A stretch of 44,635 nt of DNA from a virus, in IMG/VR virus record IMGVR_UViG_3300044837_000268, positions 1-44,635 of that record, one strand, 5' to 3'. The notes under the pieces were generated by a model. The model was not told where the DNA came from and ran no database searches. It worked only from the letters and a program-made list of their open reading frames with translations. Shown in pieces: positions 1 through 44,635 of this stretch. Position 1 is the stretch's first letter. Every line of letters begins with the position of its first letter. The position numbers and the translations under genes were made by a program.

Positions 1-1176
1 TCAGGCACCGGACGCAGCTTTGTGGTCGTCATCGACCGAGCGCAGGGGATTGACGTTCTGGCCAAATGCCTGCTTAAGGCGCTGGCCCGCGACTTTGTTG
101 GCCGGGTGGCTGTAGAGCTCGCGGAAAAGCTTGCCGCCATCCGTGTGCCCCATCATCGTGGCGCCGACCCAGTCTTCAACGTTGCGCTCTGCCATCTCGG
201 TAGCACCGAAGTGGCGCAGCTCGTAGAAGTCCAGCTCGGGCGAGCCGGGATTACGGGCGGACCGGAGTTCGCCTCGGCGGTGTGGTTCGAGCTTTGCTTC
301 GAAGATGGCGCGCACTGGCACCCAATAGCTCAGCAGCGCCTGTTGGCTAACTCTCTGGTTGCGCTTACCGGGAAAGAGGATCTCGCCGTTGGTCTCCTCG
401 CAGATCGCCGGCCGCACCCGACGCGGCATACGCTGCAGCGCCGCCATCGCCCTTGGTGGGACGAACGGAAGCACGCGGGTCAAGCCGTTCTTGGGTAGCT
501 GGACTCGGCGCTTGTGGAACTGGCGCGTTATATGGACCTGGCTTTTTTTGAGGTTGAGGTCGAGCCGATCGAGGCCAAAGATCTCGCCGGGTCGCATGGT
601 GGTGGCAGCAGCCCACTCGATAATCGCGGCGAACGTCGGCCCGAAGTCGCCATGGGTTTCGACCGCGATCTCGATCAGCATGTCGAGCTCCTCGCCGGTG
701 ATCGCCACGATGTCCTTTCGGCCGCGGCCCTTCGGAAGACCGAGCCCCGTAAACGGGTTCTCCTTGACCAGTCCCTCCCTGCGGGCGTCCGAGTACATCG
801 CGCGGAGGTTCTTCGCATCTTGGGCGTGCGCTCGGGCATAGGCCAGCGCCTCAGGCACGGTGTACTCGTGGAGCTTGCGCTTGTCGCCGGGGTCGACGCG
901 CTCGCGGAACCGCTTGGCCGACCCCTTGTAGCCGTCATTGCTCGATTCCTTCGGTCGGGGATAGTCCCTAATCCAGCGCTTTGAGAACGAGTCGATCGTC
1001 TCTTGGCGGGGCGGCCGGGTTGCGTGTTCGGCGATCTTTTCCTCGGCTGCCTCGATGGCTTCGTCTTCGGTGTCGTGCGTGCCGGCCCAAACGTGCCCGG
1101 CGCCGCGAATGTAGGGCCGCGCCTGCCAGCGCTTCCCACGTTCCCGGACCCCCAGCTTCTTCGCCCGCTTCGTCAT
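1..1176 (-). CDS. int: Tyrosine recombinase (phage integrase)
   Basis: A 391-residue tyrosine integrase that would catalyse phage integration and, with Xis, excision. A basic N-terminal arm-binding region (about 1-50) and a core-binding SAM-like region (about 55-145) precede the catalytic domain. Visible catalytic residues are Arg195 (in TTMRPGEIFG), Arg321-His322 (in YELRHFGA), His344 (MMGHTD) and the nucleophile Tyr355 (RELYSHP). The usual first His of the HxxR box is Tyr318, a tolerated variation in this family. The stop codon is the first base of the window, so the attachment site must lie just beyond. It starts with ATG directly after the stop of the excisionase gene, so the two are probably cotranscribed. 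Confidence 0.95.
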   Translation of the reverse strand: MTKRAKKLGVRERGKRWQARPYIRGAGHVWAGTHDTEDEAIEAAEEKIAEHATRPPRQETIDSFSKRWIRDYPRPKESSNDGYKGSAKRFRERVDPGDKRKLHEYTVPEALAYARAHAQDAKNLRAMYSDARREGLVKENPFTGLGLPKGRGRKDIVAITGEELDMLIEIAVETHGDFGPTFAAIIEWAAATTMRPGEIFGLDRLDLNLKKSQVHITRQFHKRRVQLPKNGLTRVLPFVPPRAMAALQRMPRRVRPAICEETNGEILFPGKRNQRVSQQALLSYWVPVRAIFEAKLEPHRRGELRSARNPGSPELDFYELRHFGATEMAERNVEDWVGATMMGHTDGGKLFRELYSHPANKVAGQRLKQAFGQNVNPLRSVDDDHKAASGA

Positions 1177-1395
1177 CTAGGCCGCCCCTTTCTGCCCGCG
1201 CCAGCTATCAATCCACGCGAGACAATCGTTGAGCGGAAACATACGCCGGTAGCCGTCCATGTGAGATGGCATTCCTTCGCTAACTCGGAGCTCTATCCAG
1301 CGCGTCGACCGCCGCACTTGGGGGTGGCTGGCGAGCTGGCCCTTAGTCAGCACGAGGTTAGCCGGGCTGAAGTTCAGGCGGATGACGTCACCCAC
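1177..1395 (-). CDS. xis: Excisionase-like MerR/Xis-type HTH protein
   Basis: A 72-residue basic protein with a winged-helix DNA-binding pattern (LTKGQLASHP, a STRWIELRVSEGMPS recognition region, then RRMFPLNDCLAWI), typical of phage excisionases and other helix_turn_helix_17 proteins. A GTG start at 1395 is chosen because a strong purine-rich ribosome-binding site (GGAGGGGGAGGGATCAA) lies just before it and it overlaps the upstream stop by 8 bases; the frame is open further upstream but that part is antisense-like and arginine/serine-rich. It ends one base before int. Its position suggests that it directs integrase toward excision. A different small DNA-binding role cannot be excluded. Confidence 0.75.
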   Translation of the reverse strand: MGDVIRLNFSPANLVLTKGQLASHPQVRRSTRWIELRVSEGMPSHMDGYRRMFPLNDCLAWIDSWRGQKGAA

Positions 1396-2197
1396 TTGAT
1401 CCCTCCCCCTCCTGGTCACTGGATGAAGGCTCGGGGGCGACGTCAAGAGCACCGAGTAGCTGGGCGGTGGCGTCTTCGAGACAGGAGCGCGACGCGTTCG
1501 GTGCCTCGGAGACCGGGCAAAAGCGCCAGCCGTCGAGGAAGTCCACGACAATCGCTACGGCCGACTGCGAAGTCTCAGGGGCGAGCCCGCCATCAGACTC
1601 AGGCCCGCCCCCGGTTACACGGGTGCTAGATCCCTCGCCGTTTCCGGGTCGATCCGCACTCGCATCACCTCCTTGGTCACTACATGGAGTGGCAGTAAGG
1701 AGTTGGGCGGCTTCTCGGAAGGCGTTGAAGTGACTGCCGTGCATCTCGGCATTAAGTCGGTGGGCTTCGGCCCGGTGCGGTTCGGTCCTCGCCCTCTCGC
1801 GGTATTCGCGCTCGGCCTCGAAGTCCTGTGCTGCCCGCCTCTCCATCTCTGCTCGGGCCCCAGCTACTCGCTTCTCGCTGGTGAGGAAGTCAGCCTGGAG
1901 CCGGTTAGCTGCGTCGTTGGCCTCTTGATAGCGGACGAACCATTTCTCGACGCCTCGGTCACAGGCAGCTTCGAGCTTGTGGATCTCCTCGTTGGCTCGT
2001 CGGATCTGCTCGTCCTTAGCGGCGACTACCTGCTCGTGGTCCTCGACTGGCATGACCTCAATCTGCTCGCGGCTTCCGCAGCCGCCCATGCAGATCCCGT
2101 ATCCGATCCGGGGCTCTCCGGGCAGAGCAAGCATGGTCCCGCAGCGTTTGCAGACCGTGACCGTCCACCGCCTCTCCGGCACGTCACTCCCGTTCAT
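1388..2197 (-). CDS. Zinc-ribbon and coiled-coil protein, unknown function
   Basis: A 269-residue protein of unknown function. Near the N-terminus it has a zinc-ribbon pattern (VCKRCGTML at about 16-24, then CMGGCGS about 35-41), followed by a long charged helix rich in Glu, Ala and Arg (about 55-150) that should form a coiled coil, and a low-complexity Ser/Gly/Glu tail. The ATG at 2197 overlaps the stop of the upstream methyltransferase gene as ATGA, which supports this start over a longer frame. It closes the early operon next to xis. No enzymatic motif is visible. Confidence 0.7.
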   Translation of the reverse strand: MNGSDVPERRWTVTVCKRCGTMLALPGEPRIGYGICMGGCGSREQIEVMPVEDHEQVVAAKDEQIRRANEEIHKLEAACDRGVEKWFVRYQEANDAANRLQADFLTSEKRVAGARAEMERRAAQDFEAEREYRERARTEPHRAEAHRLNAEMHGSHFNAFREAAQLLTATPCSDQGGDASADRPGNGEGSSTRVTGGGPESDGGLAPETSQSAVAIVVDFLDGWRFCPVSEAPNASRSCLEDATAQLLGALDVAPEPSSSDQEGEGSSG

Positions 2198-2727
2198 GGG
2201 GTGGGCTCCCAGATCACGAGGCAGCAACCAAAGGGCGGCCGGGCGTTCGGCTTGACCGTGTCCTCGCCGGGGTTGATGAAGCGCATCCGGCCGGAAAGGA
2301 ACTCGACGGTGAGGGTCCCGGCACGACGGGCGGGCTCTACGTGGCGCTGCCACCAGCCTTGCTCAGTCCGGTTCGCGGGCAGCAGCATCACGACGAGGTC
2401 GGCCGGTTCAACCCAAGAGCCGTTCGGCAAACGCCTCTCCATGGAGTGCCAGGCCTTTTCGACCCAGGGCTCGATGTTCGAGTAGGGCGGGTTGCACCAG
2501 ACGCGCTCGCCGGCCCAGCCGCTGGCCAGCCCGTCGTCCGCAGCCGAGTAGAAGCGCTGGAGCTTGGCGTTCTCAGCCGAGGCGGCGGCGTCGAGGGTGA
2601 ACCCGAACCGCTCGTGAAGCTCGGCGAAGACCTCGGGGGGCGTGGCGCGATCGTCAACGACCGGGTTGGCTCCGCGCCTCCCTACCTGCTGGCGGTGGTT
2701 GCGGGCGTGGAAGCCGACGAGACTCAC
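2194..2727 (-). CDS. Phage DNA N6-adenine methyltransferase (Dam-like)
   Basis: A 177-residue protein resembling the phage Dam family (PF05869). It has the characteristic opening ATPPEVFAELHERFGFTLDAAA (split here at about 28-48) and the catalytic NPPY motif in CNPPYSNIEPWVEKA (Asn79-Tyr82), with a basic N-terminus. The family transfers a methyl group from S-adenosylmethionine to N6 of adenine and is often used by phages to evade host restriction. It overlaps both neighbours by four bases (ATGA), so it is part of the coupled early operon. It is one of three methyltransferases in this prophage. Target sequence is not deducible. Confidence 0.88.
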   Translation of the reverse strand: MSLVGFHARNHRQQVGRRGANPVVDDRATPPEVFAELHERFGFTLDAAASAENAKLQRFYSAADDGLASGWAGERVWCNPPYSNIEPWVEKAWHSMERRLPNGSWVEPADLVVMLLPANRTEQGWWQRHVEPARRAGTLTVEFLSGRMRFINPGEDTVKPNARPPFGCCLVIWEPTP

Positions 2728-3212
2728 TGCCCCTTCTCCCCTGAGTCGAGGGTGCCGGCGGGCCAGCCCTTAGCCCAGCAGTCCCCGCATGGATCGTCGA
2801 TCGCGGCGGCAGCCTCAGCGGCTGCGAGCAAAGCCAGCGCGTAGTCGCGAGCATCGTCAGCAGAGAGCGTCAGGCTCGGCGGCTGCTCGACGCTGATCAG
2901 CGCGGGGTAGTAGCGATTTCCTCGCATGACGGCGCGCCGGCCGGAGTCGGTCCGTGGCACCTCGGCGTCCACCTGGATTTCGATCCGCTCATCGAAGATC
3001 GGGATGGCGTGGACCCGCTGCCAAACCGTCTCCGACTCCCACCAGGTGGCCTGCTCGTCGACCTCTGGGAGATCCCGGACGCAGGCGCAGGCTCGGGTGC
3101 CGGAACCGCCGAGGTCTTCAATCACCACGCCGTCGCCGTCGCCGACAACCCTCAGGCCGCTCGGCGCGACCTTGTACCGGACCTTGCCGTTATCGCAGCG
3201 CTCGCAGGCCAT
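2724..3212 (-). CDS. Cysteine-rich hypothetical protein
   Basis: 162 residues, function not recognised. It starts with a CxxC pair (MACERCDNGKVRYK), followed by CACVRD at about 42-47, which together could bind zinc, and ends with another cysteine pair (DPCGDCWAKGW near 143-153). The middle is acidic with predicted helix (SADDARDYALALLAAAEAAAA). It overlaps the gene below by four bases and the one above by one (TAATG). The paired zinc-like ends are compatible with a nucleic-acid or protein adaptor in the early operon, but this is only inference. Confidence 0.7.
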   Translation of the reverse strand: MACERCDNGKVRYKVAPSGLRVVGDGDGVVIEDLGGSGTRACACVRDLPEVDEQATWWESETVWQRVHAIPIFDERIEIQVDAEVPRTDSGRRAVMRGNRYYPALISVEQPPSLTLSADDARDYALALLAAAEAAAAIDDPCGDCWAKGWPAGTLDSGEKGQ

Positions 3213-3619
3213 TACCCCTTCCCCTCACTCGCATCTTGTGGTGGAGCTGGGGCGGGGACGTAGCGGCGGACCTGGGCGCCCGTGTCCTCCCAGCCGCGAG
3301 CGGCCACCTCTGACTTCACGTGGAAGGCGTCGGGGACGACCATGCCCTCAACCTGGACGCGCCAGATCTCGCCCGGCCAGTCTCCGTCCTCTACTGGTGG
3401 TGTCGAGGTGGGCTGGGTGGAGGCGGGAACGGGCTCGGTCAGTGACTCCCTCGCGATGCGCAGTTCGCGCTCTATCGAATGACCGCCGCCGCCATTCCCC
3501 GGCAGGTACCGCATGTGGCCGGGGCCAGGCTCGACCGGGGCGTACTTCTCGCAGACCTCGAGCAAGCCTCGCAGCGCGCTTGACAGGATCTCTTCGCGCA
3601 CCGATTCTCTCAGCGTCAT
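3212..3619 (-). CDS. Hypothetical early protein
   Basis: 135 residues, no recognised family. An N-terminal helix (TLRESVREEILSSALRGLLEVCEKYAP) resembles short phage proteins, a Pro/Thr-rich linker follows, and the C-terminal half has alternating strand-like segments (EIWRVQVEGMVVPDAFHV, ARGWEDTGAQVRRYVPA). The ATG at 3619 is taken as the start because it overlaps the upstream stop as ATGA; the frame is open upstream but lies inside the preceding gene. Confidence 0.62.
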   Translation of the reverse strand: MTLRESVREEILSSALRGLLEVCEKYAPVEPGPGHMRYLPGNGGGGHSIERELRIARESLTEPVPASTQPTSTPPVEDGDWPGEIWRVQVEGMVVPDAFHVKSEVAARGWEDTGAQVRRYVPAPAPPQDASEGKG

Positions 3620-4011
3620 TTCGTTCCCTTCGGTAGGAGTGCTTCGAGGCTCTCGGCGGTGTTCTTGTGGATGACGACGACCAGCCGCGCTTCCTTCTCG
3701 CCGTCCTGGTTGCCCTGTGCACCAGCGTGAATCGCGTCGCTCTCCGCCGACGAGACGTAATTGCGGTGGTTTGCAATCTCGCCCCGCAGGCCCTCTAGCA
3801 AGCCCCCCTCCCCAGCCTCTTGCGGTGAAGCCGGGCAACGCGCGGGGTGAAGCTCGTAATCGTTCTCTAAGTCCACCCGCGAGACGACGCGGCGATGCTC
3901 GAACGAGCAAGGGATCAGAAGCACGCCGACGGTGTCGGGATCGTCGATGGCGACGTACAGTCCCTTCGTACCGGCCTTCTCCAGTGCGATCTCGGTTGGT
4001 CGAAGGCTCAT
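3616..4011 (-). CDS. Hypothetical early protein
   Basis: 131 residues with no family I can name. The N-terminal half is beta-rich (TKGLYVAIDDPDTVGVLLIP, then HRRVVSRVDLENDYEL), and the C-terminal half is charged and helical (LLEGLRGEIANHRNYVSSAESDAIHAGAQG). It overlaps both neighbouring genes by four bases as ATGA, which fixes the start at 4011 and implies translational coupling. No signal peptide or membrane segment. Confidence 0.65.
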   Translation of the reverse strand: MSLRPTEIALEKAGTKGLYVAIDDPDTVGVLLIPCSFEHRRVVSRVDLENDYELHPARCPASPQEAGEGGLLEGLRGEIANHRNYVSSAESDAIHAGAQGNQDGEKEARLVVVIHKNTAESLEALLPKGTK

Positions 4012-4715
4012 CTGCGACCCGCCTCTTCCAGAGCCGCGACCTGTGCGACCAAGCCCTCAATACGGCGCTCGCCGGCAATCCGATCCTGCTCCGCTTTCTT
4101 GCGGACGCGAATCAGCGTCTCTTCGGTTTCATTCCGTTCCTGTTCGGCATGTCGCTGCCGTTCCTCGGGTTTCCCCTCCTCCGGTGAAGCCAGAGCGCGT
4201 TCCAGCTTCTCCCCGATCGCCCGGCAGACCTCACACGAGTAGCCGTTGACCTTGGGGGTGTTGGTGGACTCGGTGCAGCGGGCAAGTAGGTGCTGCATCT
4301 CGTCGCGGGTGAGCCCTGGTCCCTCTTCCAAACGCCGTTCTGCCTCCTCGGCGCGAGCTTCTTGCTCCACCGCTACCTGCCCGGTCGCTCGGACCACGGC
4401 AGCGAAGTCGGAATCACCCTGGGCGAGTGCGCGCAGCTTTTCCAGGGCCGAGGCGCGGACCTCTCCCCCTGGCTTCCCGCCGTCGAGCGCGACCGCTTTG
4501 CTGACGATCGCCAGGAGGCAGTCCCACTCGTCAACGGTTGGGAGCCCTGGTCCCTGTAGTGGTGGGGTGGGTGGAGTTCCGTAGCGATGAGCGGCGCGCA
4601 CCATGGCGCGGTAGCGCTCCCGTGCCGAGTCGCTGATCCTCTGCCAGCCGGTCTGGGCTCCAGAGTCCGACCGCCACGCTGCTTCCGCCGCTGCCTCGAG
4701 ATCGAAGTCAGCCAT
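4008..4715 (-). CDS. Coiled-coil protein with CxxC motif, hypothetical
   Basis: 235 residues, mostly helical and highly charged. It begins with ADFDLEAAAEAAWRSD, contains a repeated degenerate segment around WQRISDSARERYRAMVRAAH, a cysteine pair in NGYSCEVCRAIGEKL, and ends in a long coiled coil (RHAEQERNETEETLIRVRKK). The ATG at 4715 has an AAGGGA-type ribosome-binding site; a GTG three codons upstream is an alternative. It overlaps the upstream gene by 8 bases. The opening resembles small phage hypothetical proteins. Function unknown. Confidence 0.65.
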   Translation of the reverse strand: MADFDLEAAAEAAWRSDSGAQTGWQRISDSARERYRAMVRAAHRYGTPPTPPLQGPGLPTVDEWDCLLAIVSKAVALDGGKPGGEVRASALEKLRALAQGDSDFAAVVRATGQVAVEQEARAEEAERRLEEGPGLTRDEMQHLLARCTESTNTPKVNGYSCEVCRAIGEKLERALASPEEGKPEERQRHAEQERNETEETLIRVRKKAEQDRIAGERRIEGLVAQVAALEEAGRR

Positions 4716-6132
4716 CGGTCCCACGTCCCTTCGGGTTGGAGTCGGAGGCGGTAACGACCGGCGCGTAGTGGATCGGGGGCGTCACGGCCCAGACCCCTCC
4801 TCGCTTCAGGTCGACGGAGACCTCGACCACTTCGGCGCAGAAGCGGCGGATATCGACCTCAGCCTCTGCTTTGGTGTCGAAGCTCTCCTCGGAAGAGGCG
4901 CGGGGGTCTCCCTTCGAGTCGAGCAGTCTCCAGCGGTAGCGGTCTAGGGCTGGGTGGACTTCGAAACAGGCGTCGAAGTTCGGACCGCCCTCCGGCTCCC
5001 GCCCCTCCTCTGGGTCGGGCTGGGTGGAAAGCTGAAAAGCAGCGAGGGCGGTGTAGAAGTCGGACGGGCCGAACCAGTCCACGACGCGCTCTTTGCTGCG
5101 GCCGATGCCGTACTCGGTCCACTGGCCGGAGCCGGGGTGGCCGGGGTTCGCCTCGACGGTGGCCGGGTCGCCCCCTGCCCACGATACGAACGGCTCCAGC
5201 GCTCGGCGCAGTTCAGCGATATCGCGCTCAAGCTTCGCGCGGCTCGGCCTCTCCGGCTCCGGGTCGGGTTGCTTCTTGCCGGTGCCGTTGCGTAGGAAAC
5301 TGGCCGCGTAGATAAACGGCTCCGGGCTTGAACCCAACTTGCGGCAGCCCTCGGCTCGCTCTTCGAACTCCTTGATCGCGGAGTTGACAAAGGTGGCGAG
5401 CCACTGGTGGCGCTCGCAGCCCCCTCCCCTCTGCATGTCGGCGACGATCGCTTCGTCAATCGGCGTCACCCCGTGCTCGTCGGGCTGGTCGATCTCCTCC
5501 TCGGAAGGGTTGAGGGTGGCGAGGCGTTCGCGAAGGTCCCGGAGTTTGTGACGGGCAATCTGGCTCGCCGCCGGGTCTGCTGCAACGCCCGGCTGGAGGA
5601 GCCAATCGGCGACGTTGAGAGTTTCGACCGCTACCCACTCGGCGTCCTTGACCCGCTCTCGCTCTTGGGCTAGTGCTGCCTCGGATTCAGCTAGGCGCTC
5701 GCGGATCTCAAGTAGCGCGAGCATCCCGTCGGTTTCCAGCTTCTCCCGAGCCTCCCGCTCTACCTGGAGCTCCTGTTCGACCTCCTTGAGCAGTTCGATC
5801 GTTGCCGCCTTGCCGGCCAGGGCGTCGTCTCGTTCCTGCTCCACCTCTCCTTGTATGTCGGAGAGGGCTTCGTACGTGTCCTCGAAGACACGAGGTCGCA
5901 TCGGCACCGCGAGGTCGCCGCACGACTTGTCGAGCACGAAGTAGTCGCCCTTCTGCGCCACCTCTTCGAAACCGGCGTAGAGGCACCCGGATTCGCCGAC
6001 GCGGATTTCTCCTTGCAGGTCAGCGAACGCCACGACCTCGGCCTGGTTCTCGCCCGTCCACTGGATGGCCTCGACCTCGTCTGACTTCTTGCGAAACCGC
6101 TTCGCCTTCTGCTCTGGGGAGTGCTCAGGCAT
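4708..6132 (-). CDS. Large mosaic early protein with DUF1508-like end
   Basis: 474 residues built from several parts. The N-terminal 95 residues (VEAIQWTGENQAEVVAFA ... GDYFVLDKSCGDLAVPM ... VFEDTYEAL) match a small module common in phages of many hosts. Residues about 97-165 form a coiled coil. A central helical region and a DWFGPSDFYTALAA segment follow, and near the C-terminus there is a YegP/DUF1508-like strand-helix unit (RYRWRLLDSKGDPRASSEE then KAEAEVDIRRF). It overlaps its neighbours by eight bases. The role is unknown; a mosaic of adaptor domains in an early operon fits a host-takeover or anti-defence protein, which is inference only. Confidence 0.7.
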   Translation of the reverse strand: MPEHSPEQKAKRFRKKSDEVEAIQWTGENQAEVVAFADLQGEIRVGESGCLYAGFEEVAQKGDYFVLDKSCGDLAVPMRPRVFEDTYEALSDIQGEVEQERDDALAGKAATIELLKEVEQELQVEREAREKLETDGMLALLEIRERLAESEAALAQERERVKDAEWVAVETLNVADWLLQPGVAADPAASQIARHKLRDLRERLATLNPSEEEIDQPDEHGVTPIDEAIVADMQRGGGCERHQWLATFVNSAIKEFEERAEGCRKLGSSPEPFIYAASFLRNGTGKKQPDPEPERPSRAKLERDIAELRRALEPFVSWAGGDPATVEANPGHPGSGQWTEYGIGRSKERVVDWFGPSDFYTALAAFQLSTQPDPEEGREPEGGPNFDACFEVHPALDRYRWRLLDSKGDPRASSEESFDTKAEAEVDIRRFCAEVVEVSVDLKRGGVWAVTPPIHYAPVVTASDSNPKGRGTDG

Positions 6133-6397
6133 TCGCGATCAGCTCCCAGACCCAGTCGACGAAGTGCTCGCCGGGGACGACGGCGCCGCCGCCATCCGGA
6201 AGGGCGAGAGTGACCGTCGCGCCCTTCGCTTCGACCTCGTCACGGAAGTCCGCGAAGTTCCAATCGTCGGCTTCGCAGGAGGCGCGCTCTGGCTCTCCGA
6301 AGAGGTTCCCGATGGCCTCCTCAGTAGCGCGCTCCAGGCGCGCTTCCTCGCGCGTCTTCGGCGGCCCCTCTATCGCCTGCTTCGTCTCGTTACTCAT
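6125..6397 (-). CDS. Small acidic hypothetical protein
   Basis: 90 residues starting MSNETKQAIEGPPKTREEAR. The N-terminal half is a charged helix; the C-terminal half looks like a compact beta domain (GATVTLALPDGGGAVVPGEHFVDWVWELI). The ATG at 6397 overlaps the stop of the upstream gene as ATGA, so this start is preferred to an upstream in-frame ATG. No recognised family and no membrane segment. Confidence 0.65.
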   Translation of the reverse strand: MSNETKQAIEGPPKTREEARLERATEEAIGNLFGEPERASCEADDWNFADFRDEVEAKGATVTLALPDGGGAVVPGEHFVDWVWELIANA

Positions 6398-6642
6398 TGC
6401 CCTGCTCCCGACTTCGAGTTGGTCTGCTGGTTCGGTTCCTGCCACCAGACGACGGAGCGGAACGGGATGTAGATCGAAAGGGGTGGCGGTTGCGGCGTCC
6501 GGGAGTCGGCGCGTTCGTGCTGGAAGTTCCCGGTGACCCGGAGGTCGGGATCGGTTCCCTCAAGGCGCTGCCAGTCGCACTCGGTGGCCTCGAAGGTCGA
6601 GCCGTCGATCAGCCGCAACGTCGTTACTCGATCAGCAGCCAT
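6394..6642 (-). CDS. Small hypothetical protein
   Basis: 82 residues, MAADRVTTLRLIDGSTFEAT at the start, strand-rich with several tryptophans and a PLSIYIPFRSVVWW segment. It has one of the best ribosome-binding sites of the early region (AAGGAGG, five bases before the ATG at 6642) and is one of few early genes with a short upstream gap (39 bases), so it may be translated independently of the methyltransferase upstream. Function not recognised. Confidence 0.65.
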   Translation of the reverse strand: MAADRVTTLRLIDGSTFEATECDWQRLEGTDPDLRVTGNFQHERADSRTPQPPPLSIYIPFRSVVWWQEPNQQTNSKSGAGQ

Positions 6643-6681
6643 CGCTGCCTCCTTGGTTAGATGATTGGAAGGGGAAGCGGC

Positions 6682-7818
6682 TCACTTCAGGCCGCCTTCC
6701 TCGTACTGGACGATCCGCCGGCCGATCCACTCCGCGACGGGAACGGTGACGGCGTTGCCCATTTGTCGCTCCCGGGGTCCGTCTGGGGTCGGGTCGAAGG
6801 GGCTAGTGAGGGGCCGTAGGGGATCGTCCAGCCGTCGGGGAAGCCCTGAAGGCGCTCCCTCTCGGTCGGAGTGAGGCGTCGCAACGATCTGCCCTCCTGC
6901 CGATTCCTCGGCGCCGGGGACTCCGCGGTGGACGGCTGGAAGGGCGCTGACGATCTGCCCGTTGTCGCAGTCGGAGTTCGGTCCCTTCCCGTCTCTTCGG
7001 GTAAGTGCCCCCACAACGTGTCCTGCCTGGGCGGCGTTTTCGTCGACTCCGCCGGCGTTGGTGTCGAGGGCGTTGACGATGTTGGCGTCGTCCTCTTGCC
7101 GTCGTCCCGGTGCAGAGACGCCAGGGCGGCTAGAGCCGTGGCTAAGGGTGCTGGCAACGCGCGCCCTCGCTTCGCTACCCGCCTGATGATCCCCGCCGCC
7201 GCTTTCGGGCTCAAGAAGAACCTCGGCGCATGATCGGCCACGAGAACGTCGGGCAAGGATGAAGACGCGCTGCCTTCGCTGGGGCACGCCGAAGTGTCGG
7301 CTATCCAGCACTCGCCAGGCGAGGTCGTGAAACCCGAGTTCGCCCAGCGTCGCGAGTACGACTGCGAAATCTCGCCCACGGCTTGAGGAAAGGAGTCCGG
7401 GTACGTTCTCAATGAGGAACCAACCTCCGGGGCCGAGAACAACTGAGGCGACCCGGGCGAGGTCGAAGAAGAGGGCCGACCGCTCCCCAGCGAGTCCGGC
7501 TCGGAGCCCGGCTGGGGAGAGGTCCTGGCAGGGGAATCCTCCGCAGAAGACCCGGACCACACCGCTATGCGACTGTCGCCGTCCAACGTCGGCGCCTCGT
7601 CGTAGTTCAGGTTCGAACCATTCGCCCCGACCTGGGCCAAGTTGAGTGAGATCGTTGAAACAGGGGACTCCGGGCCAGTGTCGGGCGAGGATGGTGCGGC
7701 AGCTCTCGTCGGCCTCGCACTGCCAGACGACTCGCATCCCTGCTCGCTCGAGGCCAAGGTCGAGTCCTCCGACTCCGGTGCAGGCCGAACCGACAGTGAG
7801 AACCGATCCGCCATTCAA
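6682..7818 (-). CDS. DNA cytosine-5 methyltransferase, motif IX out of frame
   Basis: A 378-residue C5-cytosine methyltransferase of the phage Dcm type. Motif I (TVGSACTGVGGLDLGLERAG), catalytic motif IV (GGFPCQDLS, Cys97), motif VI (IENVPGLL, Glu137) and motif VIII (VPQRRQRVF, about 179-187) are present, as is motif X (QMGNAVTVPVAEWIG) near the end. The middle carries the repetitive NALDTNAGGVDENAAQAGH type of target-recognition region seen in phage enzymes. Motif IX (RLTPTERERLQGFPDGWT) is not in this frame: it is encoded at about 6817-6885 in the +1 frame, so two compensating single-base shifts appear to have occurred. The start (TTG) is uncertain. The enzyme may be inactive, or the sequence may contain errors here. 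Confidence 0.85.
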   Translation of the reverse strand: MNGGSVLTVGSACTGVGGLDLGLERAGMRVVWQCEADESCRTILARHWPGVPCFNDLTQLGPGRGEWFEPELRRGADVGRRQSHSGVVRVFCGGFPCQDLSPAGLRAGLAGERSALFFDLARVASVVLGPGGWFLIENVPGLLSSSRGRDFAVVLATLGELGFHDLAWRVLDSRHFGVPQRRQRVFILARRSRGRSCAEVLLEPESGGGDHQAGSEARARVASTLSHGSSRPGVSAPGRRQEDDANIVNALDTNAGGVDENAAQAGHVVGALTRRDGKGPNSDCDNGQIVSALPAVHRGVPGAEESAGGQIVATPHSDREGAPSGLPRRLDDPLRPLTSPFDPTPDGPRERQMGNAVTVPVAEWIGRRIVQYEEGGLK

Positions 7819-7851
7819 GCCGCCGACTCTCTCTCGATATCGGAAAGCACG

Positions 7852-8484
7852 TCATCCACGGTCGTCTGAGAGGAGCCCCCCCCCTGAGATCTCGGCAAGC
7901 TGCGGTGCTGCACACCAGGATTCGTAGGCCCTGGTGACTGCTCCGCTGCCCGGATATAAGTCGTGGAACTCGTCTTCAGGGAGAAGGCCGGCTACCTCAA
8001 ACAGCCAGTGACAGACGCGCTCGGGCTTTGCTCCGGTGAGGCCGCGGCGCATCGTGATCGGCTCGGGGATTGCCAGTTCGGCCAGGAGTTCCTCGTTCTC
8101 GGCTTCGATCAGGTGGTCCCGTGAGACGATTCCTTCGATCCGGTTGGGCTCTGCTGGGCGAAGTCCTTTGACCAGAACTGGCTCCCAGGTGTAGGCAACT
8201 TTGACGTTTCGCTTGTAGGAGGCAAAGGGCTTGACCCAGGCAAAAACCCGATAGTCGCCCCCTTTGAAGGTCCCTGGGTCCATTGAGAAGAGGCCTTGTT
8301 CGGCTAGATGCGACTGGCAGAGGTACAACGCGGGTGCGGAGGTATGAAGGGCCCAGCCATCGAAGTCGTTGATGAGGCGTTCGACCAGCTCGCGATGGTC
8401 TACCTCTCCTGCGAAGTCTTTGTGGTTCCTGTAGTGCTTGGAAGACTGGCCTGGATAAGGCGGATCTGCGATTGCGAACCTCAC
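7852..8484 (-). CDS. DPPY-type DNA adenine methyltransferase
   Basis: 210 residues beginning MRFAIADPPYPGQSSKHY, where DPPY (Asp7-Tyr10) is the catalytic motif IV of N6-adenine/N4-cytosine methyltransferases. The C-terminal DLYPGSGAVTRAYESW resembles the S-adenosylmethionine-binding motif I, so the domain order (IV before I) is that of the beta/N class. A single short protein without a large target domain is typical of phage orphan methyltransferases that protect against host restriction. It overlaps the gene upstream as ATGA. The coding strand carries a run of nine G near the 3' end (7876-7884), a possible slippage site that would alter only the last few residues. Confidence 0.85.
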   Translation of the reverse strand: MRFAIADPPYPGQSSKHYRNHKDFAGEVDHRELVERLINDFDGWALHTSAPALYLCQSHLAEQGLFSMDPGTFKGGDYRVFAWVKPFASYKRNVKVAYTWEPVLVKGLRPAEPNRIEGIVSRDHLIEAENEELLAELAIPEPITMRRGLTGAKPERVCHWLFEVAGLLPEDEFHDLYPGSGAVTRAYESWCAAPQLAEISGGGLLSDDRG

Positions 8485-9029
8485 GCAGCCGCCTCTCGTA
8501 CCGGTGACTCCAGTTGGAGCCGAGAAAGCATCGAGGGCCGGCCAGGGTGCTTGGCATCGACCCGCTTGCAGAACTCGATCAGCTCCGGGTCAAGATCGTG
8601 CCAGTAGATGTGCTCGCTGCGGTTCTCTACTGCTTCGTGAGCCTTGCGACAGAGCGGGGTGCCGATGATCGGGGCGTAGAGGATGTCTCCCAGATCGACG
8701 TCGGGTAAGTCGCGGAACGTGTCCTTGATCCAGGAAGCGGGGACCAGATGGTGCGGGTCTAGATCTCCCCAGCAGCTATGGCCGCGACGGTGTTCCTTAA
8801 ACCAGCAGGGCCACTCGGTGACCAGCGTCGAGAAGCGGGTGTGGGCATCGGTGAGGACTCTGCTCTCTGGCTTCGAGAGGCCGCCGCCTGACCGGCTGGC
8901 CTTCAGCTTGGGCTCCGCTGGTAGGCCGCAGCCGTCTTCGGGGCAGCGGAGTTCGGCGGGGCTGAAGCCGCGACTGAGATTGGAGCGGGCTATCCAGGTG
9001 TGGCCGTTGCGGCAGTCGTAGTTGGCCAT
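8481..9029 (-). CDS. HNH-like zinc nuclease, hypothetical
   Basis: 182 residues. The first 40 hold a zinc-ribbon (YDCRNGHTWIAR then LRCPEDGCGLPAEP). The central part has DPHHLVPASWIKDTF, and later GTPLCRKAHEAVE, an arrangement like the first histidines and the last Cys/His element of HNH endonucleases. It could be a nicking or restriction-type nuclease, or merely a zinc-binding DNA protein. The gene sits beside two methyltransferases and overlaps its neighbours (ATGA), so a partner role in modification or anti-restriction is possible. Nuclease activity is an inference. Confidence 0.55.
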   Translation of the reverse strand: MANYDCRNGHTWIARSNLSRGFSPAELRCPEDGCGLPAEPKLKASRSGGGLSKPESRVLTDAHTRFSTLVTEWPCWFKEHRRGHSCWGDLDPHHLVPASWIKDTFRDLPDVDLGDILYAPIIGTPLCRKAHEAVENRSEHIYWHDLDPELIEFCKRVDAKHPGRPSMLSRLQLESPVREAAA

Positions 9030-9949
9030 CAGTCCATCTGCCCGTGCTCGTCCATCGCCCAGCCCAGCTCGTTTGGACCGGTAGGGATCGCGATCCCTAG
9101 GCCGCAGTGGTAGGCGTCACGCAGGCCAGCGGTCAGGAGTGAGGGTTTATGGTCACCCCAGCCTTGTTTGGCGGCGTAGGTGACGGTGAGAGCGTCCCAA
9201 GCGGCCCGAGCGTCCCAAGCGTCCCGAGCGGCCCAAGCGTCCCAAGCGGCCCGAGCGGCCCAAGCGTCCCAAGCGGCCCGAGCGTCCCGAGCGGCCCGAG
9301 CGGCCCAAGCGTCCCAAGCGTCCCGAGCGTCCCGAGCGTCCCAAGCGGCCCGAGCGTCCCAAGCGTCCCGAGCGGCCCGAGCGGCCCAAGCGTCCCAAGC
9401 GTCCCGAGCGTCCCAAGCGGCCCAAGCGTCCCGAGCGGCCCGAGCGGCCCCGTAGCGTTTGAGATCCCACCGAAGTCCGCGTGCCTTCAAGGCCTTTTGT
9501 AGCCCCGCTTCAACTCGCTCCGGGTCGTGCTCCGGTCTGCCGAGTGCGACGTACCAGGCCATCTGCTCAGAAACCATGCCGCGGCGGTAGCGACCGAAGG
9601 GCTTGGAGAGATCATGGACACCCTTTTCGATCCCTTCGAGGTCGAGCTCGCGGGCGAAGGTGAGCTTGGAGGAGCGGAACTTTTCGTTGCGCTCGACCAC
9701 ATCGTCGGACGGCTCGACCTCAAAGACTCGCGCCGGTCGGCCAGTTCGCCACAGACCCGCGATCCGGAAGCCCGTCGCAAGGTCGCCAACGCTGTGCCAG
9801 CCCGGGGCACACGAGGCTGGGCCGGCGTCCAGCACGACCGCCTCGGTTTCGTAGGGCAGCTTGTCGATCGGCAGCGGGTCCCCACCTTGGAGTGGAGGAC
9901 GCAGATCGTGGGTGAGGATCTTGTAGAAGGTGTCAGGCAAGTCCTTCAC
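9029..9949 (-). CDS. Protein with DUF7666-like start and WDA/RAA repeats
   Basis: 306 residues. The N-terminal about 100 residues (FYKILTHDLRPP ... GWHSVGDLATGFRIAG ... RVFEVEPSDD) resemble small phage proteins that describe a cell-wide module of unknown role (DUF7666-like). From about residue 168 to 253 the protein is a run of 28 three-residue units, each (R or W)-(D or A)-A. A short ordinary C-terminus follows (LTVTYAAKQGWGDHKPSLL). The repeat should form a helix with Trp and Arg lining one face. Such repeats are known from other phage and bacterial proteins, but the function is not known. Confidence 0.75.
   Translation of the reverse strand: MKDLPDTFYKILTHDLRPPLQGGDPLPIDKLPYETEAVVLDAGPASCAPGWHSVGDLATGFRIAGLWRTGRPARVFEVEPSDDVVERNEKFRSSKLTFARELDLEGIEKGVHDLSKPFGRYRRGMVSEQMAWYVALGRPEHDPERVEAGLQKALKARGLRWDLKRYGAARAARDAWAAWDARDAWDAWAARAARDAWDARAAWDARDARDAWDAWAARAARDARAAWDAWAARAAWDAWAARDAWDARAAWDALTVTYAAKQGWGDHKPSLLTAGLRDAYHCGLGIAIPTGPNELGWAMDEHGQMD
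9191..9442. repeat. Coding minisatellite: 28 tandem 9-bp units
   Basis: Twenty-eight tandem copies of the nonamer AGCG[T/G]CCC[A/G] (plus strand). Only two positions vary, each between two bases, giving four unit types that encode RAA, RDA, WAA and WDA on the minus strand. A further degenerate copy (GAA) follows at 9443-9451. Neither strand has stops here in several frames, so long false reading frames appear on the plus strand. Confidence 0.97.
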
Positions 9950-10374
9950 TGGGCCTTTCGGGTTGGGCGTTGGTGCCGACGGAAGAGGGTTGGAAGCAAC
10001 CGCTTGAGATCTCGGTCAGAGAACTCCGCACCGAGAAGGAACTCGACATCGCTCCCGGTGAGCGAAGTCCCGAAATCGAAGTTGGCGACCTTGGCGACGT
10101 CAGCCAGTGAAAGCCCCAGTCCCGTCAAGGAGGCGAGCCGATCAAGGCGCATGCTTGCCGTGGTCCGACGAGACGGCCCGCACACCCCGCCGCGGCGCTG
10201 GCGCATCCGGACCACCTCGGCGTAGTCCGGGTCGACCCACCGACGGACCGTGGACTGGCCGGGGCGGCGGCCTAATTCGCGCTCGAGCTTGCGAGCGATC
10301 TCGGTGCAGTTGGTCCAGCCAGCCTCGAAGTGCTCCCGGGCCTTGGCGGGGTAGGTGCTGGGGTAGGCGCTCAT
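9946..10374 (-). CDS. HTH-containing hypothetical protein
   Basis: 142 residues. The N-terminal half has a homeodomain-like helix-turn-helix (AKAREHFEAGWTNCTEIA then ELGRRPGQSTVRRWVDPDY), as in terminase small subunits and transposase N-termini. The C-terminal half is leucine-rich and basic (RLDRLASLTGLGLSLADVA, then RDLKRLLPTLFRRHQRP). It follows the replication gene with an ATGA overlap. It may bind the origin or act as a regulator; no experimentally known relative comes to mind. Confidence 0.65.
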   Translation of the reverse strand: MSAYPSTYPAKAREHFEAGWTNCTEIARKLERELGRRPGQSTVRRWVDPDYAEVVRMRQRRGGVCGPSRRTTASMRLDRLASLTGLGLSLADVAKVANFDFGTSLTGSDVEFLLGAEFSDRDLKRLLPTLFRRHQRPTRKAQ

Positions 10375-11120
10375 GCCGGGGCCCCTAGCGACTCGCGGAG
10401 TTCCTTCCGACGGCCGGCGAGCAGCTTGTCGGCGGGACGCTCGGCGAGCAGGGTTTCGACTTCCGCCAACTCCCCCGCAAGATCTGCCCCTTGGACTGAC
10501 TCGCGCGCTTGCGCGCGCCTACTCACTCTTAACTCGCTTTCTTCTAACTCACTCCTTACTCTCTTGTGCAGCAAATTCGGGCAAGTAGATGCAGCAGGAT
10601 CGGGCAAGTCGCCGTCGAGATCGGGCAAGTCGTCAGCAGAATCGGGCAAGTCAGATCCACCGCTGGCGCCACTTGCCCGATCACCGGGCATGTCGTGACT
10701 TGCCTCGTCACCGGGCAAGTCACTTGCCCCAGGATCGGGCAAGTGGTGAGACGGTGGGTACACCTCGTAGACCACCGTGCGCCGCTGTTTGCGCCGGCCG
10801 GTGTCCGCGATCTTCTTAAGTGAAAGTAACTCCTTGAGCGCCCGTTCGACCGTGCTGCGTTGGATGCCGCAGCGGCGGGCGATGGTGTTCTGCGAGGGCC
10901 AGGCGAGTAGGTCGCGGCCCTGCTTCCAGGACTCGTGGGAGACAAAGCTGCCAAGGCAGAGCAGGACGAGTTTGGCGCTGCCTTTCGGCTCCGGGTCATC
11001 CCAGATCATCTTCTGCAGGTCGTGGCTCACCGGTCGGCGCCTTCCTGAGCAGCCGCGGGAGCGCAAAGTGCGGCGCGGGCGGACTCGGGTTCTGGCGGGC
11101 GGAAGCACGGCACGGCTCAC
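10371..11120 (-). CDS. Replication initiation-like protein with HTH_36 domain
   Basis: 249 residues if the GTG at 11120 is used (it shares a base with the upstream stop as TAGTG); a GTG at 11030 would give 219. After a basic N-terminus comes a winged-helix domain (KLVLLCLGSFVSHESW ... WPSQNTIARRCGIQRSTVERAL) of the kind at the N-terminus of phage replication organisers. The central part is a low-complexity linker with repeated DLPD/DLPG units, encoded by the iteron array described separately, and the C-terminus is a charged helix. An origin inside the initiator gene matches the lambda O arrangement. No helicase motif is present, so host DnaB is presumably recruited. Confidence 0.75.
   Translation of the reverse strand: MSRAVLPPARTRVRPRRTLRSRGCSGRRRPVSHDLQKMIWDDPEPKGSAKLVLLCLGSFVSHESWKQGRDLLAWPSQNTIARRCGIQRSTVERALKELLSLKKIADTGRRKQRRTVVYEVYPPSHHLPDPGASDLPGDEASHDMPGDRASGASGGSDLPDSADDLPDLDGDLPDPAASTCPNLLHKRVRSELEESELRVSRRAQARESVQGADLAGELAEVETLLAERPADKLLAGRRKELRESLGAPA
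10519..10744. other. Putative replication origin: iterons plus AT-rich segment
   Basis: Inside the replication gene, TCGGGCAAGT occurs exactly at 10577, 10600, 10621, 10642 and 10735, as CCGGGCAAGT at 10711, and inverted (ACTTGCCCGA) at 10671; partial copies lie at 10684, 10698 and 10722. Direct copies are spaced 21-24 bp, two helical turns. 10713-10729 is a perfect palindrome (GGGCAAGTCACTTGCCC). On the downstream side (10519-10576) is the most AT-rich stretch nearby with repeated TAACTCNCT elements, a likely unwinding region. The layout resembles lambda ori inside gene O. Confidence 0.65.
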
Positions 11121-11485
11121 TACGCGGCCTCGGCGCGGGACGACGGCTCGGCGATTAGCAGGTAACGAATCCCCGGCCGGCGCCCTTTGTGCTCCCGGAC
11201 GTGGGAAATCTCGAAACCCTGCTCCTCCAATTCGGTGACTCGCTGGGAGGGGTTCCCGGAGAAACCAAGGCGGCGGATCTCGTGCGAGTGGATGCCCGCC
11301 TTGCCGCGGGCACGGAGGGCGGTGAGCACCTTCTCGCAGTCGGTGGGTCCCGTCGTCCGGGCTTTGTCGGGATTAGCCGCGCGCTTCGCGCGCTTCGCGC
11401 ACGCTTCCGAGGCATAGACCGCATCGGCCCTCAACCCTGCGAGAGAGGCGCCGCAGTCGCAGGCGCAGAATCGGGGCTCGGTCAT
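11120..11485 (-). CDS. Zinc-knuckle and winged-helix protein
   Basis: 121 residues. The first 35 contain a cysteine cluster (CACDCGASLAGL ... ASEACAKRAKRAA) like a small zinc finger, followed by a basic stretch. The C-terminal 75 residues form a winged-helix fold (CEKVLTALRARGKAGIHSHEI, then NPSQRVTELEEQGFEISHVRE). The start at 11485 (ATG after GGGGTGGCGGG) overlaps the stop of a 30-residue membrane peptide gene as ATGA. It probably binds DNA; it is one candidate for a phage-encoded transcription factor, though nothing in the sequence proves a target. Confidence 0.68.
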   Translation of the reverse strand: MTEPRFCACDCGASLAGLRADAVYASEACAKRAKRAANPDKARTTGPTDCEKVLTALRARGKAGIHSHEIRRLGFSGNPSQRVTELEEQGFEISHVREHKGRRPGIRYLLIAEPSSRAEAA

Positions 11486-11574
11486 CCCGCCACCCCGATC
11501 AACAGGAGGAACCCCATGGCACTGAGTAGGTGCCGGTATGTAAAGGCGATTGCGATGGCGAGAGGGAGGGTCAT
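11482..11574 (-). CDS. 30-residue single-span membrane peptide
   Basis: A tiny gene encoding 30 residues, MTLPLAIAIAFTYRHLLSAM followed by GFLLLIGVAG. Two short hydrophobic stretches flank TYRH, so it should lie in the membrane. It fills the only apparent gap in this part of the operon, overlapping the stop upstream as ATGA at 11574 and the next start as ATGA at 11485. That precise double coupling is the reason for calling it. Function unknown. Confidence 0.6.
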   Translation of the reverse strand: MTLPLAIAIAFTYRHLLSAMGFLLLIGVAG

Positions 11575-11999
11575 GCCGCGCGCAGCTCTCCGGTCGCGCG
11601 ATCAAAGTCCGGCGGCGGCGTGTCGACACGCAGGTCACGGCGCTGGGACCACTCGATGAGTTGGTGAAGGTCACGGCGATCGGCACCTCGGCGGAATGCT
11701 TGTTGCCTCGCGGCCTCAAGAACACCGTCGGCTACATCGCGTTCGTAGCGAAGCTGAGAGACAGCCTCCTCCCCGCGCGCGATTTCTCCGCACATCGTGA
11801 TCGCGTAGCCGTCCTCGGCGTGTAGCTGGACGATCCGTTCGGCGAGGCGTCGGCGGTACGCACGTTCGGCCTCGGCGAGCTTTTTGCTTGCGTCGCGCAT
11901 CAGGTTCTCGACATCGCGCTGGACCTCAGAGGCGCGGTAGGCGGCAGCGCGGGCGTCTTCGATCTCAAGAGGCGAGATGGTGTTGTCGCCGAAGCTCAC
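11571..11999 (-). CDS. Helical hypothetical phage protein
   Basis: 142 residues starting at GTG 11999, which overlaps the preceding stop as GTGA. Almost entirely helical: EIEDARAAAYRASEVQRDVE, then LMRDASKKLAEAERAYRRRL, then AEDGYAITMCGEIARGEEAV. This pattern is common to small early proteins of actinophages next to recombination genes. The C-terminus is polar. No catalytic motif. It lies between a zinc-ribbon gene and a small membrane peptide gene in the coupled early operon. Confidence 0.68.
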   Translation of the reverse strand: MSFGDNTISPLEIEDARAAAYRASEVQRDVENLMRDASKKLAEAERAYRRRLAERIVQLHAEDGYAITMCGEIARGEEAVSQLRYERDVADGVLEAARQQAFRRGADRRDLHQLIEWSQRRDLRVDTPPPDFDRATGELRAA

Positions 12000-12181
12000 A
12001 GTTCCGTCCCGATCCCGTTGCAGCCATCGGTCGGGCACTCGGTCTGCTCGTCGGTCAGGCCCTCGCCCTCGTAGACGCGGACGGACCAAGACTCGCCGCA
12101 GGTAGTGCAGCCGAGCTCGACGTCGCGGCCGACCAGTTCCTCATGAGCATCCTGCAGCGCCTCGGTCTCGGTCCAGCACAT
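11996..12181 (-). CDS. Small zinc-ribbon protein
   Basis: 61 residues with an acidic N-terminal helix and a two-knuckle zinc ribbon: GCTTCGESW at about 24-32 and ECPTDGCNGIG at about 48-58 (CxxC ... CxxxxC). It directly follows the exonuclease gene (TGATG overlap). Small zinc proteins of this size include phage transcription activators such as the Ogr family, so it is a candidate late-gene activator, but the spacing of its cysteines differs and this is only a suggestion. Confidence 0.62.
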   Translation of the reverse strand: MCWTETEALQDAHEELVGRDVELGCTTCGESWSVRVYEGEGLTDEQTECPTDGCNGIGTEL

Positions 12182-13086
12182 CAGCCGCTCACCGCCTCGA
12201 CCATCGCCTCGGTCTGCTGCTGCAGTTGGCGGGCGACTTGTCGAGCCCCCCTTGCCTTCGCGGCTCGGTAGTTCGTCTTGCCGGCGTGGCGGTAGGTGGC
12301 GACCGCGCTTTCAAAGCACTCGGGACTCGACTCGGCCTTGAAGAACTCATAGGTGCCGTCGTCGAAGACTTGGAGGATCGCCGCCCAGTTGGACTCGCCG
12401 TAGCCAGATTCCTCGGCAAGCAGTGGATAGCCGCCGCCAACTTGGGCGTGGGCGGCGACAGAGATGAAACCGCCGGTCTTGAGGTCGATGACACCGGGTC
12501 CCTCTGCCTCCTGGCAGGCGCAGATCGGGTTATCGCAGCGAGCTTTCAGGCGGCCGCGAAAGTCGAGCCGACCGGCGACACCAAGCCGCTCGGAATAAAC
12601 GATCTGCTCGACCTGAGAAGCGTGCGGATCGTGCTCGAGCCAAAACAGTGAGATCGCCTTTGCTAGCTGCGTCTCCCGCTTGCTGAGGGCATCAAAGTCC
12701 GGCACCGGGCGGCCCATCGCCAGCGCCTGGAAGGCGAGAACATGGGCGTTGGTCCCCTCTTCGCCTTTCTTGTCGCGGATCTGGTCGTAGGTCAGGCCAT
12801 GGTCCTTCAGCTCCCGCCAGATCGCCTTGGCGTTGGAGAGCCAGTGCAGGAACTCCTCGCCGTCGCTTTGCTCGTAAAGCATCGCGACGCCCTCGCACTG
12901 CTTTTCGGCCGCCCAGCGCATCAGCGAGTCCGGCTTGTAGTCGAGCGGCTTGCAGACGGCGGTGACGCCGGAGAGCTGCTTACCGCGCTGCCCGGTCACC
13001 GGGTTGTGCCGCCAGTAAGAGTGGTCCTCGTGGAAGTACCAGACGGACTGGCCGCTCGGCAAGACGATGTGTTCGCCGGCCGTCAC
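12181..13086 (-). CDS. PD-(D/E)XK exonuclease (recombination)
   Basis: 301 residues. A nuclease core of the Cas4/RecB-like PD-(D/E)XK type is visible: Glu160, GRLDF (Asp175) and VIDLKTG (Asp201, Lys203), followed by the helix that usually holds the RecB Q/Y residues (NWAAILQVFDDGTYEF). Early residues HEDHSYWRH...LSGVTAVCKPLDY and the central IRDKKGEEGTNAHVLA match phage exonucleases that work with annealing proteins. A small Cys cluster (CDNPICACQ) lies between the two acidic motifs. It follows the annealing-protein gene with an ATGA overlap, making a two-gene recombination module that resects ends to give 3' single strands. Confidence 0.85.
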   Translation of the reverse strand: MTAGEHIVLPSGQSVWYFHEDHSYWRHNPVTGQRGKQLSGVTAVCKPLDYKPDSLMRWAAEKQCEGVAMLYEQSDGEEFLHWLSNAKAIWRELKDHGLTYDQIRDKKGEEGTNAHVLAFQALAMGRPVPDFDALSKRETQLAKAISLFWLEHDPHASQVEQIVYSERLGVAGRLDFRGRLKARCDNPICACQEAEGPGVIDLKTGGFISVAAHAQVGGGYPLLAEESGYGESNWAAILQVFDDGTYEFFKAESSPECFESAVATYRHAGKTNYRAAKARGARQVARQLQQQTEAMVEAVSG

Positions 13087-14093
13087 GAACTCTCCCCCGG
13101 CACTCGGCCTTTGAGGGCGTTTTCGAGCGAGTCGGCCTTGTTCACTGCGAGCCGAGCGAGGCTGGCGCCCAAGTCTTCCCTGGGTCCTATTCCGTCGATC
13201 TTGAGCGCAGCCAGAACGCCGTTTAGCCCATCGAGCCAGTTCTGTCCCTCTTCGGCGAGTTGCGGCTTGGCCGCGTCGATCGCGTCGACCAGTTCTTGAA
13301 CGCGCTCTGCGGGCAGTGCCGCCTCGGCTTCTTTCTTCGCGATCCAGGCGTCGACCCGCTCGGCTTGCTCAAAGGTGAGGCTCGCAAGGGCGCCGGTGGC
13401 CCTTGCCTTGTTCCCACAGTCACCTACGTCTCGCTCCGCGACGTGGGAAGCAGCGAGTTGGAGTTTCTCCTTGGCTGCGGGAAGTGCCCAGACGCGAGCG
13501 GCCAGCTTGCCGGCGATATCCTTGCCGATCTCTGAGCCCTTGGCATCCTTGCCGTTCGCGGGCTTGGCTTCTGCGACCTCCTGATTGACATCGGGGTCGA
13601 GGTCGGCGGCCCCCAGGTAAACCTCATGACCCGGACCCACCCGAGCAAAGGCGACCTTTCCGGCGTTAGTGAAGGCGCCCTTGTAGGTGTTGCCGAGGAC
13701 TTTTGCAGCCCGAACTCCTCCGCGACTTGAGCGCGCCACCAGAGGGTGGTCGCGATCGTCGCCGACGCAGACGGTGACCTTCGCGAGCGCGCCGTCGGCG
13801 CTGTACTCGTCTTCGTACCACCACCAAAGCGGCGTGAGCACGTTGTTCATGCGGTCGATCTGGACTTGCACGGATCGAACGCCCGTCGACACATACGGCT
13901 TGCCGTCCACTTTGCCGACGGTCTGGATGAAGGCGCTCGGAATCGGCTCACAAAGCAGCGGATAAAGCTCCATGAAGAGAGCGCTGGTCAGGCCGTCCCC
14001 GTCCTTCGCCGCCGCCCGGATCTCGGATGCGCGGGCAGCGATCTCCTGCTCGAATGCAATGGCCTCGGCGAGGGCTTTCTCCTGCTCGGTCAC
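13083..14093 (-). CDS. Erf/Rad52-like single-strand annealing protein
   Basis: 336 residues. The N-terminal 160 residues look like the Erf/Sak group of phage annealing proteins: VQVQIDRMNNVLTPLWWWYE (a helix plus aromatic strand), then VLGNTYKGAFTNAGKVAFAR and a GPGHEVYLG end. The C-terminal half is a long linker with acidic and alanine-rich segments. In this family the protein coats and anneals single-stranded DNA. Pairing with the exonuclease gene immediately downstream supports the call. The exact subfamily (Erf, Sak or Rad52-like DUF) needs a profile search. Confidence 0.75.
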   Translation of the reverse strand: MTEQEKALAEAIAFEQEIAARASEIRAAAKDGDGLTSALFMELYPLLCEPIPSAFIQTVGKVDGKPYVSTGVRSVQVQIDRMNNVLTPLWWWYEDEYSADGALAKVTVCVGDDRDHPLVARSSRGGVRAAKVLGNTYKGAFTNAGKVAFARVGPGHEVYLGAADLDPDVNQEVAEAKPANGKDAKGSEIGKDIAGKLAARVWALPAAKEKLQLAASHVAERDVGDCGNKARATGALASLTFEQAERVDAWIAKKEAEAALPAERVQELVDAIDAAKPQLAEEGQNWLDGLNGVLAALKIDGIGPREDLGASLARLAVNKADSLENALKGRVPGESS

Positions 14094-14458
14094 GATCCGT
14101 ACTCCTCGGCCAACATCCGCAGGATCTCGTCAAGGTCAAGCGCCTGGAATCCGACCCGCATGTGTAGGTCCGACGCGCCCTTCTGCTCGATGTCCAGGAA
14201 CAGGCGCTTCATCGCCTGCATCAACTCCTGCCGTGCGGTGGCGATGTGATCGGCGATCCGCTCGACCGTTTCGGGGTCTAAGGGCTCGCGCTCATCGGGG
14301 CTCGGCCTGATCGGGGCGCTGGCGAGGACGACGGCGAGCCGCTGCCCTCCATCGAGCCGCTCCATCGCCTCAATCTGCTGCTCGGCGTTTGCGAACAGCG
14401 GGACGACCTCGCCCCGTTCGCGGGCTTGGGCCAGTTGCTTTATGGTCGGCTCACTCAC
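14090..14458 (-). CDS. Helical hypothetical protein
   Basis: 122 residues, acidic and helical (KQLAQARERGEVVPLFANAE ... ETVERIADHIATARQELMQAM ... DLDEILRMLAEEYGS). It overlaps the annealing-protein gene by four bases and the upstream membrane-protein gene by four, so it belongs to the recombination module by position. It might be an accessory protein for annealing or resection, but I recognise no family. Confidence 0.65.
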   Translation of the reverse strand: MSEPTIKQLAQARERGEVVPLFANAEQQIEAMERLDGGQRLAVVLASAPIRPSPDEREPLDPETVERIADHIATARQELMQAMKRLFLDIEQKGASDLHMRVGFQALDLDEILRMLAEEYGS

Positions 14459-14637
14459 GGCTTACCTCCGTGGGTCATGGCGCCCGAGCGATTCGTAGTC
14501 GCGGCGGGCGCTGCTTTATTAGGGGACGAAAAGCGTTGGACGGACCGGCTATAGATCCGGCGGTGGTCCCAGATCGCGGCGGCGAAACAGAGAGCGAGAA
14601 AGCCGTCGGCGGCGAGAAGGAGCTGCGTCGTCGTCAT
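14455..14637 (-). CDS. Small single-span membrane protein
   Basis: 60 residues. One N-terminal membrane segment (TQLLLAADGFLALCFAAAIW), then a basic stretch (DHRRIYSRSVQRF) that should face the cytoplasm and a polar tail. ATGA overlaps at both ends. Early-operon membrane proteins of this size can be superinfection-exclusion factors; that is only a possibility here. Confidence 0.62.
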   Translation of the reverse strand: MTTTQLLLAADGFLALCFAAAIWDHRRIYSRSVQRFSSPNKAAPAATTNRSGAMTHGGKP

Positions 14638-14864
14638 GCGGCTCGCCTCCCCCGCCCGCGCTGCAGGCTCTGGTGCTGGCGGATCTCGCGATCGAAGTCC
14701 ACCGGGGACTCAGGCTCACGAGGAAGCCGGGCCAGGATCGGCTCGTTCACCCGTTTCAGCCACCAGGTGGTGAGTTTGATCGTGGCGACGGTGGCCAGGG
14801 CTATGACGGTTCCGATGCCGAGACCGACGAGGAGATCGTGCAGGGTGGCAAGGAGGGCGGGCAT
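14634..14864 (-). CDS. Small membrane protein
   Basis: 76 residues. An N-terminal hydrophobic region (ALLATLHDLLVGLGIGTVIA, continuing LATVATIKLTTWWL) likely spans the membrane once or twice, followed by a basic and proline-rich cytoplasmic tail ending in RGRGRRAA. Its ATG abuts the stop of the ribbon-helix-helix gene upstream (TAGATG), and it overlaps the next gene as ATGA. Function unknown. Confidence 0.62.
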   Translation of the reverse strand: MPALLATLHDLLVGLGIGTVIALATVATIKLTTWWLKRVNEPILARLPREPESPVDFDREIRQHQSLQRGRGRRAA

Positions 14865-15050
14865 CTACGCCGCCTTCCCGGTCTCTACGGGCTGGCGGTC
14901 GGCCGTCGCGGCCTCAAGAAGGCGGTCTAGAGCCTCCGCTAGGACGAAGGAGCGCGATCGCTTGCGCGCGTCACAGACCTCGTCGAGCCGGCGAAGCTGG
15001 TCGTCGTCGATGCGGGTTGCCACCTGGGTGAGCTCTGCCGTCTGCGTCAT
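14865..15050 (-). CDS. Ribbon-helix-helix (CopG-like) regulator
   Basis: 61 residues with the ribbon-helix-helix pattern: a short strand (QVATRIDDDQL), helix A (RRLDEVCDARK), a turn and helix B (SRSFVLAEALDRLLEAA). Such proteins are dimeric repressors that insert an N-terminal strand into the major groove. It is the first gene of the leftward early operon, and two to three palindromes lie directly upstream (15065-15107), consistent with autoregulation of the early promoter. The start at 15050 (ATG) is preferred to an in-frame codon at 15092 because the latter would put the operators inside the gene. Confidence 0.78.
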   Translation of the reverse strand: MTQTAELTQVATRIDDDQLRRLDEVCDARKRSRSFVLAEALDRLLEAATADRQPVETGKAA

Positions 15051-15064
15051 CGTGGCGGAACTGT

Positions 15065-15107
15065 ACCAGATTGGTAGAAGTTCTGCCGTCACGGTAGATC
15101 ATCTACC
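15065..15107. promoter_or_regulatory. Tandem palindromic operators of the early switch
   Basis: Between the divergent starts at 15050 (minus) and 15164 (plus): TACCAGATTGGTA (5-3-5 palindrome, 15065-15077), GGTAGAAGTTCTGCC (15073-15087, one mismatch) and GGTAGATCATCTACC (perfect 7-1-7, 15093-15107). The latter two are 20 bp apart centre to centre, placing them on one face of the helix. They cover the expected early leftward promoter and are probably bound by the ribbon-helix-helix protein or by the product of the divergent gene. Confidence 0.65.
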
Positions 15108-15163
15108 ACCGACTACGCAGGATGCGGGAACTTTCCCACCGGTCAGGGTATGGTGCCCGCTCG

Positions 15164-15520
15164 ATGGCGGGCGACCTTTCGGACCAGGAGCTGGGCAGGC
15201 GGCTCAGCGCGAGCCGCGGCTACGTCCGCGAATCGCTTTCCCAGTTCGCCGAGCGCATCGACGTTGATCGCCACGACTTGGGCAAATGGGAGACCGGTGA
15301 CTTCGGAAGCCCGGACCGTCATCGAACCACGGCACGAAAGCGCCAAGACGCTGTTGACAGAGTGCGGGATGCCTCCGGACTACCGGCCGAGTTCTTTTCT
15401 ATTGACCTGCAGAAACTGCCTTTGATGACAGAGGCTTGGCGTCAGGCGCAGCGCCTTCCTGATCCAAAGGATCTTGAGCAGATCCTGGATGAAGCCGGGG
15501 CAAGCCCGCCACCTGAATAA
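15164..15520 (+). CDS. XRE-like HTH protein, divergent (lysogeny side)
   Basis: 118 residues on the plus strand, divergent from the early operon. The N-terminal 45 residues read as a helix-turn-helix (DQELGRRLSASRGYVRESLS then ERIDVDRHDLGKWETGD), close to Cro/CI-type XRE domains, followed by a helical region (RKRQDAVDRVRDASGLPAEFF) and an acidic proline-rich end. A TATGGT hexamer at 15149-15154 lies nine bases before the ATG, so a nearly leaderless transcript is possible; an ATG at 15122 is an alternative start. Its divergent position across palindromic operators makes it the best candidate for the lysogeny repressor. Confidence 0.65.
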   Translation: MAGDLSDQELGRRLSASRGYVRESLSQFAERIDVDRHDLGKWETGDFGSPDRHRTTARKRQDAVDRVRDASGLPAEFFSIDLQKLPLMTEAWRQAQRLPDPKDLEQILDEAGASPPPE

Positions 15521-15780
15521 ACGTGCGGCGCCAACGAGAGCGCTCAGGGAGCCGATTGGCCGCTGCCAACGCTGCGGCCGCCACCTTCTCCAGCTCTTCG
15601 ATCTCACGGGCCTGAAGTTTCTGATCCGAGAGGTACGGCGCTTCTCCCCCACCGCTATCCACAACCGCTGAAACCCCCTGTAGTAGTCAGAGACAGAGAC
15701 GCAGCGAGTGTTCCCAACCGCTCAACGATTGTCAAACGAACCGCTTAGAGGCGTTTCAAAGTACCCCTGAGATCTCGCCG
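15521..15780. other. Intergenic stretch with CAACCGCT half-sites
   Basis: No gene is called with confidence. A 60-residue plus-strand frame (15489-15671, with CQRCGRHLLQLF) and an 87-residue minus-strand frame (15399-15662) both have coding-like composition and conflict with each other. The element (C/G)AACCGCT occurs at 15662, 15715 and 15738; its half (CAACCG) also makes up the palindrome upstream of the winged-helix gene at 16432. Confidence 0.4.
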
Positions 15781-16401
15781 CTAATAGAGCTTTGCGACCG
15801 GGAACACCATCGTCTCGGCTGCTACCGGAAAACCCTTCGCGTCGGGGTTCGCGGCGCGCCGGTGCGCACTTTCGGCGGCGACTTCCTCAAGCGCTCGCTG
15901 GTGCGTTTCGACTAGCTCGGCCGTCCTCTGCATGCCCTCCTCGTCAGTCCAGAAGTGGTATCGCATGACCGATCGTTGGGGGTGATCATCGAGGGTGCCG
16001 TCCTCCTGCGCCGTCGTCAGATCATCGACGATACGCGGCACGATCGAGGCGCTGACGTCTTCGCGAATCTTCCGGCTCTGAGCCGCTGAGGTTGCGATGG
16101 TGACTTTCGGCTGCTCCATAGCTCTGTAGAAATGCTGGCGACCTCCGTGCTTACGGTCGGTGGCGACGAGTTCGATCAGCGGTTTGGGGCTGTGGGGAAG
16201 GTTGCCTGCAAGCCAGCGGACGTGATAGGCGACGTTGTTCAGGCTCGCGCCTAGCTCTTCGGCGAGTTCGGTCGGTGACGCTTCGCGTTCGGCGAGCTTG
16301 ATGAAGATCCGATGGCGAAGTGGGTGCACGAACGCCTTGGCGCGGGCGGCTTCTCGCTCGATCGTCGCGCGCTGCTTCTTGTCGGTTTCTGAGGCCAGCA
16401 T
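15781..16401 (-). CDS. ArsR-like winged-helix regulator
   Basis: 206 residues. Residues about 20-75 form a winged-helix domain of the ArsR/HTH_20 type: AKAFVHPLRHRIFIKLAERE, then ASPTELAEELGASLNNVAYHVRWL as the recognition unit. The remainder is helical and acidic and resembles the effector or dimer region of such regulators common in actinobacterial genomes. A 15-bp palindrome (CAACCGTAGCGGTTG) lies 31 bases upstream of its ATG, suggesting autoregulation. It stands apart from the coupled operons and may act in lysogeny or be a moron picked up from a host. Confidence 0.75.
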   Translation of the reverse strand: MLASETDKKQRATIEREAARAKAFVHPLRHRIFIKLAEREASPTELAEELGASLNNVAYHVRWLAGNLPHSPKPLIELVATDRKHGGRQHFYRAMEQPKVTIATSAAQSRKIREDVSASIVPRIVDDLTTAQEDGTLDDHPQRSVMRYHFWTDEEGMQRTAELVETHQRALEEVAAESAHRRAANPDAKGFPVAAETMVFPVAKLY

Positions 16402-16431
16402 GGTCGAGCCGATCAGCGGGAGTTAAGGCAA

Positions 16432-16446
16432 CAACCGTAGCGGTTG
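16432..16446. promoter_or_regulatory. Palindromic operator CAACCG-TAG-CGGTTG
   Basis: A perfect 6-3-6 palindrome 31 bases upstream of the start of the winged-helix regulator. Its half-site recurs three times directly downstream of the same gene (15662-15745), which suggests recognition by that protein. Confidence 0.5.
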
Positions 16447-16582
16447 GCGTCCGATGCCGGGCCGATCCTCAACTAGTGATGGATTCCCGAGCGCTCGAAG
16501 GGAGGTGAGGGATTTGAAGCTGGAGATCGTCTCAAGGATCGCGCCAAGCACCCCGGCGAAGGGGGCATAAAGCCACTGCGAA

Positions 16583-16626
16583 AGCCCCCTCCGAGGTCTC
16601 GACCAAATACAACCCCGGAGGGGGCT
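16583..16626 (-). terminator. Strong hairpin, probable terminator
   Basis: AGCCCCCTCCG (16583-16593) and CGGAGGGGGCT (16616-16626) form a perfect 11-bp stem with a 22-base loop. On the minus strand it is followed by TTTCG, a weak U-run, so it probably ends transcription from the XRE gene at 16683. The rest of 16402-16682 holds no convincing gene; a 19-codon plus-strand frame (TTG at 16514 behind GGAGGT) precedes the hairpin. Confidence 0.55.
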
Positions 16627-16682
16627 CTTGCGGTGATGCGGGGTGGCAAGGGAGAGCACCAGTCCCACTGCAGGTTAGCCGC

Positions 16683-16919
16683 TCAGTCAAGTTCGATGCG
16701 TTCGGCTAAGGCGACTAGCTCCAGCACGGAGACGCTGAGCCCGCGCGCGACCGACTGGACCGACGACCAACTCGGGTCGCGCTCGCCTCGCTCAATCCGG
16801 GAGATGAAAGTGAAGTGAAGGCCTGCGTTTGCAGCAAGTTCTTCCTGAGTTAAGCCCTCCCGATGCCGAATCTGGCGAATGGCCGCGGCGAGACCAGGCG
16901 ATGGAGGTGTCTCGGCCAC
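16683..16919 (-). CDS. XRE-family repressor (Cro/CI-like)
   Basis: 78 residues, almost entirely an XRE helix-turn-helix domain: GLAAAIRQIRHREGLTQEEL, then AANAGLHFTFISRIERGERD (recognition helix and turn), and a closing helix (SVQSVARGLSVSVLELVALA). This is the classical single-domain repressor or Cro-like length. It is divergent from the plus-strand gene at 16985, and the spacer (16920-16984) contains an inverted repeat. With the ribbon-helix-helix and divergent HTH proteins it makes up the immunity region. Confidence 0.85.
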   Translation of the reverse strand: MAETPPSPGLAAAIRQIRHREGLTQEELAANAGLHFTFISRIERGERDPSWSSVQSVARGLSVSVLELVALAERIELD

Positions 16920-16924
16920 GTCGG

Positions 16925-16973
16925 TAAGCCAATTTGCTCCAGGGGGTTGTGCGCCAGAGCCAACTGGCTTAGT
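16925..16973. promoter_or_regulatory. Inverted repeat in divergent spacer
   Basis: TAAGCCA at 16925-16931 is repeated inverted as TGGCTTA at 16965-16971; extended arms match at about 9 of 11 positions. It lies between the divergent starts at 16919 and 16985 and could be the operator of the XRE repressor. No clear -10/-35 pair can be assigned. Confidence 0.35.
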
Positions 16974-16984
16974 CGATCAGACAG

Positions 16985-17245
16985 ATGCTCAGGATTGCTG
17001 TCCGCCTACAGATGCCCCGGGTGGCACCACAGCCCCGTCGAGGTCGGCACTACCGTCGCTCCGCAGCAGCGCAGGAGGTCCTCGCCGACCAGCCCGACTA
17101 CGGCGCGCTCGACGACATCGAAGCGCGCGAGATTCAGGATTACGTTCAGTTCCAACGAGAGGCCGAGGATTGTCGAGCGCCGCGGGTATCCCTGAAGCAC
17201 CGAGACGAGCACCGCACCGCGAGCCAAGGCATCCTGCCCCGGTGA
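16985..17245 (+). CDS. Hypothetical protein, lysogeny-side
   Basis: 86 residues on the plus strand. The central part is acidic and helical (QEVLADQPDYGALDDIEARE, then IQDYVQFQREAED) and its codons end in G or C at the high rate seen in neighbouring genes, which is the main reason for calling it. The first 25 residues are basic and less convincing. A long frame on the opposite strand (17006-17656) also exists but overlaps a better gene. It is followed after 129 bases by another plus-strand gene. No family recognised. Confidence 0.45.
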   Translation: MLRIAVRLQMPRVAPQPRRGRHYRRSAAAQEVLADQPDYGALDDIEAREIQDYVQFQREAEDCRAPRVSLKHRDEHRTASQGILPR

Positions 17246-17374
17246 GATCGCCGGGCCCCCGGACCCCTGGTGGCCGTTCTCCTGCTGCATCACTTTTGCC
17301 GGACGACTGGAGGATCGGCTTGCCTTAAGGCAGGGTAGCGCTCGCCTTGACTTTGGCGAACCGATCTGTCGAAC

Positions 17375-17755
17375 ATGCGTTCGATGGGTTCCCGGATTCA
17401 GCCAAAACTCGTCACGAGCCACCTCGACCGGGCGATCAAGGAGGGGCGGCTGGACGCAGCTTGGAGGCAGGCGCGGCTCCTGCCCCATGTCACCCTGGAC
17501 CGGGCCCTGCGCTTGACGGTTCTGATGGCCGATCAGAGCTCGCCTGGCTACGCCGGGGCCGCCCGCAAGTTCCTTGCTCGCTTCATGAGCGAGTACAAGC
17601 CGAGCATGAGGCTGGTCACTGACGTGGCCGGCGCGCTGGCTGGCCTCGAACGGCATCTCTCAATCCCCCAGGCCAGGGAAGAACTGCTCGAACTGGCTGA
17701 CCGGATCGCCGATCAGGAGGTGCAGCGCTGGCAACCTGGGGGGACGCCCTATTGA
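17375..17755 (+). CDS. Hypothetical protein, lysogeny-side
   Basis: 126 residues on the plus strand, helical and slightly basic: PKLVTSHLDRAIKEGRLDAA, ARLLPHVTLDRALRLTVLMA, GAARKFLARFMSEYKPSMR, then AREELLELADRIADQEVQRW. This amphipathic pattern is that of a real protein, possibly DNA-binding. It is transcribed toward the late terminator at about 17.78 kb and away from the immunity genes, so it may be expressed in the lysogen. Two in-frame ATGs (17375 and 17384) are possible starts. Function unknown. Confidence 0.65.
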   Translation: MRSMGSRIQPKLVTSHLDRAIKEGRLDAAWRQARLLPHVTLDRALRLTVLMADQSSPGYAGAARKFLARFMSEYKPSMRLVTDVAGALAGLERHLSIPQAREELLELADRIADQEVQRWQPGGTPY

Positions 17756-17759
17756 ACGA

Positions 17760-17808
17760 CAAAAGCCCCCGCCACTCCGAAGGGTGACGAGGGCTCGGCG
17801 GGCTTCGG
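17760..17808 (-). terminator. Rho-independent terminator of the late operon
   Basis: AGCCCCCGCC (17764-17773) pairs with GGCGGGCT (17797-17804), with a two-base bulge; on the minus strand the stem is followed by TTTTGTCG. It stands directly after the holin-like gene, where late transcription should end, and faces the 3' end of a plus-strand gene. Confidence 0.7.
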
Positions 17809-17827
17809 CCGGAAGGCTAGAGGGTCA

Positions 17828-18007
17828 TCACGGCACCGGCTTGTCGGGGGTCACGAGGCTGCGCTGAATCGCAGCGACGACCCCCAGGGTGACTAGCGGG
17901 ATCCAGGTCGTAATCACGTCGGTCGCGGCCAGTGCGGTAAAGCCCGCCTGGATTGCGGCCAAGAAGATCACCGGTTGGTTGTATAGAGCGCGGGCCACTG
18001 CCTTCAT
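17828..18007 (-). CDS. Holin-like membrane protein
   Basis: 59 residues with two hydrophobic segments (VIFLAAIQAGFTALAATDVI and TTWIPLVTLGVVAAI) and a short charged tail. Size, topology and location directly after the endolysin fit a class II holin, which would open the membrane to release endolysin. The ATG at 18007 has an AGGA element nine bases upstream and overlaps the preceding stop (ATGA). It is the last gene before the terminator. Confidence 0.7.
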   Translation of the reverse strand: MKAVARALYNQPVIFLAAIQAGFTALAATDVITTWIPLVTLGVVAAIQRSLVTPDKPVP

Positions 18008-18198
18008 TGGGGTGATTCCTTTCGTTGAAGAGGTGGAGTAGAGACGACAGCAAGCACGGTTCCCTCGGGCAAAGTCCACGGACCGGCGTAGGTCTCAGGA
18101 CTGAGCTCGTAGAGCTGGCCGCCATCGGCATTGCCCTTCCTGACGCTCTTGACCTTCACCCTGGGGCGCTTTCGCAGGTATCGACCAAAGTTGAACAT
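18004..18198 (-). CDS. Small basic hypothetical protein
   Basis: 64 residues: a strongly basic start (MFNFGRYLRKRPRVKVKSVRK) and a neutral beta-like remainder (QLYELSPETYAGPWTLPEGT, then VLAVVSTPP). An AAGGGGA ribosome-binding site precedes the ATG. It sits between endolysin and holin-like genes and is cotranslated with the latter, so a role in lysis control is possible but unproven. Confidence 0.6.
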   Translation of the reverse strand: MFNFGRYLRKRPRVKVKSVRKGNADGGQLYELSPETYAGPWTLPEGTVLAVVSTPPLQRKESPQ

Positions 18199-18209
18199 CG
18201 GAATCCCCT

Positions 18210-19037
18210 TCAGGCCCAGTCGGGCCGGGCAACAATGCCGCGGTCAAAGTCGCCGACCGGGCGTTCCTTGTCAGCGATCTCCCCGCCGTTAGACTGACTG
18301 CCGTCGGCGCTCGAGGTGTTGCCCTCCCGCGTGGGCACCATGCCATTGCGGACCGGGCCGCGGACGGTGACGACATGCTCGCCACCCCAAAGCGACCCCA
18401 GATCTCCGGCCTGAGCCTCCGCGACCCGTACGGCCCGCAAGCCGTTAGTCCGAGCCAGCGCGTCGGCAGTGATGTATGGGGCGTACCCCAGGCGGATGCG
18501 ACTAGGAATCTTGGCGCCGCCGAGGTGAATCACGATCCACGCGGCGCAGCACCCGCACCAATACACCGGGCCCGTGTAGCCAGTAAAGCGGATCATCTCG
18601 CCAACCTTCTCGCCCCAGTTGGAGCCAGCCGGTTCCTCGTGGACGCCAACCAGGCCGTTGGACTTGACGATGGCCTGCGCTCCCGGCGACTTCGCGTAGC
18701 GCTTGCGCAGCTTCTCGCGATAGTCCTTCCGGCGATGGCCGGCGGCCGTCTCCTCGGCGGCGCGCTCGCGCCCCCGGATCAGCGCCTGCGTTCCCTCGGA
18801 GATCGTGCCGCGTTTGAGCTTCTGCTGTGCTTCGCCGCAGACGCCGAGACAGTTGGCGACCTCGTCGACCGCGTCAAAGGTCTCACCGCCCAGTACGCCA
18901 TCGACTTCGATCTCGCGGTCGATCTTCAGGTGCTTGAAGCGCCCGTTGACATTGCTCTGTAGGGCCACGATATCGGCGCCTTTAAGCCGGGGCGAGTGAA
19001 GGGACAGGGCACGGTGAACAGCCTTCTCATGGGACAT
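18210..19037 (-). CDS. Endolysin: peptidoglycan-binding plus CHAP-like domain
   Basis: 275 residues. The N-terminal part (KGADIVALQSNVNGRFKHLK, EVDGVLGGETFDAVDEVANCL) follows the repeat pattern of peptidoglycan-binding domain 1. After a basic helical linker comes a CHAP/NlpC-P60-like domain with the catalytic cysteine region VYWCGCCAAWIVIH and the histidine region GEHVVTVRG. It should cleave cell-wall peptides late in infection. The ATG at 19037 is chosen over an in-frame codon further upstream: the late-promoter box L13 sits 23 bases before it and its -10 element seven bases before, predicting a leaderless mRNA. Confidence 0.82.
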   Translation of the reverse strand: MSHEKAVHRALSLHSPRLKGADIVALQSNVNGRFKHLKIDREIEVDGVLGGETFDAVDEVANCLGVCGEAQQKLKRGTISEGTQALIRGRERAAEETAAGHRRKDYREKLRKRYAKSPGAQAIVKSNGLVGVHEEPAGSNWGEKVGEMIRFTGYTGPVYWCGCCAAWIVIHLGGAKIPSRIRLGYAPYITADALARTNGLRAVRVAEAQAGDLGSLWGGEHVVTVRGPVRNGMVPTREGNTSSADGSQSNGGEIADKERPVGDFDRGIVARPDWA

Positions 19038-19043
19038 ACATCG

Positions 19044-19069
19044 AACGTACGACTGCGCCGCGTTGACCC
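19044..19069 (-). promoter_or_regulatory. Late promoter L13 (endolysin)
   Basis: Box GGGTCAACG at 19061-19069, 11 bases, then TACGTT at 19044-19049; the endolysin ATG at 19037 begins seven bases after the hexamer. Confidence 0.75.
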
Positions 19070-19098
19070 ATCCGGGGCCGTCGCCAAGATTGGCGCCG

Positions 19099-19383
19099 GT
19101 GAACCCATGGGCACAAGTCGGCGCCATCCTGGCTGAGTCAAAGCGATCCGGCCTGGTCTGGGAGGACGGCTGGGATAAGGCGATGCGTAGCCTTTCTCCC
19201 GAGCGTACGACCGTCTATGGCCCGCTCGTTCGGAAGGGGCTGGCCGAAGATCGCGATCTCCTGCGCGAGTGCGAGCCCTGGCTCCGCGCGGCCTATGAGA
19301 ATCGAGACGTCACGGTCGACGAGTTCGAGAAGGCCCAAGCGCGAACCGAGCGCCGGCTAGACGCCGTGATGGCGCTCGCCTGA
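19099..19383 (+). CDS. Plus-strand hypothetical gene inside late block (moron-like)
   Basis: 94 residues from GTG 19099 (a TTG at 19063 in frame would overlap late promoter L13). The sequence is helical with conserved-looking aromatic residues: GAILAESKRSGLVWEDGWDK, TTVYGPLVRKGLAEDRDLL, then EPWLRAAYENRDVTVDEFEK. It is the only plus-strand gene within the late region, convergent with the gene at 19384 (stops abut) and divergent from endolysin. A single reversed gene in a late operon is the usual mark of a moron. I recognise no family; antisense chance coding is the alternative. Confidence 0.55.
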   Translation: MNPWAQVGAILAESKRSGLVWEDGWDKAMRSLSPERTTVYGPLVRKGLAEDRDLLRECEPWLRAAYENRDVTVDEFEKAQARTERRLDAVMALA

Positions 19384-20070
19384 TCAGCAGCCAGCGAGCA
19401 GCTTGCACCCAGCGTCTTCAAGGGCGTCGCCGGCTTTCTCGGCCACTTCGCCTACAGCTTTGCCGGTGCCTTCCACTGCGCCAGTAACCGCTTCGGTGGT
19501 AGCTGGGACGGTACGGGTGGGCTGCTCCGTAGCGTCGGTTTCGTTCGGCGCCGTCGCTTCAGGACTCTGGCCAGTACTGGAGTCGGCCCCCGGACCCGAA
19601 GCTGAAGGCGAAGGCGACGGACTGCCCGGTACCCCTGGCGCATGGCCTTTCTTGCCACCGATGCCCTCCGGTCCGAGCGGATCGCCGGCCAACGGCGGCA
19701 CAGTGCCTCCCCGGTCAGGAGCCTCATTATCGGGAGCGGGCGCAGGTTCGCTGGAGCTCAGGCTCGCACCAACCTGGTCGCGGGTGCCCCTTACCTGGCA
19801 CTTCGTCAGCCTCAGTAAGCGGCCACCGCGGTCAACCTTGTAAAAGAGGACGCAGGTCGAGTCGACATCGCGAGCTTCATCGGACTCCTTCTTGACCTTC
19901 TGGCACTTAGCGCCGTCCACGTCGGTCGTGCAAGGCGAGTTAACGACGATGTTGCGCGTGTTCTCGCCTCGCAGCGCCACCGCGCCGATCAGAACTACCC
20001 CGATCACCGTCATGATCGAGGCGACCGGGTTACGGCGAAGGAAAGCGTGAAGGTGCTGGCCGGCAGTCAT
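19384..20070 (-). CDS. Membrane-anchored protein with Pro/Ser-rich linker
   Basis: 228 residues. A basic start is followed by one membrane segment (VASIMTVIGVVLIGAVAL, about 15-33), then an extracytoplasmic region with four cysteines (SPCTTDVDGAKCQKV, STCVLFYKVDRGGR, LTKCQVRG), a long Pro/Ser/Glu-rich linker and a C-terminal amphipathic helix ending CKLLAGC. The ATG at 20070 follows GGAGGACGG. The layout resembles phage envelope proteins that reach through the cell wall, possibly acting in lysis of the outer layers, but the family is not recognised. Confidence 0.65.
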   Translation of the reverse strand: MTAGQHLHAFLRRNPVASIMTVIGVVLIGAVALRGENTRNIVVNSPCTTDVDGAKCQKVKKESDEARDVDSTCVLFYKVDRGGRLLRLTKCQVRGTRDQVGASLSSSEPAPAPDNEAPDRGGTVPPLAGDPLGPEGIGGKKGHAPGVPGSPSPSPSASGPGADSSTGQSPEATAPNETDATEQPTRTVPATTEAVTGAVEGTGKAVGEVAEKAGDALEDAGCKLLAGC

Positions 20071-20074
20071 GCGA

Positions 20075-20266
20075 TCACCGTCCTCCGAAGAAGCGATCGA
20101 CACCGTGACCCATCCAGGCGAGCCCAAGCGCGCCAATCGTGGCACCCAGCACCGAGTCCAGTCGCTTGGTCGTGACGATGCTGTAGACCGCCATCGCGAG
20201 CAACGCGACCGTGATCAGCTTTGCCATCGCCGGCGATGAGCGCGGCGGTTGAGGCTCGCGGGTCAA
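20075..20266 (-). CDS. Small membrane protein, holin-like
   Basis: 63 residues from TTG 20266, or 50 from ATG 20227. Two hydrophobic segments (LITVALLAMAVYSIVTTKRL and SVLGATIGALGLAWMGHGV) end in RFFGGR. TTG is preferred because it overlaps the stop of an upstream 14-codon leader (TTGA). Size and topology are those of a holin or antiholin, which would pair with the holin-like gene at 17828. Confidence 0.6.
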   Translation of the reverse strand: MTREPQPPRSSPAMAKLITVALLAMAVYSIVTTKRLDSVLGATIGALGLAWMGHGVDRFFGGR

Positions 20267-20307
20267 TCACCGGCCCCGCTCGGTTCTCGCGTTGCTTGGC
20301 GCCACAC
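20263..20307 (-). CDS. Possible 14-residue leader peptide
   Basis: A short frame (GTG, then WRQATREPSGAGD) begins where a transcript from late promoter L12 is expected to start and its stop TGA overlaps the TTG of the membrane-protein gene. It may couple translation. Two other GTG codons nearby (20311, 20305) open another frame, so this is tentative. Confidence 0.35.
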   Translation of the reverse strand: MWRQATREPSGAGD

Positions 20308-20312
20308 CCACG

Positions 20313-20338
20313 ATTTTGTCGACGCCTCTCGTTGACCC
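20313..20338 (-). promoter_or_regulatory. Late promoter L12
   Basis: Box GGGTCAACG at 20330-20338, 11 bases, then CAAAAT at 20313-20318, immediately after the stop of the upstream tail gene. It should drive the small membrane proteins of the lysis region. Confidence 0.72.
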
Positions 20339-20339
20339 T

Positions 20340-20795
20340 CTAGACAATCTGCACGACACTGATCTTGGTGTGAGCGGCGTAAGCCTTGCCGCCCCCGCCC
20401 GATTTCCTTGCGTTCAGCACGAAGGTTTTCGCTTCGACGACTTCGACGATCCACTCTTGGACACAGGTGACCCGGGTGCTCAGCCCGCCCTGCAAAATCG
20501 CGTTGCCGCCCTGTTCGGCGCCGCCAATCAGGAGGGCGCCGACGCAGATCGTGGTCCCCGACGTAACTTCGAAGTCGAAGATCGCCTCGACCCTGTACTT
20601 GCCCGCCCCTGGGACGGCGATCGAGCAGTTCGCTATTCCCTGGTTGGCTTCACCGACGATGGCTAGATCGGCGGTGGCGGCTTTGATGGCAGCGAATGGC
20701 GGCGCGCTCGACAGCGGCGTTGCTGGCAGTGGCGTCGTAGGGCGCGTCGCTTCTTCGATGCGATCAAGCGAAGTTCGGCGGCGCTGGACTCTCAC
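20340..20795 (-). CDS. Minor tail or fibre-like protein
   Basis: 151 residues starting at GTG 20795, overlapping the stop of the gp37-like gene. A basic Pro/Thr-rich N-terminus precedes a beta-rich domain (KYRVEAIFDFEVTSGTTICV, ILQGGLSTRVTCVQEWIVEV, VEAKTFVLNARKSGGGGKAY) of the type found at the ends of phage receptor-binding or fibre proteins. Its place directly after the baseplate gene supports a virion surface role. No enzymatic motif. Confidence 0.6.
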   Translation of the reverse strand: MRVQRRRTSLDRIEEATRPTTPLPATPLSSAPPFAAIKAATADLAIVGEANQGIANCSIAVPGAGKYRVEAIFDFEVTSGTTICVGALLIGGAEQGGNAILQGGLSTRVTCVQEWIVEVVEAKTFVLNARKSGGGGKAYAAHTKISVVQIV

Positions 20796-21994
20796 TACTC
20801 ACCCTCCGGGACCGTCCACGTCAGGGCTTCGCCCGAAAGACCGACCGAACTTATCTCCGGTGCGCAGGAGAGCTCAACGTCGAGCTGGCCTGATGGGCGC
20901 TCTATCACTTTCGCGTCGGTTGCTCGACCGGTTAGCTCAAGTGGTTCGTCGCTGCCCTCGTAGTAGACATTGCAGCCGATCGTGTCGCCGAGCCAGTAGT
21001 CGATCCCGAATCGAGGGGGCACGCCTTCCCCGGTCTCCCCCGCATACTGCTCCGGCGCCGCGGTAAAGCTGAAGTAAGGGGTCGGGAAGGCGCGTGCGGC
21101 GACGACGGCTTCCGCGTGTGCTTTCAGCGTCGCCAGTTCCTTCACGTCGTCTAGTTGCTCGCGCTCCTCGAAGGCGTTTTTGTACTCCGCGATCGAGCCG
21201 GCATGCTCGACGAGATAGGCTGGGTGCAGCGCCACCGGCGATTCTTCTTCGCCTTCTTCGTCGGCCGGCGCCCCCACGGCGATGAAGCGATTACAAATCT
21301 CCTCGCCACCTGGGGCATGACTGAAGGCGATTGCGTCCTCCGGGGCATTACGGAAGGTGAAAACCACGTCTTCGCTCTTGTCGGCGCCTTGCCGCGGGTA
21401 GTAGGTGTTGAAGAGGGCCAGCGTTCCGTCCGTCGCCAACGTTGGCTCCAGCTCGAAGTCCGGACCGCCGATCACCTGGCTCATCTCGATCAGTGCTTGA
21501 CCGACCTCCTTGCCCGGCGGGTAGGTGCGGTCGCGGTTGATCGACGGCGGGACGCTTCCTTTCGTAACGCCGTGTCCGACGAGGGCGCTGATCAGCGACC
21601 ACATAACCTGCCCTTGGTCGGTTGCTGCAAAGGCGACAGGGTTCCAGACTGCTCCAACCGCCGAGCGGGCCAACTTGCGTTCAAGCTGGAAGAGGGGATC
21701 GGAAGCATTGAGCCCGAGTTCCTGCGTCTTTGCATCGGCCTTGTCTTCGGGAATGATCACCCGGCCAATGAAGAGGGGCAACGAGCCGTCGGGCAGGTCG
21801 TCGTCCTTCAGCGTGATCCGCAGGACCGACTTGACGGCTTCGGCCAGCTCGCGCGCGCCGTCGTCAAGGCTGAGCGGGCAGAAGCCACGCCGCATCGCAT
21901 TGAGCCCAAGCTGCACCCAGCCACCGGGCTTTCGCTGGTCGAGCCGAGTGAGAACCGTCTGCTCAAGGTCGCAAAGCTCGAAGTCAAGGTGCAT
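20795..21994 (-). CDS. ReqiPepy6 gp37-like tail/baseplate protein
   Basis: 399 residues that resemble the siphovirus ReqiPepy6 gp37-like family of minor tail proteins: an N-terminal strand-rich domain (HLDFELCDLEQTVLTRLDQR), central FAATDQGQVMWSLISALV and PPGKEVGQALIEMSQVIGGP segments, a DVVFTFRNAPEDA piece, and a C-terminal FGIDYWLGDTIGCNVYYEG with ELTGRATDAKVIE. These proteins form the tail-tip hub in many actinophages. The ATG at 21994 lies 23 bases after late-promoter box L11, so it heads its own transcription unit, probably with a leaderless message. Confidence 0.75.
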   Translation of the reverse strand: MHLDFELCDLEQTVLTRLDQRKPGGWVQLGLNAMRRGFCPLSLDDGARELAEAVKSVLRITLKDDDLPDGSLPLFIGRVIIPEDKADAKTQELGLNASDPLFQLERKLARSAVGAVWNPVAFAATDQGQVMWSLISALVGHGVTKGSVPPSINRDRTYPPGKEVGQALIEMSQVIGGPDFELEPTLATDGTLALFNTYYPRQGADKSEDVVFTFRNAPEDAIAFSHAPGGEEICNRFIAVGAPADEEGEEESPVALHPAYLVEHAGSIAEYKNAFEEREQLDDVKELATLKAHAEAVVAARAFPTPYFSFTAAPEQYAGETGEGVPPRFGIDYWLGDTIGCNVYYEGSDEPLELTGRATDAKVIERPSGQLDVELSCAPEISSVGLSGEALTWTVPEGE

Positions 21995-22000
21995 GCCTCC

Positions 22001-22026
22001 AGCCTGCTGACTGGGGGCGTTGACCC
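22001..22026 (-). promoter_or_regulatory. Late promoter L11 (tail-tip genes)
   Basis: Box GGGTCAACG at 22018-22026, 11 bases, then CAGGCT at 22001-22006; ATG of the gp37-like gene at 21994. Confidence 0.72.
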
Positions 22027-22030
22027 AGCG

Positions 22031-22390
22031 TCAGTAGCAGAGGAAATCTTCGGTGCGCACCCGAACCGCACCCGACAGCGCCTTGGTTGCGACCAAACTC
22101 ACGGAGCAGGATTCGGTCGTCGGCTCGTCGACACTATGACCGGTCACAGGATCGTATCCGCAGCCATGACAGCCGGTCGGGTTAATTCGGTCCCACTCTG
22201 CGCGGCCCGAGTAGGCGAGGGGCTTCACATGAAACATCGACGTAATCTGGGTCCGAGCGCCGGCAAAGGCGTCCGCCTTCACTTGGATCGCGCGCTTGGC
22301 CACAGGATAGGAGAGGGTCGATGACTTGGCGGTGGCGCCGGTGACGCCAAAGGAAAAGACGAGAGCAGCGAGGAGGGAGACGCGCTTCAT
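22031..22390 (-). CDS. Secreted cysteine-containing protein
   Basis: 119 residues with a clear signal peptide (MKRVSLLAALVFSFGVTGAT, cleavage near Ala-Thr-Ala 19-21). The mature part is small and has four cysteines (GCHGCGYD, ESCSV, DFLCY) that could form two disulphides. A secreted protein in the tail module is unusual for a virion gene, so it may be a moron acting at the host surface, for example against superinfection. The ATG at 22390 is chosen since it starts the signal peptide; the frame extends ten codons upstream. No family recognised. Confidence 0.65.
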   Translation of the reverse strand: MKRVSLLAALVFSFGVTGATAKSSTLSYPVAKRAIQVKADAFAGARTQITSMFHVKPLAYSGRAEWDRINPTGCHGCGYDPVTGHSVDEPTTESCSVSLVATKALSGAVRVRTEDFLCY

Positions 22391-22429
22391 CGGCCACAAC
22401 GCTACACAAATTCGCGCCATTCGTGTCGC

Positions 22430-23287
22430 CTAGTGGTAGCCCTTCTCCCAGCGCAAGGTCGCCGTGGCAGCATACGCGACGATCGGCCGGTAATAGACGG
22501 TGATCGGCATGGCGTCGACCCGCGCTATCTCGCCGGCATTGCCATTGAAGTTGGCGACCGCCAGCGCTGCCCCGAAGGTGGCCCCCTCAACGTTGGCTTT
22601 GCTCAGGCCGACCACGCCCCACAGGTCAGTGGGACCGCCATATGCAACGTCTTCCTCCACTTCCGTCCAGTAGGCCGCCGACGACCTGTTGGTGGCCTGC
22701 ACCGCGTTTCCTATGACCAACTTGACTTCTGCATCTTTCACAGAGGTTTTACCTACCGCCATGCCCCGCTGTGGGGTGAATACGACACCCTTTATTTCTA
22801 CTGACGCAGGCAGGGCGAATCCGTAGCCAGTTGCCTTCAGGCGATGCGAAAGTCCGGCGAGCGGCAGGGTACAGGTGGTCCGCACGTTGTCGGCCACTTT
22901 GGCGTTGGCGGGAGTAGCCCACGCTGGTGCGGTTCCTTCGTTAGTCGCGTCATCAACTACCGTGCCGGGCGATTTCGTTTGCGATTCTACGGCTGCCAAA
23001 GCCTGGATCTTCACGACGTTAGGACCGCCTATCAGCGGCTCGGGCACCCAAAGCTGATTGTTTACCGGGTCCAGCAGCCCCGACCTATCGGCCCCTTTCT
23101 GGTCCCTGATGGTTCGGTTGACAAAGTCGAGCGTCAGGTCGTCGCCATTCCAGGCAGCCGGAAGATTGAGCGCCAGCGACTTCGAGGTCGACTGGTTGGT
23201 GATGATCACCGTGATCGCCTTTGCCTGCACCGGCAGCGCCAGGTCGAGAACCGGGCCACGCGAGTTGGAAGGGATCGAGATAGGCAT
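22430..23287 (-). CDS. Minor tail protein
   Basis: 285 residues, beta-rich. The N-terminal part (AKAITVIITNQSTSKSLALN and DDLTLDFVNRTIRDQKG) resembles the C-terminal distal-tail domain of siphophages, and the C-terminal half contains a carbohydrate-binding or galectin-like strand series (VEIKGVVFTPQRGMAVGKTS, VKLVIGNAVQATNRSS, ATATLRWEKGY). Its ATG overlaps the upstream stop (ATGA region at 23287). By order, it follows the distal tail protein and precedes the tail-tip hub, so a tail-tip role is likely. Confidence 0.68.
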   Translation of the reverse strand: MPISIPSNSRGPVLDLALPVQAKAITVIITNQSTSKSLALNLPAAWNGDDLTLDFVNRTIRDQKGADRSGLLDPVNNQLWVPEPLIGGPNVVKIQALAAVESQTKSPGTVVDDATNEGTAPAWATPANAKVADNVRTTCTLPLAGLSHRLKATGYGFALPASVEIKGVVFTPQRGMAVGKTSVKDAEVKLVIGNAVQATNRSSAAYWTEVEEDVAYGGPTDLWGVVGLSKANVEGATFGAALAVANFNGNAGEIARVDAMPITVYYRPIVAYAATATLRWEKGYH

Positions 23288-23865
23288 CAGGTGAATTCGT
23301 ACGTTATGCCGGTGGTCACGGTCGTGGCAGTACCGCTGAGCAGCGCGTTGGCGTCGAAGTGCCGCCCGTCCCCCATCACCAGCCCGATGACAAATGGGCG
23401 GTTGTAGTTCTTCTTACCCTGCTGCTCGGGCACCGTGGCTAGTACTGAGCGGGCTTCGAAGAACACCGGAGGATCTTCCGCAAACTCGTCGTTATCGGGG
23501 TGCCAGGAGCAGTCCATGCGACCTTCCGCGTCGACCTCGGCGAAGCCAGCCGCAAGGAGGTCACGAGCTTGGCGCAGCTCGCGCAGAGTCCGCGCCATCA
23601 CAGTGCCCTCGAAGGTGACCGACTTCTCCCGACGTTTCGAGGGGCGTGCGATCGAGCCTGGCGCACCGACCCGAGCGTCCCGGTTATCTTCCGCCGCGGC
23701 GAGATCGTGTAGCCCGCTGATCCGTTCGACTTTGAACCACGGCCAGACCTCGTCACTTTTTGGTTCTTCGCCGAGCGCGCCTTTGGTGCGTTGGTTGAGA
23801 ACGATGGCGACTTCTTCAGCGCCGGGTGGCGTCCATTGGAAGATCCCCTCGAGGCCCGGCAGCAT
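23287..23865 (-). CDS. Distal tail protein-like
   Basis: 192 residues. The N-terminus (GIFQWTPPGAEEVAIVLNQR) and the region PSKRREKSVTFEGTVMART with RELRQARDLLAAGFAEVDAE match the N-terminal barrel of phage distal tail (Dit) proteins, and a strand-rich C-terminus follows (NYNRPFVIGLVMGDGRHFDA). It lies directly downstream of the tape measure gene and overlaps it by one base, the standard position of Dit in siphophages. Dit forms the hexameric ring at the tail end. Confidence 0.72.
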   Translation of the reverse strand: MLPGLEGIFQWTPPGAEEVAIVLNQRTKGALGEEPKSDEVWPWFKVERISGLHDLAAAEDNRDARVGAPGSIARPSKRREKSVTFEGTVMARTLRELRQARDLLAAGFAEVDAEGRMDCSWHPDNDEFAEDPPVFFEARSVLATVPEQQGKKNYNRPFVIGLVMGDGRHFDANALLSGTATTVTTGITYEFT

Positions 23866-26800
23866 CAGCCGACTCCCCCACGGTTGCGCAGTTCGGCGTC
23901 GAGTAAGGCGAGCGCCATCTGCGGGTCGGCGATCGTCCCCGGCGGCGACTGAATCGTCGTGTGGAACTGGCGCTGGTCGGCCCCAGCACCGTCGGCCATC
24001 ATCGCCGGCACCCGAAGATCCGGCACGCTGATTGCCGCCGAGAGCCCATCGCTGAGTACACGGGAGAGATCCGGTGCCGCTTCTTCGATCCCGCGGGCGA
24101 AGTTGCCGATCAGCGCGCGGCCTCGCTCTGGCAGGCCGCGTAGAGGCGAGCGGGGGTCCTTTGGTTCGGAGCCGGGCAGAAGGCCCGTCACCTTGTCGAC
24201 CGCGCCCTTGACGGTGTTGTAAAGAGACTCGACCTTTGACTTGAACCCGTCGATCAGGTTGTCGATGAGCGCTACGCCGGCCTTATAGAAGGCGTCGGCG
24301 GCGTTAGCGAGGTAGCTCACCATCCCGTTCACGGCGTTGACGACCGCTTGCTTGGCCTCGTTCAGTGCGTTGGCAATTGCCTGCCGGACGTCGTTGAAGA
24401 TGTTGGCCGCTGCCTCCCGGATCGTCTGCCAGGTATTGGTGAGGAGCTCACGCATGGCTTGAGCGGCGTTTGCTGCAGCCTCACGCGCCGCCTGCATGGC
24501 GTTGGCAATCGCCGTGCGCACGCCGCCGAAGATATTGCCCGCGGCGTCGCGAAGCGCCTCCCATGCGCCAGTCGCCACATCCCGCATCCCGCGCACGGCG
24601 GCGGCGAGGGCATCGCGGGCTCCCTGCATCGCCCTCGAGATAGCCTCCCGCGCACCGTTGAAGGCGTCGCCGGCCTTCTGCCGGATCGCGTTCCAAGCGT
24701 TCGACGCCGCCTCGCGCATCGTCGACACCGCTGCGCCCACCGCCTCTCTCGCCGCACCGAACGTACTGGCCGCCTTCTCGCGAATCGCATCCCACGCTCC
24801 CGCTGCGGCGTCTCGCATCGTCGACACGGCGCCAACGACCGCATCGCGGGCGGTGGAGAAGGCTCCGCCCACCACGTCCTTAATCGTCGTCGCCGCCCCT
24901 GAAATGAAGCCCGGAAGCTTGGAGAATGCGCTGGCCGCCGCGCCCACTGCCTGCGCCAGAAGGCCCAGGCCGCCGAAGCTGCCGAGGAATTCGCGCGCCG
25001 ACGCCGGGATTTTCGTCAGCGCGGCGAGCACCCGGTTGATGATGTCCACCAGCGCCCCGAACCCGCGCACGATCGGCGCCAAAACCGGGGCCATCACCTG
25101 CGTGAACAGCAGTGCGGTGACGACCAGCTTGCCGAACAGCGAAGTCACCGCGTCGACTAGCGGCCGGATGTCCTCGAAGAATCGTTTGATCGCCTCCTGC
25201 CCCTTAGCGGAGCGGGCCCACTCCGCTAGCTTGTCCGCGCCGCGGGCCAGCGAGTCGACTAGGGATTGTCCGGCCTTGGCCGTCTCCCCACCGAACACTG
25301 CCAACATCACGCCGCCGATCGCACGAGCGAGGTTGAGCCAGGACCGCAGGTGGTCGACGAGTCCGCCTATGGAGTCGCGCAAGCCGCCGACGTCGTCGGT
25401 GCGATCGGCGATGCCCTTCAGGAAGTCCCGAACTTTGCGCAACCCGTCGATCAGGAACGGCATTGAGGCAAGTGCGATGTTCCGCAGGATCTCCGCGAGT
25501 GAGCCGAAGGACTCGCCAACGAGCTTGGTCACGGATGCGCTGGAGCGGGTGAAGGACTTGAGCGCGTGGGACCACTCCGGACCTGCCAATGCCTTGCCGG
25601 CAGACGCAGCTAAGCCACCAATAACCTCGCCGACGCGGGTGAGGGCCGGTCGCAGTTCACCTAGCAGCGGGATGATCGAGCGCAAGCCGCGTTGCATGCC
25701 TTCCAGCACAGCCGTCGTCGCTGGCTTGAAGGCATGCTCAAGCGCAGCTTTCACGTCCAGCAGCGTTTCGCCGAATTCGCGGTCCAGCCCGCTCAATTCG
25801 TTTAGCGCGGCGCCGTAACCGCCGCCGCCACCTCCCCCGCCGCCGGCCACCTGGGCGCCTTTCTCCAGCGCTTTGTTGGATTCCCGGACGGCCTGCGCAA
25901 GCTGTTGGTGAGCATCTCGCAGGCTCTCGGCGGCGGAGATGACCGTCGCGTTGTCGCGAACACCATCCTTTTGCAACCTCGCCAAATCAGCGGCAGCGGC
26001 AATGACTTCGCGCTGCCCCTTGGCCGAGATCCGCGATGCTTCAGCCTGTGCCCTCGCAACCGCCTGCTCGGCAGCGTCGACGCTTTTCAGCGCTTCGACA
26101 TAGCCCTCGTAGGCTTTCACGCCCTTGACGACGAACTCGTTGACAAGCGCCTGTGCGTCGGCGACCATTTCCGTCGCTCGGCTCACGCCAGTGTGAGCAT
26201 CGGCAAGCGAGTTGTCGGCGTCGGCAAGCCCTTCGGTGGCGTCATGCAAGTTGTTGGTGGCCTTGGCGACGGACAGTTGGCTCTCCTGGAGCCCGCGCGC
26301 GGCGTCAGAGACCTTCTCGATCTGCGCAGGCGTAGCGGCAACGCCAAACGACGCGAGGAGAGAGCCGAGATCGAGCGTGGCCAGATCGGCCGTCGAGAGT
26401 TCGGCGAGGACCTTCTGCAGCGCTTCGCCGGAGAGGCCGAGGCTTTCGAGCGTTTTCTTGGTCTCGCCCTGGCGTTCCTCCAGGGTGTCTTCGGCGTCAA
26501 GCAGGCCCAGCGAAGCATCGGTCTGGGCAAGCCTCGCATCCCGGACACCGCGTTCGGCTTCGCGCACTTCGAGGACCGCATCCCGTAGATCCCGCTGAGA
26601 ATCGGCGAGGTCGTTGACCGCTTCGCGTTGAGCCTTCGCCGCCTCCCCTTCTTCGCGAGCGGCAATCTGTTTGGCATCGGCGAGTTCGGCGACCGAACGC
26701 TTGATTTCGCGTTGCGCCTCCTTCGTCGCCCTCGCGGCCTCGGCTTCGACCTGGCGAACCTGCTGGGCGGCTTCGCGGATCTCCTTCCAGGCTTGCTTGA

Positions 26801-27779
26801 CGGCCTCCTTGTAGTTGCGGGTCGCGGTGGTCAGACCCTCGCGCGCGTCGCGAACTGCCAGGGTTGCTTTGTACTCGCGTTCGTGCGCCTCGGCGAGCTT
26901 GCGCGAGTGCTTCCCCGCCTCCTCCGTGATGCCGCCCAGTCGTGCGGTGGAGCCAGCGGCGCTCGAGGCAGCGGCTCCCGCACCCGACGTGGCGCTGGAG
27001 AGCGTGCCCATAATCCCGGAGACGCGGACGCCTGCGGCACCGACGACGCCGAGCGCCGGTCCCATGGCGGCGCCGAGCGCCACCGCGAGCGCCCCGGCTG
27101 CCGCTGCGGCGGCTCCGAGCGAGGCCGCCAGCGCGCCGAGGGTGGCAATAAGCGAGACGATCACCGGCACAAGAGCCGCGGCCGCGGCAAGCAGCGCCTG
27201 AAATCCGCCGCCTGCGGAGCCCAGAGACGACGAGAGACCGCCCAGACTGCCCCCGGCGCCGCTGGCGGCCGACTCCACCGACTTGAGCGGCGTGCTCGCA
27301 TTCTCGGCGGCATCCGCCACACCACCCAACGCCCTCTGCAGGGTCAGCGCGCGCTCGGCAACCCCGCGGCGCACATCGACGTCGACCGTGACCTGCTTGC
27401 GGTCAATCGCATCCAAGCGTTTGTCGAGCGCCTGCAGGGCTAGGAGCGCTTTCGCGACTTTCGCGTTGACCTCAGGGGTCGCGCGCTCCCGGTCGACACG
27501 CTCGAGGTCGCGGCGCAGCTCGTCGAGCTTCGCGCCGGCGCCGATCGTGTCGATGTCCACGTCGGCGGTCGCGCTCTGAGCCGCGAACTCAGCCAAGTGG
27601 CGCTGCGCCTCTCGCAGCTTGCGGTCGACCTGGCGGTCGTTGATGTCCAGCGTGGCTTCAGCCTCGGTGGCCGCGAGTTTCGCCAGCTTGGCGCGCAACT
27701 CGTCAATGGTGCGTTCGCCGTCGTCGCCGTCACCCAGGACGCGCAATACGGTCTCGTGGATGGAAGCGCTGGCGGCCAT
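23865..27779 (-). CDS. Tail tape measure protein
   Basis: 1304 residues. An N-terminal region of charged helical coils (DELRAKLAKLAATEAEATLD) is followed by several hydrophobic segments around 200-275 (LVPVIVSLIATLGALAASLG ... LAVALGAAMGPALGVVG), a long coiled coil, and a C-terminal series of about 33-residue repeats with a conserved Trp (MRDAAAGAWDAIREKA, MREAASNAWNAIRQKA, MRDVATGAWEALRDAA). Length and composition define tape measure proteins; at roughly 1.5 A per residue the tail would be near 195 nm. The start is ATG 27779 (GGAG eight bases upstream), after the stop of the frameshifted chaperone, not the upstream in-frame codon. Confidence 0.93.
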   Translation of the reverse strand: MAASASIHETVLRVLGDGDDGERTIDELRAKLAKLAATEAEATLDINDRQVDRKLREAQRHLAEFAAQSATADVDIDTIGAGAKLDELRRDLERVDRERATPEVNAKVAKALLALQALDKRLDAIDRKQVTVDVDVRRGVAERALTLQRALGGVADAAENASTPLKSVESAASGAGGSLGGLSSSLGSAGGGFQALLAAAAALVPVIVSLIATLGALAASLGAAAAAAGALAVALGAAMGPALGVVGAAGVRVSGIMGTLSSATSGAGAAASSAAGSTARLGGITEEAGKHSRKLAEAHEREYKATLAVRDAREGLTTATRNYKEAVKQAWKEIREAAQQVRQVEAEAARATKEAQREIKRSVAELADAKQIAAREEGEAAKAQREAVNDLADSQRDLRDAVLEVREAERGVRDARLAQTDASLGLLDAEDTLEERQGETKKTLESLGLSGEALQKVLAELSTADLATLDLGSLLASFGVAATPAQIEKVSDAARGLQESQLSVAKATNNLHDATEGLADADNSLADAHTGVSRATEMVADAQALVNEFVVKGVKAYEGYVEALKSVDAAEQAVARAQAEASRISAKGQREVIAAAADLARLQKDGVRDNATVISAAESLRDAHQQLAQAVRESNKALEKGAQVAGGGGGGGGGYGAALNELSGLDREFGETLLDVKAALEHAFKPATTAVLEGMQRGLRSIIPLLGELRPALTRVGEVIGGLAASAGKALAGPEWSHALKSFTRSSASVTKLVGESFGSLAEILRNIALASMPFLIDGLRKVRDFLKGIADRTDDVGGLRDSIGGLVDHLRSWLNLARAIGGVMLAVFGGETAKAGQSLVDSLARGADKLAEWARSAKGQEAIKRFFEDIRPLVDAVTSLFGKLVVTALLFTQVMAPVLAPIVRGFGALVDIINRVLAALTKIPASAREFLGSFGGLGLLAQAVGAAASAFSKLPGFISGAATTIKDVVGGAFSTARDAVVGAVSTMRDAAAGAWDAIREKAASTFGAAREAVGAAVSTMREAASNAWNAIRQKAGDAFNGAREAISRAMQGARDALAAAVRGMRDVATGAWEALRDAAGNIFGGVRTAIANAMQAAREAAANAAQAMRELLTNTWQTIREAAANIFNDVRQAIANALNEAKQAVVNAVNGMVSYLANAADAFYKAGVALIDNLIDGFKSKVESLYNTVKGAVDKVTGLLPGSEPKDPRSPLRGLPERGRALIGNFARGIEEAAPDLSRVLSDGLSAAISVPDLRVPAMMADGAGADQRQFHTTIQSPPGTIADPQMALALLDAELRNRGGVG

Positions 27780-27781
27780 GC

Positions 27782-28476
27782 CTACTCCGAATCTCCCGAT
27801 CCGCTTCGTTGACCCCCGCCCTTCGTCCACCACTTGCCAGCCGGTTCATCGGCGGGCGTGTCGCGACGCTTCTTGAAAAGGTCTGGGAGCTTGTCGGGGG
27901 CGTTGACTGCGGTGGCGAAGACGATCGCCTGAAAGCGGGTCTCAGCTAGGCGGCGATGCTCTCGGGCGTCGAGGAGGGTGAGGAGTCGGGGGAGGGTGAG
28001 TCCTCGCTCGACACCGAGGTTGGGGGAGTCGTCGAAGAAGTCGTCGAGTCCGCACCATCGTTCGTGGATGGCGAGCTCAGCGAGCGATCCAAGGAGAAGG
28101 TCAGGGCTTCTCGCTGCACGATCGTCTGCAGCCCCTCGGCCCCCAGCAGAGATTTTCCCAGGCGCACCAGCCTGTCTGCGCCATTCACGCGGTAGACGGC
28201 CTCGATCGCGTCGAGGAGCTGCGGGAGAGTCGCTTCGGTTTGCAGTGCTGCTGCCTCATCCTCCTGTTCGCCCAGCAGGTCGGGAAGCGATGCAACGTCC
28301 GGAATGAACGTTTGCAGCACGTCATAGAGCTGCGTTCCGATCTCGCCGTCGATCTGGTCTGGCGACTCGTTGAGCTGGATGAGCTTCGCCAGCTTGCGCC
28401 GGATGCGGCCGATGCCCTGCGGGACGAGGGTGTGAGTGCGCGCCCCGAGATGGATCGTGGTCGGGTCGTCGCTCAC
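27782..28476 (-). CDS. Tail assembly chaperone, -1 frameshift long form (GT-like)
   Basis: A -1 ribosomal frameshift at GGGAAAA (28153-28159) would join the first 107 or so residues of the shorter chaperone to an open -1 frame that continues to a TAG at 27782, two bases before the tape measure ATG. The extension reads as a convincing protein (PDLLLGSLAELAIHERWCGL, GLTLPRLLTLLDAREHRRL, NAPDKLPDLFKKR). The total of 695 bases plus one re-read base gives 231 residues. This is the lambda G/GT arrangement that chaperones the tape measure during tail assembly. Confidence 0.85.
27790..27815 (-). promoter_or_regulatory. Late promoter L10 (tape measure)
   Basis: Box GGGTCAACG at 27807-27815, 11 bases, then GAGATT at 27790-27795, inside the 3' end of the chaperone extension; ATG 27779 is 27 bases after the box. 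Confidence 0.65.
27946..28476 (-). CDS. Tail assembly chaperone, short form (G-like)
   Basis: 176 residues in the zero frame. The N-terminal domain (IHLGARTHTLVPQGIGRIRR, LAKLIQLNESPDQIDGEIGT, QLYDVLQTFIPDVASLPDL) is that of tail assembly chaperones; the end after the slippery site becomes Ser/Thr/Pro-rich and low in complexity (TSSTTPPTSVSSEDSPSPD), as expected where the real pressure is on the other frame. It lies between the major tail protein and tape measure genes and starts overlapping the former's stop. Confidence 0.85.
   Translation of the reverse strand: MSDDPTTIHLGARTHTLVPQGIGRIRRKLAKLIQLNESPDQIDGEIGTQLYDVLQTFIPDVASLPDLLGEQEDEAAALQTEATLPQLLDAIEAVYRVNGADRLVRLGKSLLGAEGLQTIVQREALTFSLDRSLSSPSTNDGADSTTSSTTPPTSVSSEDSPSPDSSPSSTPESIAA
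28153..28159 (-). promoter_or_regulatory. Slippery heptamer GGGAAAA (-1 frameshift)
   Basis: Read in the zero frame as CTG GGA AAA TCT, it fits X XXY YYZ exactly (G GGA AAA). After a -1 slip the frame stays open to 27782. No clear pseudoknot was identified downstream, though the next bases (GGGGGCCGAGGGG) could pair. Confidence 0.8.
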
Positions 28477-29150
28477 GGAGCTTCGATCGTGCCGGCGCTC
28501 TCGAAGATCCAGCCACCGAAAGCTTTTTCACCCGGTTCGCCGGGCTCTGGGAAGCCTTCGAGGGTGAGGGGAGCGCTCATCAGGTTGCCCTTGGAGACCT
28601 CGATCTCAGAGTCGTCGGCGCTGATCTGGCAGCGGTTGAGGACCACGGCGACAAGACGGCCACGTTCGGTGTTGTCGGGCTCTTTCACGACCCCCGACTG
28701 TTTCTTGCGCTGGGCAATTAACACGATGCGGTACTGATCGAACTCGGTTACCGATCCGATCGGAACGCGCTCTTGTGCCGAGCTGCCTTTCGCTTTTGCG
28801 ATGGTTTCAGTCGCGATTGAGGTGCCCTCAACGATTTTCATATTGACCGGGTCAATCTCGGCGACGTTCAGGGAGATCGAGCGGTTCACGTCGGTGATGT
28901 CCGTGAAGATCGCGCCCGAGGACTGCTCAATGCCCAGGCTCTCGGTCTCGAAGCCGCGGCTGTAGCTAGCGCCATCGCCTTCGGGGGCGGCGCCAAAGTC
29001 AACCCAATCGCCGACCGGTTTATAGAACCCGTCTTCGTTGATCAGCTCAACGATGTCGTGAAGTTTTTTCGGGACTGACTCCGATACAGGCGCGTACAGA
29101 ACCCGCGCCGGCCCGACGCCGAGTTTGGTGATGTCGTAGACGGAAGGCAT
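28473..29150 (-). CDS. Major tail protein
   Basis: 225 residues beginning PSVYDITKLGVGPARVLYAP, with the typical tail-tube start (a V/I-rich strand after YDI) and later strands (DINRSISLNVAEIDPVNMK-type segment and RIVLIAQRKKQSGVVKE). It is located between the tail terminator genes and the assembly chaperones, the conserved place for the tail tube gene. A GAGGAG ribosome-binding site is present, and late promoter L9 with its TACCTT element lies just upstream, fitting a protein needed in hundreds of copies. Confidence 0.82.
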   Translation of the reverse strand: MPSVYDITKLGVGPARVLYAPVSESVPKKLHDIVELINEDGFYKPVGDWVDFGAAPEGDGASYSRGFETESLGIEQSSGAIFTDITDVNRSISLNVAEIDPVNMKIVEGTSIATETIAKAKGSSAQERVPIGSVTEFDQYRIVLIAQRKKQSGVVKEPDNTERGRLVAVVLNRCQISADDSEIEVSKGNLMSAPLTLEGFPEPGEPGEKAFGGWIFESAGTIEAP

Positions 29151-29153
29151 TAG

Positions 29154-29426
29154 CTACTCCTCAAGGTAGGTGGCCGTGGCGTTGACCCCTTCGGGGTCGT
29201 CCTGGTCGGTGGTCAGCGCCTCGTCGGCCTGGCCGTCCTGGTCAGCCGTGACCTCGATCTCGTCGGCGAGCTCAAACTTGTGGTCCTCAATCTCCAGCAG
29301 TTGCTCCGCGAAATCCTCGGAGACCGTCACGGTTGCGCCGCGGGCGAACTCGTGCCAGGTACCCACCTCGTCGGCGCTGTGGTAAGCCCCAGCCGGGCCG
29401 TGGTAAGTGACGGCGATCTCGTTCAC
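29154..29426 (-). CDS. Small acidic hypothetical tail-region protein
   Basis: 90 residues, acidic with beta-strand character (NEIAVTYHGPAGAYHSADEV, RGATVTVSEDFAEQLLEIED) ending in a Glu/Asp-rich tail. Such short proteins between the tail terminator and the tail tube gene are common in actinophages. It overlaps the upstream gene by four bases. The last codons encode the L9 box (GVNA). Function not known. Confidence 0.68.
   Translation of the reverse strand: MNEIAVTYHGPAGAYHSADEVGTWHEFARGATVTVSEDFAEQLLEIEDHKFELADEIEVTADQDGQADEALTTDQDDPEGVNATATYLEE
29163..29188 (-). promoter_or_regulatory. Late promoter L9 (major tail protein)
   Basis: Box GGGTCAACG at 29180-29188, 11 bases, then TACCTT at 29163-29168, both within the preceding gene; major tail protein ATG at 29150 with its own GAGGAG site. 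Confidence 0.72.
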
Positions 29427-29887
29427 GGCTGCACCGCCAGTAGTTCGCCCACCGTCAGGGTCATGAACATGGTCCGTCCCCGCAGGCCGTCGGAGCGCTC
29501 CCGGAAGGGCTCGCTGAAGTCGGCTTCGAGGAAAGGAGAGACCATAGGTACCCGCTCTCCCAACGTAGCGTCGGCCAGCGTTGACCCGAGCAGGGTTTCG
29601 GCGAAGGCTTCGAGCTGCTGTTGCGCCGCTTTCTCGCCCTCGTTCCCTTGCTCTTGCTCGACCATGATCGAGAGTTCGATGTCATAGACCTTGAGCCAGG
29701 TTTGCTCGAGCATCGCAAACGGAAACTTCTCCGGTTCGCCAGGAACGCTTCGGATGTGGGCGACTGCTGCCACCACGTCGGGGAGGTCCCCAGATTCGCT
29801 AATCGGGTGAGGGTGGCCGTCGTTGAGTTCGGGCAACTGCTCGCGCGCCCACTCGACGACAGCTTCTGCGACTTCCTGCGAGCTCAA
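29423..29887 (-). CDS. Tail terminator-like protein
   Basis: 154 residues: an N-terminal helix (SSQEVAEAVVEWAREQLPEL) followed by a strand-rich alpha/beta body (AHIRSVPGEPEKFPFAMLEQ, KVYDIELSIMVEQEQGNEGE, FMTLTVGELLAVQP). Position between the gp10-like protein and the major tail protein and the general fold pattern fit the tail terminator (lambda U / HK97 gp10-region) that caps the tail tube. ATGA overlaps on both sides. Confidence 0.6.
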   Translation of the reverse strand: MSSQEVAEAVVEWAREQLPELNDGHPHPISESGDLPDVVAAVAHIRSVPGEPEKFPFAMLEQTWLKVYDIELSIMVEQEQGNEGEKAAQQQLEAFAETLLGSTLADATLGERVPMVSPFLEADFSEPFRERSDGLRGRTMFMTLTVGELLAVQP

Positions 29888-30342
29888 AGGACCCCCTGGA
29901 GCCGGCGCCCGATGCGCTCGGCAGAACGGGCGATCTCCGGTTGAGCAGCGCGGTTGGTGTCATCGGCCCAGTCATGCGTTGGGCGGTAGCCGCGGACCCA
30001 GGCGCGCGGTCCCCAAGGCGTGCTGAGTGCCCGACCATGCCGCGGGTAGATACGGGCCTGGCGGTGACCGAACCGGGTAACGCCGGTGTAGGGGTAGCCC
30101 TGTCGGGATCGGACCGTGGAGCGCACGTCCACACCGACGCCGGCGATGCTTCGGCCGACGACGGCGCGCAAACCTCGCCCCAGGGCACCTGAGCGCCGCG
30201 GCGCCGTCTGGCGGCCGATGCGGACCAGCCGCGGTGCAAGCTCACCCTCGAACTCCTGGCGAATCGCACTGCGGACGGTGCCGCGCTTGACTAGGCGCCG
30301 GCTTTGGTCGACCACCCGCGCTCTGAACGTCACTCGGCCCAT
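29884..30342 (-). CDS. HK97 gp10-like neck/tail completion protein
   Basis: 152 residues, strongly basic. RRLVKRGTVRSAIRQEFEG and RIGRQTAPRRSGALGRGLRA match the helical opening of HK97 gp10-type proteins; RSTVRSRQGYPYTGVTRFGH and the closing ARSAERIGRRLQGVL complete the pattern. It joins head and tail. The ATG at 30342 overlaps the upstream stop (TGATG); a longer frame upstream lies across the preceding gene and is not used. Confidence 0.72.
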   Translation of the reverse strand: MGRVTFRARVVDQSRRLVKRGTVRSAIRQEFEGELAPRLVRIGRQTAPRRSGALGRGLRAVVGRSIAGVGVDVRSTVRSRQGYPYTGVTRFGHRQARIYPRHGRALSTPWGPRAWVRGYRPTHDWADDTNRAAQPEIARSAERIGRRLQGVL

Positions 30343-30671
30343 CAGGATCCCTTCATCTCGGCAAGTCGCAACTCCAGGTGCGGCAGGAAGGCATGGCGCA
30401 CGGCGGCGAGCAGTCCTAGGCGCCGACCTGGGGGGCGCTCTCCGTCGACGGCGCCCTCCAACTCCTCTCGACTCTCCACGATGTACAGGCGCCGGTTCCC
30501 TTGGTCTACCAGCAAGCCGGCCGCTTCGATCTCGGCCTCCCCGCTCCAATTCCAAACCTCGCCAGTGGGCGTCTCCCGCGGGTCGGGCGTCTCCCACACC
30601 GCGAGCCGGATAACGCCCAAGTGCTCGTTTGAGGTCCCGGTGACCGTCGCGAACTTGTCGTAGGGCAGCAT
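30342..30671 (-). CDS. Head closure-like protein
   Basis: 109 residues with strands (DKFATVTGTSNEHLGVIRLA, EAEIEAAGLLVDQGNRRLYI) and a C-terminal basic helix. Small beta proteins in this position, directly after the gp6-like adaptor, serve as head-closure (stopper) proteins in siphophages. It overlaps the adaptor gene by one base. Sequence-level family match is weak, so the call depends mainly on order. Confidence 0.55.
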   Translation of the reverse strand: MLPYDKFATVTGTSNEHLGVIRLAVWETPDPRETPTGEVWNWSGEAEIEAAGLLVDQGNRRLYIVESREELEGAVDGERPPGRRLGLLAAVRHAFLPHLELRLAEMKGS

Positions 30672-31339
30672 CAGGCAAGGGCCCCCGATGGGATGTCCCA
30701 GCGCAGGCCACGCAGTGCCCGGCGAACTCGCGTTGAAATCTCGGGTTCCGAGTCGCTGAGATCGAGCGAGAGAGCACCTTGCGCGATAGAGCCAAGGCCC
30801 AGCGCGCGCGCAGAGCGAACGGTTTCCGAGAGCGGGTGGGCACTCGCTAGCGCCCGGTCCTCCATGTCCAGCCTCAGCGCCGTGGTCACCGCGTCGGGGT
30901 AGTCCTCGTCAGGCCAGCCCCAGACCCCCGAGACCTCGACCGTGCCGGCGCCGGCTGGGAAGAGGAGCCGCACGGTTCCCGTCGCCTCGGCGATCGCGCG
31001 GGTAGCCCAGGAGGATGCGCCGGGTTCCGGCGTGATGTGCAGGCGGTCGTGGCGGGCGCTCAGGGTGACGTCACTCACCGAGAGCCCGCCGTCGGAGACA
31101 CTGAGGTCGGTCAGTTTGGCCAAGCGGCGCGGTAGGTAGACCTGCGTGCCTCCGTCACCGTCGAGCGTGACGGTGACCGGGTCCTCCACGGTGCCGTCGG
31201 CGGTGAAGCTCTGGCGGCAGTGGCGCTCGATGGCCTGGATGGCTTCGGCGAGGAGTGCGTCCTGCTGCTCGGGCTCCAGGTCGGTTAGCTCTTTGACCGT
31301 GGACCCTGCAGCGAGTTCGGCTGTGGTCGGGTAGGCCAT
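30671..31339 (-). CDS. Head-tail adaptor (gp6-like connector)
   Basis: 222 residues. Helices at the N-terminus (YPTTAELAAGSTVKELTDLE, EQQDALLAEAIQAIERHCRQ) give the gp6/gp15 connector pattern, then a beta domain (VTVTLDGDGGTQVYLPRRLA) and a C-terminal helical part (AVTTALRLDMEDRALASAHP). In siphophages these dodecameric adaptors bind below the portal. It is preceded by late promoter L8, placed to start the head-tail joining set. Confidence 0.7.
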   Translation of the reverse strand: MAYPTTAELAAGSTVKELTDLEPEQQDALLAEAIQAIERHCRQSFTADGTVEDPVTVTLDGDGGTQVYLPRRLAKLTDLSVSDGGLSVSDVTLSARHDRLHITPEPGASSWATRAIAEATGTVRLLFPAGAGTVEVSGVWGWPDEDYPDAVTTALRLDMEDRALASAHPLSETVRSARALGLGSIAQGALSLDLSDSEPEISTRVRRALRGLRWDIPSGALA

Positions 31340-31347
31340 CTACGCCG

Positions 31348-31373
31348 ACGGTACGACTGAGGGGTGTTGACCC
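31348..31373 (-). promoter_or_regulatory. Late promoter L8 (connector genes)
   Basis: Box GGGTCAACA (one change in the last base) at 31365-31373, 11 bases, then TACCGT at 31348-31353; ATG at 31339, 25 bases after the box. Confidence 0.7.
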
Positions 31374-31463
31374 CTAGCCGACGCGACGAGATTCGATCCA
31401 CGCGGGGATCGAAAGGAAGCCGAAGAGCGGGGCGAGGTGTTCAAGGCGTCGCTTGATGGCCAC
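31374..31463 (-). CDS. Possible 29-residue peptide
   Basis: A GTG at 31463 behind AGGCGG, ten bases after the decoration gene stop, opens a 29-residue frame (AIKRRLEHLAPLFGFLSIPA followed by WIESRRVG): a basic start, one short hydrophobic segment, basic end. It ends just before late-promoter box L8. It fills most of the 134-base gap between its neighbours. Evidence is limited to the ribosome-binding site and position. Confidence 0.4.
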   Translation of the reverse strand: MAIKRRLEHLAPLFGFLSIPAWIESRRVG

Positions 31464-31473
31464 ACCGTACCGC

Positions 31474-31962
31474 CTACAGCGGCGTGCCGGCCTGCGTGGT
31501 TTCGATCGCCACGCCTTTGCCGGTGCCGGTGAGGCTGGTGACATCGGCGGTGAGCTGCGCGACGTTCTTGTCCACGTACTGGCCGCCGAAGGTGACGACG
31601 TACGGGGTTGATCCGCTGGCATCGCCAGGACCGCCGGTGACCGTGACATCGCCGGACTCGACGTTGCTCAGCGCCTCCAGGGCAGCCCGTAGTTCGGCCG
31701 CCGTGGCGTTGTATTTGAGCGCCGCGGTCTGTTTCCCGGAGAAGGTCCATTTGATCGTCCCGCCTTCGCCTTTGACGGTGGCTTTCTGGACCTCGTCTTT
31801 ACCGGCGTCTTTCACTTTCCCGTCTGCGACCGACGCAGCCTTCGGGAAGGGGTCAGCACCGGTTCCGTCCTTGGTGTGGGGCGGCTCGCCGGCACCGCCG
31901 ACAGGCCAGCCCGAATCTTTGCCGGTGAGGTGGACCCCCGACTTCTCAACGTTGTCGCCCAT
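31474..31962 (-). CDS. Putative capsid decoration protein
   Basis: 162 residues. The N-terminal 60 residues are polar and glycine/lysine-rich; the C-terminal 95 form a beta domain (GGTIKWTFSGKQTAALKYNA, AAELRAALEALSNVESGDVT, GGPGDASGSTPYVVTFGGQY) similar to repeats found in phage head-fibre and decoration proteins that sit on the shell surface. It follows the major capsid gene by 14 bases, the usual position of such genes. Exact type is not certain. Confidence 0.62.
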   Translation of the reverse strand: MGDNVEKSGVHLTGKDSGWPVGGAGEPPHTKDGTGADPFPKAASVADGKVKDAGKDEVQKATVKGEGGTIKWTFSGKQTAALKYNATAAELRAALEALSNVESGDVTVTGGPGDASGSTPYVVTFGGQYVDKNVAQLTADVTSLTGTGKGVAIETTQAGTPL

Positions 31963-31976
31963 CTAGAGCGTCACCC

Positions 31977-32981
31977 CTATTCGCCGGTCGGGATAGCGCT
32001 GAGTTCGTCGGCGTAGGCCACCGCGTCATCCTCGACGACGATCAGATCACGTTTGATGAAGAAGACGTGGCCGTCCTTGCGCCGGGTCGTCAGCTCCCAG
32101 TCCTGGCCCGCCTTGACCGTGTAGCGCTCAATGTCCCAGGTGATGACCTCGCAGACGTTCTGCGGATCAAACAGGGTGATCAGGTCGTCTGGGAAACCGG
32201 GGATACCGGGGATCGTCGCGCCGCCGTTCGTGCTGGAGGTCGCGATGAAGGGCGGGATGCCCAGCGGGAAGAGATCCTTGGCGGTCAGAGCAGCGTCGCC
32301 GACGGCGGTTTCGCGCTGCACCAGCGACTCGATCCAGGTGACCCAGCGTGCAGGCGACATGCCCCAGCGCAGACGACCGGTGTTGATGTACTTGGTTGGG
32401 GTGGCATACAGCAGAGCAAAGAAGAGCGCCGTGTCCATGGCGCCTTTCAGTTCGTTGCCCCCGGAGTCTTTGACTTTCCCGCCTTTGACGTGATGCGTGT
32501 CGGCAGAGTCGGTGATCAGCTTGACGAACCCGTCGTCCTCTTTGAGCATCGGGTCGGCGCTTTCCTCGTCGCCGTTGATGCGGAGGTCGTCGAGATCAAG
32601 GGCGAACTGGTTGGTGATCAGATCCAGGATCTTGGCTTCCGCTGAATCGCCCTCGAGGTTCTCGTGTTTGAAGTTCCGGGTGATCTCGATGGGCAGCCAC
32701 AGCTCGCCGGCGTCGTACAGCACTTCGCCGGTGTTGACGCCGGCCCGGTAGCCGTCGTCGGTGTTCTCTTTGTGGCCGCGAAGCAGTCGGCGACCGACCC
32801 CGATCTTGTCAATGGTCCCTTTCGGCGCACGGCGCCGCTCGATGCGGATCTGTGCCCCGAAGGACGACTTGTCCTGAATTTCCTGGATGAAAGCATCGGA
32901 CTGCGAGTCGTTCAGCTGACCGCCCGCGCCGGTTTCAATCGCGGCTTTCGCTACCTCGACAAGTGCGGCTGCGTTATCCAT
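31977..32981 (-). CDS. Major capsid protein
   Basis: 334 residues. The sequence has the HK97-fold pattern in the P2/phi-type major capsid family: an N-terminal helix (LVEVAKAAIETGAGGQLNDS), IERRRAPKGTIDKIGVGRRL, an E-loop-like region with LWLPIEITRNFKHENLEG, a spine helix near AKILDLITNQFALDLDD, and a P-domain end (WELTTRRKDGHVFFIKRDLIVVE, given in part). It follows the scaffold region directly and precedes decoration protein, as expected. Transcription is probably driven by L7 within the protease-scaffold gene. Confidence 0.85.
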   Translation of the reverse strand: MDNAAALVEVAKAAIETGAGGQLNDSQSDAFIQEIQDKSSFGAQIRIERRRAPKGTIDKIGVGRRLLRGHKENTDDGYRAGVNTGEVLYDAGELWLPIEITRNFKHENLEGDSAEAKILDLITNQFALDLDDLRINGDEESADPMLKEDDGFVKLITDSADTHHVKGGKVKDSGGNELKGAMDTALFFALLYATPTKYINTGRLRWGMSPARWVTWIESLVQRETAVGDAALTAKDLFPLGIPPFIATSSTNGGATIPGIPGFPDDLITLFDPQNVCEVITWDIERYTVKAGQDWELTTRRKDGHVFFIKRDLIVVEDDAVAYADELSAIPTGE

Positions 32982-33305
32982 TTAACCCATTACCCCCGCC
33001 AGCGCCGGATTGACGCCTTTGCTTTCAAACGCTTTGGCGACTGCCTCAGCGTCCTGTTTGGTGACGGTGGTCTCCGTCTCGGTCTGCGTGGTGCCGCCAT
33101 CGCCGAGTTTGGCGATGTCCTCACCGAGCTTCTTGACCGAATCCGTGACCTCGCCAAGCTGTTTGTTCAGCTCCTCGGCGGTCGGCGCTTTATCCTCGGT
33201 CTCAGCCTCGGACTTCTCGATGAGCTTGGTGACGCCATCGCCGATCTTTTCGACGGCCGTCTCCAGCTTCTCGATGCGCGCGGTCTCTTTGTCGGTCAGG
33301 CCCAT
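32982..33305 (-). CDS. Nested scaffolding protein (internal start)
   Basis: The last 107 residues of the protease gene from ATG 33305, preceded by an AGAGGA ribosome-binding site and by late promoter L7. The peptide is a typical scaffold: fully helical, charged (RIEKLETAVEKIGDGVTKLI, GEVTDSVKKLGEDIAKLGDG) with a C-terminal capsid-contact-like helix. Nested scaffold genes within the protease gene are known from lambda (C/Nu3). Another potential start, GTG 33668 after L6, would give 228 residues. Confidence 0.68.
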   Translation of the reverse strand: MGLTDKETARIEKLETAVEKIGDGVTKLIEKSEAETEDKAPTAEELNKQLGEVTDSVKKLGEDIAKLGDGGTTQTETETTVTKQDAEAVAKAFESKGVNPALAGVMG

Positions 33306-34634
33306 GTCGGTGTCCTCTCGATCGAAGGTAGGCATTTGCGGCGTTGACCCGTCCAGAGCCACGCCCAGAGCGTCGGCCCGCTGCGCCTTCTCGACGGGGA
33401 CCGTGTCCAACTTGTCGAGTGCCCACGCCTTGAACTCATCGCACGACTCGGTGATGAGGGCGATGGGGTCGGCCTCCTCGCCGGGGGCGGGGAAGAAGGC
33501 ATTGGAAACGGCCTCGCGGAAGGCGTTGAAGGCTTCCGGCAACATCTCGTCGAACTCCCGGCGGGCAATGATCTCGCCGAAGGTGCGGTGGGTCTTCTCG
33601 ACTGCGATCTCCTCCTCGGAGAGGCCGACCTTTTTGGCAATCCGTTGAAGCAGGGTTTCCTCGGCCACGGAACCGACGCTACGGCTGCCCCGCGTTGACC
33701 CGTTCGCCTTGGCGAGGTAGGCGTCGATGCCGGCAACGGTCTCAAAGCGCTCGCCCTTGGCCTTCTTCACGCCAACCGATTTCTTCTTGGCCTCCCACTC
33801 TGCGACCGCGGCGCACATGCGGGCCTGGGCCGGTTTAGAGACCTTCACCTTGCCGCCGAATGCGGTGCCGGTGGCACACCCCTTCTTCGCCCAGTTCACG
33901 GCGGTGGCGATGGCTGCAGAGATCGGCCGGCCTCGCTCGGAATGCAGATGGCGGGCGGCACGGTCGATTAGATCCGGCAGCCCGCCGGCCTCGTCGACCC
34001 AGTTCGACTTGCCGGGCTTCTTGTCCAGGCCCGGGAGTGCCTTTCCGGCGCCCTTCTTCAGCGTCCCCTTCTTCGGGTGCAGTAGACAAGCGTCACAGGC
34101 GGCGTGGTCGTCGTCTTCGCTGGCCTTCTCGACCAGTTCGCGCCGGGCCATGCCCTCAATCGAGATCCCGGTGAACTCGCCCTTGTCGATCGCCTGCCTG
34201 CCCTCGTCGCTCGGAGCGATGGCGATGTACCAGGAGCCTTTGGCGATCGTCTCGCCGTTGACGGTGAAGTCGTCGAGAGCAACGGCGTTCTCTACGAGCT
34301 GGCCGTAGGGCTCGAGGGATTCGTGCAGCTTATTCACCAGCCCGCCGTTCCTCATGAAACGGTGGGCGGCCTTGCGGATCTCGTCCTCGTCAGCCCAGCG
34401 GTCCAGCGTGTGCGGTTCCTCGGCCCCGATGCCCGGGCCCTCGTGCCACCCCGGCTCGGCCACCACGCAGTAGGCAACCGACCAGTCCTCGGACTTCAGC
34501 AGGGGGCGCGTGTCGGTCAGCACCTCGGCCTGCTCGCCGTCGGACTTAGTGAGGAAGAAGCGCTTGCGGTTGGCGCCCTTATCGACGATGGAGATCGCCC
34601 GGATATCGGCGTCGCGGATTAGGTTGACGGGCAT
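32982..34634 (-). CDS. Protease (XkdF-like)/DUF6582/scaffold polyprotein
   Basis: 550 residues from ATG 34634 (GGAGGCGTG just upstream; TGATG overlap with the HNH stop). Residues 1-190 match the XkdF-type putative prohead protease (NLIRDADIRAISIVDKGANR ... GEFTGISIEGMARRELVEKA). Residues about 205-290 are a DUF6582-like unit (SNWVDEAGGLPDLIDRAARH ... ARMCAAVAEWEAKKK). The last 240 residues are helical, Glu/Lys-rich, and resemble scaffolding protein (MGLTDKETARIEKLETAVEK ... GVNPALAGVMG). Two late-promoter boxes lie inside the gene, at 33693 and 33342, each ahead of an in-frame start. Confidence 0.82.
   Translation of the reverse strand: MPVNLIRDADIRAISIVDKGANRKRFFLTKSDGEQAEVLTDTRPLLKSEDWSVAYCVVAEPGWHEGPGIGAEEPHTLDRWADEDEIRKAAHRFMRNGGLVNKLHESLEPYGQLVENAVALDDFTVNGETIAKGSWYIAIAPSDEGRQAIDKGEFTGISIEGMARRELVEKASEDDDHAACDACLLHPKKGTLKKGAGKALPGLDKKPGKSNWVDEAGGLPDLIDRAARHLHSERGRPISAAIATAVNWAKKGCATGTAFGGKVKVSKPAQARMCAAVAEWEAKKKSVGVKKAKGERFETVAGIDAYLAKANGSTRGSRSVGSVAEETLLQRIAKKVGLSEEEIAVEKTHRTFGEIIARREFDEMLPEAFNAFREAVSNAFFPAPGEEADPIALITESCDEFKAWALDKLDTVPVEKAQRADALGVALDGSTPQMPTFDREDTDMGLTDKETARIEKLETAVEKIGDGVTKLIEKSEAETEDKAPTAEELNKQLGEVTDSVKKLGEDIAKLGDGGTTQTETETTVTKQDAEAVAKAFESKGVNPALAGVMG
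33325..33350 (-). promoter_or_regulatory. Late promoter L7 (scaffold and capsid)
   Basis: Box GGGTCAACG at 33342-33350, 11 bases, then TACCTT at 33325-33330, the same hexamer as L9. It lies within coding sequence, 36 bases before ATG 33305, and should supply mRNA for scaffold and capsid. Confidence 0.72.
33676..33701 (-). promoter_or_regulatory. Late promoter L6 (internal)
   Basis: Box GGGTCAACG at 33693-33701, 11 bases, then TAGCGT at 33676-33681; the in-frame GTG at 33668 starts 24 bases after the box, the spacing seen for L1 and L2. Confidence 0.7.
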
Positions 34635-35080
34635 CACGCCTCCTTCGGGAGTCGGAAGGGACGCTGGCGGTACTGGCGGCAGCGTCCCCGCCCCCGGCTG
34701 AGCCATGCCACGCAAACGAGCCGGTCTGGGCGCCGGGCGGGCGGCGAGGCGAAATGGAAAACGCTGCCTAAGAAGTGGAGCAGCGGAGTGCGGCCCTTGG
34801 CGCGATTGCATTGCACGCAGGCGCCGGTGAGGTTGGTCACGGCGTCCGGCCCGCCACCCGCTTTCGGGTCGATGTGGTCGATGGTTCCGCCCGACTGCCC
34901 ACAGTAGGCACAGGAGTCGCGGCGAAGAACCGCTCGGAACGCCCCCGGCGCGTACTTGGTCGGCGACAGATTCAGGAACTCATCCAGCGACTCGATCTGC
35001 CGCCGACGACGCTTTGGCCGCATCGGTTCGCCGAGCAAGGCGTGGATTTCGTGGAGGTTTTTGACGGACGCCGGGGTCAC
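34634..35080 (-). CDS. HNH endonuclease
   Basis: 148 residues from GTG 35080. The HNH core is clear: CAYCGQSGGTIDHIDPKAGG with Cys58 and Cys61, then NLTGACVQCNRAKG with the second cysteine pair and Asn. A basic C-terminal tail follows. The frame extends upstream across the phage tRNA (its first codons would be a translation of the T-arm), so that start is rejected; late promoter L5 places the transcript start at the GTG. HNH enzymes in head regions often aid terminase cleavage at packaging; a homing type is the alternative. Confidence 0.82.
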   Translation of the reverse strand: MTPASVKNLHEIHALLGEPMRPKRRRRQIESLDEFLNLSPTKYAPGAFRAVLRRDSCAYCGQSGGTIDHIDPKAGGGPDAVTNLTGACVQCNRAKGRTPLLHFLGSVFHFASPPARRPDRLVCVAWLSRGRGRCRQYRQRPFRLPKEA

Positions 35081-35086
35081 AGATCC

Positions 35087-35112
35087 AGCCTGCCGCGACC
35101 CCGCGTTGACCC
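35087..35112 (-). promoter_or_regulatory. Late promoter L5 (HNH and protease)
   Basis: Box GGGTCAACG at 35104-35112, 11 bases, then CAGGCT at 35087-35092; GTG at 35080 is 23 bases after the box. Confidence 0.72.
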
Positions 35113-35176
35113 GAGAGCATGGAGAGGGACCGCCCTCGCCCTCCGGAGTGACGGTCCCGTGATCGGCCGGAGCCGA

Positions 35177-35250
35177 TAGCGGTGGCCGGATTCGAACCGG
35201 CGACCTCCGGCGCATGAGGCCGGCGCGCTGCCTGGCTGCGCTACACCGCG
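35177..35250 (-). tRNA. Phage tRNA, anticodon CAT (Met/fMet/Ile2-like)
   Basis: A 74-base cloverleaf: acceptor strands CGCGGTG and CACCGCT pair at six positions but C1-U72 is unpaired; D stem GCGC/GCGC; anticodon stem CCGGC/GCCGG with loop CTCATGC; variable AGGTC; T stem GCCGG/CCGGC with loop TTCGAAT; discriminator A. The mismatch at 1:72 is the hallmark that formylase uses to recognise initiator tRNA, although initiators normally have C1-A72 and three GC pairs in the anticodon stem (here two, with the third reversed). G37 next to U36 is unusual. CCA is not encoded. It has its own late promoter (L4). Confidence 0.8.
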
Positions 35251-35262
35251 TCGCAGGGAATG

Positions 35263-35289
35263 AAGCTAGAAGACGGCGGGCGTTGACCC
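35263..35289 (-). promoter_or_regulatory. Late promoter L4 (phage tRNA)
   Basis: Box GGGTCAACG at 35281-35289, 12 bases, then TAGCTT at 35263-35268; transcription should begin near 35256, six bases ahead of the tRNA. Because it serves an RNA gene, the box is unlikely to be a translation signal. Confidence 0.72.
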
Positions 35290-35293
35290 TTGG

Positions 35294-36217
35294 TCAGACG
35301 AACAGCGGGTTATTGACGGCCTGCTTGAAAGCAGAGAGCGCAGCGGGGTTCGTCCCCGAAGTGTCTAGCGTGAAGTCGCCTTCTCCTTCGGCCGTGTGAT
35401 CCCGGTCGAAGTAGCAGACGGACTCCAGCCCTTTCGCATAGAGGCCAAGATTCGTCAGCCAGGCCGCCTTGTTGAGTCGCACATCCTCCGCTACACCGAC
35501 CTCACAGATCATCACCGGCTTGGTCGCGCTGATTGCCGGAATCGCGGCGCGGCTAGGCCCAAAGAGATCAGATGGCTGGCGAACGCTCTCTTTCAACGTC
35601 ATGTAGCCGTCGAGGCCGATGAGGTCCACGTAGGCATCGCCGGGGTAGAACGTGGTGGGGTCGGCGACGTTGGCCGAACCCAGCCCCCAGACGTTCGGAT
35701 TCCAGCACCAGCGGATGTTCGTGGCGCCTTTCGCCCGCATGAAGTCCACGACGTAGCGCCAGCCAGCGATGAAGCTGGCGGCCGACTCGTCGCCGTTGCC
35801 GTACGCGTACCACATGCCATTGAACTCATGGCAGAGGCGGACAATCACCGGTTTGCCGTAGGTGACCATCTTGGCCGCCTCGGCTTCCATGTAGGAATCG
35901 AGCGCTCCGCCAATGACGGCACCCAGCGTCCCGTTCAGGCCGGTCCCCTGGGGGTTCGCCGTCATCTGCCAGGCGAGCAGCAGCTCGGCGCCTACTGCAT
36001 CTGCGTCCGCCTTGTCGCTCGGGAAGGCCAGCACCTGGTTAAAGCCGCGAAAGACCATCATCAGGTCAACTTTGCGTGGCGCGATCGAGGCGTTGAATGC
36101 GGTGATGTCGACGGCTTTCGGCGTGGCGCTCGTGATCACGCCAAGCTTCACAGGGGTGTAGGGCGCTGCACTGGCTCCCCGGGCCGGCGCCGAGCGCCTG
36201 TGGTGACGTCGCCGCAT
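35294..36217 (-). CDS. GH26-like beta-glycosidase (mannanase-type fold)
   Basis: 307 residues. A basic N-terminus leads into a TIM-barrel resembling glycoside hydrolase family 26: IVRLCHEFNGMWYAYG carries the His130-Glu131 pair (acid/base), IRWCWNPNVWG the aromatic-Asn motif, LIGLDGYM a late strand, and PVMICEVGVAED the nucleophile candidate Glu239. Such enzymes cut beta-mannan or related glycans. No signal peptide is visible, so it is more likely carried by the virion and used on surface polysaccharides than secreted. The start overlaps the previous stop. Substrate cannot be read from the sequence. Confidence 0.75.
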   Translation of the reverse strand: MRRRHHRRSAPARGASAAPYTPVKLGVITSATPKAVDITAFNASIAPRKVDLMMVFRGFNQVLAFPSDKADADAVGAELLLAWQMTANPQGTGLNGTLGAVIGGALDSYMEAEAAKMVTYGKPVIVRLCHEFNGMWYAYGNGDESAASFIAGWRYVVDFMRAKGATNIRWCWNPNVWGLGSANVADPTTFYPGDAYVDLIGLDGYMTLKESVRQPSDLFGPSRAAIPAISATKPVMICEVGVAEDVRLNKAAWLTNLGLYAKGLESVCYFDRDHTAEGEGDFTLDTSGTNPAALSAFKQAVNNPLFV

Positions 36218-37071
36218 CAGCGCACGTACACGCCGGCCAACAGGTCGGTCATGCTGGCGGCGGCAGTGGCTTCCGTCGTCGTTACGGCCAAGATGTAGGC
36301 GCCGGCGACAGGAGCTTCGATGTCTTCAGATTCGGCCACGACCGGTTTTTTGGCTTCCGGTTTGTTGATCGCCGCCGTGAGCCCAGCGACCTGCGCAGAG
36401 GCGGCAATCGTCAGTGCCGCCGCTCCCCCGGCCGTTTCCGTCACTTTCCGCAATTCCACCGTGAAGTTGACACCCGGGGCGGTGTTGTTCACCGCCGCCA
36501 TGACCTGAACGCGGTATCGCGTCGTGCGCTGAGCGATGAGGAACTTGGCCGGATCAAGCCAACGCAAGGCGTGTGCAGTGGTGGCAGTGAGGGCGACGTT
36601 GCCACCAGCGCCCGGAAGGAGAGCATAGGTACCCGCCGCAACCGCGGCACCGATCTGCACACCGCCATACATGATCTGCCGGTATGGCCCGGCAGCCAGC
36701 TCGGCACCGCCCGACGCCATGCCCGCGCCGTCGAAGAATCCCAGCCAGTGTTCGCCGTCAATACAGGTGAAGGAAATGAGATCAACTGCTTCTTTGGCAG
36801 TCGATAGCAGCGGGTAGACGCCGCCCGACCACCGCGTGCTCGCGGGCCAGGTGACCGTACGGCCGCCAGTACCGTCCTGACGGAGCACGAGGGAAAACGA
36901 GCGCCCTTTCGTCGGCGCCGGAAACGTGATCGTGCAGTTTTTGGTGAGGGTGATATCCCACTCGGTGCCCTGCACGAGGTCGACCGTCAGCGCTTCGCCA
37001 GACGCGGGCACCGCTTTCACCGTCTCGGTAAGCGATGCCGCCCCGGCGCCGAGAAAGTGCAGTCCCTCCAT
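36217..37071 (-). CDS. Virion surface protein (fibre/decoration-like)
   Basis: 284 residues. The N-terminal 130 residues include a beta module widespread in phage fibres and head proteins (WDITLTKNCTITFPAPTKGR ... LVLRQDGTGGRTVTWPAST ... ISFTCIDGEHWLGFF). A second beta domain follows (YRVQVMAAVNNTAPGVNFTV and GAYILAVTTTEATAAA) that looks like a sugar-binding or galactose-type fold. Its stop overlaps the glycosidase gene, suggesting the two products act together on the virion surface. Confidence 0.68.
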   Translation of the reverse strand: MEGLHFLGAGAASLTETVKAVPASGEALTVDLVQGTEWDITLTKNCTITFPAPTKGRSFSLVLRQDGTGGRTVTWPASTRWSGGVYPLLSTAKEAVDLISFTCIDGEHWLGFFDGAGMASGGAELAAGPYRQIMYGGVQIGAAVAAGTYALLPGAGGNVALTATTAHALRWLDPAKFLIAQRTTRYRVQVMAAVNNTAPGVNFTVELRKVTETAGGAAALTIAASAQVAGLTAAINKPEAKKPVVAESEDIEAPVAGAYILAVTTTEATAAASMTDLLAGVYVR

Positions 37072-37376
37072 CAGCCTAGGACGCGGGCGACGCTGTACTT
37101 CGGCGTCCCAGTGGAGATCAGACGGACGATGGTTTTCGCGGGCGACCGTGACGTGACAACGCGGGCACAGGGGGTCGCGGGGAGATAGCCGCAGCCCTCG
37201 CCGCCGACGGTCGGTGCGCTGCCGTCGACCGTGAAGTAGATCGCCGCGGCACCATCCACGTTGACGATCTCAACCGTCTTCAAGTCCTCCTCGAACTCGA
37301 CGGTGTCAGCGGTGCTCGCCACGAGCGTCCGCTCATGGGCACCCACCGCGCCTTCACCGAGTTCGACCGTCGCCAT
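37071..37376 (-). CDS. Small beta-rich virion protein
   Basis: 101 residues from ATG 37376. Strands ERTLVASTADTVEFEEDLKT, VEIVNVDGAAAIYFTVDGSA and RVVTSRSPAKTIVRLISTG form a small barrel like those of phage decoration or fibre-base proteins. The frame is open upstream but would then translate the L3 box (SRVNAG), so the downstream ATG, 23 bases after the box, is used. It overlaps the following gene by one base. Confidence 0.68.
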   Translation of the reverse strand: MATVELGEGAVGAHERTLVASTADTVEFEEDLKTVEIVNVDGAAAIYFTVDGSAPTVGGEGCGYLPATPCARVVTSRSPAKTIVRLISTGTPKYSVARVLG

Positions 37377-37382
37377 GCCTTC

Positions 37383-37408
37383 AGGTTGGCGAGCCCCTGC
37401 GTTGACCC
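37383..37408 (-). promoter_or_regulatory. Late promoter L3 (surface proteins, glycosidase)
   Basis: Box GGGTCAACG at 37400-37408, 11 bases, then CAACCT at 37383-37388; ATG 37376 is 23 bases after the box. Confidence 0.7.
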
Positions 37409-37410
37409 GG

Positions 37411-37998
37411 CTAGGCCAGCGTCTTCCCGTCGGGCCACGGAGTGACTGCTCGGCACCTGCAGTTTCCCCCATGCAGCGTCCCGGGCCAGCCGATCAAGGG
37501 TGGCACCAGCGCCGAGAAGTTCGAGCCGTGTGCGTGAGCGCACTCGCGGGTGGTGCGGCTATCCCGGACTGAATCCCAGCCGAGCGTCGGACCGAACCTC
37601 GCCGCCGCCTCGTCGACCCGCCGCCCCGCCTCTGCTCGCTTCTCCTCTGCCGCCAGGTGCGCTCGGTAGAGGGCGCGCTCGGCGGTCGGTGAGCCGCCGG
37701 CCTGCAGTCGCTTCGTCGCCGCCAGGATGTAGCGAGCCCTGCGAGTGACGGTGGTCCGGCGGATGAAGCTCTCTGCAGGTCCGACTTTCTCGGGGATTGC
37801 GGTGAAGACGACGCCACCGGCACCGATGAGGGACAGGACCGCCGCCGTGGCGCCGGCGGCAATGCCTGCAGTTGCCAAGAGGTTCATGGCCCGGCGGCCG
37901 AGCTCGGCGAATGAGAGACCGGAGAGGAGCAGCAGGACGAGGGCGATCAGCACCGCCTCGTCGTGGTCACTCTGGGACTGGCGCGGCTCAGCCACCAC
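37411..37998 (-). CDS. Minor head protein (SPP1 gp7-like)
   Basis: 195 residues. The N-terminus has two hydrophobic helices (DEAVLIALVLLLLSGLSFAE and AMNLLATAGIAAGATAAVLS), the central part is a basic helix, and the C-terminal 60 residues carry the gp7-type ending (LGWDSVRDSRTTRECAHAHG, LIGWPGTLHGGNCRCRAVTP), including the GxxxGxxHPxCRC-like terminal motif. It follows the portal gene and overlaps it by 11 bases, as minor head genes do. It is shorter than typical gp7 proteins and its membrane segments are unusual. Confidence 0.72.
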   Translation of the reverse strand: MVAEPRQSQSDHDEAVLIALVLLLLSGLSFAELGRRAMNLLATAGIAAGATAAVLSLIGAGGVVFTAIPEKVGPAESFIRRTTVTRRARYILAATKRLQAGGSPTAERALYRAHLAAEEKRAEAGRRVDEAAARFGPTLGWDSVRDSRTTRECAHAHGSNFSALVPPLIGWPGTLHGGNCRCRAVTPWPDGKTLA

Positions 37999-39463
37999 CG
38001 TCTACACCGCTGGGGCCACTCGGGTTCCCTTCGGCGAGCAACTGCGCCGCCGCCTCAGCCCCGCGCTGCACTGCCTCGTGGCTTCCGCCTTTGACGGTGA
38101 CCAGCATGTCGTTCCAACCGAACTCAACTTCACCGATCTTGGGCTCACTGCCCTCTTTCGCCTCAGCCAACCGGGAGAAGCCGTGGGCTTCGCGGTACTC
38201 ACCGTTGGTGATCTCGCCTCGGTCGCCTGCTGAGTCGGCCGACTCCCGCACCGCCTTCTCGTCAGTGACGTCGAGCTCGGTGAACTTGAATTGCATATGC
38301 GGGGCCATCTCACGCAACAGGGTCTCGGTCAGGATGTCCTCCCACCGGTCCTGCTCGGGGTCGAATAGCTGCTCCTTGGTCAGCTTGCGCTCGGTCTCGG
38401 CGGTGGAGTAGTTCGTGTCCTCGATGTCCGCGATGAAGATCGGGGCCATGCGCCATGCGCCGAGAGTGGCGCGCCGGTTGTCTTTGCGGAACTCGATGAA
38501 GCCCATGTCGCGCTCTGAGAGGGAGGCGAGGTCGATCTTGTCGGGCTCGACGCCCTCGGGCAGGCTGAAGAAGGCGACCCGATTGCGCCGGTCGCCATCC
38601 GCCTTCATTGCCGCGGCGATCTTCGCCGGTAGCTCGGGCGGGATCTCGATCTCGATCTCGTCTTCGCTGTTCTCCGTCTGCGGAGCTTTGAGGAAGATGA
38701 CGGTGGGCGGCACCCCGCCTCCGGCGAAGAAGCCGACATTTGCCTCAGCCGCGTTGCGGTCGCCGAGGTAGTCGATCGCCAAGTGCTCATCGCGGGGCAG
38801 TCCGTAGTCGCGGCTCTTGGACGTGTACAGGCGGAACGGGATGATCTCGTTGCGATCCCAGCGTTTGCCGTTGCCGTTCAGCGTCCCTTCCGGGTGCCCA
38901 TCGGCGTCATACTTCACCTTCTCGCCGAAGTCGTAGAACTCAACGCGGTCTGCCGCGCTGCCGTTCTTCGGGCCGACCACCCAGCCCTTGCGGTCCTTGC
39001 GTCGGCGCACTTCCTTGCCGGGGATGTGGAAGAGCCCGGAGATCTCCCCGGTGATGCGGTTGCGCGCGACCTCAAGGTAGCCGTTACCGACCTCCTCCTC
39101 GTCCCACTTGGCGGCCGCGAGCAGACGCTTGAAGGATGGGCGGCCCAGACGCACGTCACGGCGGGCAAGGTCATCGAAGCGCTTCAGCAGCTCCGCGGCC
39201 TCGTCGTCCTCTGCATCGTCCTCCTGCCCCTCACGCGGGACGACCTCCACCCCCCGTCCGACCGTGTTCAGCACCGTGGCCTCGATGCAGGGGCGGCGGG
39301 AGCGGGCGACGCTGGTCAGGGATGCCAAGCGCTCGAGGTCGGCAGGCGGCAGCAGCGCGTGTTCGGGCGTCCACTTCGCCGACTGGTCCTCTGGCTGGGT
39401 CGTAGTGCCTTCGGGAGGGCCAGTGACCCCTACTCGGACGGCCTTGCGGATGCGCTCGCTCAC
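37988..39463 (-). CDS. Portal protein
   Basis: 491 residues from GTG 39463. It belongs to the PBSX/HK97-type portal group: SLTSVARSRRPCIEATVLNT, AAKWDEEEVGNGYLEVARNR, ISGLFHIPGKEVRRRKDRKG, a RDYGLPRDEHLAIDYLGDRN segment and GFFAGGGVPPTVIFLKAPQT, with an acidic C-terminus. The portal forms the dodecameric DNA channel at one head vertex. It has its own late promoter (L2) with the GTG 24 bases after the box. A Gly-rich tail (SGVDGGG) ends the protein. Confidence 0.85.
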   Translation of the reverse strand: MSERIRKAVRVGVTGPPEGTTTQPEDQSAKWTPEHALLPPADLERLASLTSVARSRRPCIEATVLNTVGRGVEVVPREGQEDDAEDDEAAELLKRFDDLARRDVRLGRPSFKRLLAAAKWDEEEVGNGYLEVARNRITGEISGLFHIPGKEVRRRKDRKGWVVGPKNGSAADRVEFYDFGEKVKYDADGHPEGTLNGNGKRWDRNEIIPFRLYTSKSRDYGLPRDEHLAIDYLGDRNAAEANVGFFAGGGVPPTVIFLKAPQTENSEDEIEIEIPPELPAKIAAAMKADGDRRNRVAFFSLPEGVEPDKIDLASLSERDMGFIEFRKDNRRATLGAWRMAPIFIADIEDTNYSTAETERKLTKEQLFDPEQDRWEDILTETLLREMAPHMQFKFTELDVTDEKAVRESADSAGDRGEITNGEYREAHGFSRLAEAKEGSEPKIGEVEFGWNDMLVTVKGGSHEAVQRGAEAAAQLLAEGNPSGPSGVDGGG

Positions 39464-39470
39464 TCCCCCG

Positions 39471-39496
39471 ATGCTGGCGGGGGGTGGCGTTGACCC
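39471..39496 (-). promoter_or_regulatory. Late promoter L2 (portal)
   Basis: Box GGGTCAACG at 39488-39496, 11 bases, then CAGCAT at 39471-39476; GTG 39463 is 24 bases after the box and preceded by GGGGGA. Confidence 0.72.
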
Positions 39497-39507
39497 TGTG
39501 GCGATCA

Positions 39508-39553
39508 GGCACCGGGCCTACCACGCTCAAGCTGTGCCCTACGGCCCGGTGCC
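39508..39553. repeat. 11-bp inverted repeat between terminase and portal
   Basis: GGCACCGGGCC (39508-39518) and GGCCCGGTGCC (39543-39553) form a perfect 11-bp stem with a 24-base loop. It lies in the 162-base gap after the large terminase gene, just upstream of L2, so it may attenuate terminase read-through. No U-run follows on either strand. Confidence 0.6.
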
Positions 39554-39625
39554 CCAACCTTTCGGTAGCCATGCCCGCCTGTGCTTCTAGGGCTGGGAGC
39601 GTGGAAGCGTTAGTGCATCGTACCC

Positions 39626-41023
39626 CTACGTCCCGACCTTCACCTTGCGCTTCCCCCGCCTCGCCCCCACACCTTTCATCAGCGCCGTGATCGCCCACAC
39701 CAAGGCGTCCATCCGGTCCGGCGATGGGATGCCCGGCTCCCCGGTCCAGTTGCACATCTGGTCCTCCAGGTCGGGAAACTCACCGACGTGGTGGACAACT
39801 GCCTCGCCTCGGTTGGCGCCCTGCTCGTAGAGCATCGCTACCGGCTCGGCTCGGGTCCGCTTGCCATCGCTGGCGGTCACCTCGAAGACGGCAACGCGAA
39901 CCCCGAGTTCGTTCATGACCTGATCCAGCAAGGCGAGCAGGAAGGCGCCGCCGTGGTTCTTCTCGACGACGATCGCAGCGTCGACCCGATCGGCCAGGAT
40001 CACTGCCTGCGTCAGCCACTCAGTCGGCGTCTTGCGCATTCCTTCACTGGAGAGCAGGTAGTAGTCGCCCGGCGTGGTCTCAGCTACGAGAGCCCAGCCC
40101 TGCTCGTCGCCATCGTCCAGCCCGTCGGCGGGGTCCAATGCCAGCAGCTTCCGCCCCCACCCCCCTGGCGCCTCGGTCGGTTCGATGCGCCCCAACTCAA
40201 TCCAGTTGCGTTTCCACAGGGCGCCCTCGGCTTCCTCGAGCATGATGCCCTCAAGCTCCTGGCGGCCGAGTTCGGTGTCCGCGGTCAGCAGCACCGTCTC
40301 CTTGAAGGTCTCCGAGAGGTTGGCCCAGTTGTCTTTCGTCAGCAGGCGGCGAGCGACGACGCGGGGGTCTTTCAGCAGTCGCTTGATCAGGGCGCGCGCC
40401 GGCTTGTCGCGCTTGGGGGTGCCGGTGACGATTCGCCGCGCCCGCCCCTTCCGCACCGCGTAGCCCAGAGCCTCGTCCCATGCCTCCTTCCATTTCTTCC
40501 AGAGGCCGATCTCGTCGCACCAGGCGCCTCGCAGGTTCTCTCCCTGGATCGTGGGCGCGCCGTCATCAGCCCCGTCGATCTGGATCTTGGTCCCGTCGTG
40601 CAGAACCACTTCGCCGAGGGAGCGGTTCCAGACCCGGACGGTCGGCGAGATGCCCGCCTTGATCTCCGAGGACGTGGTACTCAGGGCGGCGAGCAAACCC
40701 GACTCGCCCTCCACGCACTTATCGCGGGCGTCGGCAAAGGTGGGTGCAACGATCGCCCACACGCCGGGTCCTTCGGTCTCCCGCGCCGGATCCTGTTCGA
40801 TCTCCTCGACGAGAATGTGCGAGCCGGCCCAGGTCTTCCCGGAGCCGCGGCCGCCAGAGAGGAACAACGTCGACCACTCGCCGTCAGGGGGCAGCTGGTC
40901 GGGGCGGGCAGTCTCCCGCCAGGTCCCGTGTTTACGCTCGCGGAGCTTGCGAAGAAGGCGCCGCTTCTGCTCGACCGGCCACTCGCGCCAGTCCTCAGGT
41001 AGCGGCGGGCTCGCGGTCGCCAT
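39626..41023 (-). CDS. Terminase large subunit
   Basis: 465 residues. The ATPase domain has Walker A SGGRGSGKT (about 56-64), an adenine-binding region near IVAPTFADARD and a Walker B-type WCDEIG (Asp170, catalytic Glu171). The C-terminal nuclease domain starts with LALDPADG (Asp297, Asp300) and continues with IVVEKNHGG and a PDRMDALVWAI end (final Asp). It powers DNA packaging and cuts concatemers. It overlaps the small-subunit gene by 29 bases; ATG 41023 is preferred to a TTG three codons upstream. The family type suggests headful or cos packaging cannot be decided from this alone. Confidence 0.95.
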   Translation of the reverse strand: MATASPPLPEDWREWPVEQKRRLLRKLRERKHGTWRETARPDQLPPDGEWSTLFLSGGRGSGKTWAGSHILVEEIEQDPARETEGPGVWAIVAPTFADARDKCVEGESGLLAALSTTSSEIKAGISPTVRVWNRSLGEVVLHDGTKIQIDGADDGAPTIQGENLRGAWCDEIGLWKKWKEAWDEALGYAVRKGRARRIVTGTPKRDKPARALIKRLLKDPRVVARRLLTKDNWANLSETFKETVLLTADTELGRQELEGIMLEEAEGALWKRNWIELGRIEPTEAPGGWGRKLLALDPADGLDDGDEQGWALVAETTPGDYYLLSSEGMRKTPTEWLTQAVILADRVDAAIVVEKNHGGAFLLALLDQVMNELGVRVAVFEVTASDGKRTRAEPVAMLYEQGANRGEAVVHHVGEFPDLEDQMCNWTGEPGIPSPDRMDALVWAITALMKGVGARRGKRKVKVGT

Positions 41024-41507
41024 CGGGCGCAAGCAGTCGTTCGATCTCGCGGTCCATCTGGTCGATATTGCGGGTCTCCTGGCGGGAGGTCGCGCGGCCG
41101 TCCAGCAGCTCGGCCTTGTCGATAAGGACGCCGACGGCCACGGCGTAGTCCTTACAGGCGGCGGCGGTGGCCCGGTCGATCTCCTCCCGGCGCCCGTCTT
41201 TGCCGACGAACTCGATGTGCAGCTCGGTCATGCGCTCGATGAGGTCGACGGCTCGCTCGCGGCTCAGCAGCTTCAGACTTTCGCGTAGCTTGGCCGCCTT
41301 CTCGGCGGCGGCTTTCGTCGCCTCAGTCGTGTTTTTACGACGCGTATCCGTTACCCCGGCCCTGCGTGCCCACTGGCTGATCGTCCCCCGAGGAATCCCC
41401 GTCTGGCGCCCCGCCTCGGCAGGCCCATACTCGGCATAAACCTTTAGAGCCTCACGTTTCTGCTCGTCGGTGTACTTCCAGCGCAGCTTGGTCGGCTCGT
41501 CTTCCAC
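40995..41507 (-). CDS. Terminase small subunit
   Basis: 170 residues from GTG 41507. The N-terminal helix-turn-helix (TDEQKREALKVYAEYGPAEA, GRQTGIPRGTISQWARRAG) is the DNA-binding element; a long helical oligomerisation part follows (ATKAAAEKAAKLRESLKLLS). It selects phage DNA for packaging. The gene overlaps the large subunit and is preceded by late promoter L1, with its GTG 24 bases after the box, predicting a leaderless message. Confidence 0.85.
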   Translation of the reverse strand: MEDEPTKLRWKYTDEQKREALKVYAEYGPAEAGRQTGIPRGTISQWARRAGVTDTRRKNTTEATKAAAEKAAKLRESLKLLSRERAVDLIERMTELHIEFVGKDGRREEIDRATAAACKDYAVAVGVLIDKAELLDGRATSRQETRNIDQMDREIERLLAPDGDREPAAT

Positions 41508-41513
41508 ACACCG

Positions 41514-41540
41514 AGGCTACGAACGGGTGGGCGTTGACCC
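41514..41540 (-). promoter_or_regulatory. Late promoter L1 (terminase)
   Basis: Box GGGTCAACG at 41532-41540, 12 bases, then TAGCCT at 41514-41519; GTG 41507 follows the hexamer after six bases. Confidence 0.73.
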
Positions 41541-41552
41541 TCTGCTACATCG

Positions 41553-41876
41553 TTAGCTCTGCTCCATCTTCTCGATGCGCTCCAGTGCCTCAATGCCTAC
41601 GCGGAGCATCAGCAGCTCCAGCTCATCCGTCCGCTGAATTAGCTTCTGGATCGCCTTCCCCTGGGTCAGGATCATGCCAAGCCGGAGATCAACCTCTGCG
41701 GACGACTCCAGTCGCCGACTGGAGTCTTCGGCCTGCTCGCGTTGCACTTGATGTTCGGCCTCTCGCTCCGGACCTTCCGCCAACACCGCATGGAGTTCTT
41801 CGAGAAGGCTCACAGCGAGGACTCTATCGATACCCAGGAGTTCTTTGCCGCCCGCCGTTGGCGTCCTTTTGGGCAT
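41553..41876 (-). CDS. Helical hypothetical protein upstream of terminase
   Basis: 107 residues from ATG 41876, or 86 from GTG 41813, which would remove a 53-base overlap with the preceding gene. The protein is an acidic helix bundle or coiled coil (AVSLLEELHAVLAEGPEREA, RRLESSAEVDLRLGMILTQG, DELELLMLRVGIEALERIEK). No family recognised. It could be a packaging or DNA-transaction accessory by position only. Confidence 0.6.
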   Translation of the reverse strand: MPKRTPTAGGKELLGIDRVLAVSLLEELHAVLAEGPEREAEHQVQREQAEDSSRRLESSAEVDLRLGMILTQGKAIQKLIQRTDELELLMLRVGIEALERIEKMEQS

Positions 41877-42069
41877 CGAGCGCCAGCAGCTCTAGTAAGC
41901 GCTCGGCCTCGTGAAGCTCCCCGGCGGCCCGTATCGGTTCGCCGAGTTTGAGGCGCCGGCGGACTTCAGAGAGCCGGCGCTTGACCATCCGGATGCAGTT
42001 GCAGGTCCGCGGGTCGCCGATCTCCTCGCAGCGGGGGCAGCGGTGCTTGCTGGGGTCGGTATGCCTCAT
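41824..42069 (-). CDS. Small zinc-ribbon protein
   Basis: 81 residues with an N-terminal zinc knuckle (HRCPRCEEIGDPRTCNCIRM: CxxC and CxC) and a basic helical C-terminus (VKRRLSEVRRRLKLGEPIRA, ELHEAERLLELLALDAQK). ATGA overlap with the gene upstream. Small zinc proteins near the terminase genes are common in actinophages; its function is unknown. Confidence 0.62.
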   Translation of the reverse strand: MRHTDPSKHRCPRCEEIGDPRTCNCIRMVKRRLSEVRRRLKLGEPIRAAGELHEAERLLELLALDAQKDANGGRQRTPGYR

Positions 42070-42584
42070 GCGGCCTGCTTGCCTGGCTCGCTCCAGCGCT
42101 TCCAGACCTCAGGGTGCCGGGCCTTGATCTGCAGGAGCAAGAGAGCCCGCTCTCGGGCCGCAAGTTGCCGGATCGGCCGGCCCCAGTTGACCTCGGCCGC
42201 CTTTAGAATCATCGCCGCGGCGGCCTCGTCAAGACCCTCGCACCAGCAGAGCACGTCGCCGATCGGCTGGGAGGCGATCTCCGGAGCCGGCTTGCGGAAC
42301 TCGGCGACAAGGTTGCGCCGGGCATCGCCGAGTTCACCGCGCACGACGTGGAGGCGGGCGAGTAGACCGGCGAGTGGCACCGATGCCTCACCATCCGTAC
42401 GGTGCGGCCGCCGTGAAGCCGCTGGCGCCTCGCCTGAGCGGCGCGCGCGGGCGTCAGTCCGCATACAGGCCTTGCAGTATTGGCTGAGGCCGTTGTTCTT
42501 CGCCTTGGCGATGTAGAAGTCCGACCGATCCTTGGTCTCTTCACAGCGCGAGCACTGGTAGCCGCCGTCGACTGGCCGGGCCAT
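42066..42584 (-). CDS. Zinc-finger (endonuclease VII-like start) protein
   Basis: 172 residues. The first 45 residues have the pattern YQCSRCEETKDRSDFYIAKA then SQYCKACMRTDARARR, a four-cysteine finger seen in phage HNH/endonuclease VII-like proteins but here without the catalytic part. The rest is helical (LLARLHVVRGELGDARRNLV, EAAAAMILKAAEVNWGRPIR). It is the first gene of the prophage next to tRNA-Asn, with GGGAGGT upstream of the ATG. A DNA-binding or junction-processing role is possible. Confidence 0.65.
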   Translation of the reverse strand: MARPVDGGYQCSRCEETKDRSDFYIAKAKNNGLSQYCKACMRTDARARRSGEAPAASRRPHRTDGEASVPLAGLLARLHVVRGELGDARRNLVAEFRKPAPEIASQPIGDVLCWCEGLDEAAAAMILKAAEVNWGRPIRQLAARERALLLLQIKARHPEVWKRWSEPGKQAA

Positions 42585-42683
42585 CAGGCAGACCTCCCGA
42601 CAGTTGCGGCCGAGCTCTGGCAGCCCTGCGTCCGATTTGCGGCCGAGATATCCGATCGCGCCGGCCTACCCAGGCGTAAGCGC

Positions 42684-42754
42684 TTCGCAGCTTTCGCAGA
42701 CGCTTGACTGCGAAAGCTCCCTGCAAAGGTCGGGCACAGTGCCCGCCTTCGCAG
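42684..42754. promoter_or_regulatory. Attachment-site arm repeats (TTCGCAG)
   Basis: TTCGCAG occurs at 42684, 42693 and 42748 and inverted (CTGCGAA) at 42708, with a degenerate inverted copy at 42721. Two of these make a perfect 11-bp inverted repeat (AGCTTTCGCAG, 42689-42699, with CTGCGAAAGCT, 42708-42718). CGGGCACAGTGCCCG at 42731-42745 is a second palindrome. Right beside the tRNA 3' end, they look like integrase arm or Xis sites. The rest of 42585-42767 holds no gene. Confidence 0.55.
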
Positions 42755-42767
42755 TTTCCCGATCCAA

Positions 42768-42840
42768 CTCCGGGGGTGGGACTCGAACCCACAACCCTTC
42801 GATTAACAGTCGAATGCTCTGCCGATTGAGCTACCCCGGA
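42768..42840 (-). tRNA. tRNA-Asn(GTT), prophage integration target
   Basis: A 73-base cloverleaf: acceptor TCCGGGG/CCCCGGA, D arm GCTC...GAGC, anticodon stem TTCGA/TCGAA with loop CTGTTAA (anticodon GTT), T arm TGTGG/CCACC-type with TTCGAGT loop, discriminator G. CCA is not encoded. Its 3' end faces the prophage, as expected if integration restores the end of this gene. Confidence 0.95.
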
Positions 42841-42862
42841 ACGCCGCGAAGAATTTACCGAC

Positions 42863-44635
42863 TCAGCTCTCGACCCGTTGCTTATGGGCGATGCGTTCGA
42901 CCAGGGCGGCCCGTTCGCGGCTGAGGGCGGCGCGCTGCTCGTAGTCGTCGCGTTCGCCGGCTGCGGCGATCTCCGCCTCGAGCCGGCGCTGGTCGAGCAG
43001 CAGGTAGTTGAGCTCCATCGCATCGTGGGAGGCCGGCTCGTCGTGGGCCAGCATCACCAGCTCGGTGACCAGGCCGGCGAGCTCGGGATCGTCGGGCAGG
43101 TTCGAGGCCGGATCCTCGGGGTGCTGGCGCAGCCACTCGGCGGCGCGCAGGCCGCTCGGCGAGAGGTGGGCCTCGCTGAGGCGCGCCAGGTACTCGGTGC
43201 CCTCGGCGGGCAGGGCGATGCACATCGCCAGCAGCGCCCGCTCGCGGCGCTCGCGCGAGGTCAGCTCGGCGGCGCGGCGCGGCGCCGGCGCGCGGCCGCC
43301 GCTGTCGGCCGCCTGCTCGGGGCCGCCGCTGAGCGGGCGCGCCGCGACCAGGCGTCCCATCACCATCGCCGGCTCGAGGTCGAGCCGCTCGGCCACCTGG
43401 CGCACCAGGTCGTCGCGGCTCGCCGTCTCCCCCATCGCCGCCAGGATCGGCGCCACCTCGCCCAGCGCCCGGTCGCGCTCGGCCGGCGAGGCGACGTCGG
43501 TGCGGTCGAGCACCAGCGCCACCTGGAAGGCGTTGACCTCGACCGCGGCGTCGACCAGCGCCCGGAAGCGCTCCGGGCCGCCCGGCGCGGCCATCATCTC
43601 GGCCGGGTCCTCGCCGGCCGGCATCGCCGCCACCCGCAGCCGCATGCGACGCCCGGCGGCGACCCGCTGCGCTCGCAGCATCGCCTCCTGCCCGGCCGAG
43701 TCGGCGTCGAGGGCGAGCACGACCTCCTCGACCATCCCCGAGAGCGCCGCCACCTGCTCGCCGGTGATCGCCGTGCCCATCACCGCCACCGTCTCCTCCA
43801 CCCCGGCCTGGTGCAGGGCGAGCACGTCGGTGTAGCCCTCGACGACCACCGCCCGCGTCGCCCTGGCGATCGCCGCCTTGGCGCGGTCGACGCCGTAGAG
43901 CAGCTGGCTCTTGTGGAAGAAGTCGGTCTCCGCCGTGTTGACGTACTTGGCGCCCTGGTCGCCGCGCATCGCCCGACCGCCGAAGCCGAGCACGCGGCCG
44001 CGGCGGTCGCGGATCGGGAACATGATCCGCGACCGGAAGCGGTCGTACTCGCCGCCGCCGCGCCCGCGCTGGACGAGGCCGACCCCGCGCAGCTCCTCGA
44101 CCCGGAAGCCGGCACGCTGGCCGCGCACGAGGATCTTGTCCCAGGCGCTGGGCGCGTAGCCGACGCCGAAGTCGCGCAACACCTGCTCCCCCAGTCCGCG
44201 CTCGGCCAGGTAGGCGCGCGCCTTCTCGGCCTCCGGCGAGTCCCAGAGGTAGCTGGAGTAGAAGGCGGCGGTGCGCTCCAGCAGCTGCTCGAGGCGCCGC
44301 CGCTGCTGCCGCCGCGCCTCGGCCCGCGGGTCCTCCTGCTCGCGCTCGAGCTCGATCCCGTAGCGGTCGGCCAGGAGCTCGACGGCGTCGGCGAAGCCGA
44401 GCCCGTCCTTCTCCTCGACGAACTTGATCACGTCGCCGCCGACCCCGCAGCCGAAGCAGTGGTAGAGCTTTTCCTGCGCGTCGACCGAGAACGAGGGCGT
44501 GCGCTCCTCGTGGAAGGGACAGAGGCCGACCCAGCGAGCGCCCTGGCGTCGCAGGTCGGTGTGGGTGGAGATCACCTCGACGATGTCGGCCGCCTGCTTC
44601 ACCCGCTCCAGGCTCTCGGGGGAGATCAGCGCCAC
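42863..44635 (-). CDS. dnaG: DNA primase DnaG (host)
   Basis: 590 residues, reading from a GTG at the window edge (ALISPESLERVKQAADIVEV). The CHC2 zinc domain has Cys39, His42, Cys60 and Cys63 (CPFHEERTPSFS ... YHCFGCGVGGD). The RNA-polymerase and TOPRIM domains follow, with the catalytic Glu266 and Asp270 in VVVEGYTDVLALHQAG and LALDADSAG (Asp310, Asp312). The C-terminal part is helical and less conserved, the DnaB-binding region. It makes RNA primers at replication forks. Its high G+C third positions and conserved domains mark it as chromosomal, so the prophage ends before it. The start might lie further upstream, beyond the window. Confidence 0.97.
   Translation of the reverse strand: MALISPESLERVKQAADIVEVISTHTDLRRQGARWVGLCPFHEERTPSFSVDAQEKLYHCFGCGVGGDVIKFVEEKDGLGFADAVELLADRYGIELEREQEDPRAEARRQQRRRLEQLLERTAAFYSSYLWDSPEAEKARAYLAERGLGEQVLRDFGVGYAPSAWDKILVRGQRAGFRVEELRGVGLVQRGRGGGEYDRFRSRIMFPIRDRRGRVLGFGGRAMRGDQGAKYVNTAETDFFHKSQLLYGVDRAKAAIARATRAVVVEGYTDVLALHQAGVEETVAVMGTAITGEQVAALSGMVEEVVLALDADSAGQEAMLRAQRVAAGRRMRLRVAAMPAGEDPAEMMAAPGGPERFRALVDAAVEVNAFQVALVLDRTDVASPAERDRALGEVAPILAAMGETASRDDLVRQVAERLDLEPAMVMGRLVAARPLSGGPEQAADSGGRAPAPRRAAELTSRERRERALLAMCIALPAEGTEYLARLSEAHLSPSGLRAAEWLRQHPEDPASNLPDDPELAGLVTELVMLAHDEPASHDAMELNYLLLDQRRLEAEIAAAGERDDYEQRAALSRERAALVERIAHKQRVES

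Follow-up and report, generated by a model that had tools for sequence, protein, structure and literature searches.

Results

The locus and its setting

The window, by which we mean the whole stretch of DNA analysed (44,635 nucleotides), is a 44.6-kb viral contig with genes for a terminase, portal, protease, capsid protein, tape measure protein, endolysin, primase and integrase; the recognised genes lie on the minus strand. An integrase gene (1–1176, minus strand) at the contig end makes it probable that the phage is temperate. Only hints point to an actinobacterial host, namely the nearest tRNAs, relatives of the capsid protein and terminase in phages of actinobacteria, and leaderless starts; the capsid protein had no match in 396 Actinomycetota genomes, a result that by itself says nothing about the host. 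A gene for a glycosyl hydrolase family 26-like protein (35294–36217, minus strand) lies between a tail-fibre-like gene and the tRNA(CAT) gene that is our subject, and a second tRNA gene, encoding a tRNA-Asn(GTT) with A37 that reads AAY, is found at 42767–42841 (minus strand).

ARAGORN and Rfam model RF00005 (62.2 bits) agree on a tRNA with anticodon CAT at 35177–35250 on the minus strand, which the structural parse and the isotype models described below assign to the initiator type. The gene parses as CGCGGTG TA GCGC AGCCAGGCA GCGC G CCGGC CTCATGC GCCGG AGGTC GCCGG TTCGAAT CCGGC CACCGCT A, a full cloverleaf with every stem paired. Its folding energy is barely better than that of shuffled sequences (z −1.2), a comparison that is uninformative at this G+C content. 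At the acceptor end C1 and U72 are unpaired, followed by G2-C71 and C3-G70, with A73 and no encoded CCA. The D stem has C11-G24, the elongator orientation (Y11-R24), and lacks A11-U24 (R11-Y24). In the anticodon stem G29-C41 and G30-C40 are present and pair 31-39 is reversed to C31-G39, leaving two of the three initiator G-C pairs; the anticodon loop, CTCATGC, has G37 and C38. The unpaired C1-U72, the C-G pair at 11-24, the two retained G-C pairs of the anticodon stem and G37, all named in the original prediction, were seen again. Neither an identical tRNA nor the exact anticodon arm occurs in the viral contigs searched.

A promoter family shared with leaderless genes

The tRNA gene lies 39 nt downstream of a promoter copy at 35289. 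The motif family to which this promoter belongs is real and has the form GGGTCAACGC-N10-TAnnnT: GGGTCAACGC has 11 exact copies in the window, all on the minus strand, against 0.15 expected, and the shorter GGGTCAAC has 14, against 1.18 expected. Copies of the family extend over 19062–41540 of the minus strand (14 copies) and are also found in two related contigs, L052 and L053; GTG is about as frequent as ATG as the start. When 32 copies from the window and these two relatives were pooled in their best common register, the −10 element TAnnnT stood out, with A at offset 21 in 29 copies and T at offset 25 in 30. The −10 element of the tRNA copy is displaced by one base, a feature shared with one or a few other copies. 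Generic sigma-70 and terminator scans gave no matches; the family has its own −35.

For 8 of the other 13 copies in the window, the start codon of an open frame falls 32–34 nt from GGG, at the expected +1. The start codon therefore stands where the transcript should begin, and the messages would be leaderless or nearly so, which agrees with the earlier claim that the same promoter family serves both the tRNA and leaderless genes. At the tRNA gene, the −35-like element GGGTCAAC (35282–35289, minus strand) is placed by the motif family statistics and the −10-like element TAGCTT (35263–35268, minus strand) by comparison with the family's leaderless genes, giving a predicted transcription start at about 35256 and a 6-nt leader. 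A perfect hairpin, ATCGGC-TCCG-GCCGAT (35162–35177, minus strand), stands directly at the 3′ end of the tRNA and would act as a processing or termination signal; a second, G+C-rich hairpin without a T run, GGGACCG...CGGTCCC (35126–35158, minus strand), was found by hairpin search and is a possible terminator. The next promoter copy (35105–35112, minus strand) serves an HNH endonuclease gene (34634–35080, minus strand) with a leaderless GTG start at 35080. With its own promoter, two hairpins after it and then a separate HNH promoter, tRNA(CAT) looks like its own transcript. Late activity of the family is suggested by the genes that it serves, namely those for the terminase, portal, protease, capsid protein, tape measure protein and endolysin.

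Isotype of the tRNA

Covariance models were built from Actinomycetota tRNAs (26 initiators, 8 elongator Met, 19 Ile2). The window tRNA(CAT) scored 82.6 bits with the initiator model, 70.4 with elongator Met and 65.4 with Ile2, a margin of 12 bits over elongator Met and 17 over Ile2; there was thus no clear classification as either of the two other isotypes that the original prediction had left open. In the same order, the control scores were 55.2, 73.3 and 60.1 bits for the window tRNA-Asn, 103.7, 69.3 and 57.4 for a true initiator (L365), and 67.5, 94.8 and 73.3 for a true elongator (L414). A position-by-position score gave the initiator a narrow lead (62.5, against 56.0 for elongator Met and 32.6 for Ile2), which passed to elongator Met (42.1 versus 35.6) when positions that the search pattern itself dictates were omitted; the initiator call therefore rests more on functional positions than on overall likeness. 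Among 12 positions that discriminate initiator from elongator Met, seven are of initiator type (1, 12, 23, 26, 29, 41 and 44), four of elongator type (9, 11, 24 and 57) and one is neither (39).

The elongator tRNA-Met of Geodermatophilus (L257/L414), which has G1.U72, is 82% identical to the window tRNA(CAT) and has acceptor pairs 2-71 to 7-66 and the D loop in common with it. Descent from an elongator by few changes is therefore possible, and C1 may be one change from G1.U72. Initiator-like features are also seen in the nearest phage tRNAs, among them those of Nocardia phage NTR1 and Bordetella phage PHB04. PHB04 itself has a tRNA-Asn beside its initiator-like tRNA, plus a tRNA-Pro and a tmRNA call.

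A11-U24 aids formylation and is among the MTF determinants (PMC7949028), so that formylation should be lower where it is missing, as it is here. Nothing argues more strongly against full proficiency as an initiator, and the original objection from C11-G24 stands. The doubt raised over the anticodon stem carries less weight: the count of two G-C pairs out of three was correct, but the pairs gripped by G1338 and A1339 of 16S rRNA are 29-41 and 30-40 (PMC11497404), and since both are G-C here, two may suffice.

A viral class of initiator-scaffold tRNA(CAT)

Pattern scans of a viral collection for tRNA(CAT) with an initiator D stem and either A37 or G37 matched G37 in 72 contigs and A37 in at least 120. 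From the matches listed, 135 distinct initiator-scaffold tRNAs were parsed. Among these, positions 1 and 72 are mismatched in 103 and form U-A in 24 (together 94%), while G2-C71 is present in 126, C3-G70 in 118 and G30-C40 in 131 (97%). The near-invariance of G30-C40 fits the P-site grip by 16S rRNA (PMC11497404). An intact GGG/CCC anticodon stem is kept by 36 of the 135 listed members (27%), and A11-U24 is also missing in a minority of the listed matches. Among 263 other tRNAs encoded by these contigs, a 1:72 mismatch occurs in only 5% (Fisher p ~1e-55 against the class, for the matches listed), compared with 77–79% of viral initiator-scaffold tRNAs, so that the mismatch is not a matter of chance. 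That C1.U72 is unpaired holds, but it is less special than was first supposed, C.U being a common state among actinobacterial initiators.

Cellular initiators are more uniform than this viral class. In 41 Actinomycetota genomes every clear initiator match had GGG/CCC and A37-A38, and in 120 Pseudomonadota genomes nearly all initiator matches had GGG/CCC or AGG/CCT with A37-A38; the exceptions were a single G37 match from Bordetella, itself identical to the tRNA of a viral contig, and two A37 tRNAs with GGC/GCC stems. Across 84,980 genomes the G37-C38 pattern was found in three tRNAs, two of which are identical to tRNAs of viral contigs.

Among viral tRNA(CAT), G37 was found 53 times with an initiator D stem and never with an elongator D stem. 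G37, first regarded as an oddity that told against an initiator, thus argues for one, since it is seen only on the initiator scaffold. Elongators that read codons starting with A use t6A37, and the bacterial initiator manages without it.

Such tRNAs are often labelled plain tRNA-Met, or nothing, in database records; initiator-like tRNA genes are unannotated in phage records MF477236, MF663786, JQ067093 and MZ188970. A literature search, which left most subscription journals outside its reach, found no paper on phage initiator tRNAs as a class. On this comparative evidence, the window tRNA(CAT) is most likely a member of a widespread, mostly unrecognised viral class that deserves description.

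Relatives of the phage

The actinomycete-binned contig L389, from a distantly related phage, encodes a terminase 46% identical to that of the window and, at a comparable place downstream of it (9980–10053, minus strand), a tRNA(CAT) 83% identical to the window's. This tRNA has A1.C72, U29-A41, G30-C40 and a third loop state, C37-G38; the class must therefore be larger than counted, since our scans took in A37 and G37 only. L052 and L053, fragments found through their protease gene, are closer to the window in protein sequence than L389 and have the same promoter elements ahead of the same genes, with the same starts, though these fragments lack the tRNA. The tRNA is therefore an optional element, and leaderless starts are independent of it; the special link between tRNA(CAT) and leaderless translation that had been proposed is not supported. 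At a place comparable to that of the tRNA, and behind the same promoter, L053 carries a short, strongly structured RNA (3033–3155; z −5.4, 18-bp terminal hairpin), for which there was no convincing Rfam match.

Discussion

The best fit among three isotype models, together with viral relatives that bear the same signature, favours an initiator. We consider it probable that the gene makes a phage initiator tRNA, from its own late-type promoter, that sustains initiation late in infection. Transcription by host RNA polymerase, perhaps aided by a phage factor, would begin at about 35256, and host RNase P and CCA-adding enzyme would complete the RNA. The product would be charged by host MetRS through its CAU anticodon. 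The host formyltransferase would recognise it by the open 1:72, G2-C71 and C3-G70, but as a poorer substrate than the host tRNA, A11-U24 being missing. The 30S P site would then grip G30-C40 and G29-C41, and initiation could thereby be kept going late in infection. The change from A37-A38-C39 to G37-C38-G39 would be tolerated because initiators need no t6A37, and it may help the tRNA to resist host nucleases that cut the initiator there, such as VapC.

The gene could instead encode an elongator or dual-use tRNA-Met, derived from an actinobacterial elongator and reading internal AUG codons late in infection, with the 1:72 mismatch no more than a drifted base. C11-G24, A9 and G57 are elongator-like, the likeness to the Geodermatophilus elongator with its G1.U72 is considerable, and tRNA-Met acting in both roles has been described for poorly formylated initiators (PMC7949028). 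Yet the elongator model scores 12 bits lower, only four of the 12 discriminating positions side with it against seven for the initiator, G37 is absent from viral tRNA(CAT) on the elongator scaffold, and the mismatch seen here as an unpaired C1.U72 is common to the viral class; we regard this alternative as unlikely. An Ile2 role, in which C34 would be converted to lysidine and the tRNA would read AUA, has only the CAT anticodon in its favour and was rejected as extremely improbable: t6A37 is a strong determinant for bacterial IleRS and tRNA-Ile2 (PMC9976931) and G37 cannot carry t6A, the Ile2 model gave the lowest score, and AUA is rare in the phage (16 of 11,612 codons).

A degenerate or non-translational RNA, whether a relic, a decoy for tRNA nucleases or a remnant of an integration site, would account for the relaxed three-G-C stem and for G37 and C38; the phage has an integrase, and L053, of the same group, has a different structured RNA at a comparable place. 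Against this stand the complete cloverleaf with all stems paired, the conservation of G2-C71, C3-G70 and G30-C40 across the class, and the gene's own promoter, and a decoy would be expected to retain the cut site that is lost here. We hold such an RNA to be decidedly improbable; the attachment-site form was rejected, the tRNA being complete and separated from the integrase by 34 kb of the contig.

An initiator tRNA of this kind resembles actinobacterial tRNA-fMet in its CAU anticodon, open 1:72, G2-C71, C3-G70, A73, G12-C23, G26, G29-C41, G30-C40 and AGGTC variable loop, and differs from it in having C11-G24 for A11-U24, C31-G39 for G31-C39, G37-C38 for A37-A38 and A9 for G9. Genes for tRNA-fMet or tRNA-Met(CAT) have been annotated in phages, for example in Sinorhizobium phiLM21-like prophages (PMC12429752). 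The tRNA described here shares its initiator scaffold and 1:72 mismatch with those of the phiLM21-like prophages, NTR1 and PHB04, which are usually lone tRNAs; unlike it, the nearest phage records parsed keep A37, and many phage tRNAs keep the GGG/CCC stem.

The VapC toxins of Shigella and Salmonella cleave initiator tRNA at the A38-C39 junction (PMC4105405), and the bases at this site are C38 and G39 in the window tRNA(CAT). Among the matches listed, and with kinship ignored, position 38 carries a base other than A in 28 of 40 members of the G37 group versus 6 of 95 in the A37 group (p ~5e-14); A38-C39 survives in 7 of 40 versus 73 of 95. Since positions 37 and 38 change together, the site seems to have been replaced rather than to have drifted loosely. 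Phage tRNAs that evade anticodon nucleases have been proposed, as in mycobacteriophage C1, and Shigella phages are said to avoid tRNA-fMet (PMC10264068). Our tRNA is like these in having changes at or next to a known anticodon-nuclease cut site, and unlike them in that the target would be the initiator. Nuclease evasion is plausible for the G37 sub-class; it cannot explain the whole class, because most members, among them 73 of the 95 listed with A37, keep A38-C39. More speculatively, phages may widely carry initiators that have given up the otherwise almost universal three-G-C stem but retain the open 1:72 and G30-C40, among which a G37, mostly C38 sub-class without the VapC site might stand in for the host initiator and sustain translation when the host destroys its own to halt infection.

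This class is easily overlooked, because many of its members are recorded as plain tRNA-Met or lack annotation. If our reading is true, it would constitute a natural library of functional initiators, in which an open 1:72 and G30-C40 would be indispensable and pairs 29-41 and 31-39, A37 and A38 would be dispensable. Initiator tRNA forms a bottleneck in protein synthesis and is attacked by bacterial toxins; phage-borne initiators altered where those toxins cut would, if they exist, amount to counter-defence at the first step of translation.
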